Source: Rhodoluna sp. KAS3 | Lineage (GTDB): Bacteria; Actinomycetota; Actinomycetes; Actinomycetales; Microbacteriaceae | DNA: 64,000 nt | NCBI RefSeq assembly: GCF_026000575.1 | Contig: NZ_AP026910.1 | Span: forward strand, 682,001-746,000 | Reading direction: 5' to 3' | In this document: positions 1 to 64,000 of the stretch, in pieces | How positions within the stretch are numbered: position 1 is the stretch's first letter | How the letters are laid out: the number at the start of each line of letters is the position of its first letter | Notes under the pieces: generated by a model | The model's database searches: none | Seen by the model: the letters and a program-made list of their open reading frames with translations, nothing else | Told to the model about the DNA's origin: nothing | Position numbers and translations under genes: made by a program

Positions 1-2
1 TC

Positions 3-1235
3 ATTGCAATAATTAGGAACAGCGACGAAGTTGATGAAGCCCGGCAGGCACTTCGCACCCGATTTGCTCTCTCGGAAATCCAGGCCGAGTACATTCTCGA
101 ACTGCGCCTTCGTCGCTTGACTAAGTTTTCCAAGATTGAACTCGAAACCGAGCGGGCGAATCTGTTAGACGAAATTGCTCGTCTGGAATCGATTCTGGCT
201 TCAGACCAGAACCTCCGAGCTGTGGTTTCTGCAGAGTTAGCAGAGATCGCCGATAAGTACGGCGATGAGCGTCGAACGACTTTGATCAGCGATGTAACCG
301 AAGTCAAGCCAATTTCACTGGCCAAAGCTGCGTCCGTGAGCGCCGAGCTGGCCGACGCGCCTTGCACGATTGTGGTCAGTTCCTCCGGTCGTGTTGCTCG
401 CGTCGAAGGACACGAAGTGTCGCTTCCGAGCGGTAAGCGCCAGAGCCACGATGCCATCCGAACCCTGATTAGTACATCAACACGCTCTGACATCGGATTC
501 CTAACGAGTGATGGTCTGGTACATCGAATTCACGTTGGTGATGTGCCTAACATTTCAGACGCAAGTTTGATGGGAAGTGCAGTTCAAGCTGATAGCTTCC
601 TTGGCCTAACCAAGGGCGTTCGATTCGTATCAGTGTTTGGACTTGAAGATGGCATCTCCATCGCACTAGGCACCAAGCAGGGAGTCGTAAAACGCGTTCT
701 CTCGGATTACCCCGCCAAGGACGAGTTTGAAATGATCTCTCTAAAACCAGGCGATGAGGTAATCGGTGCTGCGGTGTGTTCGGACGGCGCAACCCTTGTT
801 TTTGTGACCAGCGATGCCCAACTGCTGCATTTCAGTGCTTCCGTGGTTAGACCTCAAGGGCGTCCGGCCGGCGGAATGGCAGGTATCAACCTTTCGCCGG
901 ATTCCGCTGTGATTGATTTTGAGGTTATCGACGAAGTTGAAAATGCTTCAGTAATTACTGCTGCGAATAGCTCACTGGCCATACCGGGCACTGATGCGGG
1001 AAGCATAAAGATGTCTTCGTTTAGCGAGTTCCCTGGAAAGGGTCGAGCCACCGGTGGCGTGCGGGCGCAGCGATTCATCCGCGGTGAGGATCAGTTGTAC
1101 TTCGCTGCGGTGGTCTCGGGCGAACCAAAGGCGCTAACTCCTGACGGAAAACCTCTTGCTCTGAATCTGGATCTTGCCAAGCGTGACGCTTCGGGAAACC
1201 CGCTTCCGGCCGTTGTTGGTTCGATAGGAATCTAG
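3..1235 (+). CDS. parC: DNA topoisomerase IV subunit A (ParC), C-terminal part
   Basis: This is the 3' part of a type IIA topoisomerase A subunit; the reading frame is open at the left edge, so the active-site Tyr domain lies outside the window. The first residues (IIRNSDEVDEA..., then FALSEIQAEYILELRLRRLT) are the conserved end of the coiled-coil region of GyrA/ParC. The rest is the DNA-wrapping C-terminal beta-propeller, with degenerate repeats such as GVVKRV and GRATGGVRAQRF. ParC pairs with ParE to decatenate and relax chromosomes. I prefer ParC over GyrA because the neighbour is an actinobacterial ParE and no canonical GyrA box is evident. It converges on parE with 16 nt between the stop codons. 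Confidence 0.88.
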   Translation: MAIIRNSDEVDEARQALRTRFALSEIQAEYILELRLRRLTKFSKIELETERANLLDEIARLESILASDQNLRAVVSAELAEIADKYGDERRTTLISDVTEVKPISLAKAASVSAELADAPCTIVVSSSGRVARVEGHEVSLPSGKRQSHDAIRTLISTSTRSDIGFLTSDGLVHRIHVGDVPNISDASLMGSAVQADSFLGLTKGVRFVSVFGLEDGISIALGTKQGVVKRVLSDYPAKDEFEMISLKPGDEVIGAAVCSDGATLVFVTSDAQLLHFSASVVRPQGRPAGGMAGINLSPDSAVIDFEVIDEVENASVITAANSSLAIPGTDAGSIKMSSFSEFPGKGRATGGVRAQRFIRGEDQLYFAAVVSGEPKALTPDGKPLALNLDLAKRDASGNPLPAVVGSIGI

Positions 1236-1251
1236 AGCGAAAGGGTCTTTT

Positions 1252-3333
1252 CTAGGCGTCGATTCGTTCTCGTTCGAAGCCATCGGCTGAGTCGATGATG
1301 AAATCACGTCTAGGGGCAACATCGTTACCCATGAGGAGCTCAAACATGGCCTCCGCCGCGGCAGCGTCTTCAACGCGAACACGCCTCAAGGTTCGTCTAG
1401 AGCGATCCATCGTGGTTTCGGCCAGCTGGTCCGCATCCATCTCGCCAAGTCCCTTGTAGCGCTGGATGGGCTCCTTGTATTTTTTGCCCGCCTTGGCTAA
1501 TTTGCCGAGTAGTTCCTCAAGCTCAGCTTGTGAATACGTGTAAATAACCTCGTTGGCCTTTGAACCGGCATTGATTACCTCCACCCGGTGCAGCGGCGGA
1601 ACGGCAGCAAACACACGCCCAGCTTCAACCAGAGGCCTCATGTAGCGGAAAAACAATGTGAGCAGCAAGGTTCGAATGTGCGCGCCATCGACGTCAGCAT
1701 CGCTCATTAGGATTACCTTGCCGTAACGTGCCACATCTAAGTCAAAGCTTCGCCCAGAGCCGGCCCCGAGCACTTGGATGATCGAGGCGCATTCGGTGTT
1801 AGACAACATGTCAGAAACCGAGGCCTTCTGGACGTTGAGAATTTTTCCTCGAATTGGAAGTAGCGCTTGGAACTCGCTGTCACGAGCTAGCTTCGCGGTT
1901 CCCAGAGCTGAGTCACCCTCAACAATAAATAGTTCAGAACCAGCAGTCTCTTGAGTCCTGCAATCTACCAACTTGGTTGGAAGGGAACTGCTCTCCAGAG
2001 CGTTCTTTCTGCGCTGCGTCTCTTTGTGTGTGCGAGCTGAAATGCGGGACTTCATCTCGGCAACTACCTTTTCGAGCAAAAGGGCCGCTTGCGACTTGTC
2101 GTCACGCTTTGGACTGTTGAATTTCTCAAGCAAAGCCCTAGAGACAACATTCGCAACAATGTTTTTCACGGCCGGGGTGCCAAGAATCTCCTTGGTTTGG
2201 CCCTCAAACTGAGGTTCAGCAAGGCGGACCGTGACCACTGCAGTTAGACCGGCAAGTGCGTCTTCTTTTTCAACTTTGTCGTTGCCAGCCTTCAATTTTC
2301 TTGCGTTGGCTTCAACCTGAGACCGCAGGACCTTGAGCACAGACTGTTCAAATCCGGCGATGTGCGTGCCGCCTTTAGGCGTCGCGATTATGTTGACGAA
2401 GCTCTTTACGTCTGTGTCGTACCCGGTCCCCCATCGGACGGCTATGTCTACGTCACACTTTCTGGAGACTTCGCGAGAAACCATGTTTCCGGACTCATCA
2501 AGCACCGGCACAGTTTCGTTGAAATCTCCCGAACCAGAGAGCTTCCAGGTGGCGGTTAGAGCTGCATCCTTGGCTAAATACTCAACGAATTCGGCAATTC
2601 CACCGTCGTACTTGAAATCGTGCTTTGCAATCTCCTGGCCTCGGCGGTCCTCAATGCCAATGGCAAGCCCCGGCACCAAAAAGGCGGTTTGCCGGGCACG
2701 ACTGAAAAGTTCATCGGACGCAAACACTGCATCTTTGATAAAGATCTGCGGGTCAGCCCAGTAGCGCACTCGCGTACCAGAGACACCCTTTGCTACTTTG
2801 CCAACCTCGCGCAAAACCGAAGCATCCTCGAATGGTTTGAATGGGTTTGACGGTGAAATACCGGTGGCGTCGTCAAATACTCCCGGCTCACCGCGACGGA
2901 AGGACATGGCGTAAGTCTTTCCGTCTCGATCAACCTGTACATCCAGACGCTGGGACAAGGCATTAACTACCGAAGCACCAACGCCATGAAGACCACCCGA
3001 CGCAGCATAGCTACCAGAGCCGAACTTTCCGCCTGCGTGGAGCTTGGTAAAGACCACCTCAACACCTGAGAGCCCGGTTTTAGGCTCAATGTCGACCGGT
3101 ATACCTCTCGCCCGGTCAGAAACCTCTACAGAGTTGTCGGCGTGAAGAACGATGTCAATTTGGTTACCATGCCCAGCCAGTGCCTCATCTACAGAGTTGT
3201 CGATAATCTCCCAAAGGCAGTGCATGAGGCCGCGGCTATCGGTCGAACCGATGTACATTCCAGGACGCTTGCGGACGGCATCCAAACCTTCTAGAACCGA
3301 TAGGTGGCGGGCTGAATAGTCTGAATTAGGCAC
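1252..3333 (-). CDS. parE: DNA topoisomerase IV subunit B (ParE)
   Basis: This is the ATPase subunit of topoisomerase IV, 693 aa. The N-terminal GHKL ATPase domain shows EIIDNSVDEALAG and the ATP lid GGLHGVGASVVNAL. The transducer domain follows, then the TOPRIM domain with the acidic metal-binding motifs EGDSALGTAK and DADVDGAHIRTLLL, and the C-terminal QRYKGLGEM motif. The EGDSALGTAK form is one I associate with actinobacterial ParE rather than GyrB. The start is GTG; TAACAT lies exactly 6 nt upstream (3340-3345), which fits a leaderless mRNA, and no Shine-Dalgarno sequence is visible. It converges with parC and diverges from the DUF7455 gene. Confidence 0.95.
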   Translation of the reverse strand: MPNSDYSARHLSVLEGLDAVRKRPGMYIGSTDSRGLMHCLWEIIDNSVDEALAGHGNQIDIVLHADNSVEVSDRARGIPVDIEPKTGLSGVEVVFTKLHAGGKFGSGSYAASGGLHGVGASVVNALSQRLDVQVDRDGKTYAMSFRRGEPGVFDDATGISPSNPFKPFEDASVLREVGKVAKGVSGTRVRYWADPQIFIKDAVFASDELFSRARQTAFLVPGLAIGIEDRRGQEIAKHDFKYDGGIAEFVEYLAKDAALTATWKLSGSGDFNETVPVLDESGNMVSREVSRKCDVDIAVRWGTGYDTDVKSFVNIIATPKGGTHIAGFEQSVLKVLRSQVEANARKLKAGNDKVEKEDALAGLTAVVTVRLAEPQFEGQTKEILGTPAVKNIVANVVSRALLEKFNSPKRDDKSQAALLLEKVVAEMKSRISARTHKETQRRKNALESSSLPTKLVDCRTQETAGSELFIVEGDSALGTAKLARDSEFQALLPIRGKILNVQKASVSDMLSNTECASIIQVLGAGSGRSFDLDVARYGKVILMSDADVDGAHIRTLLLTLFFRYMRPLVEAGRVFAAVPPLHRVEVINAGSKANEVIYTYSQAELEELLGKLAKAGKKYKEPIQRYKGLGEMDADQLAETTMDRSRRTLRRVRVEDAAAAEAMFELLMGNDVAPRRDFIIDSADGFERERIDA

Positions 3334-3339
3334 TAGTCG

Positions 3340-3345
3340 ATGTTA
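3340..3345 (-). promoter_or_regulatory. Putative -10 box of leaderless parE promoter
   Basis: TAACAT on the minus strand is followed by 6 nt and then the GTG start of parE. The same TAnnnT-N6/7-start arrangement recurs at several genes here, which supports transcription starting at the first base of the start codon. No convincing -35 element is seen. Confidence 0.45.
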
Positions 3346-3472
3346 ACTCTTGCCAGACGCAGACTCGGGCACAGACACGAACCACAATGGACTTCGCAGT
3401 TAGCGAACTTAGGCCATCGATGCGCCAGTTTGGGTCAAGTTTGTGTTCCAATTGAGAGAGGAAAGGTGCATT

Positions 3473-3694
3473 ATGCAAACTGAAGCAACGACTGAAACTG
3501 CCGAGACCACCGAGAGCTACCAACTTACTGCGTTGGACCGCTGCGATGAGTGTGGCGCTCAGGCTTATATTCGCGTCGAATTAGCCTCGGGTGACCTGCT
3601 ATTTTGCTCGCACCACGGTAACGAAAAGAAGCCAGCACTTGAGCCTGTGGCTGTTGCTTGGCACGACGAGAGCAAAAAACTACTCGCTCGCTAG
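3473..3694 (+). CDS. Small zinc-binding protein, DUF7455-like
   Basis: This is a 73 aa protein with an acidic Thr/Glu-rich N-terminus, then CDECGAQAYIRVELASG...FCSHHG, a CxxC...CxxH arrangement expected to bind one zinc ion. Its function is unknown; small proteins of this type are common in actinobacteria, often near sigA or topoisomerase genes. I chose the ATG at 3473 because GAGAGGAAAGG (3455-3465) sits just before it; an in-frame GTG at 3443 lacks such a site. Its last 15 bases overlap the end of the oppositely oriented GatD-like gene, and its terminator lies inside that gene. Confidence 0.8.
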   Translation: MQTEATTETAETTESYQLTALDRCDECGAQAYIRVELASGDLLFCSHHGNEKKPALEPVAVAWHDESKKLLAR

Positions 3695-4324
3695 TTCGGA
3701 TTCCAGCTTCCATATTTCTGAGACGTAGCCATCGATTGCGGTGGCTACGTTTTTATTTAAGTTGCCTGGCAGAACAGAACCACTTCGATCGAGAATCATT
3801 TCGAGAATCAGTGAAAGTAACTTCGGATTCTTAGCCAAGACCGGGCCATGTAGCTTTGTGCCAATAACGTTTCCGTGGCGAGAGATGACTGGCAAATCGT
3901 TGTCACTATTCACGTAGCCGAGAACCTCAAAACCCTCGAACGGCTCAACCCAAAACTTGGAAACTCGTTCGGTAGCAACAAAGCTGGTCTGAATGTGCCC
4001 AAGAAGCTGCCCATGTCTGTCGCTTCCCAGGTGTAGAACCTCGAAACCGGAGTTAACGGCTAGAGTCGGCACTCCGGAATTCAATACCTCAACCAACTCG
4101 GCACCACGGTGGGAACCAATTAGATTAATCTCACTCCAAGCGGCCTTGGAGCCATGGCCAACGAGCAAGAAGTCCAAATCCTTGGGAATTGCATCGGTCA
4201 AGGTCACAGAAACAACTTCGCAGGGAACACCTCTCCAAGCCAATTCCTTGGCCAGGACTAGGCTGTTGGCAGCATCACCATTCAGGTCTAGGTGGCCAGG
4301 ATACAAAACGCCAAGTCGAATCAT
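3680..4324 (-). CDS. GatD-like class I glutamine amidotransferase fold protein lacking the nucleophile Cys
   Basis: This 214 aa protein belongs to the GatD/CobQ-like class I amidotransferase family. In the lipid II isoglutaminyl synthase MurT/GatD, GatD releases ammonia from glutamine. The frame around the nucleophile elbow reads GVPTLAVNSGFEVLHLG where the family has A-[IV]-C-[AG]-G-[YF]-Q; the catalytic Cys is Asn91, codon AAC. The only cysteine in the protein is Cys35, elsewhere. The partner His is kept (GTKLHGPVLAKNP, His159), but the segment that usually contacts glutamine is changed to GYVNSDNDL. The fold and the MurT-like partner are retained while glutaminase activity is probably lost. 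The gene overlaps the upstream murT-like gene by ATGA. A noncanonical role in D-Glu alpha-carboxyl modification is inference. Confidence 0.82.
   Translation of the reverse strand: MIRLGVLYPGHLDLNGDAANSLVLAKELAWRGVPCEVVSVTLTDAIPKDLDFLLVGHGSKAAWSEINLIGSHRGAELVEVLNSGVPTLAVNSGFEVLHLGSDRHGQLLGHIQTSFVATERVSKFWVEPFEGFEVLGYVNSDNDLPVISRHGNVIGTKLHGPVLAKNPKLLSLILEMILDRSGSVLPGNLNKNVATAIDGYVSEIWKLESELASE
3723..3757 (+). terminator. Rho-independent terminator for the DUF7455-like gene
   Basis: ACGTAGCCA (3723-3731) pairs perfectly with TGGCTACGT (3742-3750) around a 10 nt loop and is followed by TTTTATTT on the plus strand. It is embedded in the C-terminal coding sequence of the minus-strand GatD-like gene. 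Confidence 0.8.
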
Positions 4325-5589
4325 CGAGATACTGCCTCCGGGTCGGTGAAACCAAGAATTCGTCGAGTTCGACGCATGGCGTCAGCAGAGAAAATTACCG
4401 TGCGACGAGAGTGTGTCGGTGCGGGAAGCGCAAAAAAGGTATCTAGGGCAACCTGCAAATCATCAGTTACGACTCCCACAGGGATCTCCGAATACGCTAA
4501 CCGAAGCGCCATTTCGTATGCGTTGTAACCAGAGACCACATCGGCATGTGACAGGGCGTCCATGTTCACGGTCCAGAGCCAAGACGGATCATGCACATCT
4601 CGCCCGATCATCACCATGATCCGCTCTGGGTTGGTGGTCAGGTTGTCAAGGTTTAGTTGGAAACTCATCGGGTTCTGAACAAGGATGAACTCAACTTCTT
4701 CACCGTTGACCACCGCGATCTCACCACGCGCAAACACCGGAGGCATAGTGGTGATGGTGTTGGAGGCCAATTCAAGGTCGAAATCTGCTCCGAGGTATGA
4801 CTCTGCGCTCTGCAAGGCTGCAATTGCATCAAGGGCAAAGTGCAAGCCACGATTTGGTAGCTCGACCTCAGCAGCTGCCCCACTCAAAACTACACTGGCA
4901 CGAAGACCGTCAACGCTCATAACCTCGGCGCTTGGAATTGGTCTTTCTATCTCTGCTTCATAGGTGGGTGCTGTACCCAGCCCGTGTTTTGCATCCGACA
5001 AGAGTGATCCTGTGATGCCGAACCATTTGGTGCCTGGATGCTGAACATCTCGGTTGATGATGAGAGTGTTTTGGTCGTCAGCGTTGAGTAAGACTGTGTC
5101 TTTTGCACGACGCGCGACCTGGGCCAACTTGTCGCGAACCACGGCTGGGTCGACAAATCGATCGAGTTGATCCTCGAGGACATTAAGAATCGTGACCTGT
5201 TTCGGTCGAATTAGGCGCGTGATCTCCTCGGCATGACCCTCATCCATTTCGAGAATCGCAACGTCACCCTTTATGCGACCAAAGATATCCGATTGCTCGA
5301 TGATCGATGAAAAGAACCCTTGCGCGATGTTGGCTGTGGACGGATTCGTAAACACAGTCTTGCCATGAGCACGAGCGATTCCAACAAGCATCTTTGTAGT
5401 CGTGGATTTACCGGCAGACCCCGTGACCACAATCAGTCCATCCGAGAACTTCGAGAGAGTTGCTGCCAAAAGGCCCGGCGCAACCTTACTTACGACAAGA
5501 CCAGGAAGGGCCGAACCGCCGCCAGGACGAACCAGTCTCACAAGGACACGAACAAACCGCCCTAGGAGAATGGCCGGCAAGAAACGCAT
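4321..5589 (-). CDS. murT: MurT-like Mur ligase family protein (DUF1727 C-terminal domain), no zinc ribbon
   Basis: This 422 aa Mur-ligase-type ATP-dependent amide ligase resembles MurT, which activates the alpha-carboxyl of D-Glu in lipid II. It has an N-terminal hydrophobic stretch (about residues 1-45), the P-loop TGSAGKSTTT (from residue 56; TGTNGKTT in most homologues), LEMDEGH, NVLEDQLDRF, and the C-terminal DUF1727 signature HDPSWLWTVNMD. Canonical MurT has a four-Cys zinc ribbon in its central domain; this protein has no cysteine, and the corresponding stretch is a short linker after KWFGITGS. It is translationally coupled: the ATG lies 2 nt after the rpoD stop, and its stop overlaps the GatD-like start. 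Catalytic core residues look intact, so ligase activity is plausible, but the amine donor is uncertain. Confidence 0.85.
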   Translation of the reverse strand: MRFLPAILLGRFVRVLVRLVRPGGGSALPGLVVSKVAPGLLAATLSKFSDGLIVVTGSAGKSTTTKMLVGIARAHGKTVFTNPSTANIAQGFFSSIIEQSDIFGRIKGDVAILEMDEGHAEEITRLIRPKQVTILNVLEDQLDRFVDPAVVRDKLAQVARRAKDTVLLNADDQNTLIINRDVQHPGTKWFGITGSLLSDAKHGLGTAPTYEAEIERPIPSAEVMSVDGLRASVVLSGAAAEVELPNRGLHFALDAIAALQSAESYLGADFDLELASNTITTMPPVFARGEIAVVNGEEVEFILVQNPMSFQLNLDNLTTNPERIMVMIGRDVHDPSWLWTVNMDALSHADVVSGYNAYEMALRLAYSEIPVGVVTDDLQVALDTFFALPAPTHSRRTVIFSADAMRRTRRILGFTDPEAVSR

Positions 5590-5591
5590 GC

Positions 5592-7145
5592 TTAGTTTTC
5601 TAGGTAGTCGCGAAGCATCTGTGAGCGCGATGGGTGGCGCAACTTAGACATTGTCTTCGACTCGATCTGACGAATACGCTCACGGGTTACCCCGAATTCC
5701 TCGCCGATCTGATCAAGTGTCTTTTGAACGCCGTCACCAAGACCGAAGCGACTTCTGATCACGCCTGCTTCACGCGGGTGTAGTGAATCAAGAATTCGCT
5801 CTAGCTCACGCTGAAGCATTGTGAAACCAACCGCATCTGCTGGCACAACCGCTTCGGTATCCTCGATGAGGTCACCGAACTCGCTGTCGCCGTCTTCACC
5901 CAATGGAGTCGAGAGCGAAATTGGCTCGCGCCCATACTTCTGAACCTCAACGACTTTCTCAGGAGTCATATCAAGTTCTCTAGCTAGCTCTTCAGGAGTC
6001 GGTTCGCGACCGAGATCCTGAAGCAACTGACGCTGGACTCGAGCAAGCTTGTTGATTACCTCAACCATGTGAACTGGAATTCGGATGGTTCGCGCCTGGT
6101 CGGCCATCGCTCGCGTAATCGCTTGGCGAATCCACCAGGTTGCATAGGTCGAAAACTTGTAGCCCTTGGTGTAGTCAAACTTCTCAACCGCACGGATAAG
6201 GCCGAGGTTACCCTCTTGAATTAGATCTAGGAACTGCATACCGCGGCCGGTGTAGCGCTTAGCTAGGCTAACCACCAGGCGCAGGTTTGCCTCTAGAAGG
6301 TGGCTCTTAGCTCGCTGACCGTCCTTGACAACCCACTTGAGGTCGCGCTCTTCTTCTCGCGTTAGACCGGTCGCCAAAGCCAATTTCTCTTCGGCAAAAA
6401 GGCCAGCTTCGATTCGCTTAGCAAGCTCAACTTCAAGCTCTGCGTTAAGAAGGGCTACCTTTCCAATTTGCTTTAGGTAGTCCTTTACCGGGTCGGCTGT
6501 CGCACCGGTGATGGTTGTGGTCTGAACCGGAATGTCATCTTCTTCACGATTCGAAAGAACCAAAGCGCCCTCAGGAACAACGATTTTTTCGGTTTCTTCG
6601 TGCTCGTCATCGTGGTGTTCATCATCAACCGCTGCGATGTCGACTGCTGAAGCTGCCTCAGCGACAATCTCTTCGACTGACTCAAGGTCATCGATCTCTT
6701 CTTCTTCGGCGTCATCGCCGAGACCCTTAGGTGCCTTTGCTGCTTTTGGAGTCTTGGCCTTCGGTGCAGCCTTTGCTTTCGGCGCGGCTTTCTTTACCTT
6801 TGTCTCAGATTCGACAACTGCGTCAAGATCAATAACCTCGACGACTGCTTCAACCTTTGCTTTGGCTGTGGTCTTACCTGCTGCCTTAGGCTTCGCAGGA
6901 GCCTTGGCGGCAGCCGGGGCATCGGTAACTGCCGACACGGCCTTCTTTGGCTTGACTGCAGCAGCTGGCTTTGCTGCCTCAGTTGAAGCCTTTGGTTGGG
7001 CCTTGGTCTTTACTGGAGTGCTAATGGTCTCAGGTTCCTTACTGATTGTTGCTGTGTCCCCCGACGACTTTTCATTTGGGTGCAAAAGGCTAGCTAGAAA
7101 CCCCCGTTTTTTGCCCGGCACAGAATCATTAGATTGCTTAGCCAC
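5592..7145 (-). CDS. rpoD: Primary RNA polymerase sigma factor (SigA/RpoD)
   Basis: This 517 aa group 1 sigma-70 factor has a long Lys/Ala/Pro-rich then acidic N-terminal region (about residues 1-210). Region 1.2 ([11 protein letters not shown]), region 2 ([38 protein letters not shown]), region 3 and region 4.2 ([20 protein letters not shown]...LRHPSRS) follow in order. It directs housekeeping transcription. The start is GTG with GAGAGG just upstream. The murT-like and gatD-like genes follow at once and are probably co-transcribed. The N-terminal extension is rich in simple Ala/Lys repeats, as in other actinobacterial SigA proteins. Confidence 0.96.
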
Positions 7146-7208
7146 TTCTACCTCTCGACATCCCCCGCCTCACGAGCGGGATCGCACGCACCGTTTCGGG
7201 CATTACTA

Positions 7209-7247
7209 AGACCCATGTCAAATCCGCAAATGCGACAGACTGGGTCT
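7209..7247 (-). other. Interrupted inverted repeat upstream of rpoD
   Basis: AGACCCA (7209-7215) and TGGGTCT (7241-7247) are perfect complements. An inner TGTC/GACA pair and a GCA/TGC pair extend them into an imperfect hairpin, with three unpaired bases on one side. It lies 64 nt before the rpoD start on its transcribed strand and includes a TTGACA-like hexamer on the minus strand (7216-7221). It has no U-run, so it is not an obvious terminator of the upstream MFS gene. A regulatory or mRNA structural role is possible. Confidence 0.35.
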
Positions 7248-7327
7248 AAACGACAATTATGACACGAATCCAGACAAATCCACTAATTTGAACTGCGTTT
7301 CAAGCTCGTCGAATTCTAGAACACCTT

Positions 7328-8605
7328 TTAGACCGCGGTTATTCCTGTCCTTAGGAGTCGATGAAGGCTTTTTCTTTCAACTAGGTACATCGTTAGACCG
7401 ACGGCAACGACTAGAAATTGAACACTCATAGCCCACCTGAATCCCAGTGCTGTGTAGAGACCTACGTCGAGACCAGCAGAATTTTGAGCCTGTTGCACGG
7501 CATCCAAAATAAGACCCGCGACAAACATGGCCATAAATGTGGCCAGAAAACCACCGATGTTCACCAGCCCGTTAGTTGCTCCGAGCGAGGACTTTTTGAC
7601 AAATGTCCGGGTGTAGTCGAAGGCAATCATGGAAAAAGGTGCGCTAGACGAAAGCACAACAACTAGAAGAGTCAGCGTAAGAATCGAAACTCTTTCCGGA
7701 CCAAAGATTGTTAGCGACCAAGCGAGGACTATCGATAGCGAAACCACCACAACTGCCCTATCGCGCATCGCAGGGTATTTGGAACACACGGTGCTTACTA
7801 ATGGGCCAACCACGAAACCCATAATCACGAACGACCCAATGATGAGCGAGGCCAATTCTTTCGATAGCCCCTGACCATTTACTAAAAATGGGTATCCCCA
7901 AAGCAAGATAAAGACTGATGTTGCCGACTGGAGTGTGAAGTGCGTCCAAAATGCCATTCGAACCCCCGGATGGCGGCTATTTAAGAGGAGTGTACTGAAG
8001 ACACTTTTTAGTGACTTCACCTTGTGATGCAGAACATCGGGCTCACGATCATCCCGTACCACCACAAGGCTCACAACTACAAGCAATAGGGTAACGATAC
8101 TGAGCGTTGAAAACGCAATGGACCAACCTTGTAGATGGAGTAGAGCCGCAAACGGGATTGCCGAAACTGCCTGCCCCAACTGCCCAATGTTGGTAAGAAG
8201 CTGTTGTCGGCGCGAGGCTTTGGCTCCCGAGTACCAACCATTAATGAGCCGAATCATGGAGATGAAAATAAACGCATCCCCCATACCTAAAAGCATTCGA
8301 CCTACCACTGCAGGTGAGATTTCGACACTGACGGCCACCAAAATCTGACCAACGCTCATTAGTACTGAGCCAAGCACCAACAAGATGCGTGCCCCATAGC
8401 GATCAAGAAGGAGGCCAACCGGAACCTGCATCGCAGCATAGACGGCCAACTGGGCAACAGCCAGGGTTGACAATTGTGCTGCTGAAACCGCAAACCTTTC
8501 GGAGGCCTCAAGCGTTGCCACACCCAGGCTGCTTCGATTAGTCACTGCAAGGAGGTAGGCAAAGGCCCCGGCAGCCATCACCCAGGAACCTCGCGAATTT
8601 CTCAC
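7328..8605 (-). CDS. MFS transporter
   Basis: This major facilitator superfamily protein has 425 aa and about 12 hydrophobic helices. The loop between helices 2 and 3 carries the MFS motif G-x-L-x-D-R-x-G-A-R (GLLLDRYGARILLVLGS), which supports the family. The substrate cannot be told; the N-terminal half resembles nitrate/sugar-phosphate/drug type MFS permeases. The start is uncertain: GTG at 8605 has no Shine-Dalgarno site but has TAATGAT about 7 nt upstream, so it may be leaderless; an ATG follows ten codons in. It diverges from an SDR gene across a 40 bp gap containing a perfect palindrome, suggesting joint regulation. Confidence 0.85.
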   Translation of the reverse strand: MRNSRGSWVMAAGAFAYLLAVTNRSSLGVATLEASERFAVSAAQLSTLAVAQLAVYAAMQVPVGLLLDRYGARILLVLGSVLMSVGQILVAVSVEISPAVVGRMLLGMGDAFIFISMIRLINGWYSGAKASRRQQLLTNIGQLGQAVSAIPFAALLHLQGWSIAFSTLSIVTLLLVVVSLVVVRDDREPDVLHHKVKSLKSVFSTLLLNSRHPGVRMAFWTHFTLQSATSVFILLWGYPFLVNGQGLSKELASLIIGSFVIMGFVVGPLVSTVCSKYPAMRDRAVVVVSLSIVLAWSLTIFGPERVSILTLTLLVVVLSSSAPFSMIAFDYTRTFVKKSSLGATNGLVNIGGFLATFMAMFVAGLILDAVQQAQNSAGLDVGLYTALGFRWAMSVQFLVVAVGLTMYLVERKSLHRLLRTGITAV

Positions 8606-8619
8606 TCTGCCATCATTAC

Positions 8620-8634
8620 AGGACTTGAAGTCCT
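8620..8634. promoter_or_regulatory. Perfect palindrome between divergent MFS and SDR genes (candidate operator)
   Basis: AGGACTTGAAGTCCT is a 7 bp inverted repeat with a 1 bp centre. It is flanked by the presumed -10 boxes of both divergent genes (ATCATTA at 8612-8618 for the minus strand, TACGCT at 8634-8639 for the plus strand). A repressor dimer bound here would cover both promoters. The regulator is unknown and is not encoded next to it. Confidence 0.5.
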
Positions 8635-8645
8635 ACGCTGACTAG

Positions 8646-9494
8646 ATGAGCAAAAAACTGGCAATCGTCACCGGAGGCACTGCGGGAATCGGCTTAGAAA
8701 CTGCAATTGCCTTGGCAAAATCAGGGTTTGACCTTGTCATAACAGGCCGCTCAAAATTCAAGGCCGAATCGGCGTTGGAGAAGCTTTCCGTAGCTGCCAG
8801 CAACGCCAAGGTTGAGTGGGTTGAGCTGGACCTATCAGACCTGGATTCCGTGCGATTTTTCAGCCGCTGGCTGGGTAGCAGAAAATGGGACCTGCTGGTG
8901 AATAACGCTGGGGCAAAGGTTGAACGCCCCTTCAAAACCACGAAGCAGGGATTCGAATGGCACATCGGTGTAAACCACATAGCCCACCTCTTTTTGTCGC
9001 AGGTCTTGGTAAATAGAGGAAGAGACGGCGCACGAATCGTTTTTGTTTCCTCCATCGTTGCGCGACGAAGCTCAGGGATGCTTCTGAATAACTACGAGTC
9101 GCAGTCCCCCGGTGTTGCCTATCGCGACTCCAAACTCGCGAATCTGGTCACCGCTATCAATCTGGGAAAAGCCCTAGCTGAAAACGACCTAGACATCACA
9201 GTGACCATGGCCCACCCGGGCTTTACCAGGGCATCAGCCTACGGCACAAAGCTGATTAGAGCGGCAGAGGTTGTATTGGCTCAACCGGCTTCTACGGGAG
9301 CCAAGCCGGTCATATCAGCGTGCTTCTCCGAAGCCAATACCTACTGGGGACCAAAGTATTTCGAACTTTGGGGACCTCCGACTCGGGTGAATCTACCCGA
9401 ATCAGTAGTTTCTGCTATCGACAAGGGTGAGATTTGGTCCGACTCTCTTGGAGAGATTCGACGGTACCTAGCCGGTGAAATAAGACCTGATTAG
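8646..9494 (+). CDS. Short-chain dehydrogenase/reductase (SDR)
   Basis: This 282 aa NAD(P)-dependent oxidoreductase has a Rossmann fold. Motifs are TGGTAGIG (cofactor binding, residues 9-16), LDLSD, NNAG, VSS and the catalytic YRDSK, that is YxxxK, in the retinol dehydrogenase/WW-oxidoreductase-like style (VNHIAHLFLSQVL). The Arg in TGRSKF suggests NADP(H) preference. The substrate is unknown. The ATG lies 6 nt after TACGCT and has no Shine-Dalgarno site, so the transcript is probably leaderless. It may be co-regulated with the divergent MFS transporter through the palindrome between them. Confidence 0.88.
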   Translation: MSKKLAIVTGGTAGIGLETAIALAKSGFDLVITGRSKFKAESALEKLSVAASNAKVEWVELDLSDLDSVRFFSRWLGSRKWDLLVNNAGAKVERPFKTTKQGFEWHIGVNHIAHLFLSQVLVNRGRDGARIVFVSSIVARRSSGMLLNNYESQSPGVAYRDSKLANLVTAINLGKALAENDLDITVTMAHPGFTRASAYGTKLIRAAEVVLAQPASTGAKPVISACFSEANTYWGPKYFELWGPPTRVNLPESVVSAIDKGEIWSDSLGEIRRYLAGEIRPD

Positions 9495-9495
9495 C

Positions 9496-10413
9496 TCAAT
9501 CCTCGTCGGCTGAGTTTTTTCGACGATTTGCCAGGTAGCTCTCAAGTTCTTCGGCGATTTCTTCTGCAGAAGGAATGCGTGATTCAGGCCTGACCATTGG
9601 TGCTCGAATTGGGCCACTTGATTCAGAGCCGTAACCCGCCTCGAGAGCCGAAATCATCTTGGCCAGATCCTCATTTTTCTCTACCTGTTCGTTGATCTTC
9701 CCAAGAACTACATCACCTAACTCTCGCAAGCTGTCAGTAGGGAAAACGAGACCGGTGGCAGCGGATACTTGCTCGAATGCCTTGACGGCGGCTTGAGGAT
9801 AATCGGTGTCTGAAAGGTAGTGAGGAACAAGCATCACGAGCCCAGCAATGGGTAAGTCAATCGCCGAGAGTTTGAACTCGATCAAATGTAGAACGTTGCC
9901 TGGAACCTGGGTTTGAGGCTTCCACTCTGAAACCGAGGCAATGATGTCGGCTCGATTACCTGAGACCGTTACCCCCACAGGTTTGGTGTGTGGAACTGGG
10001 AAAGGAATGGCATTCACCCACGTGAAATCCTTCACCGCAAGATCTTCCACTATTTCCTGAACTGCAACGGTGAAGTTCTCCCAGCGAAAATCGGGCTCGT
10101 AGCCGTGCAGGTAGAGAAACGGCTGATTTGCTTCGTCATGAACTAGATACAGCCCCAGGGTTGCAGGCTCGTAGTCGGCGATGTGATCGCGCTCGAAGTA
10201 CATGACTGGTCTTCTTGAACGGTAGTCGAGTAAATCATCGTTATTAAATCGCAGCACAAGTTCGTGCGACAGCGACGAAAATATGTGATCCGACATCTGA
10301 GTTAGTACATGCCCGGCATCAGTGAAGCCGCTGAATCCGGCCAACAGACTGAGCCCCTTAGGAATGCTCGCAGGATCTACGGCGTAGGTGTAAAGGTCTT
10401 GTTGCTGAGTCAT
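9496..10413 (-). CDS. PAC2 family protein (proteasome assembly chaperone-like)
   Basis: This 305 aa PAC2-domain protein is conserved in actinobacteria and ATP-grasp-like in COG naming. Recognisable stretches are LLAGFSGFTDAGH near the N-terminus, YLHGYEPDFRWE, and GLVMLVPHYLSDTDYPQAA. The role is not established; eukaryotic PAC2 is a 20S proteasome assembly chaperone, but bacterial homologues also occur where no proteasome exists. I chose the ATG at 10413 (MTQQQDLY...) because AGGA precedes it; the frame runs on upstream into the divergent peptidase promoter. The stop lies 1 nt from the end of the convergent SDR gene. Confidence 0.85.
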   Translation of the reverse strand: MTQQQDLYTYAVDPASIPKGLSLLAGFSGFTDAGHVLTQMSDHIFSSLSHELVLRFNNDDLLDYRSRRPVMYFERDHIADYEPATLGLYLVHDEANQPFLYLHGYEPDFRWENFTVAVQEIVEDLAVKDFTWVNAIPFPVPHTKPVGVTVSGNRADIIASVSEWKPQTQVPGNVLHLIEFKLSAIDLPIAGLVMLVPHYLSDTDYPQAAVKAFEQVSAATGLVFPTDSLRELGDVVLGKINEQVEKNEDLAKMISALEAGYGSESSGPIRAPMVRPESRIPSAEEIAEELESYLANRRKNSADED

Positions 10414-10452
10414 GACGACAATCCTAACTTTCGGCCGATTAACATGGTCATT

Positions 10453-11937
10453 ATGAATAACTTCAAGGTCCAAGTCACCGCCAAAATTCCTACGGCCAAG
10501 CAGGGTTCGGTGATTATCTGCGGAGTCTCTAAGACTCCTAATGAGCTGTCCTTGGTTTCAGCAGATTTGGACCTAGACGCACTTACCGGCCAAAAGCTTG
10601 AACTTTTGGGTGTGAAGGCAAACCTCGAATCGCTCGCACTTATACCCGGCCCCTCAGGTTCAGTACTTGGGTTGGTCGGTCTAGACGCTGACCTGGCACC
10701 AGAAGACAAACTTCGCCAGCTTGGAGGCGTAATTGCTCGCGGCTGCAAGGAATTTTCGGAAGTAGTAGTTGCACTCCCAGACTTGGATGGGAACGCAGCA
10801 TTGAATCTGATTGAGGGTTTTTCACTCGGCTTGTATGAGTACACACCTTATAAGTCGAATGCAGCTAAGACTTTGGTGAAGAAGCTCACTGTGGTGTCAT
10901 CAGCCAAGGTAACTGCAGCGGCACTTACTGAGATCCAATTGGTCTGCCAAGCCGTCCACGTTGCGCGCGACCTGGTGAACCAGCCGGCCAATGACTTGTA
11001 TCCAGCATCTTTTGAGGCACATGCCAAAAAATCCATAAAAGGCCTGCCTCTATCCATTGAAACCTGGGATGAGAAGGCCTTGGTTAAGGCTGGCTTTGGG
11101 GGAATCGCTGCAGTAGGTGCTGGATCCTCGAGACCTCCACGCCTTCTAAAAATTACCTTCGCACCCAGGGGCGCAAAAAAGCATCTTGCTCTGGTTGGAA
11201 AGGGAATCACCTTCGACACTGGTGGCTTGAGTCTGAAACCTGCTGAGTCAATGGTTGGAATGAAGTACGACATGACCGGAGCAGCTACCGTTTTGCAGTC
11301 GGTAATTGCGGCTGCGCAGTTGGGCGTAAAGACCAGAGTGACGGGCTGGATTTGCCTAGCCGAAAACATGCCATCGGGTACAGCAACCCGACCAAACGAC
11401 GTGATCAAGGCTCGCAATGGAAAGACCATTGAGGTTCTCAACACAGATGCAGAAGGACGCCTAGTCCTGGCTGATGGCCTCTCGGCCGCCAGCGAGGAAC
11501 ATCCTGACCTCATCGTTGACATCGCTACCCTCACCGGAGCAGCGACCATTGCACTCGGAAATCGCACGGCCGGCCTGATGGGCGATGACGATGCTGTTGA
11601 GCTAGTAAAGGGTGCAGCGTCAGAGACGGCCGAACCAGTTTGGCACATGCCCCTGCCACAGGAACTACGCCCGCTACTAAATTCTGACATCGCTGACATA
11701 GCTAATGTGAAGATCGGCAACCGTGCTGGCGGGATGCTTATCGGCGGGCTATTTCTTCGTGAGTTTGTTGGCTTCGAGAAAAAGAATCCGTCCAAACGAA
11801 TTTCATGGGCACACCTCGACATTGCCGGACCATCAGACAACTCATCTGGCCCCTACGGCTTCACACCAAAGGGTGCCACCGGAACAATGGTCCGAACCAT
11901 GGTCGTTTTGATAAAGCAACTTGCCTCAAAGGTTTAG
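10453..11937 (+). CDS. pepA: Leucyl aminopeptidase (M17 family)
   Basis: This cytosolic zinc/manganese aminopeptidase removes N-terminal Leu and related residues from peptides. The C-terminal catalytic domain has GKGITFDTGGLSLKP (metal-binding Lys/Asp) and the M17 signature NTDAEGRL, followed by ADGLSAASE and DIATLTGAA. The N-terminal macro-like domain is weakly conserved, as usual. Of two close ATGs I prefer 10453, because TAACAT (10440-10445) lies 7 nt upstream and no Shine-Dalgarno site exists; ATG 10444 is the alternative. The frame extends further upstream but would run into the divergent PAC2 gene. Confidence 0.92.
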   Translation: MNNFKVQVTAKIPTAKQGSVIICGVSKTPNELSLVSADLDLDALTGQKLELLGVKANLESLALIPGPSGSVLGLVGLDADLAPEDKLRQLGGVIARGCKEFSEVVVALPDLDGNAALNLIEGFSLGLYEYTPYKSNAAKTLVKKLTVVSSAKVTAAALTEIQLVCQAVHVARDLVNQPANDLYPASFEAHAKKSIKGLPLSIETWDEKALVKAGFGGIAAVGAGSSRPPRLLKITFAPRGAKKHLALVGKGITFDTGGLSLKPAESMVGMKYDMTGAATVLQSVIAAAQLGVKTRVTGWICLAENMPSGTATRPNDVIKARNGKTIEVLNTDAEGRLVLADGLSAASEEHPDLIVDIATLTGAATIALGNRTAGLMGDDDAVELVKGAASETAEPVWHMPLPQELRPLLNSDIADIANVKIGNRAGGMLIGGLFLREFVGFEKKNPSKRISWAHLDIAGPSDNSSGPYGFTPKGATGTMVRTMVVLIKQLASKV

Positions 11938-11985
11938 TCGCGAAACATAGTAAAGTTTGAGGGTATTCGCGAGATGGAGATATAA

Positions 11986-13362
11986 GTGGCCGACCACAAC
12001 TTTGACGTTGTAATCCTTGGTGGAGGAAGTGGTGGCTATGCAGCCGCCCTACGATCAGCTCAATTGGGTAAAACCGTTGCTCTGGTAGAGAAAGACAAAC
12101 TAGGCGGAACTTGCCTTCACCGTGGTTGCATCCCAACCAAAGCACTGCTTCACTCTGCAGAAATTGCCGACAATGTCAAAGAAGCAGCTCACTTCGGTGT
12201 TCAGGCTACCTTCGGCTCAATTGACATGCCAGCCGTCAACAACTACCGAAACTCAATTGTTGACCGCCTCTTCAAAGGCCTTACTGGCTTGGTCGGATCA
12301 AAGAACATCACCGTTGTCTCAGGAGAAGGCCGCCTAGTGGGCCCAAAGACTATCCAGGTCAACGGCGATAACTACACCGGCGAGAACATTGTTCTCGCAT
12401 CAGGCTCATACAGTCGAACCCTTCCAGGCCTAGAAATCGGCGGCCGTGTAATCACTTCAGAGCACGCGCTCCAGTTGAACTTTGTCCCAAACAAGGTCGT
12501 CGTACTCGGCGGCGGCGTGATCGGTGTTGAATTCGCTTCTATCTGGAAGTCTTTCGGAGCCGAAGTCACAATTATTGAGGGCCTACCTTCACTGGTGCCG
12601 AATGAAGACGCATCAGTTAGCAAGGCTTTGGAGCGCGCATTCCGCAAGCGCGGCATTGACTTTAAGACTGGTGTTCGGTTCTCTGGCGTTGACCAGAACG
12701 AGCACGGCGTGATCGTTCGCTTGGAGTCTGGCGAAGCAATTGAGGCAGAACTATTGCTTGTTGCTGTTGGGCGTGGCCCAAATACTGCTGGTCTCGGATA
12801 CGAAGAGCAGGGCGTGCAGATGGACAGAGGATTTGTCCTCACCAACGAGCGTCTGCAGACCAACATTCCAGGCGTTTACGCAGCAGGCGACATTGTTCCT
12901 GGTCTTCAGCTGGCTCACCGAGGATTCCAGCAGGGTATTTTCATCGCAGAAGAGATTGCAGGGCTCAAGCCAGCAGTCATCGATGAAAACGGTATTCCAA
13001 AGGTCACCTACTGTGAGCCTGAGATTGCCTCTGTCGGATTGAGTGAGGCAAAAGCTGCCGAAACTTACGGTGCCGAAAACATCTCAACTTACGAATACAA
13101 CCTTGGTGGCAACGGCAAGAGCCAGATCCTTGGCACCGCTGGCTTCATCAAGCTAGTTCGTCGCAACAACGGTCCGATTATCGGTGTTCACATGATTGGA
13201 TCACGTGTCGGCGAGCAGATCGGCGAAGCACAACTTATTGTGAACTGGGAGGCATATCCTGAGGATGTCGCAACCTTGGTACACGCCCACCCAACCATGA
13301 ATGAAGCAATCGGAGAGGCTCACCTAGCCATCGCCGGCAAGCCACTTCACGCCCACGCATAA
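11986..13362 (+). CDS. lpdA: Dihydrolipoyl dehydrogenase (E3)
   Basis: This 458 aa FAD-dependent disulfide oxidoreductase reoxidises dihydrolipoyl groups of 2-oxo acid dehydrogenase complexes with NAD+. It has GGGSGG for FAD, the redox-active disulfide in GGTCLHRGCIPTKALLH, a second dinucleotide site VVLGGGVIGVEFAS, the FAD motif TNIPGVYAAGDI, and the C-terminal catalytic HAHPTMNEA. The start is GTG with GGAGA a few bases before. It is followed after 29 nt by the E2 gene, and lipB-lipA lie close by. Confidence 0.95.
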   Translation: MADHNFDVVILGGGSGGYAAALRSAQLGKTVALVEKDKLGGTCLHRGCIPTKALLHSAEIADNVKEAAHFGVQATFGSIDMPAVNNYRNSIVDRLFKGLTGLVGSKNITVVSGEGRLVGPKTIQVNGDNYTGENIVLASGSYSRTLPGLEIGGRVITSEHALQLNFVPNKVVVLGGGVIGVEFASIWKSFGAEVTIIEGLPSLVPNEDASVSKALERAFRKRGIDFKTGVRFSGVDQNEHGVIVRLESGEAIEAELLLVAVGRGPNTAGLGYEEQGVQMDRGFVLTNERLQTNIPGVYAAGDIVPGLQLAHRGFQQGIFIAEEIAGLKPAVIDENGIPKVTYCEPEIASVGLSEAKAAETYGAENISTYEYNLGGNGKSQILGTAGFIKLVRRNNGPIIGVHMIGSRVGEQIGEAQLIVNWEAYPEDVATLVHAHPTMNEAIGEAHLAIAGKPLHAHA

Positions 13363-13391
13363 AGAATATTTCCCACAAGGAGCAGCATTAA

Positions 13392-14780
13392 ATGAGTGAA
13401 TCAGTAGTACTTCCAGCGCTGGGTGAAAGCGTAACCGAGGGTACTGTTACCCGTTGGCTAAAGAAGGTCGGTGACAGCGTTGCCGTAGACGAACCTCTAG
13501 TAGAGGTCTCCACCGACAAAGTTGATACCGAGATTCCTTCGCCAGTCGCCGGTGTTATTGAGCAGATTTTGGTTCAAGAAGACGAAACCGTTCAGGTTGG
13601 TGCGGTCCTAGTAGTAATTGGAGACGGCTCAGGTTCTGCCGCTGCTCCAGTTGCAGACGCGCCAGCGGCAGCTCCGGTTGAAGCTGAGCCAGTCGTGGCC
13701 CCTGTTGTTGCAGCGCCTGTTGCTCCACCGGTTGCACCAGTTGTTGCTGCTCCAGTCGCACCAATTGTTCCTCCAGTTGTCGCAGCTCCTGTGGTTGCTC
13801 CAGTAGCACCCGTTGCTCCGGTAGCACCAGTTGTTCCGGCTCCAGCTATGACCACTCCATCCGTTGCTTCAGACGCTGGCTACGTGACTCCTCTGGTTCG
13901 CAAGCTGGCTAATGAGACCGGTATTGACTTGACCCAAATCGCTGGCACTGGCGTTGGTGGTCGTATCCGCAAGGATGACGTTCTTGCCGCTCAGTCAGCG
14001 CCTGCACAGTCTGTTCAAGCTGCTCCGTCTGCGCCACTTCACATCCGTGCCGAGGCGTCTCCGCTTCGTGGAACCACTGCTCCTATGTCTCGCCTACGCA
14101 AGGTTCTTGCCGAACGAGCTGTTGCGTCTATGGTCTCTACGGCACAGCTGACCACCGTTGTTGAGGTAGACGTCACCAAGATCGCTTTGCTCCGCCAGCG
14201 TGTGCAGGCCGACTTCGTTGCCAAATCTGGTGGCAAATTGAACTTCATGCCATTCTTTGCACTTGCCGCGGCCGAGGCCCTTCGTGTTCACCCGAAGCTA
14301 AACGCGACCATCGATGGCGACAACATCGTTTACCACGGTACCGAGAACATCTCATTTGCGGTTGACACTGAGAAGGGACTGCTCACACCGGTTATCCGTG
14401 ATGCAGCGAGCCTGAACATCATGCAGACCGCCCAGCAGATCGCCGATCTAGCCGGGCGTACACGCGCCAACCAGCTGAAGCCTGATGAGCTCGGCGGTGG
14501 AACATTCACACTGACCAACACCGGTTCACGAGGCGCACTCTTCGACACTCCAGTTGTGTTCCTACCTCAGGTAGCGATTCTCGGAACCGGCGTAGTCACC
14601 AAGCGCCCTGTAGTTGTAACCGATTCAAATGGTCAGGACGCCATCGCAATTCGCAGCATGGTTTACCTAGCGTTGTCTTACGACCACCGTCTGGTCGATG
14701 GCGCTGACGCCAGCCGCTTCTTGGTTGATGTCAAGACCCGCCTAGAAGAGGCAAACTTTGAGGGCTTGCTGGGCCTATAG
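13392..14780 (+). CDS. sucB: 2-oxo acid dehydrogenase E2 (dihydrolipoyl acyltransferase)
   Basis: This 462 aa E2 core has one N-terminal lipoyl domain with the lipoyl-Lys in VEVSTDKVDTEIPSP. A long Ala/Pro/Val-rich flexible linker (about residues 85-155) follows, then a peripheral subunit-binding domain (TPLVRKLANETGIDL...GVGGRIRKDD) and a catalytic domain ending in the active-site motif SYDHRLVDGADASRF. In actinobacteria such an E2 often serves both pyruvate and 2-oxoglutarate dehydrogenases; a homodimeric AceE is encoded at 35 kb. Substrate naming as succinyl- or acetyltransferase cannot be settled from sequence. Repetitive GCTCCAGTT-like codons make the linker low-complexity DNA. Confidence 0.92.
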   Translation: MSESVVLPALGESVTEGTVTRWLKKVGDSVAVDEPLVEVSTDKVDTEIPSPVAGVIEQILVQEDETVQVGAVLVVIGDGSGSAAAPVADAPAAAPVEAEPVVAPVVAAPVAPPVAPVVAAPVAPIVPPVVAAPVVAPVAPVAPVAPVVPAPAMTTPSVASDAGYVTPLVRKLANETGIDLTQIAGTGVGGRIRKDDVLAAQSAPAQSVQAAPSAPLHIRAEASPLRGTTAPMSRLRKVLAERAVASMVSTAQLTTVVEVDVTKIALLRQRVQADFVAKSGGKLNFMPFFALAAAEALRVHPKLNATIDGDNIVYHGTENISFAVDTEKGLLTPVIRDAASLNIMQTAQQIADLAGRTRANQLKPDELGGGTFTLTNTGSRGALFDTPVVFLPQVAILGTGVVTKRPVVVTDSNGQDAIAIRSMVYLALSYDHRLVDGADASRFLVDVKTRLEEANFEGLLGL

Positions 14781-14800
14781 CGGCTAGTTTGGTCCTCAGG

Positions 14801-14839
14801 ATTGCCCGGTAGATCTGCTGCTACCGGGCAATCTTTTTT
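14801..14839 (+). terminator. Rho-independent terminator after the E2 gene
   Basis: ATTGCCCGGTAG (14801-14812) and CTACCGGGCAAT (14821-14832) form a perfect 12 bp stem with an 8 nt loop, followed by CTTTTTT. The 3' arm covers the stop codon end of the convergent minus-strand gene. Confidence 0.92.
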
Positions 14840-15432
14840 AACTGCCAGGTAGAGCCACTCTTTACTAGGGTTGCCTTCAAAATCCAGGGGCCCTCCGCAC
14901 AGTCAACCTCAACCACAAGCAGGCGCAATCCGCCGAGATCTACTCGGCTAACTTCTTTGAATCCAGAGCCCTCTCTCAGGAACGTCCCGACGGACTTTAA
15001 ATCCTCACTTGAAGTGTGGCAAAGCCCCAGCGAAGACGTTGGGTCAGGCTTGGAATGAGCACTCACGACCGGCATCGGGTGGATTTGTTGCTCGCTCTGG
15101 ATTTCCACAGGGAATGACGCGATTACCAGAAGAGCTGAAACCAGCAACAAGGGCAGTGCCAGAAACAAGCTCCAGCCACGCAAGTACTTGCCGGGTGACA
15201 AAGTGCGGACCTCACCTGGTTCGCTCGACATGAGCCAGATGCGACCGGACCGACATCGCAGTATGTCAACAAGGTTTTCATCCTGGTGCAAATTGACAGC
15301 CCATGGAGTCAGCACCGAGCGACGTAACATTACTCCCCCATTCGGACCGGTGTACTTGAAACCCCGTGAGTATCGGCGCAAGGATTTCTTGGGAATACCC
15401 CGGATGTTTGGCTTAGGTGAGAGGTGAACCAT
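14821..15432 (-). CDS. Hypothetical single-span membrane protein
   Basis: This 203 aa protein is not recognised. Its N-terminal half is basic and soluble (KPNIRGIPKKSLRRYSRG...), with a segment that could be a short PH-like or winged fold (NLVDILRCRSGRIWLMSSEPGEV). One strong transmembrane helix follows (WSLFLALPLLLVSALLVIAS, about residues 86-105), then a C-terminal domain with two cysteines (LCHTSS, EVDCAEG) that could form a disulfide outside the membrane. It lies between the lpd-E2 genes and lipB-lipA. The start at the ATG at 15432 has no clear Shine-Dalgarno site, and Met35 is an alternative. Confidence 0.65.
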   Translation of the reverse strand: MVHLSPKPNIRGIPKKSLRRYSRGFKYTGPNGGVMLRRSVLTPWAVNLHQDENLVDILRCRSGRIWLMSSEPGEVRTLSPGKYLRGWSLFLALPLLLVSALLVIASFPVEIQSEQQIHPMPVVSAHSKPDPTSSLGLCHTSSEDLKSVGTFLREGSGFKEVSRVDLGGLRLLVVEVDCAEGPWILKATLVKSGSTWQLKKIAR

Positions 15433-15521
15433 GCACTCATCATGCTCGCAGTCTCATTCCGTCTGGGCGCATGCAGCAAAACTGTTGAGAATTAGGGAAC
15501 ATACTCGGCGGGAGGCGAGTT

Positions 15522-15527
15522 TAGACT
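15522..15527 (+). promoter_or_regulatory. Putative -10 box of leaderless lipB promoter
   Basis: TAGACT is followed by TAACAA and then the lipB ATG. The identical TAGACT-N6-ATG layout precedes map at 27453, supporting leaderless transcription. Confidence 0.55.
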
Positions 15528-15533
15528 TAACAA

Positions 15534-16169
15534 ATGCCTGACTTTCTCACCGCCGGACTTAGCCCTGATTTCATCGGCTATGAAGAGGGATGGCAACTGC
15601 AGCGTGAGATCCATACCAGGGTTGTTGCTCATGAAATCCCAGACACTGTAATCCTGCTTGAACATTCCTCGGTATTTACCGCTGGTAAGCGCACCGAAGA
15701 CTCGGAGCGCCCAGTTGATGGCACGCCTGTAATCGATGTTGACCGCGGTGGAAAAATCACATGGCATGGTCCTGGTCAGTTGGTTGGCTATCCGATTATG
15801 AAACTCCCAAGACCAATCGATGTTGTCGGTTACGTACGATGGCTTGAAGAGGTTCTTATAAAAACCTGCGCCGAGTTTGGCCTGCTCACAGAGCGAGTCG
15901 AGGGGCGAAGTGGGGTGTGGGCTCCTCTGAATGGAAGCCATGTCAAGGTCGCTGCCATAGGCATTCGCGTAGCGGAACACACCACAATGCACGGGTTTGC
16001 TCTCAACTGCAATAATTCGCTCGATCCCTATGAAACAATCATTGCTTGTGGCATCAGAGATGCTAAAACCAGCACACTCACCGAACTTTTAGGGCGAGAG
16101 ATCACCCCCGCCATGGCGGCCGAAGTTGTAAAAAAACACCTCAAAGAGATTGGCAAGGTCGAACTGTGA
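15534..16169 (+). CDS. lipB: Octanoyltransferase LipB
   Basis: LipB moves octanoate from acyl carrier protein to the lipoyl-domain Lys of E2/GcvH, the first step of de novo lipoate attachment. It has 211 aa. Family motifs are [16 protein letters not shown], the [16 protein letters not shown] block, [16 protein letters not shown] with the catalytic Lys, and [17 protein letters not shown]...IIACGI with the catalytic Cys. It overlaps lipA by four bases (GTGA), so the two are co-translated. The products act on the E2 encoded just upstream. Confidence 0.96.
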
Positions 16170-17161
16170 CCGAACAAAAACCCGAGCGCAAGCTACTAAG
16201 AATCGAAGCTCGCAACAGCTCAGTACCAATCGAAAAGAAGCCGGAATGGATCAAGACCACGGCGCACATGGGGCCTGAGTATCAAGCCCTACAGAAGCTA
16301 GTTAAAGGCGAGAACCTTCACACCGTCTGCCAAGAGGCAGGATGCCCAAACATATTCGAGTGTTGGGAAGACCGCGAGGCAACATTTCTGATCGGTGGGT
16401 CTCAGTGCACGAGACGCTGCGATTTCTGCCAGATCGACACTGGTAAGCCAGACGCTTTTGACGCAGATGAACCGCGACGCGTGGGGGATTCTGTGCGCCA
16501 GATGGAACTTCGATACGCGACCGTCACTGGCGTTGCAAGAGATGATCTTGAGGACGAAGGTGCTTGGTTGTATGCCGAGACCATCCGCCAAATCCACCAG
16601 CAATCGCCAGGTACGGGCGTCGAAATTCTGGTACCTGACTTCTCAGGAAATCCGGCACTGCTTGGAAAAGTGTTTGACGCGCGCCCAGAGGTATTTGCCC
16701 ACAATGTCGAGACGGTTCCACGAATCTTCAAAGAGATTCGACCTGCTTTCCGTTATGAGCGCTCACTAGATGTACTTACTCAGGCTAGAGATTACGGGCT
16801 CGTGACCAAATCGAATTTGATTCTCGGCATGGGAGAAACCCGCGAAGAGATTTCTCAGGCTATGCAGGACCTTTTTGATGCCGGAACTGACATCCTCACC
16901 ATTACCCAGTACCTGCGACCAACACCTAAGCACCACCCAGTCAGCCGATGGGTAAAACCCATTGAGTTTGCAGAAATGGCCGAAGAAGCCGAAGAAATCG
17001 GATTCCTTGGGGTTCTATCGGGGCCACTGGTCCGCAGTTCCTACCGCGCCGGACGACTCTGGGCTCAAACAATGCAGAAGAAGGGCTTTGAAATCCCTTC
17101 CCATCTCAGTCATCTAGCCGAGGCTGCTGCGAAAAGCGGTTTTGGACAGGCAGTTCACTAG
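16166..17161 (+). CDS. lipA: Lipoyl synthase LipA
   Basis: This 331 aa radical SAM enzyme inserts two sulfur atoms into protein-bound octanoyl groups. The auxiliary iron-sulfur cluster cysteines are in [16 protein letters not shown], and the radical SAM CxxxCxxC motif is in [12 protein letters not shown]. The C-terminal sequence includes [16 protein letters not shown] and the conserved [10 protein letters not shown] (third ligand Ser of the auxiliary cluster). The start is GTG, overlapping the lipB stop. Length is normal for the family. Confidence 0.97.
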
Positions 17162-17184
17162 AAACTTCGCGATAAGGTTATTCA

Positions 17185-17883
17185 ATGGCTAAAAAAGACA
17201 CCAAAACTCAAAAAGCACCTGGTCAAATGCGTCAGCTTTGGCGCGTCTATGTAATGACCGCCAAGGGCGACAAGACTTCCGTCCTATGGGCGTCACTTGG
17301 ATTTGTACTTACCGTTTTGGCAGCCATCACTTTTAGCGCCGTGACTGCTCCTGGCAATGTAACCAACCTGGTCCTATTCAGCATTACCGGAGTTCTCTCG
17401 GGCATTTTGGTCGCGATGATTGTCATGTCTCGCAAGGCCGAGCGCGTTGCGTACATGCAAATCGAAGGTCAGCAAGGCGCAGTTGGCGCAGTGGTGGCCA
17501 ATGGACTGCGCCGTAACTGGCGCGGAAGCGAGATGCCGGTTGCGATCAACGGCAAGACCCGCGATGCCGTCTATCGCACCATCGGTCCGGGTGGAATCGT
17601 TTTGATTGGTGAGGGTCCGAAGTCACGCGTTCAGCCTTTGCTTGAAGACGAGCGCAAGAAGGTTTCGCGAATCGCTCCGGGCGCCCCGATTCAGACCATT
17701 ATTGTGGGCACCGATGAGAATTCAGTGCGAATTTATGACTTGAAGAAGTCACTTTACAAACTCAAGAAGGTTCTGAACCGGTCTGAGGTTTCAGTGGTCG
17801 ATAAGCGTCTGGCATCGCTTGGCATGAACATTTCAATTCCAAAGGGAATGGATCCTGCAAAAATCCGCGCATCACGCAAGTAA
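17185..17883 (+). CDS. DUF4191 domain membrane protein
   Basis: This 232 aa actinobacterial protein of unknown function is regularly found downstream of lipA. It has a basic N-terminus, two adjacent transmembrane helices (VLWASLGFVLTVLAAITFSA and VLFSITGVLSGILVAMIVM), and a soluble C-terminal domain beginning at AERVAYMQIEGQQGA, with GPGGIVLIGEGP. The gene starts 23 nt after lipA and is probably in its operon. Nothing visible points to an enzymatic role. Confidence 0.85.
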   Translation: MAKKDTKTQKAPGQMRQLWRVYVMTAKGDKTSVLWASLGFVLTVLAAITFSAVTAPGNVTNLVLFSITGVLSGILVAMIVMSRKAERVAYMQIEGQQGAVGAVVANGLRRNWRGSEMPVAINGKTRDAVYRTIGPGGIVLIGEGPKSRVQPLLEDERKKVSRIAPGAPIQTIIVGTDENSVRIYDLKKSLYKLKKVLNRSEVSVVDKRLASLGMNISIPKGMDPAKIRASRK

Positions 17884-17906
17884 TCGCTGCTTCTAGCAGA
17901 GTGTTT

Positions 17907-18296
17907 TTAGCGCAGTACTAACGCTGTTCCAGCCAATTTGTCGTGTAGACCGCGATTATCGTTGTCCCAAACAATTGCCGGGATGATCAGCAAGATCATC
18001 GAAACACGCAAAAATGCAGCTCTGAATCCGACGTATGGATGCCCCAGTCTAAGAACACGCATTCGACAAATCACGTGACCGAAGCTCGCACCGAGGGTGG
18101 CAACCATTAGCCATTGCATCAGCCCAAAGGCAACCAGGGTGGCTAGGTTATCGCCGGCGAACAACCCGGCGGAGATTAGCAGCGAAATCCCCCAGTCAAT
18201 ACAAAGCCCAATAACTCTCCTTGGAACCTTTGCGAGGGATCCGGGGCCCTGTTCTGGAAGGCCAAGCCGCTTTCCGGCCCACAGTTTTTCTGTCAT
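17907..18296 (-). CDS. RDD family membrane protein
   Basis: This 129 aa protein has three hydrophobic helices and the RDD features: an R/D pair near helix 1 (VPRRVIGLCIDWGISLLIS), GHVICRMRVLRL, and NRGLHDKLAGTALV at the end. It is typically encoded next to glnA and DUF4191 in actinobacteria. Its function is unknown. I favour the ATG at 18296 with AAGG nearby; a GTG one codon upstream is equally possible. Confidence 0.8.
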   Translation of the reverse strand: MTEKLWAGKRLGLPEQGPGSLAKVPRRVIGLCIDWGISLLISAGLFAGDNLATLVAFGLMQWLMVATLGASFGHVICRMRVLRLGHPYVGFRAAFLRVSMILLIIPAIVWDNDNRGLHDKLAGTALVLR

Positions 18297-18368
18297 CACC
18301 CTTCGAGCCTAGTCAAAAGTTTTACATGGCTGAAACATTCGCTGGTTAGCGAGCACGGCGCGAAAAGA

Positions 18369-18374
18369 TAGACT
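18369..18374 (+). promoter_or_regulatory. Putative -10 box of glnA promoter
   Basis: TAGACT matches the -10 boxes seen before lipB and map. It lies 64 nt before the glnA ATG, leaving a leader of about 58 nt that carries a GAAGGGA ribosome-binding site at 18424-18430. Confidence 0.4.
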
Positions 18375-18438
18375 TTTCCTTGATGGCGTAATGATGTGCC
18401 AGAGTTTCCACCATCCACCATTTGAAGGGATTCCCCCT

Positions 18439-19863
18439 ATGTTCAAGACTGCCTCAGAGGTTGTTAAGTACATCAAGGACAACGACGTAAAGTTCCTTGA
18501 CGTTCGATTCACCGACCTACCTGGTGTTCAGCAGCACTTCAACCTTCCAGCAGCGATGATCGATGAGCAGTTCTTCATCGATGGTCAGTTGTTCGACGGT
18601 TCATCTATCCGTGGCTTTGCCTCAATCAATGAGTCAGACATGCAGCTCATCCCAGACGTCGGCACCGCATACATCGATGCATTCCGTGCTCAGAAGACTC
18701 TGGTTATGATCTTCGACGTTTACAACCCACGTAACGGTGAAATCTACGGTCGCGACCCACGCCAGACTGCCAAGAAGGCTCAGGCTTACCTTGCAACCAC
18801 CGGCATCGCAGACACCGCATTCTTTGCCCCAGAAGCTGAATTCTTCATCTTTGATGACGTTCGCTACGAGTACAAGCAGAACGGCTCAATGCACTTTGTT
18901 GACTCAGATGAAGCTGCTTGGAACTCAGGCCGCGAAGAGGCCGGCGGTAACCTAGCTAACAAGACCCCTTACAAGGGTGGATACTTCCCAGTTACCCCAA
19001 CCGACAAGCACGCTGACATGCGCGATGACATCGTTTCAGAGCTTCTTGCAGTAGGCCTAGAGGTAGAGCGCAGCCACCACGAGGTTGGTACTGCAGGCCA
19101 GGGTGAGATCAACTACAAGTTCGACACCCTACTTTCATCTGCAGATGACATTCTGAAGTTCAAGTACATCGTCAAGAACGTAGCTGAGCGTTGGGGCAAG
19201 ACTGCCACCTTCATGCCGAAGCCACTATTCGGCGACAACGGCTCAGGTATGCACGTTCACATGTCTCTCTGGAAAGATGGCAAGCCATTGTTCTACGACG
19301 AGTCAGGCTACGGCGGTCTTTCAGACCTAGCACGCTGGTACATCGGTGGTATTTTGAAGCACGCTCCATCACTGCTTGCATTCACCAACCCAACCGTAAA
19401 CAGCTACCACCGCCTAGTTCCAGGTTTCGAAGCGCCAGTAAACCTTGTTTACTCAGCTGGTAACCGTTCGGCTGCTATCCGCATCCCGATGACCGGAACA
19501 AACCCTAAGGCAAAGCGCATTGAGTTCCGCGCTCCTGATGCATCGTCTAACCCATACCTAGCATTCGCAGCAATGCTTATGGCTGGTCTTGACGGTATCA
19601 AGAACCGCATCGAGCCACACGAGCCTGTTGACAAGGACCTTTACGAGCTACCAGCAGAGGAAGCAGCACTTATTCCTCAGGTTCCTGGAAACCTTGAAGA
19701 TGTTCTTAAGGCTCTTGAGGCAGACCACGACTACCTTCTAGAGGGCGGCGTGTTCACCAAGGACCTCATCGAGAACTGGATCAACTACAAGCGCGAGCAC
19801 GAGATCAAGCCTCTTGCTCTTCGACCTCACCCATACGAGTTCGAGCTGTACTTCGGTTGCTAA
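18439..19863 (+). CDS. glnA: Glutamine synthetase type I (GlnA1)
   Basis: This ATP-dependent enzyme makes glutamine from glutamate and ammonia and has 474 aa. Motifs are DGSSIRGF, the ATP/glutamate-binding [32 protein letters not shown], and the catalytic NRSAAIRIP. The adenylylation Tyr is present in [10 protein letters not shown] (about Tyr402), so activity is expected to be controlled by GlnE, encoded just downstream on the other strand. I chose ATG 18439 because GAAGGGA precedes it at 8 nt; an upstream in-frame ATG at 18391 lacks a site and adds no conserved sequence. Confidence 0.97.
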
Positions 19864-19875
19864 TCAACTAAAGAG

Positions 19876-19908
19876 AAGGACCCTGCCGAAAGGCGGGGTC
19901 CTTTTTTT
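19876..19908 (+). terminator. Rho-independent terminator of glnA
   Basis: AAGGACCCTGCC (19876-19887) and GGCGGGGTCCTT (19892-19903) form a 12 bp stem (one G-U pair) closed by a GAAA tetraloop and followed by a run of T. It separates glnA from the convergent glnE. Confidence 0.93.
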
Positions 19909-19930
19909 ATACCTAATTCAAGAGGGAATG

Positions 19931-22900
19931 CTATTCGGGCTTGGCGTCCGGTTCGAATCCGTAAAAGATGCGCTCAAACACAGCACGAGAGCGCCGAGTG
20001 AACGCCAAATAATCCTCTTGAAGCTGGCCCGCTCCCCCTCGCGGATATTCCAGAATTCGAGCCATACCTTCGAGTTGACGACGATCAGTCGGCAGTACAT
20101 CCGTCCGCTTGTTGGCCCACAAGATTGAAGCAGAACGAACCCGAGACGCAAGTGTCCAAGCCTCAGCTAACACGCGTGCGTCATGCTCCGCAATTAGCCC
20201 CTCACGTGCGCAAGCCTCAAGCGCCTGCAGCGTTTTGGGTGTTCGAATTGAGGGGTGTTCATTCCCGTACTGAAGCTGAAGAAGCTGCACGAGCCACTCG
20301 ACGTCGCTCAATGAACCTCGGCCAAGTTTCAAGTGTCGGCGCGGGTCAGCGCCTAGCGGAAGTCGTTCAGTCTCAACCCGGGCCTTGATTCTGCGAATCT
20401 CTACTATGGCGCTTTCCGTCAACTCGGTTGGGTATCGGTATTGATTGATGAGCGTCAAAAATTGCGATTGCAACTCGGAGGAACCAGCTATCGGACGCGC
20501 TCTGAGCAGGGCCTGGGCCTCCCAGGTGTTAGCCCATCGGGCATAGTAGGCAGCATAGGAATCAAGCGAACGAGCAACCGGACCGTTTTTGCCTTCAGGT
20601 CGCAAATCAAGATCCAACTCAAATTCAAGAAGTGGGTCAGAACTTAGCCGCTTGATTTCACTAATAACTCTTTCGGCCACTTTTTGCGCGAGAGCGGGAT
20701 CGGCGCCATCAGTTACCCGGTAAACGAACATCACATCCGCATCCGAACCAAAGCCGAGCTCTTCGCCGCCGAAGCGACCCATTGCAATAATTCCGAGATC
20801 TACGTGCTCACTGACTGATCCTGGTGCTAGATCCAGGTCCTTGAATTCAACTGCGATACTCAACACCGCCCGCAGATAGGATTCAAATAGGCCGCTGAGG
20901 CTGTTTGACACCTGTGTTATGTCGATGTCACCAAGGACAGCTCCAAGCGCTATGCGAAGGGTTTCACGCCTCCGAATGCTCCGGACACCGTTAATCGCCT
21001 TCTCTGAAGAATCGTGGCGCCCGATAACCGCTTCGAATTCACTTGTGATCTCGGAAGTAGCCAACGGAATTAGGTCTTCGGGCTTCTCGAACCAAGCCGC
21101 AGCCTCGGGGATACGCTCAAAAAGGCTTGTGGCCAGCTTGCTGTTAGCAAGAACCTGAGTCATTCGCTGGGCCGCATACGTGCTGTCCCGCAGCATGCGC
21201 AAGTACCAGTGGGACTCCCCTAGATCCTCGCTTAGTCGACGGAAGGAAAGCAGCGCAGAATCTGGGTCAGAACCCTCAGAGAACCATTGCAGCAGGACAG
21301 GCAGCAACTGCTTTTGAATCGCTGCCCTCCTCGACAACCCTGAAGTCAACGCGGCGATGTGTACAAGCGCTCCCTTTGGATCCTGAAAACCGATGGCGTG
21401 CAGTCGGTCCTCGGCCTGAGTGTCAGTGAGAGAGAGACTTTCACCATCTAAACGAGACACGGCGCTCAGCAGTGGCCGGTAAAAAATCTTTTGATGAAGA
21501 GCCCTGACTTCCAATTTGACCGAGTCCCAAGCCGATAAAAGCTCCTCAACGGTCCACTTTGGATTCACAGCGCGAGCCAATGCGCGACGGCGAGTATCAC
21601 TCGCGGGCATCAGATGGGTACGACGCATGTCCGAAAGTTGAATCCGGTGCTCAAGAAGACGCAAGAAACGGTAGCTCTCTGCAAATGCCGCTGCCTCTGA
21701 ACGGCCGACATACCCTGCAGTGGCCAGAGCGTTTATAGCCGAAATCGTGTCTCTGTGCCTGACCGATGGGTCGGTACGTCCATGCACAAGCTGCAGGAGT
21801 TGCACGGTGAATTCAACGTCTCTAAGGCCGCCGGGGCCGAGCTTAATTTGAGCGTCCACTTCACTTGCCGGAATGTAATCGGTGACACGCTCACGCATCT
21901 TTTGTACCGACTCAACGAAGTTCTCACGTGATGCAGAGGACCAAACCTTTGGCGCGAGAGCGTTGACATATGCTTCGCCCAGTTCCGAAGAACCTGCAAG
22001 CGGCCGTGCTTTAAGGAGCGCCTGGAACTCCCAGCTTTGGGCCCAACGCTCGTAGTAGGCGAGGTGCGATTCGAGAGTGCGAACCAGTGCTCCTGATTTA
22101 CCCTCCGGTCGCAGATTTGGGTCTACCTGCCACAGCATAGGTTCAGCAGCCGTTGCGTCGATAGCCCGCATCATCCGGGTGGCTAACTTGGTGGCAATTT
22201 CAACTGCACGCTCATTAGCAAGTTCGGCGCTTTTGCTGCCAGCGACATAGATTACGTCAACATCGCTGATGTAATTCAGCTCACGGGCGCCACACTTACC
22301 CATAGCGATGACTGCAAATTCTGTACTTTGAATCTCCTCGGCAGTAAATACTCCATGGTCGGCAGTGCTCGACAGTTCAACCCGAGCAATTTCGATTGCG
22401 ACTTCCAAAGCGGCACCAGCAATGTCTGCCAGAGATGCCGCGACAGACGGCAATCCGGCTTTGACGTCAACCATCGAAAGGTCATAGATAGCGATTTGCA
22501 GCAAAGATTCTCGGTAGGCAATTCGAAGAGCAGACCAGACATCAGGAGAATTGAACCCGGGCACCAGCAGGTGCGCAACTCTGGATCTAAAAAACTCGGT
22601 GGCCAAAGCCTGAGTCGGCAAGGCGGCAATTGCCTTATCGAAGTAGTTCAGGCATTCGGGCCGACGCTTTAGGAAATCGCCAAGCGCCGATGACGCTCCG
22701 AGCAGCAAACACAGCCTGCGCGATGAGTCCGGCTTTTTGAGGATTGCCTTTACCTTGGCCGAGTTTGATTCAGCTAGAAATAGCAAGGCATTCAATGCCT
22801 GGTCAGGATCAGCGCATACGGCTAGGTCAGCCAATGCTGAACGACCCGAGTCACCAACCAGTTTCACCAGTTGGTCGAGTTTTGCGGTCGTAGAACTTAG

Positions 22901-22960
22901 GTCGGCAAAACCGAACCTGGCCAGCTCAGACAGACCCATGCCACGACCTCTATCGGACAT
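19931..22960 (-). CDS. glnE: Bifunctional glutamine synthetase adenylyltransferase/deadenylase (GlnE)
   Basis: This 1009 aa enzyme adds or removes AMP on the regulatory Tyr of GlnA in response to nitrogen status. Two nucleotidyltransferase domains are evident: the N-terminal deadenylase with GKCGARELNYISDVDVIYV and the C-terminal adenylyltransferase with GRFGGEELGFGSDADVMFVY. Each is followed by a helical domain with the paired LRPEGK...GALVR or GPVAR motifs and LGPGGLRDVE or LGRGSLSDVE. The start ATG has GGGGA upstream. It is directly downstream of glnA2 (9 nt gap) and probably co-transcribed with it. Confidence 0.97.
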   Translation of the reverse strand: MSDRGRGMGLSELARFGFADLSSTTAKLDQLVKLVGDSGRSALADLAVCADPDQALNALLFLAESNSAKVKAILKKPDSSRRLCLLLGASSALGDFLKRRPECLNYFDKAIAALPTQALATEFFRSRVAHLLVPGFNSPDVWSALRIAYRESLLQIAIYDLSMVDVKAGLPSVAASLADIAGAALEVAIEIARVELSSTADHGVFTAEEIQSTEFAVIAMGKCGARELNYISDVDVIYVAGSKSAELANERAVEIATKLATRMMRAIDATAAEPMLWQVDPNLRPEGKSGALVRTLESHLAYYERWAQSWEFQALLKARPLAGSSELGEAYVNALAPKVWSSASRENFVESVQKMRERVTDYIPASEVDAQIKLGPGGLRDVEFTVQLLQLVHGRTDPSVRHRDTISAINALATAGYVGRSEAAAFAESYRFLRLLEHRIQLSDMRRTHLMPASDTRRRALARAVNPKWTVEELLSAWDSVKLEVRALHQKIFYRPLLSAVSRLDGESLSLTDTQAEDRLHAIGFQDPKGALVHIAALTSGLSRRAAIQKQLLPVLLQWFSEGSDPDSALLSFRRLSEDLGESHWYLRMLRDSTYAAQRMTQVLANSKLATSLFERIPEAAAWFEKPEDLIPLATSEITSEFEAVIGRHDSSEKAINGVRSIRRRETLRIALGAVLGDIDITQVSNSLSGLFESYLRAVLSIAVEFKDLDLAPGSVSEHVDLGIIAMGRFGGEELGFGSDADVMFVYRVTDGADPALAQKVAERVISEIKRLSSDPLLEFELDLDLRPEGKNGPVARSLDSYAAYYARWANTWEAQALLRARPIAGSSELQSQFLTLINQYRYPTELTESAIVEIRRIKARVETERLPLGADPRRHLKLGRGSLSDVEWLVQLLQLQYGNEHPSIRTPKTLQALEACAREGLIAEHDARVLAEAWTLASRVRSASILWANKRTDVLPTDRRQLEGMARILEYPRGGAGQLQEDYLAFTRRSRAVFERIFYGFEPDAKPE

Positions 22961-22969
22961 GCAATTCCC

Positions 22970-24310
22970 CTAGAGGGTCTCGAGGTTCTGCTTTAGTTCG
23001 AAAGGCGTCACCTGTGCTCGGTAGGCTGCCCACTCGCGGCGCTTGTTAGCCAGCACGTAACTGAATACTTCCTCGCCCAAGGTCTCTGCTACCAACTCAG
23101 ACTCCTCTAACTTGCGAATCGCGTGGTCAAGGCTTTGTGGCAGCGGCTGAATTCCCATGGCGCGTCGTTCGGCGTCATTTAGGCTCCAAACATTGTCCTC
23201 GGTCTCAGCTGGCAGAGGATACTCTTCTTGAATTCCCTTGAGCCCAGCATTCAGCAGCAACGCGTACGCAAGGTACGGATTCGCAGCTGAATCGATCGCC
23301 CGATATTCAATGCGCGAAGAGTTTCCCTTGTCTGGCTTGTACAGCGGAACCCTAATTAGAGCCGAGCGGTTGTTGTGGCCCCAGCAAACAAAGCTCGGAG
23401 CCTCGCCGCCACCCCAGAGACGCTTATACGAATTCACGTACTGGTTAGTTACAGCGGTGATTTCTGGTGCGTGTCGAAGCAGTCCGGCAATGAAATGCTT
23501 TGCGGTTTTTGAAAGGTGATACTGGGAGCTTGGGTCGAAGAATGCGTTTGTATCACCCTCGAATAGCGACATGTGGGTGTGCATTCCAGAACCAGGGTGC
23601 TGGGTGAACGGCTTTGGCATAAAGGTGGCATAAACACCCTGCTCAATAGCAACCTCTTTGATCACAGTTCTAAAGGTCATGATGTTGTCAGCCATAGTTA
23701 GGGCGTCGGCATAACGAAGGTCGATCTCGTTCTGGCCCGGGCCACCTTCGTGGTGGCTAAACTCGACTGAAATACCGAGTTGCTCGAGCATCGAAACCGC
23801 ACGGCGACGGAAATCATGGGCGGTGCCGCCCGGAACATTGTCAAAGTAGCCAGCGTTGTCAACTGGAACAGGCTCGCCGTTGGCATCAAGCTGGGTGGAC
23901 TTCAGAAGGTAAAACTCAATCTCAGGGTGGATGTAGAACGAGAAGCCCATGTCAGAGGCCTTGGCAAGTGCCCGACGCAAAACATTTCGTGGATCAGCCG
24001 CAGCTGGCAAGCCATCCGGAGTCTGAATGTCACAGAACATTCGCGCGGTTGGATCGATCTCGCCACGCCAAGGAAGAATCTGGAAAGTGCTTGGATCAGG
24101 CTGAGCAAGCATGTCCGCCTCGTAGGTACGGGCTAGTCCCTCAATCGCTGACCCATCGAATCCAAGACCCTCAGCAAACGCCCCCTCGACTTCAGCCGGC
24201 GCGATCGCAACAGACTTCAATGTTCCTGCCACGTCCGTGAACCAAAGGCGAATAAATTTCACGCCTCGCTCTTCAATTGTGCGAAGGACGAAATCTGTCT
24301 GCTTATCCAT
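22970..24310 (-). CDS. glnA2: Glutamine synthetase family protein GlnA2
   Basis: This 446 aa type I glutamine synthetase paralogue has DGSAIEG, SHHEGGPGQNEIDLRYADAL, GSGMHTHMSLFEG and NRSALIRVP. It lacks the Tyr adenylylation motif present in the GlnA1 of this window; the equivalent stretch reads NVWSLNDAERRA. GlnA2 proteins are constant neighbours of glnE in actinobacteria, and some have been reassigned to polyamine or other ligations, so true glutamine synthetase activity is not certain. The start ATG has AGAGAGG upstream. It diverges from nadE. Confidence 0.9.
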   Translation of the reverse strand: MDKQTDFVLRTIEERGVKFIRLWFTDVAGTLKSVAIAPAEVEGAFAEGLGFDGSAIEGLARTYEADMLAQPDPSTFQILPWRGEIDPTARMFCDIQTPDGLPAAADPRNVLRRALAKASDMGFSFYIHPEIEFYLLKSTQLDANGEPVPVDNAGYFDNVPGGTAHDFRRRAVSMLEQLGISVEFSHHEGGPGQNEIDLRYADALTMADNIMTFRTVIKEVAIEQGVYATFMPKPFTQHPGSGMHTHMSLFEGDTNAFFDPSSQYHLSKTAKHFIAGLLRHAPEITAVTNQYVNSYKRLWGGGEAPSFVCWGHNNRSALIRVPLYKPDKGNSSRIEYRAIDSAANPYLAYALLLNAGLKGIQEEYPLPAETEDNVWSLNDAERRAMGIQPLPQSLDHAIRKLEESELVAETLGEEVFSYVLANKRREWAAYRAQVTPFELKQNLETL

Positions 24311-24350
24311 CGAGTGTTCCTCTCTCTACCCTGCTACTAGGCTAATGGTT

Positions 24351-26012
24351 ATGCCGATTGTTCGCTTAGCTATGGCCCAGACCAACCCGATTGTTGGAGA
24401 CATTTCTGGAAACGTGGCCCGTTGCCTCGCCACAGTTCGTGAAGCCGCCGCCAACCAGGCCAATTTGGTGGTTTTCGGCGAAATGTGTGTTACCGGCTAC
24501 CCAATCGAGGACCTAGCAACCAGACCTGATTTCATCGAGGCTGCCGAATCTGCCGTTCGTGAGTTGGCCGGTGACCTAGAGAGCGATGGATTTGGTGATA
24601 TTGCTGTGGTCATCGGGCATCCGAGCCGGGCATCCTCGAGTACCTGGGCGATTGCGCACAACAGCTCCTCAGTCTTGCTTGGTGGAACGGTATTAGGACG
24701 CTATGACAAGCACCACCTGCCTAACTATTCAGTTTTTGACGAGTACCGCGTCTTCGTTCCAGGTAACCAACTCTTTACTTTCGAACACTGTGGCCTGAAG
24801 TTTTCGACCCTCATTTGCGAGGATATTTGGCAAAGTGGCGGACCGGTGGCTGAGATTTCAAACCACGGAACCGACGTTGCTCTGGTATTGAATGGCTCCC
24901 CGTTTGAAGTTGATAAGGGCGACCGCCGTCTCGAACTGGTCAGAGATCTTGCTATAACTCAAAACATTGCTGTGGCGTATGTGAACCTGACTGGCGGCCA
25001 GGATGATTTGGTCTTTGACGGCGACAGTCTCTTTGTTGATTCCAGTGGCGAATTAGTTGTTCGAGCTGAGCAGTTTCAGACCTCGATCGACTACGTAGAC
25101 ATCACGAGCAAATCAACCGCTGAAAGTAAAAACATGGGTGCCCCTGCCCTTACACGCTCCAGCCTCGAAGAGCAGGTCTGGAATGCGCTGGTCACTGGCC
25201 TCAAGGACTACGTAGCGAAGAACGGTTTCAAATCGGTGATTTTGGGACTGTCAGGCGGAATTGACTCTGCTGTGTGTGCTTCCATCGCCGCGGATGCAAT
25301 CGGTGCTGAGAACGTGTTTGGTGTACTGATGCCGAGCGAGCACTCATCTGATCACTCCATCGGGGACGCAGTGGATCTTGCCCAGCGGATTGGGTTGAAT
25401 TATCAGACAGAATCAATCAAGGATTTTGTCGATGCTTTTGAGAAGCAAATACCGCTGACCGGTCTGGCCGCAGAGAACCTTCAGGCTCGCGCACGCGGGT
25501 TGATCCTGATGTCACTGTCCAACCAGCGGGGCCACCTAACTCTGACCACTGGAAACAAGACTGAACTCGCAGTTGGATACAGCACCATCTACGGCGATTC
25601 GGTCGGAGGCTTTGCACCCATCAAGGATGTTGAGAAGACATTGGTCTGGCGCCTAGCAAACTGGAGAAATAAGCATGCCGTCGCAGTGGGTCACACTCCC
25701 CCAATTCCACAGAACTCGATTGAAAAACCTCCGTCAGCGGAATTGAGACCCGGGCAAGTTGATCAAGACAGCCTTCCCGATTACGAAACTCTTGACTCGC
25801 TTCTTGAGCTTTATGTCGAAAAGTCTTTCGGTAGAAAGCAGATAATTGATGCTGGGTTTGAAGTTGATACCGTCGACCGAGTCATCTCTCTAGTAGATCG
25901 TTCGGAATGGAAGCGTCGACAGGGTGCAATTGGCCCAAAAATTTCACCACTCGCCTTCGGGCGTGACCGTAGATTTCCGATTACCAATCGTTGGACACAT
26001 AGAAAGAGTTAG
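24351..26012 (+). CDS. nadE: Glutamine-dependent NAD+ synthase (NadE)
   Basis: This enzyme converts deamido-NAD to NAD using glutamine and ATP. The N-terminal nitrilase-type glutaminase domain has the Glu-Lys-Cys triad in VVFGEMCVTGYP, YDKHHLPNYSVFDE and LICEDIW. The C-terminal synthetase domain has the P-loop LGLSGGIDSA and LTTGNKTELAVGYSTIYGD, ending in FGRDRRFPITNRW. The frame is open upstream, but homology begins at MPIVRLAMAQTNP; the ATG at 24351 lies 7 nt after TAGGCT, so a leaderless start is likely. The protein is then 553 aa. Confidence 0.95.
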   Translation: MPIVRLAMAQTNPIVGDISGNVARCLATVREAAANQANLVVFGEMCVTGYPIEDLATRPDFIEAAESAVRELAGDLESDGFGDIAVVIGHPSRASSSTWAIAHNSSSVLLGGTVLGRYDKHHLPNYSVFDEYRVFVPGNQLFTFEHCGLKFSTLICEDIWQSGGPVAEISNHGTDVALVLNGSPFEVDKGDRRLELVRDLAITQNIAVAYVNLTGGQDDLVFDGDSLFVDSSGELVVRAEQFQTSIDYVDITSKSTAESKNMGAPALTRSSLEEQVWNALVTGLKDYVAKNGFKSVILGLSGGIDSAVCASIAADAIGAENVFGVLMPSEHSSDHSIGDAVDLAQRIGLNYQTESIKDFVDAFEKQIPLTGLAAENLQARARGLILMSLSNQRGHLTLTTGNKTELAVGYSTIYGDSVGGFAPIKDVEKTLVWRLANWRNKHAVAVGHTPPIPQNSIEKPPSAELRPGQVDQDSLPDYETLDSLLELYVEKSFGRKQIIDAGFEVDTVDRVISLVDRSEWKRRQGAIGPKISPLAFGRDRRFPITNRWTHRKS

Positions 26013-26017
26013 AGCAA

Positions 26018-26407
26018 ATGGCAGCAGACAAGTTGATTTCAAGCGGTGGACCATGGGAGTCAGTTTTGGGCTACTCTCGCGCGGTAGTAGCTGGCGATTA
26101 CGTACACGTGTCCGGCTCCACAGCAACTGTGGACGGCCAACTTCAGCACGAAGGCGATGCCTATGGTCAGACCAAGGTTGCTCTTGAAGTGATTGCCAAG
26201 GCGCTTGCTCAGGTTGGTTATGGCGTTGAAGATGTCGTCCGCTCAAGGGTTTACCTAGCCAGCGGTGCTGACATGGATGCCGCAGGTAAAGCGCATGGTG
26301 AAGTCTTTGGTGAAATTCGCCCAGCACTAACCATGCTTGCAGGCATTCAGTTCATCAACCCAAACATGCTGGTCGAGATTGAAGTGGATGCCTGGAAGCG
26401 TAGCTAA
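26018..26407 (+). CDS. RidA family protein
   Basis: This 129 aa protein of the YjgF/YER057c/UK114 family hydrolyses or scavenges reactive enamine/imine intermediates from amino acid metabolism. The family pattern is visible in YSRAVVAGDYVHVSGSTA, QTKVALEVIAKAL and DVVRSRVYLASG. The conserved Arg is in SRVYL and the final block is MLVEIEVDAW. It lies 5 nt after nadE and overlaps panB by one base (TAATG), forming a nadE-ridA-panB unit. Confidence 0.9.
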   Translation: MAADKLISSGGPWESVLGYSRAVVAGDYVHVSGSTATVDGQLQHEGDAYGQTKVALEVIAKALAQVGYGVEDVVRSRVYLASGADMDAAGKAHGEVFGEIRPALTMLAGIQFINPNMLVEIEVDAWKRS

Positions 26408-27219
26408 TGGAATTCCTTCCCAAGAAGGTTAGAACTTCTACTCTCAAAGAATTTAAGGCAAGCGGGCACAAGTTCAGTTGCCTTACCAGTTATGACCACC
26501 TGACTGCCGGCCTGTTTGATCAATCTGGGATAGACGTTCTCTTGGTGGGTGATTCCGCTGCTGATAACAGCCTGGGGTACTCGAGCACTTTGCCCATCAC
26601 GGTAGCCGAGATGGCAACCTTTGGTCGCGCAGTGGCATCGGCAGCTCTGCGCGCTCTTGTCGTAATTGACATGCCGTTTGGCTCATACGAGACAGGCCCC
26701 GCGGACGCCCTCGCAAACGCAATAGCGCTAATGAAACCAACTGGCGCTGATGCCGTGAAGCTTGAAGGTGGCAAACGAAGCGCAGACCAGATTCGCACTC
26801 TTGTGGAGGCCGGAATCCCGGTTATGGGTCACATTGGCTTCACACCGCAGAGCGTCAATGTCTTGGGCGGCTTTAAAATTCAAGGTCGCGGAGATGCAGC
26901 CGAACAGTTGCTTGAGGATGCCCTAGCCGTCCAAAATGCGGGTGCATTTGCAGTAGTACTCGAAATGGTTCCATCAGCAATCGCCGGTGAAATTAGCGCC
27001 AAGCTAGACATTCCAACGATTGGAATTGGCGCTGGCCCACAGGTTGATGGTCAAATTTTGGTCTGGACGGATTTTGCTGGCATGACAGCAGGCCGGCCAC
27101 GGAAGTTTGTCAAGCGCTATGCAAATCTCGGGGAACAACTGGCTTCAGCAGCATTGAACTACCGAACTGAAGTGGCAAACGGGCAGTTTCCGACGGCTGA
27201 CCATTCATTCGAGGACTAG
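26407..27219 (+). CDS. panB: 3-methyl-2-oxobutanoate hydroxymethyltransferase
   Basis: This first committed enzyme of pantothenate synthesis transfers a hydroxymethyl group from methylene-tetrahydrofolate to 2-oxoisovalerate. It has 270 aa and a TIM barrel. Motifs are LTSYDHLTAGLFDQSGIDVLLVGDS (metal Asp), DMPFGSYE, AVKLEGG, GHIGFTPQSVNVLGG, LEMVP and IGIGAGPQVDGQILVWTD. It shares the A of TAATG with ridA. Confidence 0.96.
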   Translation: MEFLPKKVRTSTLKEFKASGHKFSCLTSYDHLTAGLFDQSGIDVLLVGDSAADNSLGYSSTLPITVAEMATFGRAVASAALRALVVIDMPFGSYETGPADALANAIALMKPTGADAVKLEGGKRSADQIRTLVEAGIPVMGHIGFTPQSVNVLGGFKIQGRGDAAEQLLEDALAVQNAGAFAVVLEMVPSAIAGEISAKLDIPTIGIGAGPQVDGQILVWTDFAGMTAGRPRKFVKRYANLGEQLASAALNYRTEVANGQFPTADHSFED

Positions 27220-27413
27220 TCCTGCTCCTCGGCCTTCCGCCAGGCTTCAGAGCGCAACCGAATAGTCTGCAGAGCTTCTGCAGCCTCCTGCGAGGTCGCA
27301 AACGGTCCTACCCGGTTAGGTGAAGGCGATAGTCGGCCAACCTCAACTTTTAGTGACTTCAGGTTGAACCAGTACTCCGGTTTTTCCTCATGTTCTGAGT
27401 ATGAACTTTCCAT
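27216..27413 (-). CDS. Small SPOR-domain-like actinobacterial protein
   Basis: This 65 aa protein contains EYWFNLKSLKVEVGRLSPS...RVGPFATSQEAAEAL and then RSEAW. Many actinobacteria have such a small acidic protein, annotated as SPOR-domain-like, with a W-F-N-x-K-x-x-x-V-E-x-G pattern. Its function is unknown. The start ATG has AAAGGGG about 5 nt upstream. The stop overlaps the end of panB by four bases in the opposite orientation, and it diverges from map. Confidence 0.78.
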   Translation of the reverse strand: MESSYSEHEEKPEYWFNLKSLKVEVGRLSPSPNRVGPFATSQEAAEALQTIRLRSEAWRKAEEQD

Positions 27414-27452
27414 TTGAACCCCTTTTTTGAAAAGCCTAGCCCCAACGCAAAA

Positions 27453-27458
27453 TAGACT
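27453..27458 (+). promoter_or_regulatory. Putative -10 box of leaderless map promoter
   Basis: TAGACT is followed by TTAGTA and then the map ATG, the same arrangement as at lipB. A TTGAAA lies 20 nt upstream, longer than the ideal spacer. Confidence 0.55.
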
Positions 27459-27464
27459 TTAGTA

Positions 27465-28334
27465 ATGCCTCGCGATTCGAAAACTGGCCATCTGATTCCC
27501 GGTGTCCTTAGCCCAACCCGGCAAGTTCCGGCAGAAATTGCCCGACCGGCCTACGTTGGTAAAAAGTCACCTGCGCCTTGGACTGGCGGCGACGTTCGGA
27601 CGCCGGGTGAAATCGCCAAGATCCGAGCCGCTGGTCGTATTGCTGCGCAGGCAATTGAACTGGTCGGAAAGCATGCCGTACCAGGAGTCACAACCGATGA
27701 GCTTGATCGAATCGGGCACGAGTTCTTGATTAGCCAGGGCGCGTATCCATCAACCCTCGGTTACAGAGGTTTCCCAAAGTCGCTCTGCTCGTCAATCAAC
27801 GAGGTCATCTGCCACGGCATTCCTGACGATACAGTCCTTCAGGAGGGTGACATCGTAAACATTGACATCACCGCGTTCAAGGACGGCTTCCACGGCGATA
27901 GCAATCAGACTTTCAAAGTTGGCGAAGTCACGGACGAAGTTAGCCTTCTGGTAGAGCGCACCCATGAGGCCATGATGCGGGGAATTCGGGCAGCCACAGT
28001 CGGTCGCCAAGTGAACATCATCGGCCGCGCCATCGAAACTTATGCAAAGCGCTTCAACTATGGGGTGGTTCGTGACTTTACCGGTCACGGAATCGGCGAG
28101 GCTTTCCATTCCGGACTGATAATTCCTCACTACGACTCTGCACCGGCGTACGACACTGAGATCAAGGTAGGTATGGTGTTTACCATCGAGCCGATGCTTA
28201 CCCTCGGCACGCACGAATGGAACATGTGGTCGGACAACTGGACCGTAGTCACGCGAGATAAAAGCATCACCGCTCAGTTTGAGCACACCATCGCCATCAC
28301 CGAGGATGGCCCGGAAATCCTTACTCTTCCTTAG
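27465..28334 (+). CDS. map: Methionine aminopeptidase, type I
   Basis: This enzyme removes the initiator Met from nascent proteins after deformylation. It has 289 aa with an N-terminal extension of about 40 residues, as in other actinobacterial MetAP1c proteins. The metal ligands are in [19 protein letters not shown] (two Asp), [11 protein letters not shown] (His), [10 protein letters not shown] (Glu) and [12 protein letters not shown] (Glu). It is followed after 8 nt by the ppgK gene. Confidence 0.95.
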
Positions 28335-28342
28335 GAGCAGAC

Positions 28343-29101
28343 ATGGCAAAGATTGCAATTGGAATTGACATTGGCGGCACCGGAATTAAGGGTGCTCTCG
28401 TCGATGTTTCAAATGGAGAGCTACTCTCCAGCAGAGTTCGCATCGAGACACCTGAGGGCGGCCGACCTAACGACATCGCTGAAGTGCTTAAGGTTTTGAT
28501 CTCACAGATTCCGGGTGCCACGCAAGATCTTCCGGTCGGCATCTGCTTTCCCGCTGTGGTCCAACACGGTGTCACTATGTCAGCCGCAAATGTTTCTCCT
28601 GAGTGGATTGGGCTCGACGCCGATTCGCTATTCACCAAATCGCTAGGCCGTCCGGTCCATGTGATCAACGACGCAGATGCCGCAGGTGTTGCTGAGGTTA
28701 AGTTTGGGGCAGGTCGTAAACAAGACGGCCTAGTCATCATGACCACGTTGGGCACCGGCATTGGCACCGCTTTATTCATCAATGGAAAGCTCGTGCCCAA
28801 CACCGAGCTAGGTCATCTAGAAATTGATGGCGTTGATTATGAATCGAAAGCCTCATTCGCAGCCAAGGAACGTGAAGAACTAGGTTGGGACAGCTGGGCC
28901 GAGCGACTTCAAAAGTACTACTCGACGCTTGAACGACTTTTCAGCCCCGATCTCTTCATCATCGGTGGCGGTGTCTCTAAACAGCACGAGGAATTTGTTC
29001 CGCTGCTAAAACTTCGCGCCAAGGTGGTTCCAGCAAAGAAGCGCAACAACGCCGGCATTCTTGGAGCGGCTGCGCTGGCGATTCGGTCAACTAAGAATTA
29101 G
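28343..29101 (+). CDS. ppgK: Polyphosphate glucokinase
   Basis: This 252 aa ROK-type sugar kinase phosphorylates glucose using inorganic polyphosphate (and ATP). Motifs are [15 protein letters not shown] (phosphate-binding), INDADAAG (catalytic Asp), [12 protein letters not shown] and ELGHLEIDG. It lacks the zinc-binding ROK cysteines, as typical of PpgK. The start ATG has AGGAGCAG upstream. The stop lies 1 nt from the 3' end of the oppositely oriented RNase P RNA. Confidence 0.92.
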
Positions 29102-29102
29102 T

Positions 29103-29445
29103 GGATGGGCCGGCTATTACGCCGGGTTCTGTACCAAAAGGTGACGGTCATCTATCTAGGAATGCCGTTGCCGACACTCTCGAGCGGTCTACCCGAGAAC
29201 ATGAGCGAGCAGCTCTTAACGTTCTCTGTCTGACCTTGCTTCAAACGAGGTTTACATAGCCGCCATGTTCACACACGGCGCTGGTGGTCTCTTACACCAC
29301 CGTTTCACCCTTACCGCAAAGCGGCGGTTTACTTTCTGTTGCACTATCTCGCGGGTTACCCCGGGTGGCCGTTAGCCACCGTCTTGCTCTATGAAGCCCG
29401 GACGTTCCTCGATGTTGCCATCGCGACCGCCTTGCCGACCCATCC
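29103..29445 (-). ncRNA. rnpB: RNase P RNA, bacterial class A
   Basis: Read on the minus strand, the RNA begins GGATGGGTCGGCAAGGCGGT and ends ACAGAACCCGGCG...GCCGGCCCATCC, the 5' and 3' ends pairing as helix P1. Conserved RNase P segments include GAGGAACGTCCGGGCTTC, GGGTGAAACGGTGGTGTAAG, and the AGAACCCGGCGTA block near the 3' end. It matures the 5' ends of tRNAs. A -10-like TAGTCT (29452-29457) lies 6 nt upstream of the 5' end. No terminator is evident, and the 3' end abuts ppgK. Confidence 0.96.
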
Positions 29446-29451
29446 GATAAA

Positions 29452-29457
29452 AGACTA
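29452..29457 (-). promoter_or_regulatory. Putative -10 box of rnpB
   Basis: TAGTCT on the minus strand lies 6 nt before the first base of the P1 helix, the same spacing to the presumed +1 as in the leaderless protein genes of this window. Confidence 0.5.
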
Positions 29458-29470
29458 CTGGCTAAATGCC

Positions 29471-30625
29471 CTAGAGGTGACTCGTTGAATTTATCGTGAC
29501 GACCTCAGCGCTTTGGCTACCCCAAAACCGCAACACCGATAGAGAACATGGCGCTACTTGTGGTCGCCAGTATCCTGAAATACCAGACTCCATGGCCTCA
29601 CGGATGATTCCCCGAATTGGCATGACATGGCTAACAACCACGACTGTCTTACCTGCGTGTTGAATAAGTATTTCCAGTAGGCCACGCATGACGCGCTGAT
29701 CGAAAGCCTCTAGAGATTCTCCGTTCGGCGGCGAGGCACTCCATGAGCCCTGCCAAGCCGTAAACTCAGCCGGCCACTGGTTCTCAACCTCGTCATTGGT
29801 GTGACCATCCCAGTCGCCGAAAGAAATCTCAGCAATCTCAGGCAGAGTGCTTACGCTGAGGCCAAGTTCGTTGGCGATGATATTTGCTGTGTCCTGCGTT
29901 CGCTGAATAGGTGATGCCACAATCGCCGAAATAGGCGCGATGTGAGCCCAAGGCCCCTTCGAACCGATTTCCGCCAAGGCTTTTGCCGCTGCGCGAGCAT
30001 CAGCGCGCCCCAGGTCAGAGAGACCAGGATTTTCTCCGCCGCTACCAGAAATGCGCTTGGATTCCGTCAAATGGGTGCGTCCATGGCGCACCAGAATAAG
30101 AGTGGTTAGCGGCTCGGTGACCTTATCTGGGCTACGAACGGAACTCGGCTTTACCTGATTGAACTCAGCAACCGGAGACCGCTGCTTAGCGCCCTCACTG
30201 TGAACAATCGAATCCTCGCGTTCATCCATAGCCTTATTCGCCAGCGCGTCTGCACGTGAATTCTCTTCACGAGGAATCCACATCCAGCGAACCTGAAGAT
30301 TGGCTACTAGTCGCTGCACCTGACTGCCAATTTGGATCATGTCCGGGTGTTTTATCTTCCAGCGGCCTGCCATTTGCTCAATGACGAGTTTGGAATCCAT
30401 ACGCACCAAAATCCGTGCCTCTGGATTTAGTTCTATAGCCGCTTCGAGCCCTGATTTCAATGCCAGATACTCGGCAACGTTGTTAGTTGCAATGCCTATG
30501 TACCTAGCAATCTCGATCAACACTTCGCCAGTGTCAGCGTCGATAACGACTGCGCCCGAACCGGCTAGACCTGGATTTCCTCGAGAGCCGCCATCAGCCT
30601 CGATTATGAGATTGCTTGACGCCAC
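29471..30625 (-). CDS. Bifunctional RNase H type I / histidine phosphatase (Rv2228c-like)
   Basis: This 384 aa fusion has an N-terminal RNase HI domain with IEADGGSRGNPG (first catalytic Asp), NNVAEYLALKSGLEAA (Glu), RMDSKLV (Asp) and ENSRADALANKAM (Asp). A short linker follows, then a histidine phosphatase (CobC-like) domain with LVRHGRTHLTES and the second His in VVSHVMPIRG. The mycobacterial homologue degrades RNA in RNA-DNA hybrids and dephosphorylates alpha-ribazole phosphate. The start is GTG, overlapping the upstream zinc ribbon gene stop (TAGTG). Confidence 0.93.
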   Translation of the reverse strand: MASSNLIIEADGGSRGNPGLAGSGAVVIDADTGEVLIEIARYIGIATNNVAEYLALKSGLEAAIELNPEARILVRMDSKLVIEQMAGRWKIKHPDMIQIGSQVQRLVANLQVRWMWIPREENSRADALANKAMDEREDSIVHSEGAKQRSPVAEFNQVKPSSVRSPDKVTEPLTTLILVRHGRTHLTESKRISGSGGENPGLSDLGRADARAAAKALAEIGSKGPWAHIAPISAIVASPIQRTQDTANIIANELGLSVSTLPEIAEISFGDWDGHTNDEVENQWPAEFTAWQGSWSASPPNGESLEAFDQRVMRGLLEILIQHAGKTVVVVSHVMPIRGIIREAMESGISGYWRPQVAPCSLSVLRFWGSQSAEVVTINSTSHL

Positions 30626-31338
30626 TAGCGGACCAAGAATGCTTGGCAGTCAGGGCAGGTAGCAAACTCATCAAACGGAAGCGCGTTGATTTCTGCGAGA
30701 GCGGTAGCGCCAATGCCGATGCGGCAGGCACCACACTCGCGACCCACCAGGCGGCCGACAGCAATCGAGCGTTCAAGCTTTTTCTCGTAGGCCTGCAGCA
30801 GATCCGGAGCGGTCGAGGCAGCCTGCTGCGCCCTGCGCTGAGTCAAAAGGTCCAGACCTGAACCTAGTTTGATGACCTCTGTTTCGACAGCGGCCTCTTT
30901 GGTTGCTATCTCGGCGTCGAGGCTAGACTTGCGGGCCATTACGTCGTCAAACGAAGCTAGGCATTCGTCTTTGCGCTCAAGAATCTGAAGCTCGGCGTCT
31001 TCTAAATCAGACTGTCTGCGAGCAAGAGTCGCCAATTCTGCTTGGATACCCTGCGCATCCTTTGCCGAAGTTGTTTGATTGAGTAGGGCGTTGTCTTTTT
31101 TGACCCGCTCTTCTACAAGCTTGAGGTCCGCCTCAGCTCGTTTGAGTTCAAGCTCCACGGTGTCCAAAGCATTACGAGCCTCGATGAGCTCGGTTGCCAA
31201 AGAAAGCTGCTGTGCTCTCAAGGTCTCAAACTGGTGACCGTTGGTCAGCTGTGCAAGAGCAGTTTTTGATCTCTTAATCTCAAGGTCCAACTCCCCCAGA
31301 CTCAATAGTTCAGTCTGCTGATTATTGGTTGCTTTCAT
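30625..31338 (-). CDS. Coiled-coil protein with C-terminal C4 zinc ribbon
   Basis: This 237 aa protein has long heptad-rich helices (about residues 10-180) followed by a zinc ribbon CGACRIGIG...FATCPDCQAF (CxxC...CxxC). It belongs to the family usually annotated as C4-type zinc ribbon domain protein (COG1579). In actinobacteria it sits between nif3 and the RNase H-phosphatase gene, as here. A nucleic acid-binding or scaffold role is suspected but unproved. Confidence 0.9.
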   Translation of the reverse strand: MKATNNQQTELLSLGELDLEIKRSKTALAQLTNGHQFETLRAQQLSLATELIEARNALDTVELELKRAEADLKLVEERVKKDNALLNQTTSAKDAQGIQAELATLARRQSDLEDAELQILERKDECLASFDDVMARKSSLDAEIATKEAAVETEVIKLGSGLDLLTQRRAQQAASTAPDLLQAYEKKLERSIAVGRLVGRECGACRIGIGATALAEINALPFDEFATCPDCQAFLVR

Positions 31339-31370
31339 TTACTGCTCTCTTTTGAATTGGTACTACAAGT

Positions 31371-32189
31371 TTACTGAGTGATAACAAAGTCCCAGGGGTC
31401 AGTCCGAAGTTGGCTAACTACAAATTGGACCTGCGGAAACTTCTCCGACAACTGATTTGCGGCAACGTCCAGCCAGAGCCATTCGCTTGCCCAGTGTGAA
31501 ACATCGATGATTGCCGGCCCCGTGCCCTGAGTAATTGCGTATTCTCGTGCATCTTGAACCGGATGATGCCTTAGGTCAGAACTCATGTAGACGTCTGCGC
31601 CGGATAAAATGGCTTCGCCAATAAAAGAGTCACCGGCACCACCACACAGTGCGACCGTTTGAACCAGTTGGGTAAATTCACCCGATACTCGCACACCGGT
31701 CGCGGTGGAAGGCATGACTTTCGCTATCCGCCGGGCTAGCTCACCAAGTGGCATCTCCTCTGGCAGGGTACCGATTCGTCCGTGTCCGACTCCAGGCGAG
31801 CTTTTGACCAGCGGTCGAATGTTGGCTAGACCAATGGACTTTGCAATAACGTCAGACACTCCATTTTCAACAATGTCAGCATTGGTGTGTGCTGCGAACA
31901 GAGAGACTCCAGCCCTGACAGCTCTTGATATCAAATGCCCCTTGGAGGTCTGTTCGGAAAGGCTGGTAACGCCTCGCATGAGAAACGGGTGGTGCGATAT
32001 CACCATGTCGAAAGCACCGTCGATTGCCTCGTCAAGCACTGAAGAGGTTACATCAACGGTTAGCAGGACGCGCGAGATTTGCTGACGGGCGCTTCCTGAG
32101 ACTAGCCCCGGAGCATCCCAGCCCTCGGCACCTGCGGTTGGCCACAAAACTTCTGCAGTGTCTATAAGACTTTGAATGGGTACGGACAT
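31371..32189 (-). CDS. Nif3-like dinuclear metal centre protein
   Basis: This 272 aa YbgI/YqfO/Nif3 family protein forms toroidal hexamers with two metals per subunit; some homologues are reported as GTP cyclohydrolase 1 type 2. Metal ligands are seen in VISHHPFLMRG (HH), ALFAAHTNAD-type sequence (SLFAAHTNADI) and the C-terminal IIDVSHWASEW (His, and a following Glu). It starts 2 nt downstream of the NCS1 permease stop and is followed by the zinc ribbon gene, a conserved housekeeping trio with RNase H-phosphatase. Confidence 0.9.
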   Translation of the reverse strand: MSVPIQSLIDTAEVLWPTAGAEGWDAPGLVSGSARQQISRVLLTVDVTSSVLDEAIDGAFDMVISHHPFLMRGVTSLSEQTSKGHLISRAVRAGVSLFAAHTNADIVENGVSDVIAKSIGLANIRPLVKSSPGVGHGRIGTLPEEMPLGELARRIAKVMPSTATGVRVSGEFTQLVQTVALCGGAGDSFIGEAILSGADVYMSSDLRHHPVQDAREYAITQGTGPAIIDVSHWASEWLWLDVAANQLSEKFPQVQFVVSQLRTDPWDFVITQ

Positions 32190-32191
32190 TG

Positions 32192-34198
32192 TTACTCCAA
32201 AACTCCTAGAACGTCGAGCAATTCGGTGCGTCGTGCTTCGATTGCAAGCACCTCAACCTCCTGGCGTTTAATCCGCGGTATTCCTGTGGCCAAAGGAACT
32301 AGCACTCCAATAGCCAATGCAACTAGGACACCGAAATTCGTACTCAGCCAATAATCAGGGTTAGTCAAAGATGGCGCCATGTAGCCAAGCCAACTCAAGC
32401 CTTGCGACGAAGCGTCGACCAGACCGAGTCCGATCACCGTTGCGACAAACCAACCTGAAACATTCAAAACATTGACGCTTTTGTAGAACCCGTAGGTGCG
32501 GCTCAAGGAAATCTCGTGGTACGCGATTCTCCGGATTAGAACGTCTGATGCAAAAATGCCAGACCACGCTGCCACCGGGACTGCAAAAAATACGGCATAG
32601 TCAGCAACCAGTTGCCAAGCGAGATCGGTTCTGACTGTATAGACCACAAGCCCGGCAATCAATGCCACCAAAAGTGCAAGAACGGGTTGGGCCACAATTG
32701 GTCTTAACTTCAGTCCAAGAGCGTGTAGGCCTAGGTTGGTCGAGTACTGGGACATTGCCAAAATAACTGCAAGCGACACCAGAGCGCTCACCCCGAGAAC
32801 AGCTGCCAACCACGGATAGCCGTAGTCGGCCAGTGCTGAAACAAAGTTTGCCTCATACGCACCAAGAAACTCTGGCCCGAACGAGCGCATTCCTCTTGCT
32901 AGAGCAAGCCCGAATGAACCGAACAAGGTTGGAATGATTGCCAAACTAATGAAGGCCAGCCCGACAACCTTTGCCCCCAGCTGATTCACCGAAAGTTTGC
33001 GAGCAAAATCGGCGCCGGTCCCAGACCAAGCCAATCCGAATATCGAAAATATGAGCGTGGCACTGGCAAAGGTTGCCACCCAGCTTCGATTGCTTTCAAG
33101 TAATAGGTCATTCCAAGCAATGCCAGAGGTTGTGACCGCAATCAACAGCAACCCCACAACCGCCCCGAAAGTGCCTGCAATTTGCTGCGCTTTGAACAGA
33201 ACCTGCCCGCCGTAGAAGGCCAACGCAGTGGCGATTATCAGAACTGCAGCGGGTGCGACCAGACCTAAACCATTGAATGGAATGGTTTGAGACGCTGAAG
33301 CACCAACCGACTCACTCATGACAAACAGTGACCAAAGCAGGACAGAGGACCAGAAAACCCTGGCCAAGACTAAGAAAATTGCCGGACCAGCGTTTGCTCC
33401 CACACCAAAGGCCGCCCTAGACAGAAAGACCGTTGCCAAACCGCTTCTTTTACCCGCCAGCGAACCAATTGATATCACCGAGGCCGAGGCCAATGAGGCA
33501 AGAGCAACCGCCAAAACCCCTTGCAAAAAGGACACATCAAACTGCCCCAGAAGCGCACCCATACCGAAAGGAAGAACTGATCCGCTTAGACCAAGCCAGG
33601 CCCAAAACTGAGATATAGCCTGGCTCCGACGATTTACTCGTGGTTCGGAATCAACTGTGATGACTTCTGCGGCAAGGCTTGGAGCTGGCACTGGATCTGG
33701 AACTGGATTGAGAACTGGTACAGGAGCTGCAACTGACTGCAAAACTGAATCCGCGGTCACAGGCTCCGGCGAAACCTGAGGGGTATTGAAAGGCAGATCC
33801 GTTGGGGCAGAGTCGACGTCTGTCTCGGTATCTACCTGCGCAGAACTCAGAACGTGAGGGACCTCCCTAACGCTCTCAGGCAGCAGAACACCTGATGTGT
33901 CCGGAAGATCTTTTTCTATTTGATTGAAATTCGGGGCCGGGAGCGCCGGAAGGCCACTCCGCTGACGCATGGCGTTTTCTAGCGCCCAAAGCGCTTGAGG
34001 CGTGCCGTTCTGCTGCATTTTCTCAACCCAAGTTGAGAACTGCGCATTGTCTTCTGCTCGAAGTTTGGCCTGTTCCTCCAAGAAGGCCATAGCCTCCAGA
34101 GTGCCCTCGTAGTCCGACCGTACCCGACCTAATGCTTCTTGAAGATCACTGTCAGATAGCGACCGCTGAGAAGGCGGGATGTATGAGCTGGAGTCCAT
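32192..34198 (-). CDS. NCS1-type permease with long cytosolic N-terminal extension
   Basis: This 668 aa protein has a C-terminal two thirds (about residues 190-640) with roughly 12 hydrophobic helices, resembling purine-cytosine/allantoin permeases: SQFWAWLGLSGSVLPFGMGALLGQ in helix 1 and the late motif AVPVAAWSGIFASDVLIRR. The first 190 residues are soluble: a helical segment (LQEALGRVRSDYEGTLEAMA...) followed by a Pro/Val/Asp-rich linker. This extension is not part of usual NCS1 permeases. I chose ATG 34198 because TAGAAT lies 7 nt upstream; the open frame continues into the tRNA-Val gene and cannot be coding there. The substrate is unknown. Confidence 0.82.
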   Translation of the reverse strand: MDSSSYIPPSQRSLSDSDLQEALGRVRSDYEGTLEAMAFLEEQAKLRAEDNAQFSTWVEKMQQNGTPQALWALENAMRQRSGLPALPAPNFNQIEKDLPDTSGVLLPESVREVPHVLSSAQVDTETDVDSAPTDLPFNTPQVSPEPVTADSVLQSVAAPVPVLNPVPDPVPAPSLAAEVITVDSEPRVNRRSQAISQFWAWLGLSGSVLPFGMGALLGQFDVSFLQGVLAVALASLASASVISIGSLAGKRSGLATVFLSRAAFGVGANAGPAIFLVLARVFWSSVLLWSLFVMSESVGASASQTIPFNGLGLVAPAAVLIIATALAFYGGQVLFKAQQIAGTFGAVVGLLLIAVTTSGIAWNDLLLESNRSWVATFASATLIFSIFGLAWSGTGADFARKLSVNQLGAKVVGLAFISLAIIPTLFGSFGLALARGMRSFGPEFLGAYEANFVSALADYGYPWLAAVLGVSALVSLAVILAMSQYSTNLGLHALGLKLRPIVAQPVLALLVALIAGLVVYTVRTDLAWQLVADYAVFFAVPVAAWSGIFASDVLIRRIAYHEISLSRTYGFYKSVNVLNVSGWFVATVIGLGLVDASSQGLSWLGYMAPSLTNPDYWLSTNFGVLVALAIGVLVPLATGIPRIKRQEVEVLAIEARRTELLDVLGVLE

Positions 34199-34205
34199 AG
34201 GGGAA

Positions 34206-34211
34206 ATTCTA
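34206..34211 (-). promoter_or_regulatory. Putative -10 box of leaderless NCS1 permease promoter
   Basis: TAGAAT on the minus strand is followed by 7 nt and the ATG. There is no Shine-Dalgarno site. It lies downstream of the tRNA-Val terminator, so the permease-nif3 operon has its own promoter. Confidence 0.5.
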
Positions 34212-34231
34212 GTGTCGGCGCAGAACAGTAC

Positions 34232-34272
34232 AGCAAAAGCAAAATCCCCAGACACATCGTGTCTGGGGATTT
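34232..34272 (-). terminator. Terminator of tRNA-Val transcript
   Basis: AAATCCCCAGACAC (34242-34255) and GTGTCTGGGGATTT (34259-34272) form a perfect 14 bp stem with a 3 nt loop. On the minus strand it is followed by TTTTGCTTTT-type sequence. It starts 6 nt beyond the tRNA 3' end. Confidence 0.85.
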
Positions 34273-34278
34273 CATTTG

Positions 34279-34351
34279 TGGGCCCTACCGGGATCGAACC
34301 GATGACATCCACGGTGTAAGCGTGGCGCTCTACCAGCTGAGCTAAAGGCCC
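34279..34351 (-). tRNA. tRNA-Val (anticodon UAC)
   Basis: The minus strand folds as a 73 nt cloverleaf starting GGGCCTTTAGCTCAGC. The acceptor GGGCCTT pairs with AGGGCCC, the anticodon stem-loop is CCACG-CTTACAC-CGTGG with anticodon TAC, and the T-arm contains GGTTCGATCC. The discriminator is A. CCA is not fully encoded. A hairpin follows immediately as terminator. Confidence 0.97.
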
Positions 34352-34354
34352 CTC

Positions 34355-34386
34355 TTTCGAGGGCTGCAGCGAACTGCAACTCGAAA
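34355..34386 (-). other. Hairpin between peroxiredoxin gene and tRNA-Val
   Basis: TTTCGAG (34355-34361) pairs with CTCGAAA (34380-34386), and TGCAG (34365-34369) with CTGCA (34374-34378); read on the minus strand the loop is TTCG. It lies 3 nt upstream of the tRNA 5' end. Neither strand has a U-run after it, so it may be a processing element or a structured spacer rather than a terminator. Confidence 0.45.
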
Positions 34387-34419
34387 AAGCCTACCGCATA
34401 AATGTGGTGGAATGCCAAA

Positions 34420-34878
34420 TTACAGCGAAGCTAGTGCTCGTTTGTACTCATCAAGGTTTCTAGCCTGACCTGGGGCGGTGACGAACTTAGCCACAAGATC
34501 GCCGTCTTTATTGATCACAAACGTAGCGCGATTGGCGATGCCAGCATCTTCGATGAAGACACCATACTGCTTGGCAACCGCACCGTGAGGCCAGAAATCA
34601 GCAAGAACGGAGAACTCGTACTTCTCTTCTTCGGCGAACTTCTTCTGAACAAACTTTGAGTCCACGGAAATGGCTAGCAGCTCTACGTCAGCAGACTGGA
34701 ACTGTGCGAAGTTATCACGGAGCTCACACAACTCGCCGGTGCAGATACCTGAGAAAGAAAGAGGGTAGAAGACCAAAACCACAGGTTTCTTGCCTGCAAA
34801 ATCAGACAACTTTACGGTTGCACCGAATTGATTAACCAGTTCAAAATCTGGTGCCTTGTCGCCGATAAGTAGTGTCAT
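34420..34878 (-). CDS. Peroxiredoxin, AhpE/Bcp-like
   Basis: This 152 aa thiol peroxidase reduces hydrogen peroxide and organic hydroperoxides. The peroxidatic Cys is in FYPLSFSGICTGELCELRD; a second Cys three residues on from Thr matches the AhpE-type CTGELC motif. The conserved Arg is in GIANRATFVI. I chose ATG 34878 (MTLLIGDKAPDFEL) because AGGAGAATTTAGGA precedes it; the open frame extends upstream without homology. It diverges from aceE over 148 bp. Confidence 0.92.
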   Translation of the reverse strand: MTLLIGDKAPDFELVNQFGATVKLSDFAGKKPVVLVFYPLSFSGICTGELCELRDNFAQFQSADVELLAISVDSKFVQKKFAEEEKYEFSVLADFWPHGAVAKQYGVFIEDAGIANRATFVINKDGDLVAKFVTAPGQARNLDEYKRALASL

Positions 34879-34969
34879 TCCTAAATTCTCCTTTGGTCTT
34901 TTACTAATTCTGCTCTCAAGAACCGGCAAAACTAACATTTGCTTCCCTTTGTCGTCATAAACTTTTAGA

Positions 34970-34984
34970 GGCTTTACCAAAGCC
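34970..34984. promoter_or_regulatory. Palindrome upstream of aceE (candidate operator)
   Basis: GGCTTTACCAAAGCC is a perfect 6 bp inverted repeat with a 3 bp centre in the 148 bp region between the divergent peroxiredoxin and aceE genes, 42 nt before the aceE start. No regulator is evident. Confidence 0.35.
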
Positions 34985-35026
34985 AATCGGAATTCTTTGT
35001 CCATCCCCCACGAAAGAGGATGTCAG

Positions 35027-37753
35027 TTGTCCATCAACAACAACGATGCATACGCGGTCAACACCCCAGACCAAGACCCACAAGAGACCAGCGAGTGGCT
35101 CGAGTCACTCGACGCGGTAGCACGAGTACATGGCCGAGGCCGTGCTCGCGAAATCATGTTGAACCTTTTGCGTCGTTCACACGAACTTCAGCTGAATGTT
35201 CCGATTGTTCCAACCACGGACTACATCAACACCATCGCACCTGAGAACGAGGCTGAATTTCCTGGTGACGAAAAGATTGAGCGCACCTACCGTGCGTGGA
35301 TGCGTTGGAACGCTGCTATGTTGGTGCACCGAGCTCAGCGCCCAGGTGTTGGCGTTGGTGGCCACATTTCAACTTTTGCCTCTTCAGCTTCGCTTTACGA
35401 GGTCGGTTTCAACCACTTCTTCAAGGGCCAGGATCACCCATCCGGCGGCGACCAGATTTTTATCCAAGGCCACGCATCGCCTGGTCCATATGCCCGCGCA
35501 TTCCTAGAAGGTCGCCTGAGTGCCGGCCAACTAGACGGATTCCGTCAGGAAAAGTCTCACGCGGGTGGCAGCCTTTCTTCATACCCACACCCAAGACTTA
35601 TGCCCGATTTCTGGCAATTCCCGACCGTTTCGATGGGACTCGGTCCGATCAACGCTATTTATCAGGCGCAATTCAACCGCTACTTGAGTGGACGCGGCTT
35701 CAAGGACACCTCAGAGCAGCACGTATGGGCGTTCCTCGGTGATGGTGAACTTGACGAAGTTGAGTCACGTGGTGCTCTTCAGCTTGCGGCAAACGACAAC
35801 CTTGACAACCTGACTTTCGTTGTGAACGCAAACCTCCAGCGACTTGACGGTCCTGTTCGAGGTAACGGCAAAATTATCCAGGAACTTGAAAGCTTCTTCC
35901 GCGGAGCTGGATGGAACGTCATCAAGGTGGTTTGGGGACGTGAGTGGGACAGCCTGCTGGCGAATGACCACGAGGGCGCCCTAGTTGACCTGATGAACAA
36001 GACACCAGACGGCGACTACCAGACTTATAAGACCGAAGACGGCGCCTTCGTGCGCGAGAACTTCTTTGGCCGCGACCCGCGAACTCTTAAGTTGGTTGAG
36101 CACCTCTCGGACGACGAGATTTGGGGCCTCAAGCGCGGCGGACACGACTATCGCAAGGTCTACGCTGCCTACAAGTCGGCCCTCGAGCACAAGGGTCAGC
36201 CAACCGTAATCATCGCTAAGACAATCAAGGGCTTTACTCTTGGAAAGTCATTTGAGGGACGCAACGCAACCCACCAGATGAAGAAGCTGACGCTGGACAA
36301 CTTGAAGAGCTTCCGCGATGAATTGCACATTCCGATCTCAGACGCTCAGCTTGAAGAGAACCCGTACCAGCCGCCGTACTTCCACCCAGGACAGGACGCG
36401 CCTGAGATTCAGTACATGCACGAGCGTCGTCGCGAATTGGGCGGTTACCTTCCAGAGCGAAGAAGCAAGTACGTTGACTTCAAGCTTCCTGAAGACTCTG
36501 CATACGCGGTTTCTAAGAAGGGCTCAGGCACTCAAGAAGTTGCCACCACGATGGCATTCGTCCGTCTTTTCAAAGACCTACTGCGCTCCCCAGAGTTCGG
36601 TGAACGAATTGTGCCGATCATCCCGGATGAGGCCCGCACCTTCGGTATGGATGCTTTTTTCCCAAGTGCCAAAATTTACAACCCGAATGGTCAGCACTAC
36701 ATCTCGGTAGACCGCGAATTGCTTTTGGCCTATAAGGAAAGCTCCGCTGGGCAGATTCTCCACACCGGTATCAATGAAGCCGGATCAGTAGCGGGCTTTA
36801 CCGCTGCTGCCACCAGCTATGCAACGCAGGGTCAGCCGATGATCCCGTTCTATGTCTTCTACTCGATGTTCGGTTTCCAGCGCACCGCAGATGCTTTCTG
36901 GGCTGCAGCTGACCAGATGTCGCGTGGATTCATCATCGGTGCCACCGCTGGACGCACAACTTTGACCGGTGAAGGTCTACAGCACGCCGATGGCCACTCA
37001 CCGCTCATTGCTGCTACAAACACCGCGGTGATTACCTACGACGCAGCCTACGGCTACGAAATTGGGCACATTGTCCGCTCTGGAATTGAGCGCATGTACG
37101 GTGGCCAGCACCCGGACCCGAACGTGATGTATTACCTAACCGTTTACAACGAACCATACGTTCAGCCTGCCGAGCCAGAGAACGTTGACGTCAACGGAAT
37201 CGTTCGAGGCATCCACAAGATCAGCACTAACGAGCGCACAGGTCGAAAGGCCCAAATTCTCGCTTCTGGAGTTGCGGTTCCTTGGGCTTACGAGGCGCAG
37301 CAGCTACTACAGAACGACTGGGGTGTATCAGCCGACATTTGGTCCGTTACCTCATGGACTGAGCTTCGCCGCGATGGTCTAGTCTGCGACGAAGCCAAGT
37401 TCTTGAACCCGAGTCTTCCAGCTCCAAAGGCATTCGTCACTTCACAGCTCGAGGGATCTGAGGGTCCATTCCTGGGAGTGAGCGACTTCATGCACGCGGT
37501 GCAGGACCAGATTCGACCATGGGTACCGGGCGACTACGCAACCCTTGGTGCCGAGGGCTTTGGCTTCTCTGACACACGCGCAGCCGCTCGCCGATTCTTC
37601 AAGATTGACGGACCATCAATTGTGGTTCGTGTTCTTGAGCAGCTCGTTGAGCGCGGCGAGATGGACCCAAGTGTTCCTCAGATGGCAATCGACCGATACC
37701 GCCTTCACGACGTGAATGCCGGTACCTCAGGGTCAACCGGTGGCGAAAACTAA
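35027..37753 (+). CDS. aceE: Pyruvate dehydrogenase E1, homodimeric type
   Basis: This thiamin diphosphate enzyme decarboxylates pyruvate and passes the acetyl group to the lipoyl domain of E2. It has about 908 aa. The ThDP-binding motif GDGELDE...[20 protein letters not shown] is present, as are the conserved [22 protein letters not shown] and the transketolase-like central region [17 protein letters not shown] chose TTG 35027 because GAAAGAGGA ends 6 nt before it; a TTG ten codons upstream has no such site. The gene leads a seven-gene plus-strand run through fasR and the fab genes to tdk. Confidence 0.94.
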
Positions 37754-38909
37754 GCAAGAGACCCTCGACTGGCTGCAGTCGATATCTGGCGACCTCGCCA
37801 CGATAACTCTGCAGCAACTCGACGAACTTTTGCCTTGGTATCGAACAATGCCGGCAGCCCGGCGATCGACCATTGGTTTGGTGGCTCAAGCCGGTATTAC
37901 CTCGTTCGTGGCTTGGTATAAAGACCCAAAGTCTCAACCTTGGGTCGCTGCCGACGTCTTTGGCACCGCGCCAAGAGAATTGCTTAGGTCGATATCGCTG
38001 CAGGAAACCTTGCAATTGATCCGAGTAGTTGTACAGGTGGTTGAAGATCGCGTTGTTCAAGAGGATGAGTCACTCCGTGAGGCAGTTCTGCTCTACTCGC
38101 GCGAAATCGCTTTCTCAGCCGCCGATGTTTATGCACGGGCAGCTGAGGCAAGAGGCTTGTGGGACGCAAGGCTGGAGGCCCTGGTAGTCGATTCAATCTT
38201 GAGTGGTGAGCATGAAGAGGAACTTCCGTCAAGAATCGCAGCCCTTGGATGGCGCGCCAGAGGATCTGTGGCCGCTGTAATCGGCACCGCAGCAGAACCA
38301 ATCGATCAAGATGGACTCCGGAGGATAGCCAGAAAACACAGCGTTGATGCACTTATCGGGGTACACGGAAATCGCCTAATCGTGGTTTTGGGTCGCATCG
38401 ATGAGTCCAAAACTGAAAGCCAGCCATCATTTCAGAAGATTGCAACAGCGCTCGATCCCTTCTTTGGCGCCGGTGGAGTTGTCATCGGCCCGGAAGTCGG
38501 AAGTGTTGCCCAGGCTCATCGCTCAGCGAAAGCGGCACTCGCCGGTTTCGCCGCAATTAAGTCTTGGCCCAAGCCGCCTCGGCACATCGCAGCGGATGAC
38601 CTACTTGCTGAACGGGCACTCGGCGGTGACATGCTTGCCAAATCAACGTTGCTGGACATTATTTATCGACCTTTAGCCAGCAACTCCCCCGAACTTCTTG
38701 AAACCTTGGCCCACTACCTTGAAACCGGAAGGTCCCTCGAATCCACCGCGCGGGAATTGTTTGTTCATCCCAACACCGTCCGATACCGCCTAAAGCGAAT
38801 ATCAGAGATTATTGGCTGGGATGCCACTGGCCCCCGCGAGGCATTCGTTCTTCAGGTGGCTATGGTTTTAGGCTCAATGAGTGAAATCGAAGCGCGTAAG
38901 CGCAGATAG
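37740..38909 (+). CDS. fasR: PucR-type transcriptional regulator, FasR-like
   Basis: This 389 aa regulator has an N-terminal helical domain, a central GGDEF-like region typical of the CdaR/PucR family, and a C-terminal helix-turn-helix [35 protein letters not shown]. In Streptomyces, FasR of this type is encoded directly before fabD and activates the fatty acid synthase operon; the gene order here is the same. I favour the GTG at 37740, which overlaps the aceE end by 14 nt; an ATG at 37716 is possible. Confidence 0.88.
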
Positions 38910-38915
38910 GCAAAA

Positions 38916-39842
38916 ATGATCGTTGTCGTATGCCCTGGGCAGGGCTCTCAAACCCCGGGTTTTCTTTCACCTTGGCTAGAACTACCAGCCTTCAGTGATT
39001 CAATCCAGCTAATGGAGCAGAACTCAGGGATTTCGATTTCAGAATTCGGCACTACTGCCGATGCCGATACTATTCGTGACACCGCAGTGGCTCAACCCTT
39101 GATTGTTGCCGCGGGTGTTGCAGCCTTTGCTGCCCTGAGCGGCGGCAAAACCGCCAGCGAGTTGGGAATTTCGGGCGTCGCCGGTCACTCAGTTGGCGAA
39201 GTAACCGCCGCAGTTACCTCAGGAGTTTTTACACCTGAGCAAGGCATCAAATTTGTTAAAACCCGCGGTGACGCAATGGCTGCCGCAGCCGCAATGGAAC
39301 AGACCAGCATGGCAGCTGTGCTGGGCGGTGAGCAAAGCGAGGTCGAGGCTCGACTTCTTGAACTTGGCTTGGAACCAGCAAACTACAACGGTGGCGGCCA
39401 AATCGTAGCTGCAGGAACAGCTGAGGCTATTGCTGCGCTTCAGGCTGAGCCAGCCGCTGGCACCAGAGTGATTCCTCTGCAGGTGGCCGGTGCATTCCAC
39501 ACCCGATTTATGGCTCCAGCAGTTCAGGTACTGGCCGATTACTCGGCAAGTCTTGAAGTCAGTGACCCGTTGGTCTCACTTTGGAGCAACAACGGCGGAC
39601 GAAAGATTGCCTCCGGTTCTGAATTTGTTCAACTGATGGTTAACCAGGTTTCTAGTCCAGTGCGTTGGGACCTTTGCATGGCAGCCATGGTCGAAGCGGG
39701 AGTTACGGCCCTTATAGAACTGGCACCGGCTGGAACCCTGACCGGTCTGGCAAAGCGCTCAATGCCGGGCATCGAAACTCTCGCTGTCAAGACCCCCGAT
39801 AATCTCGACGCAGCTTTGTCGCTAATCAACAACCACCGTTGA
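38916..39842 (+). CDS. fabD: Malonyl-CoA:ACP transacylase
   Basis: This enzyme loads malonyl groups onto ACP for type II fatty acid synthesis. It has 308 aa. It shows the N-terminal CPGQGSQTPGFL, the active-site GHSVGEVTAA (nucleophile Ser), and the catalytic His in VAGAFHTRFM. The gene starts 6 nt after fasR in the conserved order fasR-fabD-fabH-acpP-fabF. Confidence 0.96.
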   Translation: MIVVVCPGQGSQTPGFLSPWLELPAFSDSIQLMEQNSGISISEFGTTADADTIRDTAVAQPLIVAAGVAAFAALSGGKTASELGISGVAGHSVGEVTAAVTSGVFTPEQGIKFVKTRGDAMAAAAAMEQTSMAAVLGGEQSEVEARLLELGLEPANYNGGGQIVAAGTAEAIAALQAEPAAGTRVIPLQVAGAFHTRFMAPAVQVLADYSASLEVSDPLVSLWSNNGGRKIASGSEFVQLMVNQVSSPVRWDLCMAAMVEAGVTALIELAPAGTLTGLAKRSMPGIETLAVKTPDNLDAALSLINNHR

Positions 39843-39888
39843 TTTTTTAAACAGTAAATTTGAATAATCTTTAGAAAACCGAGGATAA

Positions 39889-40893
39889 ATGTCGCAGCCA
39901 ACTCTCAAGCAGTACGAGACCGTAAAATTCTCGAAAATTTACTCACTCGGCGCCGCTCGTGGTGACCTCACAGTCACCAACGATGACATCGCAGGCCCGA
40001 TTGACTCGAGTGATGAGTGGATTCGTCAGCGCACCGGCATCATCACCCGCAAGCGCGCAAGCGCTGATTTGAGCCTTATGGACATGGCCGTATCAGCCTC
40101 TAACGAAGCCATTACGAAGGCAGGCATCGATCCAAGTGAAATCGGTGCAGTTATTTTTAGCACGATCACTCACCCGCACCAGACACCTTCTGCGGCAGCA
40201 CTACTTGCCGACAAAATTGGCGCAAACCCAGCACCTGCTTTTGACATTTCGGCCGCCTGCGCCGGCTACTGCTACGGAATTGCCCAGGCAGACGCACTGG
40301 TCCGCTCGGGTGTTGCCAAATACGTACTAGTTGTGGGTGGCGAGAAACTTTCAGATTTCATCGACCCAACCGACCGCACAATTTCGTTCCTGCTCGGAGA
40401 CGGTGCAGGTGCTGCCATCGTGGGCCCTTCAGACACACCAGGAATTAGCCCTACAGTTTGGGGCTCAGATGGTTCGCACTGGGATGCAGTTGGCATGAGC
40501 GCCTCACTACTCGAGCTGCGCGACGGTACTGCATCATGGCCGACCTTGCGTCAAGAGGGCCTCACCGTGTTTAAGTGGGCAGTCTGGGAGATGGTTAAGG
40601 TTGCTCGCCAGGCGCTCGAAGTGGCCGGCATCACCGCCGATGACCTTACTGCGATTGTCACCCACCAGGCCAACATCCGAATCATTGACGAACTAGCCAA
40701 GCAGCTAGCCGTTCCAGAGCACGTAGTTGTGGCCAGGGACATCGTCTACACCGGCAACACTTCGGCCGCATCTATTCCGCTGGCAATGCACGCACTACTT
40801 GAGTCAGGCGAGGTAAAGTCCGGGGGTTTGGCACTTGAAATTGGCTTCGGCGCGGGCCTTGCCTTCGGCGCTCAAGTAGTAGTACTCCCGTAA
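39889..40893 (+). CDS. fabH: Beta-ketoacyl-ACP synthase III
   Basis: This enzyme condenses an acyl-CoA primer with malonyl-ACP to start fatty acid chains; actinobacterial enzymes often accept branched primers. It has 334 aa. The triad is Cys in DISAACAGYCYG, His in VTHQANIRI and Asn in YTGNTSAASIP. SSDEWIRQRTGI near the N-terminus is typical. The start ATG has GAGGATAA upstream, and the 46 nt gap from fabD is AT-rich and could hold a weak internal promoter. Confidence 0.96.
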   Translation: MSQPTLKQYETVKFSKIYSLGAARGDLTVTNDDIAGPIDSSDEWIRQRTGIITRKRASADLSLMDMAVSASNEAITKAGIDPSEIGAVIFSTITHPHQTPSAAALLADKIGANPAPAFDISAACAGYCYGIAQADALVRSGVAKYVLVVGGEKLSDFIDPTDRTISFLLGDGAGAAIVGPSDTPGISPTVWGSDGSHWDAVGMSASLLELRDGTASWPTLRQEGLTVFKWAVWEMVKVARQALEVAGITADDLTAIVTHQANIRIIDELAKQLAVPEHVVVARDIVYTGNTSAASIPLAMHALLESGEVKSGGLALEIGFGAGLAFGAQVVVLP

Positions 40894-40930
40894 ACTTAAC
40901 CTCGGTCAAATAACCAATAAGGAGAAATCA

Positions 40931-41176
40931 ATGGCACTTTCACAGAGCGAAGTACTTGCCGGTCTTGCAGAGATCGTTAACGAAGAGACCGGTATTGCTA
41001 CCGAGGCTGTTCAGCTAGAGAAGTCATTCACCGACGACCTAGACATCGACTCAATCTCAATGATGACCATCGTTGTTAACGCTGAAGACAAGTTCGGCGT
41101 AAAGATCCCTGACGAAGAGGTTAAGAACCTAATCACCGTTGGTGACGCAGTTAACTTCATCGTTTCAGCTCAGTAA
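40931..41176 (+). CDS. acpP: Acyl carrier protein
   Basis: This 81 aa acidic four-helix carrier holds growing acyl chains on a 4'-phosphopantetheine arm. The attachment Ser is in DIDSISMMTI (DSI in place of the usual DSL), followed by EDKFGVKIPDEEVKNLITVGD. The start ATG has AAGGAGAAATC upstream. It lies between fabH and fabF. Confidence 0.97.
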   Translation: MALSQSEVLAGLAEIVNEETGIATEAVQLEKSFTDDLDIDSISMMTIVVNAEDKFGVKIPDEEVKNLITVGDAVNFIVSAQ

Positions 41177-41196
41177 TTAGGCGAAGGCTAAAAACA

Positions 41197-42435
41197 TTGT
41201 CTAAAAAAATCGTTGTCACCGGAATCGGCGCTACTACGCCTCTCGGTGGTGACGCGCGTTCAACCTGGCAGGCATTGCTTGCCGGAGAGTCTGGCATTTC
41301 GACTCTCGAACAGGAATGGATTGCGCGGTATGAGATCCCTGTGACTTTTGCCGGACAGGCAAAGGTTCCAGCAGCTGAGGTTCTAACCCCGCAGGAGGCC
41401 AAGCGCCTCGACCCATCAAGCCAGTTTGCGTTGATCGCAGCACGCGAGGCTTGGGCTGACGCTGGTTCGCCAGACGTCGAGCCTGAGCGTCTCGCGGTTG
41501 AATTTGCCACCGGAATCGGTGGAGTGTGGACTCTCCTGGACGCGTACGACACGCTCAAGGAGAAGGGCCCACGTCGCGTAATGCCGATGACTGTGCCAAT
41601 GCTTATGCCTAACGGCCCAGCTGCCGCCATCGGTATGGAAATTTCTGCCCGTGGTGGTGTGCGCACCTCTGTATCAGCGTGTGCCTCAAGTACCGAAGCA
41701 ATTGCAAATGCTCTAAACCGCCTACGTTCGGGCGAGGTTGACGTAATTGTTGCCGGTGGTTCTGAAGCTGCAATTCACCCAATGCCGATCGCAGCTTTTG
41801 CTTCGATGCACGCTCTATCTCGCCGAAACGAAGAGCCAACTCGCGCCTCACGTCCGTACGACGTAGCCCGCGATGGTTTTGTAATGGGAGAGGGCGGTGG
41901 TGCCCTGGTTCTTGAGACCGAGGAGCACGCCAAGGCCCGTGGAGCAAAGATTTATGCCGAGGTAGTTGGTGGCGCTGTAACCTCTGATGCCTACCACATC
42001 ACTGCTCCAGACCCAGAGGGTAGCGGTGCTGCGCGAGCAGTCTTGGCTGCACTAAAGCAGGCTGACGCAGAGCTAACTGACGTAATCCACATCAATGCGC
42101 ACGCAACGAGCACACCAGTGGGCGACATCGCCGAATACACCGCTCTTCGTCGAGTTTTTGGTGACCATCTTGATTCGGTAGCCATCTCGGCCACCAAGTC
42201 TTCAACTGGCCATCTACTAGGTGGAGCCGGTGCAATCGAGGCCATCTTCACCGTACTGGCTCTTCACGAGCGCACCGCTCCCCCAACAATCAACCTTGAG
42301 AATCAGGATCCAGAGATTCCACTTGATGTGGTTACCTCTCCTCGCGAGCTACCAGCCGGACCAATCCTGGCTATGAGCAACTCATTTGGTTTTGGTGGTC
42401 ACAACGCGGTTATTGTCTTCCGCAGCTACGAATGA
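41197..42435 (+). CDS. fabF: Beta-ketoacyl-ACP synthase II
   Basis: This elongating condensing enzyme has 412 aa. The nucleophile Cys is in SVSACASSTEAIANA, and the two His in INAHATSTPVGD and TKSSTGHLLGGAGAIEA. The end reads SNSFGFGGHNAV. The start codon is TTG with GAAGG about 9 nt upstream. Its stop overlaps the tdk start by four bases (ATGA). Confidence 0.96.
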   Translation: MSKKIVVTGIGATTPLGGDARSTWQALLAGESGISTLEQEWIARYEIPVTFAGQAKVPAAEVLTPQEAKRLDPSSQFALIAAREAWADAGSPDVEPERLAVEFATGIGGVWTLLDAYDTLKEKGPRRVMPMTVPMLMPNGPAAAIGMEISARGGVRTSVSACASSTEAIANALNRLRSGEVDVIVAGGSEAAIHPMPIAAFASMHALSRRNEEPTRASRPYDVARDGFVMGEGGGALVLETEEHAKARGAKIYAEVVGGAVTSDAYHITAPDPEGSGAARAVLAALKQADAELTDVIHINAHATSTPVGDIAEYTALRRVFGDHLDSVAISATKSSTGHLLGGAGAIEAIFTVLALHERTAPPTINLENQDPEIPLDVVTSPRELPAGPILAMSNSFGFGGHNAVIVFRSYE

Positions 42436-43031
42436 GCAAGCTTTACTTTCGCCACGGAGCAATGAACAGTGGCAAGAGCACCGCTCTGCTTCAGGCAGCA
42501 CACAATTATGAAGAGCGTGACCAGCACGTTCTGTTGGCCAAACCAGCAATTGATATCAAGGGCGAGCGGGCGATAACCAGCCGACTAGGAGTTGACCGCG
42601 AGGTTGACTTCCTGATTACCCCTGACCTTAACCTGAGAGCAGAGTTTGCCTCGAGGGTTGAACAGTTCAGGACGAAGACTGGGAAAGAAATCGCGTGCCT
42701 ACTGATTGACGAGGCACAATTTCTGACAGCTCAGCAGGTTGATCAGGCGCTCGAGATTGCTGTTCTAGATTCGGTTCCAGTCTTGGCCTACGGTATCCGC
42801 ACCGACTTTCTGACGCACGGATTTCCGGGTTCACTTAGGTTGCTGGAAATTGCACACTCGTTGGAAGAGCTCAAGACAATTTGCCGGTGTGGTCGCAAGG
42901 CCATGTTCAACGCCCGCAAGCTGGACGGCAAATTCATCTTTGATGGTGAACAGGTTGCCATTGACGGCGTGCACGTGACCTACGAATCACTGTGCCCAAC
43001 CTGCTACTTCAGTGAGAAATCTTCTAACTAA
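42432..43031 (+). CDS. tdk: Thymidine kinase
   Basis: This 199 aa type II thymidine kinase phosphorylates thymidine with ATP in the salvage pathway. The P-loop is RHGAMNSGKSTALLQ, the Walker B-like motif LLIDEAQFL carries the catalytic Glu, and the C-terminal zinc site is built from CRCGRKA and LCPTCYF. It is translationally coupled to fabF, an unusual partner. The last four bases overlap the end of the convergent enolase-family gene. Confidence 0.95.
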   Translation: MSKLYFRHGAMNSGKSTALLQAAHNYEERDQHVLLAKPAIDIKGERAITSRLGVDREVDFLITPDLNLRAEFASRVEQFRTKTGKEIACLLIDEAQFLTAQQVDQALEIAVLDSVPVLAYGIRTDFLTHGFPGSLRLLEIAHSLEELKTICRCGRKAMFNARKLDGKFIFDGEQVAIDGVHVTYESLCPTCYFSEKSSN

Positions 43032-44137
43032 GCCTTAATCCACTCGCGAGAGACTGCATAGCGGTCAACAATCTCCGCAATCGGGTCAACACCGATTCCA
43101 GGCCCTGTCGGAACATCGATGTGGCCGTCAACCAATACAAACGGTGTTGTGGTGTCGACCTCGAAGTACCGCGACGATGCCGAGGTGTCACCCGGCAAAG
43201 TAAACCCTGGCATGGCTGCAAGCGCCAAGTTTGCTGCTCGCCCAATGCCGGTCTCGAGCATGCCGCCACACCAAACCGGGATGTTGTTGGCCACAGAAAC
43301 ATCATGAATCTTCTTGGATTCTAGGTAACCGCCAACACGTGAAGGTTTGATGTTGATGATCTCGGCTGCCCCGAGTTCAATTGCATCGCGGGCGATATCT
43401 GCCGAAATAATCGTCTCATCAAGACACACTGGGGTTTCGATGTAGTCGGCAAGCTTGGCGTGGCCCAGCATGTCCTCTTCGTTGATTGGCTGCTCAATCA
43501 ACAGCAAGTTGAACTCGTCCAGACGCTTCAGCAAATCGAAGTCGTTGCGCGTGTAAGCGGTGTTGGCATCGACCTGAAGCAAGAGGTCATCACCGTAGGT
43601 TTCGCGAACCAATTTCACTGGCTCGTAGTCCCAACCCGGCTCAATCTTCAGCTTGATTCGAACATAACCCTCGTTCAGGTAACGCTCAACGTATTCCATT
43701 AGCTCAGGCAGTGAGTCCATGATGCCAACCGATACACCTGCTGGAACCTTGGTTTTGGTTGCGCCAAGGTAGGTGGCAAACGAAGTATTTGCCGCTCGCA
43801 ACTGTGCGTCGAGAAGGGCTGTTTCAATTGCAGCCTTGGCCATGCGGTGGCCCTTGATCCACTCTAGAGTTGGTGCCACAGATTCGGCTGTGAGGTCATT
43901 TCCCAGTGCAAACAAGTCTGGAAGCATGAACTGCTTCAAAACGGCCATAGCGCCCGTGTGGTACTCGCTCGAGTAATCAGGGCGGTCATTCGCGCCGCAC
44001 TCTGCCCAGCCCTCGCCAGAATCAGTAATGGCGTGGGCCCAAACCACCTCGTGGGTGTTTACCGAACTAAATGAAGTGCGGAAGGCGGACTTCAATGGGA
44101 CATTTAGACGAATTAGCTCTACGGCTTCGAGTTTCAT
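43028..44137 (-). CDS. Enolase-superfamily N-acylamino acid racemase / o-succinylbenzoate synthase-like
   Basis: This 369 aa muconate-lactonizing subgroup enzyme has the Lys pair in VRIKLKIEP, metal ligands in LQVDANTAY, LIEQP and CLDETI, and the second catalytic Lys in INIKPSRVGG. The family covers MenC (menaquinone synthesis) and NSAR (racemisation of N-succinyl amino acids), which sequence alone does not separate. No other men gene is in the window. The gene follows a COG3375-type GNAT protein by 12 nt and amino acid ABC transporter genes; in Geobacillus, GNAT plus NSAR convert D- to L-amino acids, so I favour NSAR. Confidence 0.85.
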   Translation of the reverse strand: MKLEAVELIRLNVPLKSAFRTSFSSVNTHEVVWAHAITDSGEGWAECGANDRPDYSSEYHTGAMAVLKQFMLPDLFALGNDLTAESVAPTLEWIKGHRMAKAAIETALLDAQLRAANTSFATYLGATKTKVPAGVSVGIMDSLPELMEYVERYLNEGYVRIKLKIEPGWDYEPVKLVRETYGDDLLLQVDANTAYTRNDFDLLKRLDEFNLLLIEQPINEEDMLGHAKLADYIETPVCLDETIISADIARDAIELGAAEIINIKPSRVGGYLESKKIHDVSVANNIPVWCGGMLETGIGRAANLALAAMPGFTLPGDTSASSRYFEVDTTTPFVLVDGHIDVPTGPGIGVDPIAEIVDRYAVSREWIKA

Positions 44138-44149
44138 TGGTTCCTGTTT

Positions 44150-44857
44150 CTATTCGGTCTTGCTCAAAATCAGCGAGGTGCGGTCTGGAGTCATGGCGGT
44201 AACCTGCCATCCGGTGTTCATCAGGTCCAGCATTTGATCGCGCACCAGCATGCGCACTTTCAGCGCCGATTCAAGATCTACTGAGCGCATTGTTTCAATG
44301 TCTTCGGGTATCTCGACAACTACTTCTTCTGGTCCTGCGTTTCGTAGGCTTGCCAAGGGGCTATCGGTGCGTTGGCCTTTGACTGACCAGTAGGCAAATA
44401 AACGATCCGAAACGTCGCCCAGGTTGATCGAGTCGGTCATTGATCCATAGAAATTCGGTAGGTATTCAACAGCGATTGCGCCTAGCTTCACAAAATTGAA
44501 GTAGCAGTTCCGGCGAACCAGCGGGTCGAAGGTCCAGGTGATTGCATCGATGGAATTCTCTTTAGCCCATTCCATTTGGTGCTGCTTGATCTGAAAGCCA
44601 ACACCCGAAACCGTGGCTGCGGTCACATGAGAGTGCAGAATGTTTTCAGAATTGAAGCTGCCCCTGATACCGAACGACGCACCAACTGCATGGCCATCCA
44701 GTTCGGCAATTACGCAGTAAGCCCCCACGTGTACGGCAGCCAGAATCAAATCAAAAGGGGCAACGTCGTCGCCGTCCTGCCAAACGGTTCTAAAAAACTC
44801 GGCCACCTTGATTGCGTCCTCAGCAGAAGACACCTCACGCAGCACAACGTTGTTCAT
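44150..44857 (-). CDS. GNAT-fold acyltransferase (COG3375-like), probable amino acid N-succinyltransferase
   Basis: This 235 aa protein has an N-terminal GNAT-like half (LREVSSAEDAIKVAEFFRTVW; SHVTAATVSGVGFQIKQHQMEWA; IDAITWTFDPLVRRNCYFNFVKLGA, quoted in parts) and a C-terminal extension typical of COG3375. Homologues next to NSAR genes succinylate D-amino acids as the first step of irreversible D-to-L conversion. The start ATG has GGAAG upstream. It stands between the transporter genes and the NSAR-like gene. Function is inferred mainly from the neighbour. Confidence 0.78.
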   Translation of the reverse strand: MNNVVLREVSSAEDAIKVAEFFRTVWQDGDDVAPFDLILAAVHVGAYCVIAELDGHAVGASFGIRGSFNSENILHSHVTAATVSGVGFQIKQHQMEWAKENSIDAITWTFDPLVRRNCYFNFVKLGAIAVEYLPNFYGSMTDSINLGDVSDRLFAYWSVKGQRTDSPLASLRNAGPEEVVVEIPEDIETMRSVDLESALKVRMLVRDQMLDLMNTGWQVTAMTPDRTSLILSKTE

Positions 44858-44873
44858 ACTTCAATTCTTCCAG

Positions 44874-44912
44874 ATAAAAGTAAAGCGGGAGCACGCCTAA
44901 GCATACCCCCGC
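44874..44912 (-). terminator. Possible terminator between the substrate-binding protein and GNAT genes
   Basis: On the minus strand GCGGGGG (44906-44912) pairs with CTCCCGC (44885-44891) with one G-U pair and a 14 nt loop, followed by TTTACTTTTAT. It would reduce read-through from the transporter operon into the GNAT-NSAR genes. Confidence 0.5.
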
Positions 44913-44925
44913 CTCAGATTTGAGA

Positions 44926-45813
44926 TTACTTGGTGCCGTTGATGGTCGCCTCGGTAACGCCGAACGGTGACAGGTTCCACTTAGCCAAAAGCTGAGCGTA
45001 GGTACCGTCATCGATAAGTGACTGAACAGCGGCCTGAATGGCTGCGGTCAGGCCTGTGTTGGCCTTTAGAACACCGATACCGGTTAGAGCCGAGGTGTAG
45101 CCCTCAGGTGCGTCGGTAGGTGCAACTAGGTCAAAGTAGGCACCCTCGCCTGCAGTCTGAACGGTGTAGGCCGCAACCTGTCCGTCGTTTACACCGGCAA
45201 CAGCCTTACCAGCACGGATTGCGTTCTGAGCATCGCCATCGGTTGGGAACTCAAGAACTTCAATCGGGGTGTCACAGCTTGGGTTCACCGCGTTGATTAG
45301 GTCGATCTGTGCGGTTGCAGTCTGAATTGCAACTACCTTGCCACATAGGTCTGCGAAGCTGTTGATCCCCTCTGGGTTTCCTTCAGCAACCACAACTGCA
45401 AAGCCAGCTGAGAAGTAGTCAACGAAGTCAAGGACTTCCTGGCGCTCTAGGGTGTCGTTCATACCCGACATGATGATGTCGTGGGTACCTGACTGAAGTG
45501 ACGGAATGATTCCATCCCAGTCCTGGTCGTTGAAGCTAAGTACAACACCAAGCTTCTTGCCAATCTCAACTGACAGGTCGTAGTCGAAACCGGTTGGGTT
45601 GTCGTTCTCGTCGAACAGCTCCATTGGAGCGTAAGGAATGTCGCTGGCTACTGAGATGCCGTCCTTGTACTCTTCAGGCAAAAGCGCGGCCGCAGCTGCG
45701 TCAGTCGGAACAAGTTCATCGGTGTTGGTTGCTGCAGGTGCGGCACAACCGGTTAGAACAAAAAGGCTAGCGGTCGCAAGAGCTGCAAATCCCGCAATCT
45801 TTGAAACAGACAC
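44926..45813 (-). CDS. Amino acid ABC transporter substrate-binding lipoprotein
   Basis: This 295 aa extracellular binding protein of the polar amino acid (family 3) type has a lipoprotein signal peptide ending in the lipobox LTGC (Cys about residue 23), then the periplasmic-binding fold with ISVASDIPYAPMELFDENDNP, DWDGIIPSLQSGTHD and FPTDGDAQNAIRAGKAVAGV. It delivers a small amino acid to the permease/ATPase encoded upstream. The ligand cannot be read from sequence. The start is GTG with AGAGGAGAA upstream. Confidence 0.92.
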   Translation of the reverse strand: MSVSKIAGFAALATASLFVLTGCAAPAATNTDELVPTDAAAAALLPEEYKDGISVASDIPYAPMELFDENDNPTGFDYDLSVEIGKKLGVVLSFNDQDWDGIIPSLQSGTHDIIMSGMNDTLERQEVLDFVDYFSAGFAVVVAEGNPEGINSFADLCGKVVAIQTATAQIDLINAVNPSCDTPIEVLEFPTDGDAQNAIRAGKAVAGVNDGQVAAYTVQTAGEGAYFDLVAPTDAPEGYTSALTGIGVLKANTGLTAAIQAAVQSLIDDGTYAQLLAKWNLSPFGVTEATINGTK

Positions 45814-45914
45814 GTGTTCTCCTCTTAAGGGGTTTGTGGGGTGTACTTTTAGAGCCTAATTGAGGCTCGCGAAAATTATTCGGGTTTGGCGCAATGTTTA
45901 CAAGAACGAAATGA

Positions 45915-46682
45915 CTAAAGCACTGAGCTTAGGAAGGCTTTGGTCCTTGGGTTCTGTGGATTCTCAATAACCTCGGTCGGACTGCCAGACTCAACGACCA
46001 CTCCGCCGTCCATAAATACGACGGTGTCGGCGACCTCACGGGCAAAGCCCATTTCGTGCGTCACGACAATCATGGTCATGCCGCTCTTGGCAAGCTTGCG
46101 CATTACATCCAAAACATCGCCGACGAGCTCTGGGTCAAGTGCCGAGGTTGGCTCGTCGAATAGCATCAGTTTTGGCTCCATCGCCAAAGCGCGGGCAATA
46201 GCAACACGCTGCTGCTGACCACCTGACAACTGCGATGGGTAGCTATCCGCTTTATCTGCCAAGCCGACCGAATCGAGAAGTTCTCGGGCTTTAGCGATTG
46301 CCTCAGCCTTTGACACACCCTTTACGCCAACCGGCGCTTCGATGATGTTCTCGAGAGCGGTTAGGTGAGGGAACAAGTTGAAACGCTGAAAAACCATACC
46401 GATTTCGGCACGCTGCTTGGCGATCGCGGTTGGCTTCATCTCATAGATAGCATCTGACTTTTCCTTGAAACCCATGAGCTCGCCATCTACATAGAGGCGA
46501 CCACCGTTGATGGTTTCTAGGTGGTTGATACAGCGCAGAAACGTTGACTTACCGGAACCCGAAGGACCAAGCAAGCACAAAACCTGACCCTGCTCCACCT
46601 GAAGTGTGATTCCTTTGAGGACCTCGTTGGCACCGAAACTCTTGCGAATCGCGCGAGCGTCTACCATCAGCGGCTTGCTCAT
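45915..46682 (-). CDS. Amino acid ABC transporter ATP-binding protein
   Basis: This 255 aa GlnQ/HisP-like ATPase has Walker [11 protein letters not shown]-loop [10 protein letters not shown], the ABC signature [15 protein letters not shown], Walker [15 protein letters not shown] and the switch His in VVTHEM. It powers import of amino acids with the permease whose gene it overlaps by four bases. Confidence 0.95.
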
Positions 46683-47581
46683 ACGTTTCCCTTCATGCCA
46701 ATACGCATCCAGCGCGATTTTTGATCGGCAACGCTAAAACCGCGACCGTATTTCTTCTCGAGGTAATTCTGAGGAATTGAGAGGACAGTAGTCATAACCA
46801 AGTACCAGAATCCGGCGACTACCAATAGCTCCACCTGGGCAAGGTTCTGTGATGAAATCTGCGAAGTGCGAGCGTAGAGCTCCATAACTGCGACTACCTG
46901 GAGCAACGAGGTGTTCTTGAGCATTGAAATAAACTCATTGCCCATCGGTGGAATGATCACGCGCATAGCCTGAGGCAAAACGATTCGGCGCAGGGTGTAC
47001 CCAGAACTCATGCCAAGGGACTTTGCTGCCTCAGTCTGCCCGGCGTCAACTGAGAGGATTCCTGCTCGCACGATCTCGGCTGCGTAGGCACCCTCATTTA
47101 GAGAAAGTGCGATGATGCCGGCGATTAGCGCGGTGAACACCAAGCTGGTCTTTTCAGAGAACCAAATGATGTCGGTAAACGGGATTCCGATTTCAATGTT
47201 CGGGTAGATGATGCCCAGGTAACCCCAGAAAACTACCTGCAATAGCAGCGGGGTTCCGCGAAAGAAACCGACATATCCGGTGGCCACCGCGCGCAACACA
47301 GGGTTTGGAGAAAGTCGCATCACGGCAAAGATTACGGCCAGGATGGTACCGATAAACATTGAAATCACCGTAAGCACGACGGTAAGCAGCGCAGCTGCCA
47401 TTACCTTCTCATTGAAAATGTACTTATCAATGATGTCGTGGTTGATGTTTGGCGATGCCCAGAGCGAGTAAACGAAGCTACCAATTAGGGCAACAAGAAT
47501 AACTGCTGACACCCAACGCCAAGGATGACGAAGCGGCACCGCAACGATGTCGTCGCTTAGTGCCTTGTCCTTTGGAGACAT
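46679..47581 (-). CDS. Amino acid ABC transporter permease
   Basis: This 300 aa permease has a cytosolic N-terminus of about 20 residues, one early helix ([19 protein letters not shown]), and a five-helix HisM/GlnP-type core. The EAA loop is [35 protein letters not shown] (shown in parts). It is the only permease in the cluster and probably works as a homodimer. It is first in the minus-strand operon. Confidence 0.93.
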
Positions 47582-47665
47582 CTAACCACCTTCGGCTGAA
47601 AAATTATTCTCGTCAAATCTTATGCCTTTATCGCAGTCAACTAACCGCGATAAACGGACTACTGG

Positions 47666-47739
47666 TAGGGAGTACGGGACTTGAACCCGTGACCGACGGA
47701 TTATGAGTCCGCTGCTCTAACCGGCTGAGCTAACTCCCC
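47666..47739 (-). tRNA. tRNA-Met (anticodon CAU), elongator type
   Basis: The minus strand gives a 74 nt cloverleaf with D-stem GCTC, anticodon stem-loop GCGGA-CTCATAA-TCCGT and T-arm CGGGTTCAAGTCCCG, followed by an encoded CCA (47663-47665). The GGACTCATAATCC context is that of elongator tRNA-Met rather than initiator or tRNA-Ile2. The acceptor pairs GGGGAGT with ACTCCCT, giving a G1-U72 wobble. Confidence 0.92.
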
Positions 47740-47753
47740 CTGGTCTTGAGTTT

Positions 47754-49259
47754 CTAATTATCTTCGTTTCTCAAGCGTTCGGCTGCATCCTTCACAGCCT
47801 CTTTTGCCTTGTTGGCGGTTTTCTTCGCTGAGTTCCTGACCCGCTCGTTTACCTCGTGGGCCTTCTCTAGCACCTCGTCACGAATGTCCTCGAGTTTGTC
47901 GATAACCTCTTCGGCTACGTCTTCTGCTTTATCTCTCAGCTCATTAGTTGCCTCACGCAAGGCTCGTGCTCGCTCGCGAAGTGCCTCAACACGATCATGC
48001 AACGATTCCGGCAAAATACCGATTGGGCGGGTGTAGTCATCATTGTTGTCATCAGAGGTCTTATCGGTGTCATTATCACCACGATAGAGCCCCTCAAAAA
48101 TGGTCAGGGTGCGCTCAATGTCGTGCGCCTGAATTAGGTGAAGTGAGTTTTCAGACAGACGATCGAGCTCAGCCTGATCTGCCGTGAGAATCCGCTTCAG
48201 CTTGTCGCTGAATTCAACTACGTCGTCAGGCTGGAAAAGGTAGCCGTTGTCACCATCGTGCACCAAGTGCGGCAGGGCCATGGCGTCTGCAGCAACGACC
48301 GGTCGACCCGAGGCCATCGCCTCCATGGTTGCAATACTCTGCAGCTCTGCAATAGATGGCATTGCGAACAAAGTCGCGCGCTCATACGCCTTCGGCAATT
48401 CTTGCTCGCTGATGTGCCCCAAGAAGTGCACGTTCTTCGCGATGCCCAGCTCAAGCGCCAGGTTTTCCAGATACTTACGCTCGCCGCCGTCACCAACAAT
48501 CTCCACCTGCGTGTTGAGCGATTTCGGCAGCATGGCCACGGCCTTCAGCAGGTTGTGGATGTGTTTCTCGTAATCTAGGCGACCAAGAAACAGAATTCTC
48601 GGCTCTGCGTTTGAAGTCGGTGAGGTGTTAGCAAACTTTGAAGCATCGATTCCACAGCTAATCGCCAACACACCGTCGACCCCGGCAGCAGCCTCTAGAA
48701 GCTGAGCGGCACGGCGCGTTGGTGTAGTAATTGCATCAACCTGAGACAAAACGCGCCCGGCATCAGCCCAGGCCATTTTCATGACGGTCTTTTCGAGGAA
48801 CTTTGGCACGATTACCGAGTACTTAATCAGGTTCTCAGGCATGATGTGGTTGGTCGCAAGAAGTCGAATGCCCTGTTCCTTGGCACTCTTGACCAGGTAT
48901 CTACCCATAATCAGGTGCGACTGAATGTGAACAGCGTCAGGCTTTACCTCGCGCAGAATCTTGTCAGTCTTGGCCTTTAGCGAATATGGCCAAACGTAGC
49001 GCAGCGTTTTGTGCTGAGGAATTCGGTAGCTCTTGATGCGGTGAACGGTCATCTTGGCGCCGTCGTGCTGCTCGATGAAGGTGCCGTGCTGTTCGTTATA
49101 TGCAGAGGCAATGATGTGAACATCGTGCCCATGGCGCGCCAGTCCGCCGGCTAGACGCTCGGCGAATCGCGCTGCACCATTGATGTCGGGCGGAAATGTG
49201 TCACAACCAATGACGATGGTAAGTTTTTTGAAACCAGGAGTACCGGGGGCTACTGCCAA
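47754..49259 (-). CDS. GT4 family glycosyltransferase with charged C-terminal helical tail
   Basis: This protein of about 501 aa has a GT-B fold. The N-terminal acceptor domain shows DTFPPDINGAARFAERLAGG, and the C-terminal nucleotide-sugar domain shows ILFLGRLDYEKHIHNLL and the EX7E motif ELQSIATME followed by ASGRPVVAADAMALP. It resembles actinobacterial glycosyltransferases acting on lipids such as phosphatidylinositol mannosides or glycolipids, but the acceptor is unknown. The last 100 residues are a highly charged helix-forming tail (REATNELRDKAEDVAEEVID...), not part of the GT4 domain. I chose TTG 49259 after AGAGG; the start is uncertain. Confidence 0.85.
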   Translation of the reverse strand: MAVAPGTPGFKKLTIVIGCDTFPPDINGAARFAERLAGGLARHGHDVHIIASAYNEQHGTFIEQHDGAKMTVHRIKSYRIPQHKTLRYVWPYSLKAKTDKILREVKPDAVHIQSHLIMGRYLVKSAKEQGIRLLATNHIMPENLIKYSVIVPKFLEKTVMKMAWADAGRVLSQVDAITTPTRRAAQLLEAAAGVDGVLAISCGIDASKFANTSPTSNAEPRILFLGRLDYEKHIHNLLKAVAMLPKSLNTQVEIVGDGGERKYLENLALELGIAKNVHFLGHISEQELPKAYERATLFAMPSIAELQSIATMEAMASGRPVVAADAMALPHLVHDGDNGYLFQPDDVVEFSDKLKRILTADQAELDRLSENSLHLIQAHDIERTLTIFEGLYRGDNDTDKTSDDNNDDYTRPIGILPESLHDRVEALRERARALREATNELRDKAEDVAEEVIDKLEDIRDEVLEKAHEVNERVRNSAKKTANKAKEAVKDAAERLRNEDN

Positions 49260-49338
49260 AGTTCTAACCTCTACTAAGAAGACGATGTTGCGGGACGAAC
49301 CCACACTGAAATTTTACTTGAACTCGCAGCCGGCGGAA

Positions 49339-50238
49339 CTACGCGTGTGCTTTTTTAGGTCGAAGTTCGGGATGCACCTTTGAAATTAGGTAAACACCAA
49401 CTACCGCCACCACCGCGCTGAGTCCAAAGCCAATCATGGTCGGAACGCTTGCCTGCTGAGCCTCACCGAGGATGACGATTCCGATAGACACGGCAACCAA
49501 CGGATCAATAACAGTTAGGCCAGCAATTACTAGGTCAGGCGGCCCCGAAGAATAAGCATTTTGAACAAACCAGCCGCCAAGTGAAACAGCAATCAGAAGC
49601 CCCAAAGTACACAGTGCTGTCAACCATTCAAACTGGCCCTGATAAATACGCTGAATAACTACCTTTGCCAAGGTAGCAACGAACCCATACAGCACGCCCG
49701 CTCCAACCACGTAGATCAGCGCATTCATGCGCTTTCCGAGCGTGAAAAAGAGAACACCGAACACGACAAGGATGGAGGCAAGAACAATCAGAACCTCAAC
49801 TAAGTGACCATCGGTGAGTTCGGTCTCGTCAGCAACACCTGAGGCCATCAATACAAAAGCGGCGATGCCGAAAGTACACAGCGAAATGGCAAGAATTGTG
49901 CCCCGATTTAGCCGAGTCTTAGTGGCTCGTGCATTGAGAAGTGAGGTAATCACCAGAGCAATAGCACCGATGGGCTGAACCACGATTAGGGGCGCAAGCG
50001 AGAGAGACCCGAGTTGAAGAATGATGGCCAACCCCATGAAAAAGGTGCCAGAAAGCCACTTTGGGTGCTTGATGACATTCAGCAGTTGTTTTAGTGACAG
50101 AGAGCCCTTGAGCTTGTCTTTTATTTTGCTTTTTTGAACAACCGCGTCGTTCTGGAACTGGGCACCAAAGGCCAAGGCCACAGCAGCTAGGACCGCAAGC
50201 AAGATAGCGACGGTGCGCATGTCTAGACCTGGTCCCAT
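49339..50238 (-). CDS. DMT superfamily (EamA-like) membrane transporter
   Basis: This 299 aa protein has about nine to ten hydrophobic helices in the two-repeat layout of drug/metabolite transporters (LAVLAAVALAFGAQFQNDAV; LAPLIVVQPIGAIALVITSLL; GLTVIDPLVAVSIGIVILGE). Similar proteins are annotated as DMT or NIPA-like magnesium transporters. The substrate is unknown. The start ATG has GGGAGAG upstream. It diverges from def. Confidence 0.82.
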   Translation of the reverse strand: MGPGLDMRTVAILLAVLAAVALAFGAQFQNDAVVQKSKIKDKLKGSLSLKQLLNVIKHPKWLSGTFFMGLAIILQLGSLSLAPLIVVQPIGAIALVITSLLNARATKTRLNRGTILAISLCTFGIAAFVLMASGVADETELTDGHLVEVLIVLASILVVFGVLFFTLGKRMNALIYVVGAGVLYGFVATLAKVVIQRIYQGQFEWLTALCTLGLLIAVSLGGWFVQNAYSSGPPDLVIAGLTVIDPLVAVSIGIVILGEAQQASVPTMIGFGLSAVVAVVGVYLISKVHPELRPKKAHA

Positions 50239-50306
50239 TTGCTCTCCCTTTTTGTAGCCCTTCGACTCTATCTTTGAAATCGAGGGTTTCCGGTGAGGCT
50301 CGGGGG

Positions 50307-50312
50307 TAAATT
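50307..50312 (+). promoter_or_regulatory. Putative -10 box of leaderless def promoter
   Basis: TAAATT is followed by TGTAGG and then the def ATG, matching the leaderless layout seen elsewhere in this window. Confidence 0.45.
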
Positions 50313-50318
50313 TGTAGG

Positions 50319-50885
50319 ATGACCATTAGACCTATTTGCATCACTGGAGACCCAGTCCTACACAACCGAGCCGCCGAAGTTACTGAGTTTAACGACGAAC
50401 TCAGAACCTTGGTAGCCGACATGTTTGAAACTATGGACAAGGCTCCGGGCGTGGGCCTAGCCGCGCCACAGATCGGTGTTGGTCTGCGAATTTTTACCTA
50501 CGACTACGCCGACGATGAAGGAAACGAACGCCGTGGCGTGATCATCAACCCGAGCCTAGAGATTGGCCCGGTGAGCGACGAGCCGGCTGACGAGGACACC
50601 GAAATCGAAGGTTGCCTATCGGTACCGGGTGAGCGCTTTCCCCTCAAGCGAGCTGAGACTGCGATAGTCACAGGTGTTGATTTGGACCAGAAACCGGTAC
50701 GCATCGAAGCAGACGGATGGTTTGCGCGAATCTTCCAGCACGAGTTTGATCACCTAGATGGAATTCTCTATGTTGACCGCCTCGCAGAACCGTGGAAAGA
50801 GATTTCGACGGACATTATCGAAGACAACGGTTGGGGCAAGCCTGGCAAGAGCTGGCTACCTGGTCGCGACAACCTTGAAGGCTAA
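50319..50885 (+). CDS. def: Peptide deformylase
   Basis: This 188 aa metalloenzyme removes the N-formyl group from nascent proteins. The three family motifs are GVGLAAPQIG, EGCLSVPGE (metal Cys) and QHEFDHLDG (two metal His and the catalytic Glu). The ATG is preceded by TAAATT and 6 nt, without a Shine-Dalgarno site, so it is probably leaderless. Its last 30 bases overlap the end of the convergent response regulator gene. Confidence 0.96.
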   Translation: MTIRPICITGDPVLHNRAAEVTEFNDELRTLVADMFETMDKAPGVGLAAPQIGVGLRIFTYDYADDEGNERRGVIINPSLEIGPVSDEPADEDTEIEGCLSVPGERFPLKRAETAIVTGVDLDQKPVRIEADGWFARIFQHEFDHLDGILYVDRLAEPWKEISTDIIEDNGWGKPGKSWLPGRDNLEG

Positions 50886-51524
50886 AAACAGCTGAGCCCT
50901 GGTGGCAAATCCACACTTTGCCGTCAGGTCGTTCAGGGTCTTTCGTACCCGGTAATTAGGCACTTCAAAGTGCGCTGCAATTTCTGAATCGTCCTTTCCA
51001 GACAAGAACTCAGCAACAAATAGCCGGGTTTGCTCATCGAGGTTGGCCACGTTAAGCGCAAAACCTATTGGCGCCGCAGGGAGCTCATCAAACTGGGTAA
51101 GAAATTCACCCAACTCAGCAAAGTTTGGATTGTCTCCCTTAGCCTGCGAGGAACGAACCGCCCGCAAAAGCTCTTCTGGTCCGGCCTCTTGGGTAACTAG
51201 ATCCGTCGCGCCAGCAGCGATGCTTGCCAACTGAAGTTCTTTGCTGAAGTAGGGTCCGGTCAAAATAACCGGCGGCATCTTTGAATCGGAAGCGAGATAA
51301 GCCCGATTTAGTTCAACAATTGCGGAAACGCCATCAAGGGATTTGAGGCGATGGTCAATTACTAGGACATCGATCAAAGCTTTGGGCGCGCGCTCGGCTA
51401 GCGAAACAGCATCATCATCTTCGAAAACAATTTGAAGGTCATCTTGGGCTTCGAAAATCATTCGACGTCCAGCTCTGATATCAGCGTCACCGTCAACTAA
51501 TCCGACACGAATGAGATTGGCCAT
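50856..51524 (-). CDS. Atypical response regulator with LuxR-like HTH
   Basis: This 222 aa NarL/LuxR-type architecture has a receiver domain (residues 1-120) and a C-terminal HTH (LSGKDDSEIAAHFEVPNYRVRKTLNDL). The phospho-acceptor Asp57 (LVIDHRLKSLDG) and Thr89 are present. The usual acidic pair is LVDGDADIR (second Asp to Gly), and the conserved Lys of LLKD is Gln112 (LVTQEAG). Normal phosphorylation-dependent switching is doubtful. The start ATG lies 2 nt after the histidine kinase stop, so the two form an operon. The target genes are unknown. Confidence 0.85.
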   Translation of the reverse strand: MANLIRVGLVDGDADIRAGRRMIFEAQDDLQIVFEDDDAVSLAERAPKALIDVLVIDHRLKSLDGVSAIVELNRAYLASDSKMPPVILTGPYFSKELQLASIAAGATDLVTQEAGPEELLRAVRSSQAKGDNPNFAELGEFLTQFDELPAAPIGFALNVANLDEQTRLFVAEFLSGKDDSEIAAHFEVPNYRVRKTLNDLTAKCGFATRAQLFLAFKVVATR

Positions 51525-51526
51525 TG

Positions 51527-52804
51527 TTAGTGAATTCGTTGACCGGACGCAGCCAAGGTCTTGAGTCTAGGGAAAATTGCTGAAAGCGTGAAACCAACGC
51601 CCGGAACCTGAGTAGCCTCGATGCTGCCACCATACAGAGCTGCGCGCTCCCGCATGGCAGTGATACTAGCGCCCTTGATGGGCTCAATAAGAGCTCGTAG
51701 GTCGTCGTCGGCGGTGTAACCAGACTCTTCAACGCTCAGGTTTAGATCTGCGCGTCGGGAGACCTCAACGCCATTGTCTTTGACTAACACCTGCAGACCT
51801 TCGTCAACCCAGCTAAAGGCAATGCTCACATCGGTGCCAACTGGGCAGTGCTGCTTCACGTTTTCGAGGGCATCGACAACAATTCGATAGACCGCCAATT
51901 CAGCGCCGGAGTTGATTCGAAACGGCACTCCCTCATGGCTCATCGACACGGAATAGCCGAACTCGCGATAGGCCACAACCAGGTCTTCGAGATTCTTGAT
52001 CCGAGGCGGTGCGGCAGTAACGGTGTGCTTACGGTTCAACATGTCGAAGAGTCTTCGCAGTTCGGTGTGTGCCGCTCTCGCACTCTGGCCGATACGCTCC
52101 AGAGTTCTAATCGAAGAGTTGATGTCGGCTTTGGCGGCGTAGAGACCACCCTCAGCCTGTGAAATCACGGCAGAAACCTTTTGAATGATGAGCTCGTTGA
52201 TGTCACGAGCAATCTCAAAACGCTCAGTCTGCTCGGCAAGCTCCAGGGCCAACTGTGATTGAAGATCAGTAGCGATAGCTCGATCAAACGGAGTTCCAAC
52301 GTGCAAGTGGCGAGTGATTAGGTACCGCCCGCCCAGAAACGCCGTTGCATTTAGGCCAACAATTGCCAGCCCAGAAATTGCCAAAGCGAAAAGACGCGCA
52401 CTGTCATCGAGAAGAGCAATTCCAAAACTTTGAACGGCTGGACTTCCGGAGTAAATCAAAAGCCCAGCGAGGGTGGTTCCGGCAACAACATTCACGCCAA
52501 AAGTTACCCTCGCAAATAGCGGGTTGGCCATCATGGCAAGAATGAAGAGTGCCGCTAGCGCACTGACTACACCGGCAAGAGGCGAGAGCCCCAGGTAAAT
52601 TGCTAGACCCGGTGCAATAACTAAGAGTGCAACACTCAGCCAAGGCTGCTTATAGAGAGCCAAAATTGCAAGGCTGAAAAGCGAGGATGACAGTAATGCC
52701 ACATACCCCTGAGACATGAGGTCGATGCCGCCCAAAAATAGGACACCAAATAGTGAAAGGTAAGTTAGGGAGAGCCATTTACGGTCCTGGATCCAACGTA
52801 TCAA
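51527..52804 (-). CDS. Degenerate NarX-type sensor histidine kinase
   Basis: This protein of about 425 aa has an N-terminal block of five to six membrane helices (about residues 10-165), a HisKA_3-like dimerisation helix and a C-terminal HATPase_c domain. In the dimerisation helix the usual IARELHD...H reads IARDINELIIQKVS, so the phospho-acceptor His is Asn203 and the following His is Gln208. The N-box (YRIVVDALENVKQH) and the final GGSIEATQVPGVGFTLSAIFP are kept, but the G1 box is DNGVEV. I chose TTG 52804 because TGGAGG (52810-52815) lies 5 nt upstream; the frame continues into tRNA-Asn. Confidence 0.83.
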   Translation of the reverse strand: MIRWIQDRKWLSLTYLSLFGVLFLGGIDLMSQGYVALLSSSLFSLAILALYKQPWLSVALLVIAPGLAIYLGLSPLAGVVSALAALFILAMMANPLFARVTFGVNVVAGTTLAGLLIYSGSPAVQSFGIALLDDSARLFALAISGLAIVGLNATAFLGGRYLITRHLHVGTPFDRAIATDLQSQLALELAEQTERFEIARDINELIIQKVSAVISQAEGGLYAAKADINSSIRTLERIGQSARAAHTELRRLFDMLNRKHTVTAAPPRIKNLEDLVVAYREFGYSVSMSHEGVPFRINSGAELAVYRIVVDALENVKQHCPVGTDVSIAFSWVDEGLQVLVKDNGVEVSRRADLNLSVEESGYTADDDLRALIEPIKGASITAMRERAALYGGSIEATQVPGVGFTLSAIFPRLKTLAASGQRIH

Positions 52805-52834
52805 CGTGGCCTCCAGATCATCGAAAAAGAGTGG

Positions 52835-52907
52835 CTCCCCGGCTTGGACTCGAACCAAGAACCTATCGGTTAACAGCCGATTGCTCTGCCAATTGAGCTA
52901 CCGAGGA
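52835..52907 (-). tRNA. tRNA-Asn (anticodon GUU)
   Basis: The minus strand gives a 73 nt cloverleaf starting TCCTCGGTAGCTCAATTGG. The acceptor TCCTCGG pairs with CCGGGGA, the anticodon loop CTGTTAA carries GTT, and the T-arm contains GGTTCGAGTCC. The discriminator is G and CCA is encoded at 52832-52834. The sensor kinase start is 30 nt beyond the tRNA, so the genes may be co-transcribed. Confidence 0.97.
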
Positions 52908-52972
52908 ATGTTGATTTAGCAACCTGAAAAGATTACCAAAGTTTTAGGTGCAAATCGCCGGTTTTCGCGAAA

Positions 52973-53881
52973 TTAGTATCCAAGTTTTGCTGATACCGCA
53001 CCAACCAGCGGCTCACCAGCAATAAAGGCGAGGGTGTTTTCACGGATACGCTCTGAAAACAAGCGCACCACCATTTCGCGTGTATCGGCTGTGTGCGGTG
53101 TGATCAGAATGTTCTTGGCATCCCACAGCGGGTGTCCTTCCGGCAGGGGTTCCGGATCAGTCACATCGAGCGCTGCACCGGCTATCACGCCTTCATCTAA
53201 TGCAGAAATAAGGTCTTCCGACTTGATGATTGGTCCGCGAGCAATGTTGACCAGATACGCGGAGGGCTTCATTAGTCCAACGCGACGGGCATCAAACAGG
53301 TGCCTAGTCTCGGGTGTGAGGGCTGCTGTGATCAAGACCAGGTCCGCTTGCGGTAACTCAGCATCCAGGCTTTCAAAAGTAAGTGTTCTGCAGCCTTGAA
53401 GGCCAATAGCCTGCTTGCGAATCACCGTGACATCGGCACGAAATGGTGCCAGCAGATTCAGCAGCTCCTCAGTGATTCCTCCCCCACCAACGATTAGAAC
53501 TTTTGCATCGTAAAGGCTCACCGCGAATGGCCGGCCCCAATGTTTTGCGCGCGCCCGCTCTGGCAAAATACGCATCAGAGCAAGGCTCAGAGCCAAGGCA
53601 TGTTCGGCAACCGGTTCGCGATATGCACCCTTAGCTGACGTGAATCGATGAGGCACCTGAATCACCTGCTCGAACGCATCTACCCCAGCAAACGGTAATT
53701 GCACCCAATCGATTTGCGGATGGTTACGCAGCAGCTCGGCCAAGTCGCCAGGTGAAGAATAATCGGTCCAGATTAGCCCCTTGGTTTCGGTCGAAAGCGG
53801 CGCCAGCACTCCCCCTGCAGATTGAACTGCTTCCTCATACTCCGGAAAACTCTTTGGAGCAATCGAGATCACTTTAGGCAC
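52973..53881 (-). CDS. D-isomer-specific 2-hydroxyacid dehydrogenase
   Basis: This protein of about 302 aa is an NAD(P)-dependent oxidoreductase. The nucleotide-binding motif is VLIVGGGGITEELL. The catalytic residues follow in order: Arg in NIARGPII, Glu in DVTDPEPLPEGHPLW, and His in ITPHTAD. It could reduce a 2-oxo acid or glyoxylate; the substrate is not evident. I favour the GTG at 53881, which overlaps the dnaG end by 8 nt; GTG codons nearby are alternatives. Confidence 0.88.
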   Translation of the reverse strand: MPKVISIAPKSFPEYEEAVQSAGGVLAPLSTETKGLIWTDYSSPGDLAELLRNHPQIDWVQLPFAGVDAFEQVIQVPHRFTSAKGAYREPVAEHALALSLALMRILPERARAKHWGRPFAVSLYDAKVLIVGGGGITEELLNLLAPFRADVTVIRKQAIGLQGCRTLTFESLDAELPQADLVLITAALTPETRHLFDARRVGLMKPSAYLVNIARGPIIKSEDLISALDEGVIAGAALDVTDPEPLPEGHPLWDAKNILITPHTADTREMVVRLFSERIRENTLAFIAGEPLVGAVSAKLGY

Positions 53882-55742
53882 CTTGGAGCCGACGCCTTTC
53901 AGCTTCGAGATCAACCAGCTCGCGCTGAATCCTGGAAGACTCTTCTGGCTCTAGGGTTGCGTCCACGCGTCGAAGCGCCGCAAGGAGATCGGCTTTTGCG
54001 TGCGCAAGTGTGTTGACTAATGCGCGGCCAATTACACCCTGACCATACCTGACTAGGCCTGCCTGGTCGGCTGCCGGCAATGACTGTGCAGCAATTTCAC
54101 GCAACAGAGGGTGAAGTTCCTCGGGTGTTGCTCTAGCAACGGTTGCCAAGAACTCAGGCTGCTGCCTAACCGCCGCCGCAGTTGCAACTGCCTCCAAAAT
54201 GGAGTTGTGCGCCGAGGCAGAGAACCCGTCGCGAACAAGTCTGGCTAATTCCGCCTGGCTGTAGCTGTCAGGAACCTGGACAAGCACCTCAAGCACTTGG
54301 CGCTCGAATCGAGTAATCGGGTCACTTAGGTTTGGCAGCGAAAAGCCGGCCACTGGTGGTTCATGCTCAGACTGAGTGCTCACTTGATTCCGTCGAAGGT
54401 CTGCAACCGCTTCTTTACGAACGGCCTTACCTGCAGCATCGACCAACGCGGCTACCTCGTTGCCTTCAAGATTCACCCATCCGGCAAGTTCTCGAATATA
54501 TGCTGGGCGAAGAGCCGAATCGCGGATTCCGGCGACGATAGGCGCTGCAGCGCGAGCCGCGCCAACCCGCCCCTCGATAGTTGCCAGATCGAACTTCGAA
54601 ATCTTCTGTTTGATAGCAAACTCAAACAACGGGCGCTTGTTCTCAATCATCAGCCGGACAGCTTCGTCGCCCCTGGCTGACCTCAAATCGCACGGATCAA
54701 GACCGTCTGGCCCGACAGCAACAAATGTTTGAGCCGAGAATTTCTCTGAATCTGAGAATGCTCGCATAGCCGCCTTCTGACCGGCAGCATCAGGGTCAAA
54801 AGTAAAAATGACTTCTGCTGGAGTGTCTTTTTCAGCCGAGAGCATGCGGTTCAGGATCCTTATGTGATCATCACCGAATGCAGTTCCGCAGGTAGCTAAA
54901 GCTGTGGTGATTCCTGCTAGGTGGCAGGCCATTACGTCGGTGTACCCCTCGACAACAACTACCTTTTGCTGCTTGGCGATGTCGCGCTTTGCCAAATCAA
55001 GTCCGTAAAGGACCTGTGACTTGTGGTAAACCAAAGTGTCACTTGTGTTCAGATACTTTGGGCCCTGATCATCATCGAACAGTTTTCGTGCACCAAAACC
55101 AATTACCTGGCCGGTTGTGTCTCGAATTGGCCAAATTAGACGACCGCGAAATTTGTCGTACGCCCCGCGCTCACTCTTGGTTGCCAAACCGGCAGTCACT
55201 AGCTCATCAAGGGTGAACCCTTTGGCGGTGAGGTGGTCGACCAGGTTATTCCACCCCTGAGGTGCAAAACCAATGCCAAAATGCTCTGCCGCGGCTTTGT
55301 CAAAGCCCCTGCCCTTTAGGAAGTCGCGCCCAGGAATAGCTGCGTCAGTCATGAGTTGATTTGCATAGAATTCAGCAGCTGCAGAATTTGCCTCTAGCAA
55401 TCGAGACCGCTGGCCCTGATCCGGACTTGAAGAGCCCTCTTCGTAGGTCAGTTCAAAGCCAACCCGAGCAGCCAACTTCTCGACTGCCTCATAGAAACTC
55501 AGCTGATCCATTTGCTGGACGAATTTGTAGACATCGCCTCCCTCGCCGCAACCGAAGCAGTGATAAAAACCCTGAGCAGGTCGGACATTGAATGACGGAG
55601 ACTTCTCATCGTGGAATGGGCATAGTCCCTTGAGCGATCCAACGCTTGCCGGTCGAAGTGCGACATACTCGCTAATGACATCGGCGATATTTATCCGAGA
55701 TTTGACCTCGTCAATGTCTCGCGACCGAATCTTGCCTGCCAT
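53874..55742 (-). CDS. dnaG: DNA primase
   Basis: This enzyme makes RNA primers for replication and has 622 aa. It begins with the zinc-binding domain CPFHDEKSPSFNV...FHCFGC type (CPFH...YHCFGCGEGGD), then the RNA polymerase domain with TOPRIM motif VVVEGYTDVMACHLAG and FDPDAAG, and a C-terminal helicase-interaction region. I chose ATG 55742 (MAGKIRSRDID) since homology starts there; AGGA lies 9 nt upstream. It starts 10 nt after dgt and overlaps the dehydrogenase gene downstream. Confidence 0.96.
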   Translation of the reverse strand: MAGKIRSRDIDEVKSRINIADVISEYVALRPASVGSLKGLCPFHDEKSPSFNVRPAQGFYHCFGCGEGGDVYKFVQQMDQLSFYEAVEKLAARVGFELTYEEGSSSPDQGQRSRLLEANSAAAEFYANQLMTDAAIPGRDFLKGRGFDKAAAEHFGIGFAPQGWNNLVDHLTAKGFTLDELVTAGLATKSERGAYDKFRGRLIWPIRDTTGQVIGFGARKLFDDDQGPKYLNTSDTLVYHKSQVLYGLDLAKRDIAKQQKVVVVEGYTDVMACHLAGITTALATCGTAFGDDHIRILNRMLSAEKDTPAEVIFTFDPDAAGQKAAMRAFSDSEKFSAQTFVAVGPDGLDPCDLRSARGDEAVRLMIENKRPLFEFAIKQKISKFDLATIEGRVGAARAAAPIVAGIRDSALRPAYIRELAGWVNLEGNEVAALVDAAGKAVRKEAVADLRRNQVSTQSEHEPPVAGFSLPNLSDPITRFERQVLEVLVQVPDSYSQAELARLVRDGFSASAHNSILEAVATAAAVRQQPEFLATVARATPEELHPLLREIAAQSLPAADQAGLVRYGQGVIGRALVNTLAHAKADLLAALRRVDATLEPEESSRIQRELVDLEAERRRLQGA

Positions 55743-55752
55743 AGAAGTTATC

Positions 55753-57030
55753 CTAGGTCGCATTCGGAGAGCCGACTAAGCGGTGATGCAGGTTGATTGC
55801 ACTCTGATCGGTGAGAGACGCAACTTGATCAACAATCACACGACGGTGCTCGGCCTCAGTCTTGGCGCCTGCCCAGGCTGCGCGAGAGTAGGCGTCTAGG
55901 TGCTGGCCATTTGCATCCAGCAGGGCATCAGCTAACTCAGCGAGCAAGGCACGTTGCCATTCATAAAATGGACGGCGAGACTCGTGAGACATCAGGAATG
56001 CCGAGACAATGCCCTTGAGTGTGGCAATTTCTTGTCGAACCGAAACCGGAACCACAATGTTGGCACCGAAACGCGCCATCGAATCACTCGGTGAGGCGTC
56101 GACAATGGCATCGATGGTCTGACTGACAAATCGTCCGATCAGGGCGCTACTGAGGTTCTTCAGGGTGCCCTGGGCTTCTGCGCTCTTGTCGTAGTGCTTC
56201 AACCAGTAGGTTTCGGCCTTAAGTCGATCCAAGGCTTCACTAAGCTCATCCTCGCTGTAGATACCCAGACTCCACTCGGCGATTTTGGCTACCAGTTCAC
56301 TACCTGAGCGCACATCACTCAGGACCGAAAGGTCAACGAATCCACCGACAATAGCGTCTTCAAAATCATGAACTGAGTAGGCAACATCATCGGCAAAATC
56401 CATGACCTGGGCCTCAACAGACTTAACCCGATACGGGGCGCCTTCTCGAAGCCAATCAAACACCGGCAGGTCATCTTCGTAAACACCAAACTTGATTGAG
56501 TGCTCGCGACCCTGAGGGGCATCAGCAAGACTCCACGGATACTTGCAGGTGGCATCTAGGCTGGCACGAGTAAGATTTAGTCCGAGCGAGGTGCCGTCAG
56601 GCAGGAAAACTTTTGGTTCGATGCGGGTGAGCAAACGCAGAGTCTGAGCGTTGCCCTCAAACCCACCGATGTTCTCAGACCAGTCGTTCAAGGCCTTTTC
56701 ACCATTGTGTCCGAACGGCGGATGACCCAAATCATGGGCCAAACAAGCCATGTCAACGATGTCAGCGTTGAGGTTTAGGTCACGTGCCATTTCGCGACCA
56801 ATCTGAGCCACCTCTAGAGAGTGGGTCAAACGAGTGCGGGCAAAATCTCCACCAGATGGAGAAAGTACTTGAGTCTTGGCACCGAGTCGGCGAAGGGCAG
56901 ACGAATGAACCACGCGTGCCCGATCGCGGGCAAACTCTCCGCGCCGAGTGCCGCTGGTTCGCTCTTCGGTCAGGAACCGTTCACGATCGAAGTCACTGTA
57001 GCCAGGCTCGATTGAGTTTCGAATGTCCAT
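55753..57030 (-). CDS. dgt: dGTP triphosphohydrolase (HD domain)
   Basis: This 425 aa dNTPase hydrolyses dGTP to deoxyguanosine and triphosphate. The HD motif is built from RLTHSLEVAQIGRE, CLAHDLGHPPFGHNGE and a later Asp in VMDFADDVAYSVHD. The N-terminal SALRRLGAKTQV is typical. It is placed between dusB (stop abutting the start) and dnaG, a common actinobacterial order. Confidence 0.94.
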   Translation of the reverse strand: MDIRNSIEPGYSDFDRERFLTEERTSGTRRGEFARDRARVVHSSALRRLGAKTQVLSPSGGDFARTRLTHSLEVAQIGREMARDLNLNADIVDMACLAHDLGHPPFGHNGEKALNDWSENIGGFEGNAQTLRLLTRIEPKVFLPDGTSLGLNLTRASLDATCKYPWSLADAPQGREHSIKFGVYEDDLPVFDWLREGAPYRVKSVEAQVMDFADDVAYSVHDFEDAIVGGFVDLSVLSDVRSGSELVAKIAEWSLGIYSEDELSEALDRLKAETYWLKHYDKSAEAQGTLKNLSSALIGRFVSQTIDAIVDASPSDSMARFGANIVVPVSVRQEIATLKGIVSAFLMSHESRRPFYEWQRALLAELADALLDANGQHLDAYSRAAWAGAKTEAEHRRVIVDQVASLTDQSAINLHHRLVGSPNAT

Positions 57031-58212
57031 TTAGCCTCCTGAAACTCCGATTTCCGCATCTAGAAGGACCTTACGCTGGTCGCCGATCAACTCACGCGAC
57101 TGAAGCCAATTTTCTGGGAGTGCGCAAACTTTTGCACCACCCAGTCGTCCACGTGGGCCTTCGGCTTCTTCACCCGGATACGGCTGATCGCGATCGAGTG
57201 TTCCCAGAATGTCATCCATGTGTGCCAGCGACTCAACCTGTGCAAGCGAGGCTCTGAATTCCCCACCTACCGGATAACCCTTGAAGTACCAGGCAACGTG
57301 CTTGCGAATGTCTCGGCAGGCGTGTTCTTCGCTCTCAAAAAACTCGACTAGAAGCTCGCCGTGACGCTTGAACGCATCAGCAACTTGACCAAGGTTTGGC
57401 TGAATCGGCGAAATAGCAGCATTTGAGTTTGGATCACGCTGGTACTCATCGAAGGCCGCCTGAAGGTCTCCAAACAGCCATGGGCGACCCAGGCAACCGC
57501 GACCAACTACGACGCCGTCTACCCCGGTTTCACGCATCATTCGAATTGCATCCGCAGCTGACCAAATGTCACCGTTTCCAAGAACCTGGACATCCGGCAG
57601 AGACTCTCTGAGCGTTGCGATTGCCTGCCAGTCTGCCTGTCCCGAGTAATACTCCGAAGCTGTTCGGCCGTGCAGAGCAACCGCAGTCACACCGGCATCT
57701 CTGGCTGCTTTTCCGGCATCCAGGTAAGTTAGGTGATCCGAATCGATACCTTTGCGCATTTTTACGGTCAGCGGAATATCGCCCGCGGCCTTAACTGCGG
57801 CCGTGACAATTGAAGCGAAGAGGTCTTGCTTCCAAGGCAGAGCAGCTCCGCCTCCCTTTCGGGTCACCTTTGGCACCGGGCATCCGAAATTCAAATCGAT
57901 GTGGTCGGCGCGGTCCTCAGCAACCAGCATGGTTACAGCCTCAGCGATGGTCTTTGGGTCAACACCGTAGAGCTGCACTGAGCGGATGTCTTCGGACTCG
58001 TGATGCCCCACGAGTCGCAAAGACTCTTCGGTACGCTCGACGAGCGCCCTAGAAGTGACCATTTCAGAAACAAACAGCCCGCCGCCAAATTCACGACACA
58101 GCCGTCGAAAAGCGGTGTTAGTGATGCCAGCCATAGGTGCCAGCACCACCGGGGTTTTAATCCCGATGGAACCGTACTGCAGAGCCGGCTTCTCGCCCAG
58201 TTGATCGGTCAT
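57031..58212 (-). CDS. dusB: tRNA-dihydrouridine synthase
   Basis: This flavoenzyme reduces specific uridines in tRNA. It has 393 aa with an FMN TIM barrel: VLAPMAGITNTAFRRLC, the catalytic Cys in LNFGCPVPKVTRKGGG, KMRKG, LHGRTASEYYSG and GVVVGRGCLGRPWLF. The C-terminal helical domain is present. The stop directly abuts the dgt start codon, indicating coupling. Confidence 0.95.
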   Translation of the reverse strand: MTDQLGEKPALQYGSIGIKTPVVLAPMAGITNTAFRRLCREFGGGLFVSEMVTSRALVERTEESLRLVGHHESEDIRSVQLYGVDPKTIAEAVTMLVAEDRADHIDLNFGCPVPKVTRKGGGAALPWKQDLFASIVTAAVKAAGDIPLTVKMRKGIDSDHLTYLDAGKAARDAGVTAVALHGRTASEYYSGQADWQAIATLRESLPDVQVLGNGDIWSAADAIRMMRETGVDGVVVGRGCLGRPWLFGDLQAAFDEYQRDPNSNAAISPIQPNLGQVADAFKRHGELLVEFFESEEHACRDIRKHVAWYFKGYPVGGEFRASLAQVESLAHMDDILGTLDRDQPYPGEEAEGPRGRLGGAKVCALPENWLQSRELIGDQRKVLLDAEIGVSGG

Positions 58213-58217
58213 GGTTC

Positions 58218-59597
58218 CTAAGAAACTAGCTTGGCGCCAAGGTATTCGCGCAGCTTAGACAGCGACACGCGCTCCTGCTGCATGGTGTCTCGTTCGCGAA
58301 CGGTAACTGCCTGGTCATCAAGAGTCTCGAAGTCGACGGTCACACAGAATGGGGTTCCGATCTCGTCCTGACGACGGTATCGGCGACCAATCGCACCCGA
58401 GTCATCAAAGTCGATGTTCCAGTAACCACGCAGCTCCTGAGCGAGGTTACGCGCAACTGGCGATAGGTCCTCATTACGAGACAACGGAAGAATAGCGGCC
58501 TTAACTGGAGCCAGTCGGTAATCAAGACGGAGAACTGTACGGACGTCTACGCCACCCTTGGTGTTTGGTGCTTCATCCTCAGAATACGCGTCAACCAAGA
58601 AGGCCATTAGCGAACGGGTCAGACCCGCAGCTGGCTCAATTACGTAGGGAGTCCAACGCTCACCCTTGGCCTGGTCGAAGTAGCTCAGATCGGTGCCTGA
58701 TTCACGGGAGTGAGTGGTGAGGTCAAAGTCGGTGCGGTTTGCAATACCTTCAAGCTCGCCAAATTCACTGCCCGGGAAACCGAAGCGATACTCGATGTCG
58801 ACGGTGCGCTTTGAGTAGTGTGACAGCTTCTCTTTGGCGTGCTCGTAGAGGCGCAGGTTGTCTGGATTGATACCCAAATCGGTGTACCAATTCATACGCT
58901 GTTCAATCCAATAGTCGTGCCATTCTTCGTCGGTTCCAGGCTCGACAAAGAATTCCATCTCCATCTGCTCGAACTCGCGAGTACGGAAGATGAAGTTTCC
59001 AGGTGTGATCTCGTTTCGGAATGACTTTCCGATTTGACCGATTCCAAACGGAGGCTTCATTCGAGCTGCACCAAGAACATTGGCGAAGTTAACAAAAATG
59101 CCCTGCGCAGTCTCTGGACGAAGGTAGTGAAGCCCTTCCTCAGCTGCTACCGGACCCAAGAAGGTTTGTAGCAATCCATTGAAGGCCTTCGGCTCAGTCC
59201 AGATGTCCTTGCCGCCGCAGTTCGGGCAGGCAATGTCAGCCATGCTCCCAGGAGCACGGCCCTTTTTCTCTTCGAAGGCTTCTTCTAGGTGATCCTGACG
59301 GAAGCGCTTGTGGCAGCTGGTGCACTCAATTAGAGGGTCTGAGAACTCACGAACGTGGCCAGATGCCTCCCAGACCTTGCGAGGCAGGATTACTGACGAG
59401 TCAAGTCCAACAATGTCTTCGCGGCTCTGTACTACAGTCCGCCACCACTGCTTTTTGATGTTCTCTTTGAGTTCAACACCAAGTGGTCCGTAATCCCAAG
59501 CCGAGCGGCTTCCGCCGTAAATCTCGCCAGCCTGGAAAACAAATCCGCGACGTTTTGCGAGAGAAATTACTGAATCTAGACGATTTGGGGTAGCCAC
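58218..59597 (-). CDS. glyS: Glycyl-tRNA synthetase (dimeric)
   Basis: This 459 aa class II synthetase charges tRNA-Gly. It has motif 1/2 regions ([25 protein letters not shown], in parts), [12 protein letters not shown], a zinc-binding insert CTSCHKRF...CPNCGG, and the motif 3 stretch [14 protein letters not shown]. The anticodon-binding domain follows (PVKAAILPL). The start is GTG with AAGGAG upstream. It lies between uppS and dusB. The gene name glyQS is also used for this type. Confidence 0.96.
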
Positions 59598-59648
59598 TTA
59601 AACTCCTTGCCCAAGCTGGATGCCTGGCACTTGTTCGAAGTTCTTAGT

Positions 59649-60434
59649 CTACTTTGAAGCCTGGGATTTTGGCTGATCTACAGCGCCACCAAATCTTCTA
59701 TCTCGCTGGTGATAGTGCCCGATGGCAGCCCACAAAGAGGTTCGATCAAAGTCTGGCCAGAGGGTATCCATAAAAACAAATTCCGCATAGGCAGACTGCC
59801 AAAGTAGAAAGTTTGAGGTGCGCTGCTCCCCCGAGCTTCGAAGGAACAAATCAACATCTGGCAGGTAGTTGGTGTTGAGATACTTCTGAATGGTGCGCTC
59901 TGACACTGCGCTAGCCTTTAGCTTGCCTGATTCAACATCGGTTGCAATTGCCTTCACAGCGTCGGCGATCTCAATTCGTGACCCATAATTCACACACATA
60001 GTCAGAGTCAGCGTCGTGTTCTTTTCGGTCAACTTTTCGGCTGCTCTAAGCTCATCGATCACCGATAACCAAAGCCGCGGCCTGCGACCAGCCCAGCGAA
60101 TCCGGACACCCCAGGAATTCAGTTGGTCGCGACGCTTTCGAAGCACCTCGCGGTTGAAGCCCATAAGAAAACGAACCTCGTCAGGTGAACGCTTCCAATT
60201 CTCGGTAGAAAACGCGTAGACCGTGAGGTACTTAACCCCGGCTTCAATCGCGCCGGCAACAACGTCAAGCAAGGCCGCCTCACCGGCTTTATGCCCCTCT
60301 ACCCGAGTGAGTCCGCGTTGGTTGGCCCATCGGCCGTTGCCATCCATAACAATGGCAATGTGCTGCGGCACAGATCCGGGCACAAAACTTGGCACGGTTA
60401 CGCCCGGCTTGGCTACTGAATCAAAAGTACTCAT
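59649..60434 (-). CDS. uppS: Isoprenyl (undecaprenyl/decaprenyl) diphosphate synthase
   Basis: This cis-prenyltransferase makes the polyprenyl carrier for cell wall synthesis. It has about 261 aa with [16 protein letters not shown] (catalytic Asp), [30 protein letters not shown] and DTLWPDF. I chose ATG 60434 ([11 protein letters not shown]), which overlaps the recO stop as ATGA. recO-uppS order is common in actinobacteria. Confidence 0.95.
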
Positions 60435-61156
60435 TGACGTTCCACGTGTTGAAGGGACTTTAGTCCGCGCTCGATGTGCCACTGACTATAAGCAGCAACG
60501 ATACCCGATGCTGCGGAGCGAATACCGTCAGGAGCAGCCTCAACTACTTCCCACTCGCCAGACAACAGCGCTCCAAGCATGACCGCGGTTTGCTGGTCAA
60601 TCACTGCCGCACCTGCTGGCCGGCAATCACGACAAACCACGCCGCCGAGCTGCATCACAAACGCCTGATGAGGTCCTGGAGCGGAACAACGAGAGCAGTC
60701 AACAAAGTTTGGAGCCCAACCCGCAATTGCCAGTGCACGAAGGAGATAAGAATCTAATACCAATGAGGCAGCATGTTCACGGTTGGCCAGTGACCTGAGC
60801 GCACCAACCAACAGCAAATACTGCTGAGGACTTGAGTCATCACCGGTAAGTTTTTCGGCGGTTTCAACCATCGCGGTTGCAGCGGTGTAGGCAGGGTAAT
60901 CGGCAATTATTTCGCGGCCGTAGGCCCCAATAGTTTCAACCTGATTGACGACATCGAGTGTGCGACCCTCATAAAACTGAGCTTCAACAACCATGAACGG
61001 CTCAAGACGGGCACCGAACTTTGAACCGGTTCGGCGAACACCCTTGGCTACAGCCCTGATTTGCCCGTTGTACCTCGACAAAAGCGTGACGATGCGGTCA
61101 GCCTCACCCAACTTGTGGGTACGCAGCACAACCGCTTCATCTCTGTATAAAGGCAC
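60431..61156 (-). CDS. recO: DNA repair protein RecO
   Basis: This 241 aa recombination mediator loads RecA with RecR. The N-terminal OB fold starts [24 protein letters not shown]. The zinc-finger region [13 protein letters not shown]...VCRDC is present in the helical domain. The start is GTG; no strong Shine-Dalgarno site is visible. It lies 28 nt after leuA and is coupled to uppS. Confidence 0.93.
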
Positions 61157-61184
61157 AGAGCAAGTATCCGACTAATTGTCCTGA

Positions 61185-62945
<1,761 letters not shown>

Positions 62946-63005
62946 CTAAAACTATGCCTTCGGACTAAAAATGTGGGCCAATTCAATGGCGTGAGTGCGA
63001 CCAGC

Positions 63006-63049
63006 AAAAAGCTCCGCAACGAGGAAGGCCGGGTTAGGCCTCGTTGCGG
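63006..63049 (-). terminator. Attenuator terminator in the leuA leader
   Basis: On the minus strand CCGCAACGAGG (63039-63049) pairs perfectly with CCTCGTTGCGG (63014-63024), followed by AGC and five T. The 5' arm lies within the last codons of the leader peptide. It ends 84 nt before the leuA start, so it must be bypassed for leuA expression. Confidence 0.85.
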
Positions 63050-63072
63050 CCGCTAAGCAGGAGCGAGAACAC
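63034..63072 (-). CDS. leuL: leuA leader peptide (attenuator)
   Basis: This short frame starts GTG and encodes MFSLLLSGRNEA then TAA, with three consecutive Leu codons of different type (CTC CTG CTT). The GTG lies 6 nt after TACTCT, so it is probably read from a leaderless transcript. The Leu run is 10 nt before the 5' arm of the terminator hairpin. A ribosome waiting for charged tRNA-Leu would cover that arm and prevent termination. The peptide is too short for ordinary gene finders; the assignment rests on context and codons. Confidence 0.75.
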   Translation of the reverse strand: MFSLLLSGRNEA

Positions 63073-63078
63073 ACTTTT

Positions 63079-63107
63079 AGAGTAGACCTGAAATCCCTAG
63101 AATCCAA
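63079..63107 (-). promoter_or_regulatory. Promoter of the leuL-leuA transcript
   Basis: On the minus strand TTGGAT (63102-63107) and TACTCT (63079-63084) are separated by 17 nt, and the -10 is 6 nt from the GTG of the leader peptide. The -35 lies inside the 3' end of era. Confidence 0.6.
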
Positions 63108-63987
63108 GTTTCCCAAGCTGTTTTGGATCGCGCTGCCACTCTGATGCAACCTTTACCCGCAGTCCCAGAAACACCTTGTGCCCGATTAGCTTTTCGATTT
63201 CTAGTCGTGAGCGCTTTCCGACATCAATTAGTCGTGAGCCCTTGTGGCCAATGATGATGCCTTTTTGACTGTCTCGCTCAACAAAAATGTTGGCATGGAT
63301 GTCGGTAAGGTTCTGACCCTTACGCTTTGACATTTCATCGATGGTGACAGCGATTGAGTGAGGCAACTCATCACGAACACCTTCGAGCGCAGCCTCACGA
63401 ATCAATTCGCAGATGCGATTCTCAAGTGTCTCGTCGGTAACAGCCTCTGGCGGATAAAGAGCCGGCGATTCAGGCAGCAGGTCGATTAGCACCTTCGTCA
63501 AAACTTCAAGTTGGTCCTCGGCGACTGCGGAAACCGGAACGATTGCACGCCAATCACGCAACTCAGCCACGGCTATCAGCTGCCTAGCCAGCTCCTCAGG
63601 ACTAACCAGTTCTGATTTTGTGACGATTGCCACAAGCTTGGCCCTTCTGAACTCGTTCAGCTGCTCATTGATGAACTGGTCACCCGGACCAATTTTTTCG
63701 TTGGCTGGGATGCAAAACCCAATCACGTCGACGTCGCCGAGGGTTTGCTCGACTAGATCATTGAGGCGCTGTCCAAGTAGCGTGCGAGGTCGGTGTAAAC
63801 CTGGAGTGTCAACAAGGATGAGTTGACCAAAATCACGGTGGACGATTCCTCGAATCGCACGGCGAGTGGTCTGCGGCTTGGCACTGGTGATGGCGATCTT
63901 CTCGCCCACCAAAGCGTTGGTCAAAGTTGACTTACCCACGTTTGGGCGCCCAACGAATGATGCAAATCCTGAACGGTGCTCGCTCAT
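63097..63987 (-). CDS. era: GTPase Era
   Basis: This GTPase helps 16S rRNA maturation and 30S assembly. It has 296 aa with G1 GRPNVGKST, G3 DTPGLH, a TKSE G4-type motif, and a C-terminal KH domain with VERDSQKGIIIGHKGSRLIDVG (in part). The start ATG has AGGAGAACTA upstream. It is the first visible gene of the minus-strand run; the region to the window edge is 13 nt. Confidence 0.96.
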   Translation of the reverse strand: MSEHRSGFASFVGRPNVGKSTLTNALVGEKIAITSAKPQTTRRAIRGIVHRDFGQLILVDTPGLHRPRTLLGQRLNDLVEQTLGDVDVIGFCIPANEKIGPGDQFINEQLNEFRRAKLVAIVTKSELVSPEELARQLIAVAELRDWRAIVPVSAVAEDQLEVLTKVLIDLLPESPALYPPEAVTDETLENRICELIREAALEGVRDELPHSIAVTIDEMSKRKGQNLTDIHANIFVERDSQKGIIIGHKGSRLIDVGKRSRLEIEKLIGHKVFLGLRVKVASEWQRDPKQLGKLGF

Positions 63988-64000
63988 TAGTTCTCCTGAT

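Follow-up and report, generated by a model that had tools for sequence, protein, structure and literature searches.

MurT and GatD are described as jointly amidating D-Glu in the peptidoglycan precursor; MurT is considered to act in the manner of a Mur ligase and GatD to supply the ammonia (PMC6085368, PMC6113224). In the account of the Staphylococcus aureus enzyme, C94 and H189 are the catalytic residues of GatD, and D349 of MurT is placed in the catalytic triad (PMC6113224). A MurT relative is also reported from pseudomurein archaea, in species in which no GatD was found and which thus have no glutaminase partner (PMC11915815); unlike these archaea, the locus examined here keeps a GatD, one without the nucleophile. 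The pair of this locus resembles the solved MurT/GatD complexes of S. aureus, Streptococcus pneumoniae, and Streptococcus pyogenes (6gs2, 6fqb, and 9sq9) in two-gene order, folds, P-loop, MurT_C domain, and the catalytic Asp of MurT, but it differs from them in that GatD lacks the catalytic Cys and is shorter (214 aa, versus 243 to 263 in the solved chains), the zinc ribbon is missing, and the pair belongs to a separate clade with a fixed locus at rpoD; it also scores far below the NCBIfam equivalog cutoffs for the MurT/GatD lipid II isoglutaminyl synthase.

Microbacteriaceae live in soil and water and have an unusual cell wall. The group B wall has long been used as a taxonomic marker, and in B-type walls the alpha-carboxyl of D-Glu bears the bridge. 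On chemical grounds, linking a bridge to this carboxyl takes the same activation as amidation, with a different amine. No established enzyme is known to us that attaches the first bridge residue to D-Glu, and we saw none named among the papers listed by full-text searches of the open-access literature. The Pontimonas genome paper, in its treatment of cross-links, reports that no pentaglycine-bridge enzymes were found and takes the cross-links as direct (PMC6106888); Pontimonas is a carrier of the Cys-less MurT described below.

The window, that is, the whole 64-kb stretch of Rhodoluna DNA that was analyzed, has a G+C content of 53% and comes from a genome of 1.34 Mb, values that suit this genus; the 16S of the genome shares 98.5% identity over 1144 bases with that of a MAG titled Rhodoluna. 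Its gatD and murT genes lie on the minus strand and overlap by 4 nt, and murT is separated by 2 nt from a gene that we take from its sequence to be rpoD; the gene on the other side is parE-like, likewise named from its sequence. The features are as follows.

1252..3333, minus strand: parE-like topoisomerase/gyrase subunit B, which anchors the conserved locus on its downstream side (ORF, synteny)
3680..4324, minus strand: GatD-like protein of 214 aa, class I glutaminase fold without the nucleophile (ORF, NCBIfam profile, predicted model and Foldseek)
3848..3850, minus strand: gatD codon 159, His, aligned with the catalytic His (S. aureus GatD alignment)
4052..4054, minus strand: gatD codon 91, AAC (Asn), aligned with the catalytic Cys (S. 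aureus GatD alignment; codon identical in sister species G092)
4321..5589, minus strand: MurT-like Mur ligase of 422 aa without cysteines (ORF, Pfam profiles, predicted model and Foldseek)
4588..4590, minus strand: MurT Asp334 in HDPSW, corresponding to D349 of S. aureus MurT (alignment; invariant in 26 rows)
5401..5424, minus strand: MurT P-loop TGSAGKST, codons 56 to 63 (sequence, 26-row alignment)
5592..7145, minus strand: rpoD (sigma factor), which anchors the conserved locus on its upstream side (ORF, synteny)

A small plus-strand ORF with CDECG and CSHHG motifs, probably zinc binding, occupies positions 3473 to 3694 and overlaps the 3' end of gatD on the opposite strand.

The original prediction held that the GatD-like protein has Asn at the nucleophile position and keeps the catalytic His, and that the MurT-like protein is free of Cys and yet retains the P-loop and the DPSW motif. 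All of this agrees with our alignments. In the pairwise alignment with S. aureus GatD, Asn91 stands opposite the C of GLTICGGYQFL, and His159, the H of GTKLHGP, stands opposite that of GTYLHGP. The protein matched no Pfam family in the profile search and reached 48.8 bits against the NCBIfam GatD profile NF052463 (equivalog cutoff, 450), and its predicted model (pLDDT 87.4) found S. aureus GatD (6gs2_A) as the top Foldseek match. MurT exceeds the Pfam cutoffs for PF08353 (MurT_C, 39.7 bits) and PF08245 (Mur_ligase_M, 39.6 bits), scores 91.2 bits against an NCBIfam equivalog cutoff of 800, and yields a model (pLDDT 89.5) whose top Foldseek match is S. pyogenes MurT (9sq9_B). Its D334 lies opposite S. 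aureus D349 when the position is counted by hand in the pairwise alignment, and the ligase motifs, including this residue, are invariant in 26 rows.

The zinc ribbon was also correctly predicted to be absent, as the window MurT has no Cys at all, but its value as a distinguishing sign did not hold up. A CxxC-x(10-30)-CxxC pattern was present in just 2 of 30 MurT frames, read from stop to stop, from other families, and the ribbon is described as confined to a subset of bacteria (PMC6113224), so that its absence is not telling. Loss of the ribbon was therefore rejected as a marker, since other actinobacterial MurTs seldom have the ribbon.

Both genes are intact, as originally proposed. Between the window and its sister species (G092), dN/dS is 0.169 for gatD and 0.074 for murT, indicating purifying selection, and the sister species likewise has AAC (Asn) at the nucleophile codon; a sequencing error at codon 91 or a pseudogene is thus unlikely. 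A separate canonical MurT/GatD, which had been raised as a possible objection, was not found: the profile search of the genome gave one MurT_C match and one match of MurT strength, that of the pair itself.

Loss of the nucleophile is widespread in the family. Of 108 distinct Microbacteriaceae GatDs examined, 92 lack the Cys and 16 retain it (109 rows, with the G102 locus present twice, as L022 and L136; eight MurT matches, the second G279 copy among them, are excluded), whereas all 30 GatDs compared from six other families in the order keep it, these being the best 30 of 50 MurT_C matches. A biased sample of 30 family loci, retrieved with the window's own GatD as query, had no Cys in any. What replaces the Cys is free to vary, Gly being commonest, followed by Ala, Asn, Ser, His, and Thr, and a His stands at the catalytic-His place in only 72 of the 108 distinct family GatDs, Cys-bearing ones counted in; GatD residues G160, P161, and P167 are conserved across the diverged Cys-less clade. 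In a MurT tree of 152 rows built by a quick method, from which near-duplicate or short loci, picked by hand, and all rows below 300 aa were left out, 94 of the 98 Cys-less rows (including L113, a locus for which no GatD was found) form a single clade with an SH-aLRT of 100, and four long-branched Cys-less rows fall outside it. The Cys-bearing MurTs of the family are dispersed among MurTs from other families, and the Leucobacter ones group together. Two genomes (G054 and G066) carry a Cys-less and a Cys-bearing pair together, and G279, judged by its MurT scores, probably holds both kinds as well. The tree clade and the genomes with both kinds indicate that the Cys-less pair represents a lineage that separated long ago rather than a recent accident.

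Two groups of genomes deserve mention apart from this pattern. In Aurantimicrobium and two related genomes (L128, L129, and L438), a Cys-bearing GatD accompanies a very diverged MurT, a combination that probably came from a distant source. A 0.9-Mb MAG titled Auritidibacter (16S locus L305) has a Rhodoluna-like murT-gatD adjoining rpoD (L424), and its 16S is 95.8% identical to that of the window; the title is probably wrong.

The coupling to rpoD noted in the original prediction extends well beyond Rhodoluna. The pair adjoins rpoD in 48 of 51 Cys-less genomes, in 41 of which the entire rpoD-parE interval was covered, whereas rpoD gave no match within 1.5 kb of the 8 named Cys-bearing pairs or the 30 pairs from other families. 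Among 29 family genomes without the Cys-less pair, rpoD is followed by a CofE-like gene (PF01996) in 17, directly by parE in 9, and in the remaining 3 by what we take from its sequence to be an amino-acid ABC transporter. (The 29, 41, and 51 are distinct genomes; G019 is the same as G317, and G067 the same as G343.) Within the rpoD-parE interval, the CofE-like gene and the Cys-less pair are mutually exclusive: the former is present in 17 of 22 hand-chosen MurT-less genomes, in none of 7 with a Cys-bearing MurT, and in none of the 41 Cys-less genomes, and Fisher values on these counts ignore shared ancestry. The same exchange is seen at close range, as Microbacterium esteraromaticum has MurT/GatD plus a racemase while five other Microbacterium genomes have a CofE-like gene, an ATP-grasp gene, and a racemase, and within group g57 one genome (G281) has the pair and another (G057) the CofE cassette. 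Exclusivity of two ligases in one slot suggests one shared job. The slot CofE-like gene is lacking in 12 of the 29 genomes, namely, five MurT-less genomes and seven with a Cys-bearing MurT, so that at least one more solution must exist.

CofE is the F420-0:gamma-glutamyl ligase, and PF01996 is an amide ligase family, with no kinship to MurT known to us. The slot occupants are its relatives: two that were scanned score 27.4 and 34.6 bits, with a cutoff for true CofE of 180.65. An example lies behind rpoD at L472:11255-11947, and 16 further MurT-less genomes are alike, often with the ATP-grasp protein PF14397. Of 20 downstream stretches compared, 16 contain the CofE-like cluster, 14 an ATP-grasp cluster (PF14397), and 9 an alanine-racemase-like cluster (PF01168, PF00842), cluster representatives having been scanned with profiles, and a diaminobutyrate aminotransferase is present in three CofE-type slots (Gulosibacter hominis, G020, and G057). 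The same racemase family adjoins Cys-less gatD in 4 of the 41 complete intervals, and PF14397 adjoins the Cys-less pair in three genomes (G009, G018, and G032); 34 of the 41 intervals hold no racemase, ATP-grasp, or other partner gene, and the 64-kb window gave no match anywhere for CofE-like, racemase, ATP-grasp, or aminotransferase genes. In some genomes the slot racemase has a KADAYGHG motif and scores near the Alr cutoff and may be an ordinary alanine racemase; the Microbacterium form has an unusual KDD version of the motif. In G053, a highly diverged Cys-less MurT directly adjoins a CofE-like gene (L505, 9343-11396), that is, outside the slot, and the 19-kb stretch around this MurT gave no rpoD match.

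Joining a bridge to the D-Glu carboxyl needs the same activation with another amine. A glutaminase-dead pair in such a wall, occupying a slot that elsewhere has another amide ligase and racemases, is best explained as a bridge amino acid ligase, and we lean toward reading the Cys-less MurT/GatD as a repurposed lipid II amidotransferase, now a predicted ligase for the bridge amino acid at the D-Glu alpha-carboxyl. MurT would still use ATP to activate this carboxyl in the peptidoglycan precursor, and the attacking amine would be the amino group of an amino acid rather than glutamine-derived ammonia. In Rhodoluna the incoming amino acid would most likely be D-diaminobutyrate, the bridge residue reported for that genus, and GatD may serve as a noncatalytic subunit that holds MurT in shape and possibly binds the incoming amino acid. 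The rpoD-parE slot would then be the group B bridge locus of Microbacteriaceae, with a CofE-like ligase, usually accompanied by an ATP-grasp protein, replacing the pair in other genera. We read the Cys-less pair as one of at least two interchangeable predicted ligases for the D-Glu alpha-carboxyl. The broader proposal is held more tentatively, at somewhat below even chances: that unrelated carboxyl-activating ligases (glutaminase-dead MurT/GatD, or CofE-like plus ATP-grasp) replace one another at this locus to build the D-Glu-linked bridge, each with a racemase or diamino-acid enzyme that in many genomes is encoded in the same interval. The find supplies candidate bridge enzymes in two lineages together with the locus in which to look for them, and shows that a glutaminase-dead amidotransferase has been retained as an apparently working enzyme.

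The repurposing envisaged in the original prediction is favored in part: by the finding of no canonical copy in the genome, by a Cys loss that, among the loci compared, occurs only in the window's family, by the conserved MurT motifs, and by selection on both genes; it gains further support from a slot that swaps with a CofE-like ligase and carries racemase, ATP-grasp, or diaminobutyrate aminotransferase genes. Other readings must accommodate the same observations. Were the pair still amidating the alpha-carboxyl with free ammonium or the ammonia of another glutaminase, GatD being a structural relic, the exchange with the CofE-like ligase and the racemase neighbors would be left unexplained, the carboxyl concerned would be one that already bears the bridge in B-type walls, and two Cys-less genomes would have a Cys-bearing pair besides. 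We consider this reading unlikely, even though MurT retains an amidation-type active site and amidated D-Glu is reported among the muropeptides of Clavibacter michiganensis (PMC9603630), because the replacements C94S/C94G and D349N are described as abolishing or severely reducing amidation in S. aureus (PMC6113224).

A role as an amino acid ligase serving some other wall decoration or acceptor than the main bridge would fit the many group B genomes that lack the pair and the two Cys-less genomes that carry a Cys-bearing pair as well; the sharing of one slot with a second ligase, never both at once, suggests instead a common job, and MurT/GatD is described as acting on lipid II at the alpha-carboxyl of D-Glu (PMC6085368, PMC6113224), so that this reading, too, appears improbable. 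Still further from our expectation is a drifting pair, with GatD a noncatalytic regulator and MurT an idling ATPase. The free choice of residue at the nucleophile position (G, A, N, S, H, or T) and the variable His position would suit it, but it has to contend with dN/dS values of 0.07 to 0.17 between two close species, with the MurT P-loop and Asp and GatD G160, P161, and P167 conserved over a diverged clade, and with conserved synteny, and we regard it as very improbable.

The bridge ligase reading was set against named genomes and their wall types. From 118 named 16S loci, 42 genomes were picked for genus breadth and searched, absence of MurT meaning no match at E <= 1e-18; in the family at large, 43 genomes gave no strong MurT match, and 20 of them were re-searched. 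The Cys-less pair was found in 17 of the 42 (Leifsonia, Glaciibacter, four Agromyces, two Cryobacterium, Plantibacter, Rhodoluna, MWH-Ta3, Mycetocola, Zimmermannella alba, M. esteraromaticum, Arenivirga, Aquiluna, and one probably mislabelled MAG) and a Cys-bearing pair alone in 8 (five Leucobacter, Pseudoclavibacter soli, Agrococcus jejuensis, and Aurantimicrobium), and MurT was unmatched at that threshold in 17 (12 of 13 Microbacterium, two Gulosibacter, Klugiella, Microcella, and Agrococcus baldri). All of these genera are taken to be group B. The walls reported are B2beta (B10) with the peptides Gly-D-Glu and D-Ala-D-Dab in Rhodoluna lacicola (PMC4156110), a B-type wall with diaminobutyrate (DAB) in Leucobacter chironomi (PMC4511665), DAB or D-ornithine in Gulosibacter (PMC6113628), D-ornithine, L-lysine, or DAB in Microbacterium (PMC10757982), DAB in Agrococcus (PMC6196244), and B2gamma with DAB in Cryobacterium (PMC7033078). 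Set against these wall types, the distribution indicates that neither the pair nor its Cys loss simply marks group B or DAB. The expectation that Cys loss simply tracks group B was thus rejected as a strict rule, since Leucobacter, with group B and DAB, keeps the Cys and 17 of the 42 genomes have no MurT match; for the same reason, together with the 8 genomes that have a Cys-bearing pair only, the Cys-less pair is not present in all group B species.

Two further ideas were tried. MurT subtypes (LVQN versus MxKN) looked promising as readers of the diamino acid in a few genera and were then dropped; diaminobutyrate aminotransferase was found with both subtypes and is missing from several DAB genera. 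An extra Mur ligase as substitute in MurT-less genomes proved mostly not to be the case: of 14 MurT-less named genomes, 11 have five Mur_ligase_M matches, the number expected for MurC to MurF plus FolC, and three have six. In some genomes, for example, G304 and G311 (Microbacterium), G332 (Gulosibacter), and G335 (Mycetocola), one of the two top-scoring Mur_ligase_M genes is located apart from the remaining mur genes; it is probably murE. Four mur genes stand together in G339 (Leifsonia) and others, and the separation elsewhere may accompany a different residue at position 3.
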